The notes under the pieces were generated by a model that was not told where the DNA came from, made no database searches, and saw only the letters and a list, made by a program, of their open reading frames with translations. Shown piece by piece: positions 1 to 18,007 of a stretch of 18,007 nucleotides of DNA (position 1 is the first letter of the stretch; each line of letters opens with the position of its first letter). The translations under genes were made by a program, and so were the position numbers. Origin of the DNA: Microbacteriaceae bacterium (GTDB taxonomy: Bacteria > Actinomycetota > Actinomycetes > Actinomycetales > Microbacteriaceae); NCBI GenBank assembly GCA_026785785.1, contig JAJAZI010000085.1:1-18007 (forward strand). Direction: 5' to 3'.

Positions 1-100
1 GCCCAATGCACTGCGCGGAAACGGTCGACCGCGCGGCCGCTCCGTCGACGGCCAGTGCCACGACCTGCGCTCGGGTCAGCCACCCCAGTGCGCAGCTCAT
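1..100 (-). CDS. possible N-terminal fragment of an unidentified protein
   Basis: On the minus strand an ATG at 100-98 opens a frame of 33 codons (beginning MSCALGWLTRAQVVALAVDG) that runs off the left edge without a stop. A TAA lies in the same frame a few codons upstream, so this ATG would be the first possible start. The LTRAQVVAL segment resembles the start of a small helix-turn-helix, but this is too short to assign. The frame follows the minus-strand DUF559 gene after about 195 bases without a gene. No good Shine-Dalgarno sequence is visible, and in DNA this GC-rich a 100-base open frame is easily fortuitous. Confidence 0.2.
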   Translation of the reverse strand, partial: MSCALGWLTRAQVVALAVDGAAARSTVSAQCIG

Positions 101-117
101 GCAGATTTACCCGGATC

Positions 118-132
118 GGCCCAAACTGGGCC
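118..132. other. 6-bp inverted repeat with 3-nt loop downstream of the DUF559 gene
   Basis: GGCCCA (118-123) and TGGGCC (127-132) are perfect reverse complements around AAC. The site lies in the 101-294 stretch that follows the minus-strand DUF559 gene. It has no T tract on either side, so a terminator role is only possible. The rest of 101-294 shows short CACCCAGCA-type direct repeats (about 250-293) and no convincing gene. Confidence 0.3.
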
Positions 133-294
133 ACCACAGGACCTCAGCGGCAGACCTGCCTGAATTACGAACAGGGAATGACGAGAGTCCGGCGGCGCGA
201 GGCGACCACCGACATCTGCGCCGAGTTCCCGCTCCGCCCGGACCTGGTACCCCACCCAGCAAGGGCATCCCACCCAGCACTCAGCACCCAGCAG

Positions 295-1182
295 TCAGGC
301 CAAGGAACGGTCCGGCGAGCGCAAGTTGTTGGCGACGGCCGTCCGGATGGCCAGAACGACTCGGCTCTTCTGGAACATGACTTGCCGGTAGTTCACGCGG
401 ATGACCGTGTACCGCAGCGCCGCAAGGGTCAGGTCGCGGTCATAGTCGCGCGGTCTCTCGGCATCGCCGTGGAACGCCGCTCCGTCGGTCTCGACCACCA
501 CGCATCCGGCCACCACGAAGTCCACTCGCCCAACACCATCAATCCGAACCTGGATTTCTGTCTCGATCCCCGCTTCGAGAAGGATCATGCGCATGACGCT
601 CTCCAGGCCCGAGCCGCTTCGGTGATCGATGAGAGGACGCAGGTAATGCAGTCGCGCCGGTAGCCCCTCGAAAACAGGATCCAGCTCCGACCACGCAAGG
701 TAGCCGACGCGGAGTGCACTGTCGAGCGACGCGACAGCGAACCACGGATGCTGGCAGCGCACTGCCGTGATCATCGCATCGACGGGGGACACGAGGTGTC
801 TGTGGGCGGCATCGGGCCGAACGAGGGCAGACCAGTGAAGTTCGCATCCGTCACGGTTGTCTGGGGTCAGCGCGACGAGACGATCGGCGGGGCTGCGCGA
901 GCGGGAGGCCGACGGCGCCATCTGAAGATGCGCGAACGGCGATCCGTAGACCCACACGCCGGCCTGCGCGAGGGCCGACACGCAGGAGACGCGACCGCCG
1001 ATCCGCACCGCCCTCAACACTGCGTCTGGCGTTTCGGGCAGCGCGTACAGTCCACGTCGTACCCGGACAAGTTCCCCAGCGCCCACAGCAGCGGTCAGCT
1101 CTCGACCGGTCGCCCCTCGCGCGCGGAGCTCCGCCCGGCTGCGGATGACCGTCTGATCGTCGAAGTGGATTCTCCAGCTCAT
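295..1182 (-). CDS. AbiEi-like winged-helix plus DUF559 (Vsr-like nuclease fold) protein
   Basis: This is a 295-residue protein. Residues about 10-50 (SRAELRARGATGRELTAAVG, then VRRGLYALP) match the N-terminal winged-helix domain seen in AbiEi-type antitoxins and related actinobacterial regulators. The C-terminal part, about 190-275, matches DUF559, a Vsr/PD-(D/E)xK-like nuclease fold. Candidate acidic residues are E194, D221 in RVDFVV and E231-x-D233 in VVVETDG, so the active-site set looks intact. Such fusions are common single genes in Actinobacteria and their function is unknown. No AbiEii nucleotidyltransferase toxin lies beside it, so a toxin-antitoxin role is not supported here. The ATG at 1182 is taken as the start because it begins the conserved domain, although the Shine-Dalgarno sequence is weak. 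The family call is fairly secure and the function is not. Confidence 0.8.
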   Translation of the reverse strand: MSWRIHFDDQTVIRSRAELRARGATGRELTAAVGAGELVRVRRGLYALPETPDAVLRAVRIGGRVSCVSALAQAGVWVYGSPFAHLQMAPSASRSRSPADRLVALTPDNRDGCELHWSALVRPDAAHRHLVSPVDAMITAVRCQHPWFAVASLDSALRVGYLAWSELDPVFEGLPARLHYLRPLIDHRSGSGLESVMRMILLEAGIETEIQVRIDGVGRVDFVVAGCVVVETDGAAFHGDAERPRDYDRDLTLAALRYTVIRVNYRQVMFQKSRVVLAIRTAVANNLRSPDRSLA

Positions 1183-1426
1183 GATTCACATGGTGGAGTG
1201 CACCGTGGGCGCGCGCGGGCGGATGCCGTCAGCTGTGGATTCCTGCGCATTCCGCGAACCTGTGAAGGACAGCATCCGCCCGGTCCCGGACGAGGGCCGT
1301 GCCGGGCACAACTCCGGAACTTTCGCGGCCGCCCGCCAAGGACCCACCCGGCCGACCGCGCGCAACTCCGGTGAATTGCGCCTACACCGCCCGGGCGGAC
1401 AGCGACTCCGGGATCTGCACAGGTCG

Positions 1427-1514
1427 GTAGCGAGATCAGCATGAGTTGCGAACTCGGGAGGGGCGCGTCCGTAGCGAGATCAGCATGAGTTGCGAACTCG
1501 GGAGGGGCGCGTCC
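1427..1514. repeat. two perfect 44-bp tandem repeats
   Basis: Units 1427-1470 and 1471-1514 are identical over 44 bases. Each unit contains the inverted repeat GAGTT-GCG-AACTC (1443-1455 in the first unit) followed by a G-rich tail GGGAGGGGCGCGTCC. A third, partial copy with two mismatches (GATCAGCA..AGTTGCGAAC) lies at 1540-1559 after the microsatellite. The repeats sit about 200 bases upstream of the riboswitch, in DNA that encodes nothing recognisable. Confidence 0.9.
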
Positions 1515-1550
1515 TCAGCAGGATCAGCAGGATCAGCAGGATCAGCAGAA
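1515..1550. repeat. 9-bp microsatellite, TCAGCAGGA x about 4
   Basis: The 9-mer TCAGCAGGA occurs three times in a row (1515-1541), followed by a fourth copy ending AA (1542-1550). It is wedged between the second 44-bp unit and the partial third copy, replacing the GTAGCGA that begins the other units. This looks like local slippage expansion of the GATCAGCA part of the unit. Confidence 0.9.
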
Positions 1551-1695
1551 GTTGCGAACCCCACCGGGCGCGCTTGCGGCGAACGGGCGCAGACGGGTCG
1601 AAAGGGCATCCGCCCGGCAGCGTCAGGGCCGCCCACTGCCCGAGCCGCCCCGCGGCAGTGTTGCGAAGGAATACGCGGGCCCCTGGAGCGTTGAG

Positions 1696-1701
1696 TACAC
1701 T
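1696..1701 (+). promoter_or_regulatory. candidate -10 box for the riboflavin operon
   Basis: TACACT fits the actinobacterial TANNNT -10 consensus. A start about 7 nt downstream would place the 5' end of the RNA right at the beginning of the FMN aptamer. No good -35 hexamer is visible at 17 bp, so the call rests on the -10 box and its position only. Confidence 0.4.
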
Positions 1702-1712
1702 CGAACAAGAAG

Positions 1713-1866
1713 TACGTGCTCCGGGGTCGGTGAAATTCCGAACCGGCGGTGATAGTCCGCGACCCGAAGCCACTCGCAAGAGGGGCAGCGGTTGAGCCGG
1801 TGGAATTCCGGGACCGACAGTTATGAGATCGCAAGGTCTCTCAGTCTGGATGAGAGGTAGCACGCG
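1713..1866 (+). promoter_or_regulatory. FMN riboswitch (RFN element)
   Basis: All hallmark blocks of the FMN aptamer are present in order: a closing stem pairing CGTGCT (1715-1720) with AGCACG (1859-1864), CGGGGTCGGTGAAATTCCGA (1722-1741), ACCGGCGGTGATAGTCCGCG (1742-1761), GAGCCGGTGGAATTCCGGGA (1794-1813), CCGACAGTT and TCTGGATGAGAGGTAG near the end. The variable arm (about 1765-1793) is short. The element lies immediately upstream of ribD, the usual place for feedback repression of riboflavin synthesis by FMN. The coordinates of the aptamer ends are good to a few bases. Confidence 0.96.
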
Positions 1867-1873
1867 CGGTCGC

Positions 1874-1897
1874 CTGACGACGCCCGCACGTCGTCAG
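1874..1897 (+). promoter_or_regulatory. 9-bp hairpin in the riboswitch leader (expression-platform candidate)
   Basis: CTGACGACG (1874-1882) pairs perfectly with CGTCGTCAG (1889-1897) around a 6-nt loop. No U tract follows, so it is not a classical intrinsic terminator. The 5' arm CCTGAC (1873-1878) is also the exact complement of GTCAGG (1935-1940), which overlaps the ribD Shine-Dalgarno sequence AGGA (1938-1941). The two pairings exclude each other. The hairpin could therefore be an anti-sequestor that frees the ribosome binding site when FMN is scarce. The mechanism is inferred from the base pairing only. Confidence 0.55.
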
Positions 1898-1946
1898 CGA
1901 CGCACAAAACCCGGAGTCCGTCTCACAACGAGATGTCAGGAACCGG

Positions 1947-3017
1947 ATGTTGAACGCGGCAGAGATCGAGACCGCGATGCGCCGTGCCCTCGCACTCGCC
2001 GCTCGCGGACCGGCGACCGGCCCCAACCCGCGGGTCGGATGCGTGATCCTGTCGGCAGACGGCGCGGTGATCGGCGAGGGCTGGCACTGCGGCGCCGGAA
2101 CCGTCCACGCCGAGGTCGCCGCACTGAACTCCCTCCCGAATCCGGATGCCGCGAGGGGCACGACCGCGGTCGTCACCCTCGAGCCGTGTAACCACACCGG
2201 GCGAACCGGCCCGTGCAGTGACGCGCTCATCGCCGCGGGAATCACCCGCGTCGTCTACGCCGTCGCCGATCCGGGGCAGGACTCCCGCGGAGGAGCCGGC
2301 CGCCTCAGCGAGGCCGGAGTCATGGTCGAGGCTGGAGTGCTCGAGGGCGAGGCCGAGGCGTTCCTGCACACCTGGCTCACCTCGGTGCGGCTCGCGCGCC
2401 CGTTCGTCACCCTCAAGTGGGCCTCGACCCTCGACGGACGCACGGCCGCGGCCGACGGCACGAGCCGCTGGATCACCGGAACGGCCTCCCGGCAGCGAGT
2501 GCACGAGCAGCGCGCGGCATCCGACGCCATCATCGTGGGCACCGGCACTGTGCTCGCCGACGACCCCGCCCTGACCGCCCGCGGCGACGCCGGCGAACTG
2601 CTCGCGCACCAGCCGATCCCCGTGGTCGTCGGCGAGCGCACGGCCCCGGCTGACGCGAGGCTGCGCGCGCACCCGAGTGGGCTCATCGAGACGGCCAGCC
2701 GCGACCTCGCCACCGTGCTCTCCGGACTGTTCGAGCTCGGCATCCGCCACGCCTTCGTCGAGGGTGGTCCGACCCTTGCGAGCGCCTTCGTCGCCGCGGG
2801 ACTCGTCGACGAGTACCTCATCTACCTCGCCCCCTCCCTGCTCGGCGGAGGCCGGCTCGCCATCGGCGACATCGGCGTCCACACCATCGGCGAGGCACGG
2901 CGACTGCGCATCAGCTCCGTCGAGTACCTCGGCGACGACCTGCTCATCACCGCGGCGCCGCACGGGCCCCTCACGCCGCAGCCGCACCCAACCGACCCGC
3001 TCGAGAGGAACGCATAG
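1947..3017 (+). CDS. ribD: bifunctional riboflavin deaminase/reductase RibD
   Basis: This 356-residue cytosolic enzyme carries out the deamination and then the NADPH-dependent side-chain reduction of the pyrimidine intermediate made from GTP. The N-terminal cytidine-deaminase-like domain has the zinc site H54-A-E56 and C81/C90 in PCNHTGRTGPC, so it should be active. The C-terminal reductase domain begins near residue 150 (RPFVTLKWASTLDGR) and includes VGTGTVLADDP and FVEGGPTLAS. Length and domain order are normal for RibD. The ATG is preceded by AGGAA (1938-1942) and is the first gene after the FMN riboswitch. Its TAG overlaps the GTG of ribE by one base. Confidence 0.97.
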   Translation: MLNAAEIETAMRRALALAARGPATGPNPRVGCVILSADGAVIGEGWHCGAGTVHAEVAALNSLPNPDAARGTTAVVTLEPCNHTGRTGPCSDALIAAGITRVVYAVADPGQDSRGGAGRLSEAGVMVEAGVLEGEAEAFLHTWLTSVRLARPFVTLKWASTLDGRTAAADGTSRWITGTASRQRVHEQRAASDAIIVGTGTVLADDPALTARGDAGELLAHQPIPVVVGERTAPADARLRAHPSGLIETASRDLATVLSGLFELGIRHAFVEGGPTLASAFVAAGLVDEYLIYLAPSLLGGGRLAIGDIGVHTIGEARRLRISSVEYLGDDLLITAAPHGPLTPQPHPTDPLERNA

Positions 3018-3631
3018 TGTTCACCGGAATCATCGAAGAGCTCGGCGAAGTCGTGAAGTGGGAGCCGACGGTGGATGCCGCGCGGCTCACCATCCGCGGG
3101 CCCATCGCCGTGAGCGACGCGCGCCACGGCGACTCGATCTCGGTCAGCGGCGTGTGCCTCACCGTCGTCGACCAGGGGGCCGACTGGTTCACCGCCGATG
3201 TCATGGCGCAGACGATCGCCATGAGCACGTTCGCCTCACCCGCGCCGGGCGACCGCGTGAACCTCGAGCGCGCCGCGCAGGTGGGCGACCGTCTCGGCGG
3301 CCACATCGTGCAGGGCCACATCGACGGCACGAGCACACTGCTGTCGATCACCGAGGGCGACGCGTGGCGGGTGCTGCGGTTCAGCCTGTCACGCGACGTC
3401 GCCCCGCTCGTGGCGAACAAGGGCTCGATCGCCGTCGACGGCGTCTCCCTCACTGTGAGCGCGGTCGGCAACGACGAAGGCGACTGGTTCGAGGTCTCGC
3501 TGATCCCCGAGACCCTCGCCGTCACGACCCTCGGCCTCAAATCGGTGGGCGACACCGTCAACATCGAAACCGACATCCTGGCTCGCCACGTCGAGCGCAT
3601 GCTGCAGTACACCGGAAGGAGAGACGCATGA
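3017..3631 (+). CDS. ribE: riboflavin synthase, alpha chain
   Basis: This enzyme dismutates two molecules of 6,7-dimethyl-8-ribityllumazine into riboflavin and the ribityl-pyrimidine, the last step of the pathway. The 204-residue protein has the duplicated lumazine-binding barrels of the family: it starts MFTGIIEELGEV, barrel one ends near GGHIVQGHIDGTS (94-106), and barrel two carries SIAVDGVSLTV and a C-terminal helix (ILARHVERML) of the kind used for trimer formation. It starts with GTG at 3017 behind GAGAGGAA, overlapping the last base of ribD, and its TGA overlaps the ribBA ATG as ATGA. The tight joints imply coupled translation in one transcript under the FMN riboswitch. Confidence 0.97.
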   Translation: MFTGIIEELGEVVKWEPTVDAARLTIRGPIAVSDARHGDSISVSGVCLTVVDQGADWFTADVMAQTIAMSTFASPAPGDRVNLERAAQVGDRLGGHIVQGHIDGTSTLLSITEGDAWRVLRFSLSRDVAPLVANKGSIAVDGVSLTVSAVGNDEGDWFEVSLIPETLAVTTLGLKSVGDTVNIETDILARHVERMLQYTGRRDA

Positions 3632-4926
3632 GTCTCGCCGACATCCCCACCGCCCTCGACGCCCTGCGCGCCGGACGGCCCATCATCGTCGCGGACGACG
3701 AGGGACGCGAGAACGAGGGCGATGTCATCCTCGCCGCGGCACTCGCGACCCAGGAATGGATGGCTTGGATGGTGCGCAACACCTCCGGCTTCATCTGCGC
3801 CCCGATGTCGAACGAGCTCGCCGACCGGCTCGAGCTGCCCGTCATGGTGGCGAACAACGAGGACCCGCGCGGCACCAACTACACCGTCACCGTCGACGCT
3901 GCCGACCGGATCAGCACGGGCATCAGTGCCGCCGACCGGGCGCACACCCTCCGCGTGCTCGCCGACGTGACATCCACTCCCGCGAGCCTCCACCGCCCCG
4001 GCCACATCCTGCCCCTGCGCGCGGTCGACGGCGGGGTGCGCGAGCGTAGCGGCCACACCGAGGCCGCCGTCGACCTGCTCAAGCTCGCCGGCCTGATCCC
4101 CGTCGGCGCGATCAGCGAGATCGTCGCCGAGGACGGCGAGATGATGCGCCTCCCCGGGCTGATCGAGCTCGGCGAGCGCGAAAATGTGCCGGTCATCACG
4201 ATCGAGTCGCTCATCGCCCACCTGCAGGACGTGCACTGCGACGTCGACATTCCCGTGACGGCAGCGGTGCCGGAGACCTCGCGGGTGATCTTCGAGGTCG
4301 AGACCGTGGTTCCGACAACCCATGGACCGTTCCGGATCCGCGCCTATCGGGACCGGATGACCGGCGCTGACCACCTCGCGATCATCGCGGGCAACCCCGC
4401 CGACGGCGCCCTCGTGCGCGTGCACTCCGAATGCCTCACCGGCGAGGCGCTCGGGTCTCTCAAGTGCGAGTGCGGGCCACAGCTCGACGCCGCGCTCGAC
4501 GCCGTCCAGAACGAGGGCGGCGTCGTCATCTACATGCGCGGCCATGAGGGGCGCGGCATCGGCCTCGTCAACAAGCTCAAGGCCTACCGCCTGCAGGACG
4601 ACGGCCTCGACACCCTCGACGCGAACATCGCGTTGGGCTTCCCCGCCGACGGGCGCGACTACGGCGCCGCGGTGGCGATCCTCGGCGACCTCGGCCTGAG
4701 TAGCATCCGCGTCATCACCAACAACCCCGACAAGCTGCAGCAGCTGACCGCCCGCGGGATCATCGTGGTCGAGCAGATACCGCTCGTCGTCGGCATCGAC
4801 GGCTTCAACGAGGCATACCTCGGCACCAAGCGCGACCGGATGGGTCACATCCTCCCGGGCGACGGATTCCTCGCCCGCGCGGTCACCGCCGCCGCGGCAC
4901 AATCACTGAAAGAGCAGGAACTATGA
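3628..4926 (+). CDS. ribBA: bifunctional DHBP synthase / GTP cyclohydrolase II
   Basis: This 432-residue fusion feeds both arms of the pathway. The N-terminal domain turns ribulose-5-phosphate into 3,4-dihydroxy-2-butanone-4-phosphate and shows RENEGD (27-32) and the HTEAAVDLLKLAG block. The C-terminal domain opens the ring of GTP and has the zinc cysteines C269, C280 and C282 in the C-x10-C-x-C pattern, then MRGHEGRGIGL and the NNPDK motif. Both active sites look complete, unlike RibBA paralogues that have lost one activity. The ATG at 3628 is chosen because it has a strong Shine-Dalgarno sequence (GGAAGGAGAG, 3614-3623), overlaps the ribE stop as ATGA, and begins the conserved domain. The longer open frame upstream is only the +1 shadow of ribD and ribE. 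The stop overlaps the ribH start by 4 nt. Confidence 0.97.
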   Translation: MSLADIPTALDALRAGRPIIVADDEGRENEGDVILAAALATQEWMAWMVRNTSGFICAPMSNELADRLELPVMVANNEDPRGTNYTVTVDAADRISTGISAADRAHTLRVLADVTSTPASLHRPGHILPLRAVDGGVRERSGHTEAAVDLLKLAGLIPVGAISEIVAEDGEMMRLPGLIELGERENVPVITIESLIAHLQDVHCDVDIPVTAAVPETSRVIFEVETVVPTTHGPFRIRAYRDRMTGADHLAIIAGNPADGALVRVHSECLTGEALGSLKCECGPQLDAALDAVQNEGGVVIYMRGHEGRGIGLVNKLKAYRLQDDGLDTLDANIALGFPADGRDYGAAVAILGDLGLSSIRVITNNPDKLQQLTARGIIVVEQIPLVVGIDGFNEAYLGTKRDRMGHILPGDGFLARAVTAAAAQSLKEQEL

Positions 4927-5396
4927 GCGGCGCAGGAGCACCAAATCTCACCCCCATCGACGGCACCGGGGTCAAGGTGACGATCGTCGCCGGGCTCTGG
5001 CACGAGGTCATCGCCGCGGGGCTGCTCGCCGGCGCCCGGCGCTACCTCGCGGAGACCGGAGCGGAGGTGACCGAGCTGCGCGTCTCGGGCAGCTTCGAGC
5101 TGCCCGTCGCGAGCCGGGCGGCACTGGATGCTGGTGCGGACGCCGTCGTGGCCCTCGGGGTCATCATCCGCGGCGGCACCCCCCACTTCGAGTACGTCGC
5201 GAGCGCGGCCACGCAGGGCCTCACCCAGGTGAGCGTGCTGACCGGCAAGCCCGTCGGCTTCGGCGTGCTGACAATCGACAACGAGGATCAGGGCATCGAC
5301 CGCGCCGGACTCTCCGGGTCGAGGGAGGACAAGGGTGCCGAGGCTGCGGAGGCCGCGCTGTCGACGGCGGTGCTGATCCGCTCGCTCGCGGCCTAG
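4923..5396 (+). CDS. ribH: 6,7-dimethyl-8-ribityllumazine synthase
   Basis: This enzyme condenses the pyrimidine from the GTP arm with dihydroxybutanone phosphate to give lumazine, the substrate of ribE. Its family forms pentamers or 60-subunit shells. The 157-residue length is typical. Visible motifs are VAGLWHEVI, SGSFELPVA (55-63), the catalytic region IIRGGTPHFEYV with H88, and the GVLTIDNEDQ segment near 118-127. The ATG overlaps the ribBA TGA (ATGA) and has AGGAA (4916-4920) just upstream. It completes a ribD-ribE-ribBA-ribH order common in Actinobacteria and other Gram-positives. Confidence 0.97.
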   Translation: MSGAGAPNLTPIDGTGVKVTIVAGLWHEVIAAGLLAGARRYLAETGAEVTELRVSGSFELPVASRAALDAGADAVVALGVIIRGGTPHFEYVASAATQGLTQVSVLTGKPVGFGVLTIDNEDQGIDRAGLSGSREDKGAEAAEAALSTAVLIRSLAA

Positions 5397-5398
5397 CG

Positions 5399-5491
5399 AT
5401 GCGCAACCCGCTGCTGTTGCTCGTGAAGTGGGGCGCCGCCATCGCCGCGATCGCGCTCACGGTGCTGTTCGTGCAGAAGGTGCTTCTCTGA
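5399..5491 (+). CDS. putative 30-residue single-span membrane peptide after ribH
   Basis: An ATG two bases after the ribH stop opens 30 codons: MRNPLLLLVKW, then a hydrophobic run GAAIAAIALTVLFVQ, ending KVLL. Hydrophobic residues run almost throughout with short basic ends (R2, K10, K27), the look of a one-helix membrane peptide. I recognise no family. There is no clear Shine-Dalgarno sequence, so it would depend on termination-reinitiation from ribH. The codons are GC-ended like the neighbours. The position between ribH and a transporter gene suggests, but does not show, a membrane-linked role. Fortuitous occurrence remains possible. Confidence 0.5.
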   Translation: MRNPLLLLVKWGAAIAAIALTVLFVQKVLL

Positions 5492-5504
5492 GGCGTAGGG
5501 TCGA

Positions 5505-5536
5505 TGGGGGCCGTGAGTCGCGGCATCCATCCCCCA
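5505..5536 (+). terminator. weak hairpin between the rib genes and the MFS gene
   Basis: TGGGGG (5505-5510) can pair with CCCCCA (5531-5536), with an inner CCG/CGG pairing (5511-5513 with 5521-5523). There is no T tract. It could attenuate transcription between the small ORF and the transporter, or mean nothing. Confidence 0.25.
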
Positions 5537-5555
5537 CCCGATGCGGAGCCGTCGA

Positions 5556-6875
5556 ATGAGTACTTCCACGTCTACACCGGTCAAGACCAACCCGAGATCG
5601 CGGGTCATCTTCGCGAGTCTCATCGGAACCTCGATCGAGTTCTACGACTTCTACGTGTACGCGACGGCGGCGGTGCTCGTGTTCCCCGCCCTGTTCTTCC
5701 CGGGAGACGACCCCACTTTGTCGCTGCTGAAGTCGTTCGCGGCCTTCGGCGCCGCGTTCGTCGCCCGGCCGATCGGCTCGATCGTGTTCGGGCACTTCGG
5801 CGACCGCATCGGCCGCAAGGGCACTCTCGTCGCCTCGCTGCTCACGATGGGCGTCGCAACGGTGCTGATCGGATGCCTCCCCACGGCGCTCACCCCCGGG
5901 TGGGAGATCCTCGCGCCAACGCTGCTCGTGCTCATGCGGTTCGCCCAGGGCCTCGGGCTCGGCGGCGAGTGGAGCGGGGCGGCGCTGCTCGCGACCGAGA
6001 ACGCCCCCGCCGGTCGGCGCGCGATCTACGGCACCTTCCCGCAGCTCGGCGCCCCGATCGGATTCATCGTCGCCAACGGCGTCTTCCTGCTGCTCGCCAC
6101 GACCATGTCGCCGGAGACGTTCTTCGCCTGGGGCTGGCGGGTGCCGTTCCTCGCGAGCGCCGTCCTCGTCATCATCGGCCTTTACGTGCGGTTCAAGCTG
6201 ATCGAGACGCCCTCGTTCCAGAAGGCCGTGGCGACGGGCGAGGTCGTCAAGGTCCCGCTCGCGCGGGTGTTCCGGTCGAACTGGCGCGAGCTCATCCTCG
6301 GCACGTTCATCATGCTCGCGACCTACACGCTCTTCTACCTGATGACCACCTACACGCTCACCTACGGCACGACGCCGGTCGACGCCCCCGTTGCTGGCCT
6401 CGGCTTCGAGCGCAACACCTTCCTCGTCATGCTCATCATCGGCGTAGTGTTCTTCGGCATCTTCACCCTCGTGTCCGGTCCGCTCGCCGAGAGATTCGGC
6501 CGTCGCGCTCACCTGATCGTGACGACGGTCGCGATCATCGTGTTCGGGTTCTTGTTCGTGCCGCTGTTCGCCGCCGGCACGGTGGGGGTGTACGCGCTTC
6601 TGATCATCGGCTTCACGCTGATGGGGCTGACCTTCGGTCCGATGGGCGCCCTGCTGCCCGAGCTGTTCCCGACAAACGTGCGCTACACCGGGTCGGCGAT
6701 CAGCTACAACGTCGCATCCATCCTCGGTGCGGCCGTCGCCCCGTTCATCGCGGTGGCCCTGTGGGGCGCTGCCGGCGGCAGCCCCGTGCTTGTCGGCGTG
6801 TATCTGAGCTCGATGGGCGCAATCACCCTCGTGGCGCTGCTGCTGAGCAAGGAGACGCGCGACGTCGACTACTGA
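5556..6875 (+). CDS. MFS transporter, metabolite:H+ symporter (MHS) type
   Basis: This is a 439-residue inner-membrane transporter with about 12 hydrophobic segments. It has the MHS signature start IGTSIEFYDFYVYATAAVL, the loop-2 motif GHFGDRIGRKGTL, and RFAQGLGLGGEWSGAALL in TM4, all typical of the ProP/ShiA/KgtP-like group that takes up organic acids or osmolytes with protons. The substrate cannot be read from the sequence. The ATG at 5556 is preferred over the in-frame ATG at 5541 because GGAG (5545-5548) sits 7 bases before it. It lies 64 bp after the small ORF in the direction of the rib operon and may be co-transcribed with it. That context makes flavin or precursor transport conceivable, but the family is not a known riboflavin carrier. 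Confidence 0.88.
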   Translation: MSTSTSTPVKTNPRSRVIFASLIGTSIEFYDFYVYATAAVLVFPALFFPGDDPTLSLLKSFAAFGAAFVARPIGSIVFGHFGDRIGRKGTLVASLLTMGVATVLIGCLPTALTPGWEILAPTLLVLMRFAQGLGLGGEWSGAALLATENAPAGRRAIYGTFPQLGAPIGFIVANGVFLLLATTMSPETFFAWGWRVPFLASAVLVIIGLYVRFKLIETPSFQKAVATGEVVKVPLARVFRSNWRELILGTFIMLATYTLFYLMTTYTLTYGTTPVDAPVAGLGFERNTFLVMLIIGVVFFGIFTLVSGPLAERFGRRAHLIVTTVAIIVFGFLFVPLFAAGTVGVYALLIIGFTLMGLTFGPMGALLPELFPTNVRYTGSAISYNVASILGAAVAPFIAVALWGAAGGSPVLVGVYLSSMGAITLVALLLSKETRDVDY

Positions 6876-6893
6876 CTTTCATCATTCAGGAGT
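6876..6893 (+). repeat. 3'-end repeat copy A (sense orientation, directly after the MFS stop)
   Basis: CTTTCATCATTCAGGAGT starts at the base after the TGA. It differs from the consensus CTTTCATTATTCAGGAGT at one position. Its AT-richer make-up stands out from the surrounding DNA. Confidence 0.85.
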
Positions 6894-6905
6894 GGCAGGG
6901 CATCC

Positions 6906-6927
6906 GATGCTGCCGACTCGCAGCATC
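6906..6927 (+). terminator. 8-bp perfect stem-loop downstream of the MFS gene
   Basis: GATGCTGC (6906-6913) and GCAGCATC (6920-6927) pair around CGACTC. The hairpin lies 30 bases after the MFS stop in a convergent intergenic region. No T tract follows, as is frequent in GC-rich actinobacteria, so termination here is plausible but unproven. The stem is symmetric and could serve either strand. Confidence 0.5.
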
Positions 6928-6977
6928 CCCCCGAATATGGCTCCGGAGGCTACTGGGATAGGCCACTTTGACGCCCA

Positions 6978-7064
6978 GACTCCTGAATAATGGAAGCCAC
7001 CCAGCAGCCAGACTCCTGAATAGTGAAAGCCCCCACCGGGCCAGACTCCTGAATAATGAAAGCC
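6978..7064 (-). repeat. 3'-end repeat copies B, C, D in a regular 33-bp array
   Basis: Three 21-bp copies at 6978-6998, 7011-7031 and 7044-7064 read GACTCCTGAATAATGAAAGC(C) on the plus strand with one difference each in B and C. On the minus strand they carry the core CTTTCATTATTCAGGAGT. They are spaced exactly 33 bp apart, with two unrelated 12-nt spacers. On the minus strand, copy D starts 13 bases after the permease stop codon. Confidence 0.9.
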
Positions 7065-7077
7065 AGAAGCCCGGGCG

Positions 7078-7905
7078 TCAGTCGAGGAAGAGCTTCTTCA
7101 GGCGCGAGGTCGTGAAGACGAGGCCGATGGCGATCATGACGAGGTAGTAGAGCACGTGACCGAGCAGCGCCATGCTGAGCGCCCCCGTAGTCAGGCCGCG
7201 GATGAGCTCGACGCCATGCCAGAGCGGGAGTGCCTGCACGATCCACTGGATCGGCTCGGGGTAGACCGACAGTGGGTAGAAGGTGGCCGAGAACAAGAAC
7301 ATCGGCAGCATCACGAAGTTGATCCAGTCCATTTGCTGGAACGTCGTGAGGTAGCTCGTCACCGCCATGCCGAGGCTCGCGAAGCCGAACGCGATGAGCA
7401 CAACGGCGGGCAGCGCGAGGATTGCGGTCCACGACAGGTTGAGCCCGAGCGACTGCATGACGATGAGAAACCCGAGCGCGTACAGCACCCCGCGCAGCAG
7501 GGCCAGCGCGATCTCGCCTAGGGCGACATCGAGCGGGCCGAGCGAGGTCGTCAGCATCCCCTCGTACAGCTTCGCGTAGTTCATCTTGAAGAACACGTTC
7601 CAGGTCGAGTCGTAGATCGCACCGTTCATCGCCGAGACGGCGAGCAGCGCCGGCGCGATGAACGCGGCGTACGACACCTCCTGCCCGGTTGTCGTCACGA
7701 CGGTGCCGACGAGGGCGCCGAGCCCGATCCCCATCGAGAGCAAATAGAAGACCGGCTCAAAGAACCCGCTGACGACGATCGCCACGTTCGAGCTGCGGGT
7801 GGCGAGCAGCCCGCGGCTCATCACCGCGCTGGAGTTGCGGGCATAGACGGCACCGAGGAAGCGGTTTCTGGCTGGCCCGATCGGCCTCGTCGGGGCAAAG
7901 GTCAT
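7078..7905 (-). CDS. ABC-2 type permease, NodJ/DrrB-like (second subunit)
   Basis: This 275-residue integral membrane protein has about six hydrophobic segments. It shows the family's conserved C-terminal stretch FSATFYPLSVYPEPIQWIVQ followed by LPLWHGVELIRGL. It ends in a basic cytoplasmic tail (SRLKKLFLD). It is the second permease of a three-gene exporter. Its ATG overlaps the stop of the first permease as ATGA, with GAGG 8 bases upstream of the start. The open frame continues much further upstream only as a shadow of the neighbouring genes. NodIJ/DrrAB-type systems export drugs, polyketides, lipids or saccharides, and the substrate here is unknown. The two permeases probably form a heterodimer. 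Confidence 0.9.
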   Translation of the reverse strand: MTFAPTRPIGPARNRFLGAVYARNSSAVMSRGLLATRSSNVAIVVSGFFEPVFYLLSMGIGLGALVGTVVTTTGQEVSYAAFIAPALLAVSAMNGAIYDSTWNVFFKMNYAKLYEGMLTTSLGPLDVALGEIALALLRGVLYALGFLIVMQSLGLNLSWTAILALPAVVLIAFGFASLGMAVTSYLTTFQQMDWINFVMLPMFLFSATFYPLSVYPEPIQWIVQALPLWHGVELIRGLTTGALSMALLGHVLYYLVMIAIGLVFTTSRLKKLFLD

Positions 7906-8749
7906 TTGTTGAGCCTCGCCGTGAAGACGCGCTGCGACATGCGCCAGCAGACGACGATGATCACCGCGGGGTAGAGCACGTGCACCGCGGTGAGCCAGGC
8001 CGGCTCTGCGAGCCCGTAGCTGATCACCCGGCCGAGCTCGGTGCCGTGCCAGAGCGGCGAGATCCAGCCGATCCACTGCAGGTAGATGGGCAGCTGGCTG
8101 AGTGGGAAGAAGGTGCCGGAGAACAGCAGCATCGGCGTGATCCCGAAGCGCATGATGAGCGCCATCTGCCCCTTGTCCTGCTCGATCCGCGCCGTGTACG
8201 CCATGATCGCGAGGCCGACCGACATGGCCGCGAGCACCGCGATGGGGATCATCAAAATGCCGACGGCGGAGGGCACCGCCCCGAACAGCACCATCGCGAT
8301 GAAGTAGATCACGCACGTCGGCACCATGCGGGCGAGCACCGAGATGAGGATGCCGTTGGTGATCTGGCCGCCGGTGATGGGCGCCGCGTTCATGCCGAAG
8401 AAGATCGGGTTCCACTTGAAGCCGAGCATGATCGGGTAGGTGAACTCCTCCGCCGATACCATCACGGCCGCGAGCCCGAGCAGGGCGGGCGCGACGAAGA
8501 CGAGGTAGCTGACGCCCTGCACGGCGTCGTCGCCGAGGTTCGCGTCGACGAGCGTCGCGAGCCCGATGCCGAGCGCGAAGAGGTAGATGAGCGGGTTGCC
8601 GATGCTCGTCGCAAGGATCGTCTGCCCGTAGGAGCGCATGCTCCGGATGCGGTGCTCGGCCACGTACCACGACCCGTACCGCCGCGGCCGCACCCCGCCG
8701 GCGAGGGCGCGCTCGCGCCACGCGGCATCCGACAGCACCTCCTGCCCGC

Positions 8750-8753
<4 letters not shown>
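7902..8753 (-). CDS. ABC-2 type permease, NodJ/DrrB-like (first subunit)
   Basis: This is a 283-residue membrane protein. A cytoplasmic N-terminal part of about 40 residues (RYGSWYVAEHRIRSMRSYGQ) is followed by about six hydrophobic segments and the conserved FSGTFFPLSQLPIYLQWIGW then ISPLWHGTELGR near the C-terminus. It is clearly homologous to the next gene in layout and motif, suggesting an old duplication that gave two different halves of one channel. Both junctions in this operon are 4-nt ATGA overlaps (8750-8753 with the ATPase, 7902-7905 with the second permease), so the three subunits are probably made in linked amounts. Confidence 0.9.
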
Positions 8754-9700
<947 letters not shown>

Positions 9701-9772
9701 CGGCCCGGCCGCGGCATGCCCTCAGCGAACGTCGCAGGGAGCACTCCGCGCGCGACGATACGCTTTCTTACG
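9701..9772. promoter_or_regulatory. 72-bp divergent promoter region between two ABC exporters
   Basis: The starts of the two divergent ABC systems are only 72 bases apart. On the plus strand GATACGCT (9758-9765) is a possible -10 region very close to the ATG at 9773, which would make that mRNA nearly leaderless. This fits the missing Shine-Dalgarno sequence. I see no clear operator palindrome or regulator gene next to it. Confidence 0.4.
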
Positions 9773-11695
9773 ATGAGCACACCACGCAGCACGCCGCCTC
9801 GAGTTCGCAGCGGCTTCGGCAGGCCGGTTGATGACACCGGTCCCCGCGCCACCTTCAGCCAGCTGATGCCGTACCTCCTCGAGCACCGCCGGGTGCTCGG
9901 GTTCGTCATCGTGCTCAGCGTGCTCGGCGCCGCCGCGTCGCTCGCGCAGCCGCTGCTCGTCAGCAACGTCATCTCGGTCGTCGAGGCGGGAGACTCCCTG
10001 CAGGGCCTCGTCTGGCTGCTCGTGGGCCTCGTCGTCGCATCCGGCCTCATCAGCGGGTTCCAGCACTACCTCTTGCAGCGCACCGGCGAGGGGGTCGTGC
10101 TCTCGAGCCGCCGCCGCCTCGTCACCCGGATGCTGAACCTCCCGATCAGCGAGTTCGATCTGCGCCGCACCGGCGACCTCGTCTCCCGCGTCGGCTCCGA
10201 CACCACGCTGCTGCGCGCGGTGCTCACCCAGGGGCTCGTCGAGGCTATCGGCGGCTCGCTCACCTTCATCGGGGCGCTCATCGCGATGCTCATCATCGAC
10301 CCGGTGCTGCTCGGGCTGACCGTTCTCGTGATCGCCATCTCGGTGGTCACGGTCGTGACCCTCAGCCGCCGCATCCGTGTCGCGAGCCGCAAGGCGCAGG
10401 AGAAGGTCGGCGACCTCGCCGCCGCGGTCGAGCGGTCGATCAGCGCCGTGCGCACGATTCGCGCCTCCAACGCCGCGGACCGCGAGATCGCCGCCGTGCA
10501 CAAGGATGCCGAGGGCGCCTGGCGCATGGGCATCAGCGTCGCGAAGATCTCCGCTCTCGTCGTGCCGATCGCCGGCATCGCCCTGCAGGTGTCGTTCCTC
10601 GTCGTGCTGGGCGTCGGCGGCTACCGCGTCGCGAGCGGCGCCCTGACCGTCGCCGACCTCGTCGCGTTCATCCTGTTCCTCTTCCTCATGATCATGCCGC
10701 TCGGCCAGGCCTTCGGCGCGATCACCGCGGTCAACCAGGCGCTCGGCGCGCTCGGCCGCATCCAGGAGATCATCGGGCTGCCGACCGAGACCGAGCGCGA
10801 CGCCGAGATCGCGGCGACCGCCGAGGCGTCGATCGAGTCGGACGACGCGATCAGCTTCGAGAACGTGGAGTTCCGGTACAGCGAGCTGCCGCCAGAGGAG
10901 TCCGACGAAGCGATCGTCGTCACCGACGTGAGCCCGATGGCCGAGCTCGTCGGGGTGCCCGCTGGCGCGCGCGCAGTGGAGGCCGAGGTCGCGGTCGAGG
11001 CCGGGCCGCGCGACCGCACGGTGCTGCGCGGGGTGTCGTTCAGCGCGCCGAAGGGCAAGCGGACCGCGCTCGTCGGGCCGTCCGGGGCCGGCAAGAGCAC
11101 GATCCTTGCCCTGATCGAGCGGTTCTACGACCCGAGCGCCGGAGTGATCCGGCTCGGCGGCGTCGACCTGCGCGCCCTCGACCGGGAGGCCCTCCGCGCC
11201 CAGATCGGCTATGTGGAGCAGGATGCCCCGGTGCTCGCGGGCACGCTGCGCGAGAACCTCGTGCTCGGCGCCCCCGGCGCGAATGACGACGACTGCATCC
11301 GGGTGCTCCGGGACGTCAACCTCACCGAGGTGCTCGAGCGCAATCCGCTCGGCCTCGGCGCGCCGGTCGGTGAAAACGGCGTGATGCTCTCCGGCGGCGA
11401 GCGCCAGCGCCTGGCGATCGCCCGCACGCTGCTCGCGGCCCCGCCGATCCTGCTGCTCGACGAGTCGACGTCGTCGCTCGACGGGCTCAACGAGCAGATG
11501 CTGCGCGAGGCGATCGACGCGGTCGCTGAGAACCGCACGCTCATTGTCATCGCGCACCGGCTGTCGACCGTTGTCGACTCCGATCAGATCGTCGTGCTCG
11601 ACCACGGCCTGGTGGTGGGCGTCGGCACGCACTCCGAGCTCGTCGCATCCACCCCGCTGTACAAGGAGCTCGCGAAGCACCAGCTGTTGGTGTAG
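9773..11695 (+). CDS. ABC half-exporter (fused membrane and ATPase domains) with an NBD insertion
   Basis: This is a 640-residue multidrug/lipid-type exporter half that should work as a dimer. The membrane domain (about 30-330) has six hydrophobic spans, including VLGFVIVLSVLGAAASLAQP at the start. The ATPase domain has A-loop Y369, Walker A GPSGAGKST (435-443), signature LSGGERQR (539-546), Walker B D563-E564 and H595 in IAHRLST, all intact. Between A-loop Y369 and VLRGVSF (417) there are 47 residues where about 10 are usual, an acidic, low-complexity insertion. The ATG at 9773 is preferred. An in-frame ATG at 9716 would add 19 residues with no better ribosome site, and the long open frame further upstream is antisense to the divergent ATPase gene. 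Confidence 0.92.
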   Translation: MSTPRSTPPRVRSGFGRPVDDTGPRATFSQLMPYLLEHRRVLGFVIVLSVLGAAASLAQPLLVSNVISVVEAGDSLQGLVWLLVGLVVASGLISGFQHYLLQRTGEGVVLSSRRRLVTRMLNLPISEFDLRRTGDLVSRVGSDTTLLRAVLTQGLVEAIGGSLTFIGALIAMLIIDPVLLGLTVLVIAISVVTVVTLSRRIRVASRKAQEKVGDLAAAVERSISAVRTIRASNAADREIAAVHKDAEGAWRMGISVAKISALVVPIAGIALQVSFLVVLGVGGYRVASGALTVADLVAFILFLFLMIMPLGQAFGAITAVNQALGALGRIQEIIGLPTETERDAEIAATAEASIESDDAISFENVEFRYSELPPEESDEAIVVTDVSPMAELVGVPAGARAVEAEVAVEAGPRDRTVLRGVSFSAPKGKRTALVGPSGAGKSTILALIERFYDPSAGVIRLGGVDLRALDREALRAQIGYVEQDAPVLAGTLRENLVLGAPGANDDDCIRVLRDVNLTEVLERNPLGLGAPVGENGVMLSGGERQRLAIARTLLAAPPILLLDESTSSLDGLNEQMLREAIDAVAENRTLIVIAHRLSTVVDSDQIVVLDHGLVVGVGTHSELVASTPLYKELAKHQLLV

Positions 11696-11706
11696 CCGGC
11701 TCCGGT

Positions 11707-11744
11707 CTTTCATTATTCAGGAGTAGCTTTCATTATTCAGGACT
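11707..11744 (+). repeat. 3'-end repeat copies E and F (tandem, sense orientation after the ABC gene)
   Basis: CTTTCATTATTCAGGAGT at 11707-11724 is a perfect consensus copy starting 11 bases after the ABC exporter stop. A second copy at 11727-11744 ends GGACT instead of GGAGT. The spacing between copies is 20 bp. Confidence 0.9.
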
Positions 11745-11748
11745 GGCC

Positions 11749-11782
11749 GGGCCGCCGGACGAATCATCCGTGGGGGGCGGCC
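11749..11782 (+). terminator. GC-rich hairpin in the second convergent intergenic region
   Basis: GGCCGCC (11750-11756) can pair with GGCGGCC (11776-11782), with a smaller CGGA/TCCG stem inside that competes for one base. A separate short palindrome, AGTGCG-T-CGCACT, follows at 11784-11796. There is no T tract. It sits between repeat copies E/F and G, like the hairpin between copies A and B in the first region. Confidence 0.4.
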
Positions 11783-11859
11783 TAGTGCGTCGCACTCAGC
11801 CCGGGATTGGGTCCACCTTTCCGCACTATCCACGGTCGCTCGGCAGCCGCGCCCGCCAG

Positions 11860-11879
11860 CCTCCTGAATAATGAAAGCC
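11860..11879 (-). repeat. 3'-end repeat copy G (sense to the TetR gene)
   Basis: CCTCCTGAATAATGAAAGCC on the plus strand is the consensus in reverse orientation. On the minus strand it starts 16 bases after the TetR stop codon. Copy E can pair with it over 17 uninterrupted bases. Confidence 0.88.
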
Positions 11880-11895
11880 AGCTCGCCGGGGCTCG

Positions 11896-12444
11896 CTAGC
11901 CGACAATCTTGTCGATCACGCGGAAGAGCCGCTTGAGCTCGAGGTCGTCCCCGGCGGCATCCGACTCGACAGGCGGCGACCCGGTCGGGAGCCGGAACAG
12001 GGCCTCGTAGTAGAGCCCGTCGCCCATGAGCTTGATGGCCTGGGCGGCGTCGTCGTCGCGCAGGGCCGCGGCGAGGATGGCGAGCCACTGCGCCTCGACC
12101 GCCCCCAGCGTCGCGACGGCCTCGGCATTGCCGCCCTGGTGCAGCCGCGCGACCGCGACGATCGCGCGGTCGAGGGGCGTGCCGCGGTAGCGGGACGAGC
12201 GGATGTAGAAGCGTGCCGGTCCCTCGGCGGCAGAGCGCATGAGGGCCGCGTCGTCGGCCGCGAGGGAGGTGAGGCGCTCGCAGACGCCGTGGGCCAGCAG
12301 GTCCTTGCTCGGGAAGTGGTAGATCAGGCCGCCCTTCGACACGCCCGCCCGCGCCGCGACGGCATCGAGCGTCGCCGCGCGCTCGCCCTCGGTGAGCAGA
12401 AGCTCCTCGAAGGCGTCGAGGATGCGGTCGCGCGAGGATGCCAT
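11896..12444 (-). CDS. TetR-family repressor of the adjacent efflux pump
   Basis: This is a 182-residue regulator. The N-terminal helix-turn-helix is clear: TLDAVAARAGVSKGGLIYHF (about 25-44) followed by SKDLL, the TetR signature. The rest is an all-helical ligand-binding and dimer domain of usual length. The gene is divergent from a DHA2 drug-efflux gene, and a perfect 24-bp palindrome lies between them. By analogy with QacR and TetR arrangements, this protein probably binds that site, represses both genes and lets go when it binds a pump substrate. The ligand is unknown. The ATG at 12444 is the only start that gives a full N-terminal helix. Confidence 0.93.
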   Translation of the reverse strand: MASSRDRILDAFEELLLTEGERAATLDAVAARAGVSKGGLIYHFPSKDLLAHGVCERLTSLAADDAALMRSAAEGPARFYIRSSRYRGTPLDRAIVAVARLHQGGNAEAVATLGAVEAQWLAILAAALRDDDAAQAIKLMGDGLYYEALFRLPTGSPPVESDAAGDDLELKRLFRVIDKIVG

Positions 12445-12468
12445 GCGCCGAGCCTATCGCCCCGTGAC

Positions 12469-12497
12469 TTGCGACTATACCGACTAGTCGGTATAGT
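12469..12497 (+). promoter_or_regulatory. promoter of the DHA2 efflux gene
   Basis: TTGCGA (12469-12474) and TATAGT (12492-12497) are separated by exactly 17 bases, a good sigma-70-type promoter. The start would be near 12504, leaving a leader of about 34 nt before the ATG at 12538 with AAGG at 12527-12530. The TetR palindrome covers the whole spacer and the -10 box, so a bound repressor would exclude RNA polymerase. Confidence 0.7.
12474..12497. promoter_or_regulatory. 24-bp perfect palindrome, probable TetR operator
   Basis: The half-site ACTATACCGACT (12474-12485) is followed without a gap by its exact reverse complement (12486-12497). The central ACCGACTAGTCGGT has the look of many TetR-family operators. 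Because it is symmetric, it also puts a TATAGT -10-like box on the minus strand at 12479-12474 for tetR, though no good -35 box accompanies that one. A single site would then control both divergent genes. Confidence 0.88.
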
Positions 12498-12537
12498 AAG
12501 CTGAGCCGGCGTCTGCCGGTCCTAACAAGGCACCCCC

Positions 12538-14088
12538 ATGACAGACCACTCCACCCACCCGACCGCCCATCACACCGCGGGCTCGGTCGACGACCGACCC
12601 GTGAGGGCCCGGGCCCGCGACTGGGCCGCGCTCGTGGTGCTCATGCTTCCCGTGCTGCTCGTCTCGATCGACAACACGGTGCTGAGCTTCGCCCTGCCCG
12701 CCATCTCGCTCGAGTTCGCCACGAGCGGCACCATGCTGCTCTGGATCGTCGACTCCTACCCCCTCGTTCTCGCGGGGCTCCTCGTGGCGATGGGCAGCTT
12801 CGGCGACCGTTTCGGACGGCGGCGGATGCTCATCGTCGGCGCCATCGGATTCGGTGTGCTCTCGGTCGTGGCGGCGTTCGCCGAGTCGGCGAGCGCCCTC
12901 GTCGCCTGCCGCGCCGCCCTCGGCTTCTTCGGCGCCATGCTCATGCCGTCGACCCTGTCGCTGCTGCGCAACATCTTCCTCGACCGCGACCAGCGGCGCC
13001 TCGCGATCGCCATCTGGGCCTCCGGGTTCGCCGCGGGAAGCGCGCTCGGGCCGATCGTCGGCGGGCTCCTCATCGAAAGCTTCGGATGGCGCTCGGTCTT
13101 CCTGCTCGCGGTGCCGATGCTCGCACTGATGCTTGTATTCACCCCGCTCCTCGTGCCCGAGTCGAAGGACCCGCACCCGGGGCCGGTGGACCCGCTCAGC
13201 GTCGTGCTGTCGATCGCGACGCTGTTCCCCATCGTACTGGCCATCAAGTCGTTCGCGACCGACGGGGTCGGGCCCGTCGCGGCGGCCGGACTCGCGGTCG
13301 CCGCGGCGGCAGGGGTCTGGTTCGTGCGCCGCCAACTCGCTCGCCCCGTGCCGATGCTCGACGTGCGGCTGTTCTCCTACGCCCCGTTCAGCGGGGCCGT
13401 GCTCGTCAACTTCCTCGCGGTCTTCTCGCTCACCGGCTTCCTCTACTTCGGTGCGCAGCACCTGCAGCTCGTGCTGGGGCTGGGGCCGGTGCAGTCGGGG
13501 CTGCTGCTGCTGCCGGGGCTGCTCATGATGATCGCGATGGGCCTCGCCGCCGTGCGGATCGTGAAGCGCGTGCATCCGCGGGTCGTCATTTCCGCCGCGC
13601 TGGTGCTGTCGGCGGTCGGCTACCTGCTCATCGCGGTCGTCGGCAACGGCACGTCCGGGCTGGCGCTCGCGGTCGCCTTCGCGGTGCTGAGCGCCGGGAT
13701 CGGCGCCTCGGAGACGCTGTCGAACGACCTCATCGTGTCGGCCGTGCCGGCGGAGAAGGCCGGGTCGGCTGCGGGCATCTCGGAGACCGCGTACGAGGTC
13801 GGGGCCGTCTTCGGCACCGCCGTGCTCGGCAGCATCCTCCTCTCGTCCTACCGCGACGCGATCGACCTGCCCGCGGGGCTGTCGGAGCGCCAGCAGTCCA
13901 CCTCGTCCGAGACCCTCGGCGGGGCGATCAATGTGGCCGGCGATCTGCCGGCCCCGCTGGCCCAGGCCCTGATCGAGACCGCGCGACACGCCTTCGACAG
14001 CGGCATCACCATGACCGCGGGCATCGGAGCCGTACTGATGGTCGGTGCGAGCTACCTCGCCTGGCGCACACTGCGCCACGCGAGATAG
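12538..14088 (+). CDS. DHA2-family (EmrB/QacA-like) multidrug efflux MFS transporter
   Basis: This is a 516-residue membrane protein with about 14 hydrophobic spans, the usual length and layout of 14-TM drug:H+ antiporters. Visible motifs include LLVSIDNTVLSFALPAI in TM1 (the D-x-T-x-x-x-x-A-L-P motif of DHA2), LWIVDSYPLVLAGLLVAMGS in TM2, GDRFGRRRMLIVG in loop 2 and a motif-C-like GSALGPIVGGLL in TM5. The acidic D in TM1 supports cation/drug efflux. A His-rich, charged N-terminal tail of about 28 residues precedes TM1. It starts with ATG behind AAGG, is controlled by the palindrome listed above, and converges on the RNA methyltransferase gene 42 bases downstream. Confidence 0.93.
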   Translation: MTDHSTHPTAHHTAGSVDDRPVRARARDWAALVVLMLPVLLVSIDNTVLSFALPAISLEFATSGTMLLWIVDSYPLVLAGLLVAMGSFGDRFGRRRMLIVGAIGFGVLSVVAAFAESASALVACRAALGFFGAMLMPSTLSLLRNIFLDRDQRRLAIAIWASGFAAGSALGPIVGGLLIESFGWRSVFLLAVPMLALMLVFTPLLVPESKDPHPGPVDPLSVVLSIATLFPIVLAIKSFATDGVGPVAAAGLAVAAAAGVWFVRRQLARPVPMLDVRLFSYAPFSGAVLVNFLAVFSLTGFLYFGAQHLQLVLGLGPVQSGLLLLPGLLMMIAMGLAAVRIVKRVHPRVVISAALVLSAVGYLLIAVVGNGTSGLALAVAFAVLSAGIGASETLSNDLIVSAVPAEKAGSAAGISETAYEVGAVFGTAVLGSILLSSYRDAIDLPAGLSERQQSTSSETLGGAINVAGDLPAPLAQALIETARHAFDSGITMTAGIGAVLMVGASYLAWRTLRHAR

Positions 14089-14096
14089 CGCCGGCT

Positions 14097-14140
14097 CGGC
14101 TCAGCTCAGCTCAACTCAGGCCAGCACAGCTCAGGCCAGC
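14097..14140. repeat. short GCTCAG/CTCAGGCCAGC repeats between convergent genes
   Basis: The junction reads as repeats of GCTCAG followed by two copies of CTCAGGCCAGC at 14115-14125 and 14130-14140, 15 bases apart. The second copy includes the stop codon of the minus-strand methyltransferase. The 3'-end repeat found at the other two convergent junctions is absent here. Confidence 0.6.
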
Positions 14141-14934
14141 GCGTACATCGCCACGGCCGCGGTCGCCGCGACGTTGAGCGAGTCGATTCGGTGCGCCATC
14201 GGAATCCGCACGACGGTGTCGGCGGCCGCGACCGCCTCGTCGGTCAGCCCCTCCCCCTCCGCACCGAGCACGAGGGCGACCCTCTCCGGGGCGCCGCCGG
14301 CGAACTCGCGCAGGGACACGGCATCCGGGGTCAGGGCGAGCGCGGCGATGTGGAATCCCGATGCCGCCAGCAGCGCCCTCGTCGATGCCCAGTCGCCGAC
14401 GCGGGTCCACGGCACCTGCAGCACGGTGCCCATGCTCACCCGGATCGAGCGCCGGTAGAAGGGGTCGGAGCAGCGCGGGGTCACGAACACGGCATCCGCC
14501 CCGATCGCACCCACCGAGCGGAAGATCGCGCCGACGTTCGTCGGGTCGGCCACGTTCTCAAGGATCACGACGCGGGTCGCGCCCTCGAGCAGCGACGACA
14601 CGGTCGGCAGCGCCGGCCGGTGCATTGCGGCGATCAGGCCCCGGTGCAGCACGTAGCCGGTGAGCTCCTCGAGTAGCTCCCCCGGCCCGCAGAAGACCGG
14701 AACGTCGCGGTCGCCGAGCGCGGCGATGGCGTCGCCGACGGATGCGCCGAGTGCGAGCACCGAGCGCGGCTCGTGCCCGGCGGCGAGCGCCCGCTGCAGC
14801 ACGAGCAGCGACTCGGCGATGTAGAGCCCGTGCTCGGTGCCCCGAGCCTTCTTCAGGGCGACGTCGGTCAGGTGCGCGTAGTCGGCCAGCCGCGGGTCGT
14901 CGAGGGAGGTGATCTCGATGACGCTGGGGGTCAC
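14131..14934 (-). CDS. SpoU/TrmH-family RNA 2'-O-methyltransferase
   Basis: This 267-residue protein is predicted to transfer a methyl group from S-adenosylmethionine to a ribose 2'-OH of tRNA or rRNA. The N-terminal part (about 1-105) is the substrate-binding domain of TrmH/TsnR-like enzymes. The C-terminal SPOUT domain carries motif 1 NVGAIFRSV (133-141) with the catalytic-type R139, motif 2 LVLGAEGEGLT and motif 3 IPMAHRIDSLNVAATAAVAM. The RNA target cannot be read from the sequence. Members of this group include antibiotic-resistance 23S methylases as well as housekeeping enzymes. The start is GTG, overlapping the dehydrogenase stop as GTGA, without a clear Shine-Dalgarno sequence of its own, so translation is probably coupled. 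Confidence 0.92.
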   Translation of the reverse strand: MTPSVIEITSLDDPRLADYAHLTDVALKKARGTEHGLYIAESLLVLQRALAAGHEPRSVLALGASVGDAIAALGDRDVPVFCGPGELLEELTGYVLHRGLIAAMHRPALPTVSSLLEGATRVVILENVADPTNVGAIFRSVGAIGADAVFVTPRCSDPFYRRSIRVSMGTVLQVPWTRVGDWASTRALLAASGFHIAALALTPDAVSLREFAGGAPERVALVLGAEGEGLTDEAVAAADTVVRIPMAHRIDSLNVAATAAVAMYALA

Positions 14935-16397
14935 GTGAAGGGGTTCGGCGTGAGCGTGTACTTCGTCTCCAGGTACTCGTGGATGCCGGAGGTGCCGCCC
15001 TCGCGCCCGAGCCCGGACTGCTTGATGCCGCCGAACGGTGCCGCCGCGTTCGAGATGACGCCGACGTTGAGCCCCATCATCCCGGTGGCGAGGCTGTCGA
15101 TCATCCGCTGGCCGCGCGCCAGGTCCTGCGTGAAGACGTAGCTCACGAGGCCGTACTCGGTATCGTTGGCCTTCGCCACTGCATCCGCCTCGTCGGTGAA
15201 CGTGGTGATCGAGAGGACCGGTCCGAAGATCTCCTCGCGCAGGATGTCGCTGCCCGCCACGACCCCGGTGAGCACCGTGGGGGCGTAGAAGGTGCCAGTG
15301 CCGTCGATCGCCGAGCCGCCGGTGAGTACCGTCGCTCCGCGCGAGACGGCATCATCGACGAGGTCGCCGGCCTTCTTCACGGCATCCGCGTTGATGAGCG
15401 GGCCGATGCGCACCCCCTCCTCGGTTCCGCGGCCGACGACGAAGTCCTTGACGGCGGCGGTGACGCGGGCCGCGAACTCGTCGGCGATCGACTCGTGCAC
15501 GATGAAGCGGTTCGCCGCGGTGCACGCCTCGCCGATGTTGCGGAACTTCGCGAGCAGCGCGCCCTCGACGGCGCGGTCGAGGTCGGCGTCCTCGAACACA
15601 ACGAAGGGGGCGTTGCCACCGAGCTCCATCGAGGTGCGCAGCACGCCGTCGGCGGCCTGCTTGAGCAGCGCGACGCCGACCGGGGTCGACCCGGTGAAGC
15701 TGAGCTTGCGCAAGCGCTTGTCGGCGATGATCGGCTCGCTCACGTCGCGTGAGATCGAGGTGGTGATCACGTTGACGACTCCGGCCGGGAGGCCCGCGTC
15801 CTCGAGCAGCTTCGCGAAGTACAGCGTCGTGAGCGGGGTGAGCTCGGCGGGCTTGATGACCGAGGTGCAGCCGGCCGCTATGGCGGGCGCGATCTTGCGG
15901 GTTGCCATCGCGAGCGGGAAGTTCCAGGGCGTGATCAGGAACGATGGCCCGACCGGGCGGTGGGTGACGATCATGGTGCCGGTGCCCTCGGGGTTGGTGC
16001 CGTAGTGGCCCGAGATGCGCACGGCCTCCTCGCCGAACCAGCGCAGGAACTCCCCGCCGTAGGTGACCTCGCCGGTCGACTCCGCGAGTGGCTTGCCCAT
16101 CTCGAGCGTCATCAGCAGCGCGAACTCCCCCTTGCGCTCCTGGAGCAGGTCGAACGCGCGCCGGAGGATCTCGCCGCGCACCCGGGCCGGCGTCGCCGCC
16201 CAGGAGTCCTGCGCTGCGACGGCCGCATCCAGCGCACGCGCGCCGTCGGCCACGGACGCATCCGCGATCCGGGCGATCACGAGGCCCGTCGCCGGATCGC
16301 TCACCTCGATCGTGCGGCCGGAGGTCGAGTCGACCCACTCCCCGCCGATGAACAGCTTCGTGGGGACCTTGGCGAGCAATGCGGATTCGGTGATCAT
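14931..16397 (-). CDS. gabD: NAD(P)-dependent succinate-semialdehyde-type dehydrogenase
   Basis: This 488-residue soluble enzyme of the aldehyde dehydrogenase superfamily is closest in style to GabD, which oxidises succinic semialdehyde to succinate in GABA breakdown. Key residues are present: ITPWNFPLAM in the cofactor region, FTGSTPVG, the general base E258 in MELGGNAPF and the nucleophile C292 in GEACTAANRF. Length is normal. ATG at 16397 has AGGAGA 7 bases upstream. No GABA transaminase or GABA permease is in the window, so the real substrate could be another semialdehyde. The symbol is a best guess. It is followed by the overlapping RNA methyltransferase, an apparently unrelated partner. 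Confidence 0.9.
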   Translation of the reverse strand: MITESALLAKVPTKLFIGGEWVDSTSGRTIEVSDPATGLVIARIADASVADGARALDAAVAAQDSWAATPARVRGEILRRAFDLLQERKGEFALLMTLEMGKPLAESTGEVTYGGEFLRWFGEEAVRISGHYGTNPEGTGTMIVTHRPVGPSFLITPWNFPLAMATRKIAPAIAAGCTSVIKPAELTPLTTLYFAKLLEDAGLPAGVVNVITTSISRDVSEPIIADKRLRKLSFTGSTPVGVALLKQAADGVLRTSMELGGNAPFVVFEDADLDRAVEGALLAKFRNIGEACTAANRFIVHESIADEFAARVTAAVKDFVVGRGTEEGVRIGPLINADAVKKAGDLVDDAVSRGATVLTGGSAIDGTGTFYAPTVLTGVVAGSDILREEIFGPVLSITTFTDEADAVAKANDTEYGLVSYVFTQDLARGQRMIDSLATGMMGLNVGVISNAAAPFGGIKQSGLGREGGTSGIHEYLETKYTLTPNPFT

Positions 16398-16479
16398 GCA
16401 GATGTCTCCTGTGACTCGTGCTTGAGGGATACCGCAACGCGCGAACTGCGGGCGCGGGTGGATGCTGGATGGTGCCTTC
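16398..16479 (-). promoter_or_regulatory. 82-bp gap upstream of the dehydrogenase gene
   Basis: This gap between pncA and gabD holds the dehydrogenase ribosome binding site (AGGAGA, 16410-16405 on the minus strand). It also holds a 5-bp stem CCGCA (16432-16436)/TGCGG (16447-16451) that might belong to a pncA terminator. I see no clear promoter hexamers. Confidence 0.35.
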
Positions 16480-17085
16480 TCACCCGGACCGCGTGATTTC
16501 CGCTCCGGCCAAGGCGAGGGTAGCGAGGGCTGCGGCGCTGGACTCCTCGGCGACCCCGGCGACGAGGTCGCTTAGCACCCGTACCCGACGCCCAGATTCG
16601 AGGGCATCCCGCGCTGAGGCCAGCACGCAGTAGTCGGTCGCGATGCCGGCGACGTCGACATCGGTGATGCCGAGCTCGTCGAGCTTCTCATTGAGGCTCT
16701 CGCCGTCATCGATGGTGCCCTCGAAGATCGAGTAGGCCGGTCTGCCCTGCCCCTTGCGCACGTGCCAGCCGACCGAGCTCGTGTCGAGGTCGGGGTGGTA
16801 CCCGGCACCGGTGGTTCCCGCGACGCAGTGCCTCGGCCAGGTGACGATGAAGTCGGGCTCCGCGGCGGTCGCGAAGTGCCCACCGTTGTCGTTGTCGCCG
16901 TCATGCCAGTCGCGCGAGGCGAAGACCTCGTCGTAGCGTTCCGGATGCCGCGCGAGCAGATCACTGATGCCGGCGGCGACGGCCGCTCCCCCGGCGACGC
17001 CGAGCGCTCCACCCTCGGTGAAGTCGTTCTGCACATCGATGATGAGCAGCGCGCGACGGCGCTCCGGATCAGGGTTCTCGGTCAC
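16480..17085 (-). CDS. pncA: nicotinamidase (pyrazinamidase-type)
   Basis: This 201-residue isochorismatase-fold enzyme hydrolyses nicotinamide to nicotinate for NAD salvage. The catalytic triad is readable: D17 in IIDVQNDF, K111 in VRKGQG and C153 in GIATDYCV. The metal site has D59 and H61 in SRDWHDG, H70 in GGHF and H86 in WPRHCVAGT. The protein should therefore be active and would also be expected to hydrolyse pyrazinamide, as its family does. The start is GTG, overlapping the oxidoreductase stop as GTGA. No separate ribosome site of normal spacing is seen, so coupled translation is likely. No other NAD-salvage gene (pncB) is nearby. Confidence 0.94.
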   Translation of the reverse strand: MTENPDPERRRALLIIDVQNDFTEGGALGVAGGAAVAAGISDLLARHPERYDEVFASRDWHDGDNDNGGHFATAAEPDFIVTWPRHCVAGTTGAGYHPDLDTSSVGWHVRKGQGRPAYSIFEGTIDDGESLNEKLDELGITDVDVAGIATDYCVLASARDALESGRRVRVLSDLVAGVAEESSAAALATLALAGAEITRSG

Positions 17086-18007
17086 ACCTTCATGATATCG
17101 GCCGGGTACTCGAGGCCGATCTGGTTGCGGATCGCGTCGAGGGTGCCCATGATGGCGACGGTCTCGGTCGGGGGCAGCATGGTGCCGGCCGTGAGCCCCT
17201 CCTCGACGAGCCTCTCGAGCTCGGCGGCCTGGAACTGCATACCGCGCGGCGCCACGTCGTGCTCGTACCGCTCAATGACGGCTCCGGCATTGTCGAACAC
17301 GGTGAACCCGGTCGGGGTGTACCAGACGCTGTCGATGGCGATCCAGCCGTCCGACCCGAGGACCGTCGCGGTGTTGGGGCCGGAGGTGTCGAGGGCAGTG
17401 TGCAGCACGGCCTTTGCCCCTCCCTCGTAGCCGAGGATGACGGCGGTCTGCCGGTCGACGCCCGTCCCGCTCATCGAGGCGCTGGCGTGAATGGTCGCGG
17501 GTGCCCCGAAGATGTCCCAGGCGAACGAGACGGGGTAGATGCCGAGGTCGAGCAACGCGCCACCGGCGAGGGCAGGATTGTTGAGTCGGTGCGTCGGATC
17601 CGTCGGCAGCTTCTGGTTGTGGTCGGCAATGAGGGTGCGCACCGCGCCGATCGTGCCGGCGGCGATCACCTCGCGGATGCGCACCATGTGCGGCAGGAAC
17701 CTCGTCCACATGGCCTCGAGCAGCACCAGCCCGGATGCCTCGGCGAGCTCGACGAGCACCGCGGCCTGCTCGGCCGTCACCGTGAATGCCTTCTCGAGAA
17801 GCACGTGCTTGCCCGCCTCGAGGGCGAGCCTGGCCTGCTCATAGTGCAGCGAGTGCGGCGTTCCGATGTAGACGATGTCGACATCCGGGTCCTCGACGAG
17901 CTCGCGATAGCTGCCGTGCGCGGTCGTGATGCCGAAGCGGCCGGCGAAGGCGCGGGCGGATGCGTCGGAGCGCGACCCGACCGCCGTCACGGCGAAGCCA
18001 TTGCCGA
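17082..18007 (-). CDS. Gfo/Idh/MocA-family NAD(P)-dependent oxidoreductase (5' end outside the window)
   Basis: The reading frame is open to the right edge (codons for GNGFAVTAVGSRS lie before the first in-window GTG at 17990). About 20-30 N-terminal residues with the GxGxxG nucleotide-binding loop are therefore missing, and the true start is outside. What is visible: the end of the Rossmann fold (VDIVYIGTPHSLHYEQA), the catalytic-type LLEKAFTV, and LEAMWTRFLPHM, which is typical of the dihydrodiol-dehydrogenase-like branch of the family. The C-terminal Gfo/Idh beta-sheet domain follows (GGALLDLGIYP). The substrate is probably a sugar or cyclic polyol derivative, not determinable here. It ends overlapping pncA by 4 nt. 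Confidence 0.9.
   Translation of the reverse strand, partial: GNGFAVTAVGSRSDASARAFAGRFGITTAHGSYRELVEDPDVDIVYIGTPHSLHYEQARLALEAGKHVLLEKAFTVTAEQAAVLVELAEASGLVLLEAMWTRFLPHMVRIREVIAAGTIGAVRTLIADHNQKLPTDPTHRLNNPALAGGALLDLGIYPVSFAWDIFGAPATIHASASMSGTGVDRQTAVILGYEGGAKAVLHTALDTSGPNTATVLGSDGWIAIDSVWYTPTGFTVFDNAGAVIERYEHDVAPRGMQFQAAELERLVEEGLTAGTMLPPTETVAIMGTLDAIRNQIGLEYPADIMKV

Follow-up and report, generated by a model that had tools for sequence, protein, structure and literature searches.

Short repeats at two convergent gene junctions of a Microbacteriaceae bacterium belong to a head-to-head element dispersed through its genome, and on balance we favour the reading that the copies are putative double-stranded DNA binding sites of one sequence-specific host protein. 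The stretch analysed (the window, 18,007 nucleotides) gave 7 matches in an 18-mer search at up to 3 mismatches, against 0.00 expected from 200 shuffles, so the seven core copies reported in a preliminary description of this DNA are real and far above chance. Their coordinates were right except for three minus copies, which begin one base later (6979, 7012 and 7045). Pfam backed the names of the four flanking genes, and our gene calls reproduced the gap from stop codon to nearest copy for the MFS gene (0 nt) and the ABC exporter (11 nt) but lengthened it from 13 to 15 nt for the permease and from 16 to 18 nt for the TetR gene. The features are listed below, with site copies taken from the 18-mer search, genes from gene calls and Pfam, and orthologous clusters from the sister species G084.

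5556..6875, plus strand: MFS / sugar transporter gene flanking cluster 1
6876..7062: cluster 1, one plus copy, centre and three minus copies; orthologous cluster L080 in G084
6876..6893, plus strand: site copy, 1 mismatch, cluster 1
6894..6978: unconserved centre of cluster 1, 104 bp from site start to site start
6979..6996, minus strand: site copy, 1 mismatch, cluster 1
7012..7029, minus strand: site copy, 1 mismatch, 33 bp to each neighbour, cluster 1
7045..7062, minus strand: site copy, exact, cluster 1
7078..7905, minus strand: ABC-2 permease gene flanking cluster 1
9866..11695, plus strand: ABC exporter gene flanking cluster 2
11707..11877: cluster 2, two plus copies, centre and one minus copy; orthologous cluster L073 in G084
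11707..11724, plus strand: site copy, exact, cluster 2
11727..11744, plus strand: site copy, 1 mismatch, 20 bp past the first copy, cluster 2
11745..11859: unconserved centre of cluster 2, 134 bp from inner site start to start
11860..11877, minus strand: site copy, 1 mismatch, cluster 2
11896..12444, minus strand: TetR-family regulator gene flanking cluster 2

A dispersed head-to-head element

The source genome, a Marisediminicola, contained 132 copies with no more than 2 mismatches, against 0 in a reversed control, which together with copies of whole units bears out the earlier view of an amplified element. The copies formed 36 clusters, each requiring sites with a neighbour within 260 bp (lone sites were dropped), and the seven copies of the window make up two of them. 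Each cluster is a head-to-head element in which forward copies of CTTTCAYNATTCAGGAG are followed by a centre without conservation and then by reverse copies, the site itself being an asymmetric 17 bp composed of CTTTC, three looser bases and ATTCAGGAG; base composition by position across 160 copies likewise described one asymmetric 17-18 bp site and no palindrome. The plus-then-minus order held in 35 of the 36 clusters, whatever the orientation of the genes. A strand asymmetry along the G084 chromosome was considered and rejected, as the complete list under a stricter pattern held 51 forward and 41 reverse sites and the fetched loci were two-stranded at nearly every cluster.

Confinement to two convergent junctions is true inside the window, but genome-wide the clusters lay in convergent (17), tandem (12) and divergent (4) gaps, with 3 unclear. 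Since 16 of the 36 occupied tandem or divergent gaps and the head-to-head form persisted regardless of the genes, a sense-oriented 3'-UTR signal of each gene fails as a definition, despite a preference for gene ends: the copies showed no sense-strand preference beyond the head-to-head form, whereas their proximity to stop codons held up. Convergent junctions were enriched, accounting for 16/32 cluster junctions against 12/120 others in the source genome (p 2e-6) and for 21/33 against 7/71 in G084 (p 3e-8; seven IS110-flanked entries left out, 36 of 43 clusters kept). At tandem junctions the element lay closer to the upstream stop than to the downstream start in 10/12 cases in the source genome and 8/11 in G084.

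Helical register

Spacings between copies on the same strand and distances from arm to arm across the centre were both quantised at about 10.5 bp, which is one turn of double-stranded DNA. In the source genome the centre distances gave R=0.72 at 10.5 bp (n=37, p about 4e-9), a value reached by 0 of 2000 jittered sets, and the same-strand spacings gave R=0.87 (n=53), the direct repeats within an arm being separated in most cases by two to seven helical turns. Centre distances in G084 gave R=0.92 (n=17), named relatives R=0.92 (n=15) and genus g76 R=0.62 at 10.5 (n=16), with a best R of 0.81 at 9.9; in G080, 50 of 57 same-strand spacings were exactly 21 bp, and 25 of 26 centre distances in G269 were 58-60 bp. 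Centre phasing in g81 was not significant (R=0.27, n=35, p 0.08), in a set that retained values of 1-2 stemming from overlapping weak opposite-strand matches. It is the length of the centre, not its sequence, that is kept in register. This quantisation points to protein-DNA complexes, in the form of a loop or wrap, and not to RNA.

In the binding-site model, one protomer would read both conserved blocks, about one turn apart on the same helix face, and protomers would align along each arm, so that the arms could meet across the centre in a small loop or wrap, mostly of 8 to 14 turns in Marisediminicola and nearly 6 in g59. The element would lie just past gene ends for the reason that neither promoters nor coding sequence tolerate it. 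The unit would formerly have spread by copying, with the motif drifting in concert within each lineage as the partner and its sites co-evolve, and its most likely role would be that of a fixed nucleoprotein node in chromosome architecture or insulation, with a bias to the origin half in some genera. A protein binding the 17-bp site was not found in this analysis, which counts against the model; the copying of whole units, as a mobile element gives, and the strong predicted RNA stems were weighed against it as well.

Conservation, persistence and chromosomal position

A site-bearing locus in G084 could be matched by at least one flank to 26 of the 36 source clusters, and by both flanks to 22; one cluster, L060, is almost gone there. 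Across 17 of the 26 (omitted were L042, L043, L044, L048, L050, L060, mostly lost in G084, L062, and L069 and L070, with no anchor), alignment of G000 with G084 gave A/T changes at 51/605 site positions against 190/769 spacer positions (p 8e-16), and G/C changes at 31/428 against 248/1562 (p 2e-6). Under neutrality, simulated with an identical detection filter, 0.147-0.173 was predicted, against 0.080 seen. Judged by these alignments, the sites are under purifying selection and evolve far slower than the spacers.

Persistence reaches beyond the genus. Cross-genus pairs at the same junction comprised 9 with the element in both, 1 in one only and 15 in neither, a count in which "both" is favoured because loci were fetched as site-bearing. 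When g81 and g76 junctions were matched to cluster junctions of Marisediminicola, 6/53 cluster junctions but 0/119 others coincided (p 0.0007), and for g59 0/20 cluster junctions were common to Marisediminicola. Some junctions in other Microbacteriaceae genera carry the element in "dialects", with a changed motif, a 21-bp period or fixed 60-bp pairs, and dialects occur at one and the same junction. A scan of genome contigs for gaps of 85-115, in which records of or near the source genome may be absent, returned 14 stretches, 10 of them from M. senii and 4 from MAGs (2 Microbacteriaceae, Micrococcales and Cryobacterium). An order-wide search at gap 0-30 returned 0/396, a result that bears on the compact g81-like form alone, as the source genome also gave 0. 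A literature search over titles and abstract openings, with most subscription papers outside it, found no description of this repeat.

With the terminus placed at the antipode of dnaA, the origin half held 29/32 site groups in G080 and 28/38 in G084, leaving 3/32 and 10/38 in the terminus half, where 1/7 lay in G076. The bias was absent from G269 (9/21 in the origin half, 12/21 in the terminus half) and G127 (2/8 and 6/8), so a role at the scale of the chromosome does not hold generally.

Alternative readings and related systems

A rather unlikely alternative is a REPIN-like or MITE-like element, mobile, miniature and non-autonomous, spread by a transposase or recombinase that synapses its two arms on duplex DNA. 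It would also keep the helical register, because DNA below the persistence length synapses only in phase, as proposed for the internal eliminated sequences (IESs) of Paramecium, whose excision is attributed to a domesticated transposase and for which a ~10 bp length periodicity is published (PMC3464196, in the part available). The element is intergenic, and its presence varies from one sister species to another (G084 against G198 and G243; G080 against G195 and G281). As in MITEs, terminal inverted repeats bound it as a discrete unit: the homology among L139, L142 and L143 in G084, and that between L047 and L061 in the source genome, stops at the outermost sites and the flanks are unrelated, from which it follows that the unit once spread. 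Against mobility, no target-site duplication emerged for k of 2-9 in 92 clusters of the source genome, G084 and G147, where exact direct flanks numbered 11/92 at k=2, 1/92 at k=5 and 0/92 at k=3, 4 and 6-9 and mean identity did not exceed that of permuted flanks. No autonomous partner was seen in six G080 loci, whose translated genes, read by eye, included no transposase and whose longer gaps hold ordinary genes. The RAYT transposase Y1_Tnp (PF01797) was found in 0/28 genomes, with 5/14 control genomes positive; the source genome has a completeness of 82%, but RAYT was also missing from G084, G080, G269 and G127, all of them single-contig carriers. Three scans of viral contigs (gaps 1-31, 31-61 and 70-100) returned 0 stretches with such a site pair. 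Mobility is further opposed by the constraint on old copies at fixed orthologous positions and by the junctions that different genera have in common. Seven G084 clusters have been hit by an IS110-family element, each time at one and the same base of the site. In L160 and L161 some 1.5 kb separates the arms; this candidate autonomous version was rejected, as it proved to be such an IS110-family element cut into a site.

Bound arrays might instead act as a roadblock or insulator at the DNA level, halting RNA polymerase from either side and separating neighbouring genes. The enrichment at convergent junctions in both genomes, the nearness of stops in tandem gaps and the terminator results in the window agree with this: at neither window cluster was there an intrinsic terminator (a GC stem followed by a T run), as the preliminary description had noted, and the window total was 4 against 3.6 expected by chance. 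We nevertheless consider a roadblock improbable, as divergent gaps, where there is nothing to terminate, are also occupied (4/36) and phased pairing of two arms across a centre is not needed for it.

We regard as very improbable the earlier proposal of a stem between opposed copies in read-through RNA, acting in the termination, processing or protection of transcripts. The copies can pair in one RNA, and for each window cluster the predicted fold closes on the proposed 17-bp stem (z -3.9 and -5.2), but the stem was rejected as the main function on phasing and missing arm matching: RNA offers no explanation for a single-stranded loop quantised at 10.5 bp, and opposed outermost copies are unmatched within clusters (15.35/17 identical against 15.34 permuted, a value reached by 891/2000 permutations). 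The excess was very small for all opposed pairs (15.00 against 14.89, 47/2000) and for innermost pairs (14.53 against 14.36, 38/2000), and a terminator tail is lacking. The only Rfam match above gathering score in the window was an FMN riboswitch at 1713-1866, with none at the clusters.

Among known systems, REPINs (REP-BIMEs with RAYT) share short extragenic repeats, inverted pairs forming a unit, as in the plus-then-minus order here, a poorly conserved spacer of constrained length and a patchy presence among relatives; REPs of P. putida are also targeted by an IS110-family element, ISPpu9 (PMC8450116, available text). By contrast, the site here is non-palindromic, RAYT is missing from the 28 genomes, the register follows double-stranded DNA and the arms are often multi-copy arrays. 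REPINs are described, in the available part of PMC3116915, as single-strand hairpins in which compensatory changes are common; the outermost pairs here gave no sign of such changes between arms. Paramecium IESs resemble the element in their ~10-bp periodicity between two inverted ends, read as duplex looping, but they are eukaryotic and excised from genes; the accessible portion of that source reports no conserved motif for excisase binding (PMC3464196).

Noc and SlmA sites, like those here, number in the tens and share one motif; they are scarce near the terminus (PMC4726725, in part), where the element was under-represented in G084 and G080 but not in G269 or G127. Unlike the asymmetric sites and phased head-to-head arrays here, NBS and SBS are described there as palindromic. 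A search for a second ParB, as Noc would be, returned one strong ParB_N match in each of 17/18 genomes, carriers and non-carriers alike; extra weaker matches in G147, G138, G276 and G075 do not track the element.

Tentatively, the putative protein and its sites may form a new actinobacterial chromosome-organising system like nucleoid occlusion or origin-domain anchoring, in which about 30-50 intergenic nodes would bear looped complexes in phase and be kept at the same junctions over genus-level time, away from the terminus in several genera, the protein and its 17-bp code drifting together. If the binding-site reading is right, the repeats would be a dispersed bacterial element whose working form can be read from sequence alone, acting on duplex DNA where REPINs are proposed to act through hairpins. 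Nature would have varied the helical twist experimentally in several genera, at dozens of loci, and an easily baited DNA-binding protein new to science would be predicted. As sister species exist with and without the system, the cellular role of such repeats would be directly testable.

Architecture of the clusters and their placement between genes

All seven copies of the motif reported for the window in the preliminary description were recovered: two match exactly, five carry a single mismatch, and shuffles gave an expectation of 0.00. Their coordinates held overall, except that three minus-strand starts lie one base later. The genome from which the window comes contains 132 copies, 65 forward and 67 reverse (≤2 mismatches, 2.40 Mb), while a reversed control pattern gave 0 matches in the same search. 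The site is asymmetric, consisting of CTTTC, A, two loose bases and ATTCAGGAG, with G usual before it and, in this genome and that of the sister species (G084), T usual after it; its conservation is partly a product of the matching rule.

Copies are grouped into at least 36 clusters in the own genome, taken from contigs among the matches listed, to which two-mismatch-only clusters may add more. The order plus copies, centre, minus copies is followed by 35 of these 36, among the matches listed, the remaining one being a double unit, and by 38 of 43 clusters in G084 and 17 of 19 in M. senii; the five G084 exceptions comprise one cluster cut by the locus end, three insertion-split halves and one plus-minus-plus arrangement. 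Copies of one arm are frequently 33-34 bp apart, and spacers within one array resemble one another. Two entries among the 36, L044 (contig C19) and L067 (C329), come from contigs that show 97% similarity across the 650 bp surrounding the same cluster, reflecting either strain variation or redundancy of the draft assembly.

Genes were called by our own codon-based caller, with by-eye comparison with reading frames in the window only. Clusters occupied convergent, tandem, divergent and unclear junctions in 17, 12, 4 and 3 cases in the own genome (36 listed), 22, 11, 1 and 2 in G084 (43 less seven IS110-flanked entries) and 9, 6, 3 and 1 in M. senii (n=19). Convergent junctions made up 16/32 cluster junctions versus 12/120 others in the own loci, and 21/33 versus 7/71 in G084; within tandem gaps, the cluster lay closer to the stop in 10/12 own and 8/11 G084 cases. 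The motif had been proposed as a sense-oriented 3'-end family, and given this convergent enrichment and stop proximity the 3'-end preference holds, but the sense-strand rule does not.

Helical phasing of the sites

Centre distances in the own genome (83, 91-93, 102-104, 108, 112-115, 125, 132-135, 143-147, 166, 177 and 201 bp) are periodic at 10.5 bp, with a periodicity strength R of 0.72 (n=37, p ~4e-9) versus 0.06-0.29 at periods of 7-9 and 12-14 bp. Same-strand spacings (20-23, 30-34, 42-44, 54-55, 64, 74, 78 and 119 bp) gave R=0.87 (n=53, each spacing counted once per arm). The phasing recurs in G084 and in named relatives, the pooled p being overstated because the own genome and G084 have orthologous clusters in common. 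In other Microbacteriaceae genera, g76 gave R=0.62 at 10.5 bp (n=16); g81 (G080) has an arm period of 21 bp in 50/57, and its centre-distance phasing was not significant (R=0.27, n=35); and g59 (G269) follows a plus-minus-plus-minus order in 12/13 clusters, with pairs at 58-60 bp and 23-24 bp between units (34 in one gap). Most centres are not more similar than shuffled centres, with a small excess on average. Keeping register across a centre whose sequence is not conserved is characteristic of double-stranded DNA bound at both ends.

Spread, insertion and maintenance

Clusters L139, L142 and L143, lying inside 50 kb of G084 (608-658 kb), and, in the own genome, L047 and L061 show 74-80% similarity inside the clusters, with unrelated flanks. 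This confinement of likeness to the clusters shows that the unit was copied as a piece, and the G084 trio is the clearest instance of whole-unit copying. No target-site duplication was seen at the clusters. Set against the G084 clusters L100 and L101, cluster L048 of the own genome combines the left flank of one (at 569 kb) with the right flank of the other (at 575 kb), which represents either a recombination of two elements that removed the DNA lying between them or draft-genome misassembly.

One near-identical IS110-family element (PF01548, PF02371) is present at seven G084 clusters, a count covering cluster loci only:

G084 loci L160, L161, L141, L075/L094, L087, L088/L137 and L079: clusters bearing the IS110 element

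Its left boundary is constant, immediately following the CTCCTGA within a minus copy (7/7 boundaries seen), and sequence resumes at CTGAAT at the five right boundaries seen; the element, which was found at none of the fetched own cluster loci, appears specialised on the repeat.

A site-bearing G084 locus was matched by at least one flank for 26 of 36 own clusters and by both for 22; among these counterparts one retains a single copy and some are split by IS110. Across 17 aligned own-G084 pairs, 8.4% of A/T positions changed in sites versus 24.7% in spacers, with 7.2% versus 15.9% for G/C positions, and orthologous clusters differ in copy number, often by whole units. At cross-genus junctions with both flanking genes conserved, the genomes agree on presence or absence of the element, which is in both in 9, in one only in 1 and in neither in 15. 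Lineage-specific forms, or dialects, differ by genus at the HisS/enolase, PGM/lipoprotein, PcnB/inositol-phosphate synthase and TrkA/ProC junctions (names read from translations). Constraint, cross-genus persistence and dialects would be the pattern expected of binding sites co-evolving with one trans-acting protein.

Two further features lie in the window:

1423-1560: 2.4 tandem copies of a 44-bp repeat that contains GAGTTGCGAACTC, a short way upstream of the FMN riboswitch
1713-1866: FMN riboswitch, 75 bits

One part of the tandem repeat is similar to the site, read in reverse, in its g59 dialect (TCCTGAGTTGCGAAA), and the plus-strand gene run after the riboswitch reads, from sequence, as riboflavin synthesis genes.

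Distribution and interpretation

A loose 15-base pattern had at least six copies in 12 of 398 family genomes (G000, which is the own genome, G084, G147, G283, G075, G310, G076, G080, G143, G241, G127 and G269) and at least one match in 85; the remaining 73 had between one and three matches, probably by chance. Some sister species of the same genera lack the element (one match each in G198 and G243, none in G195 and G281). With dnaA located and the terminus taken as the point opposite, the origin half held 29/32 site groups in G080, 28/38 in G084, 6/7 in G076, 9/21 in G269 and 2/8 in G127, a bias that, with core-gene density uncontrolled, is significant in G080 and G084, borderline in G076 and absent in G269 and G127.

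REPINs and nucleoid-occlusion sites are the closest known kinds. The element departs from REPINs on three points, palindrome, RAYT and compensation; from nucleoid-occlusion sites it differs in site form and, in one genus, terminus avoidance. For the phasing, the nearest published parallel seen is the length periodicity of Paramecium IESs (PMC3464196). The best reading of the element is a series of phased sites in duplex DNA, bound by a putative host protein, with a mobile origin and present-day maintenance.
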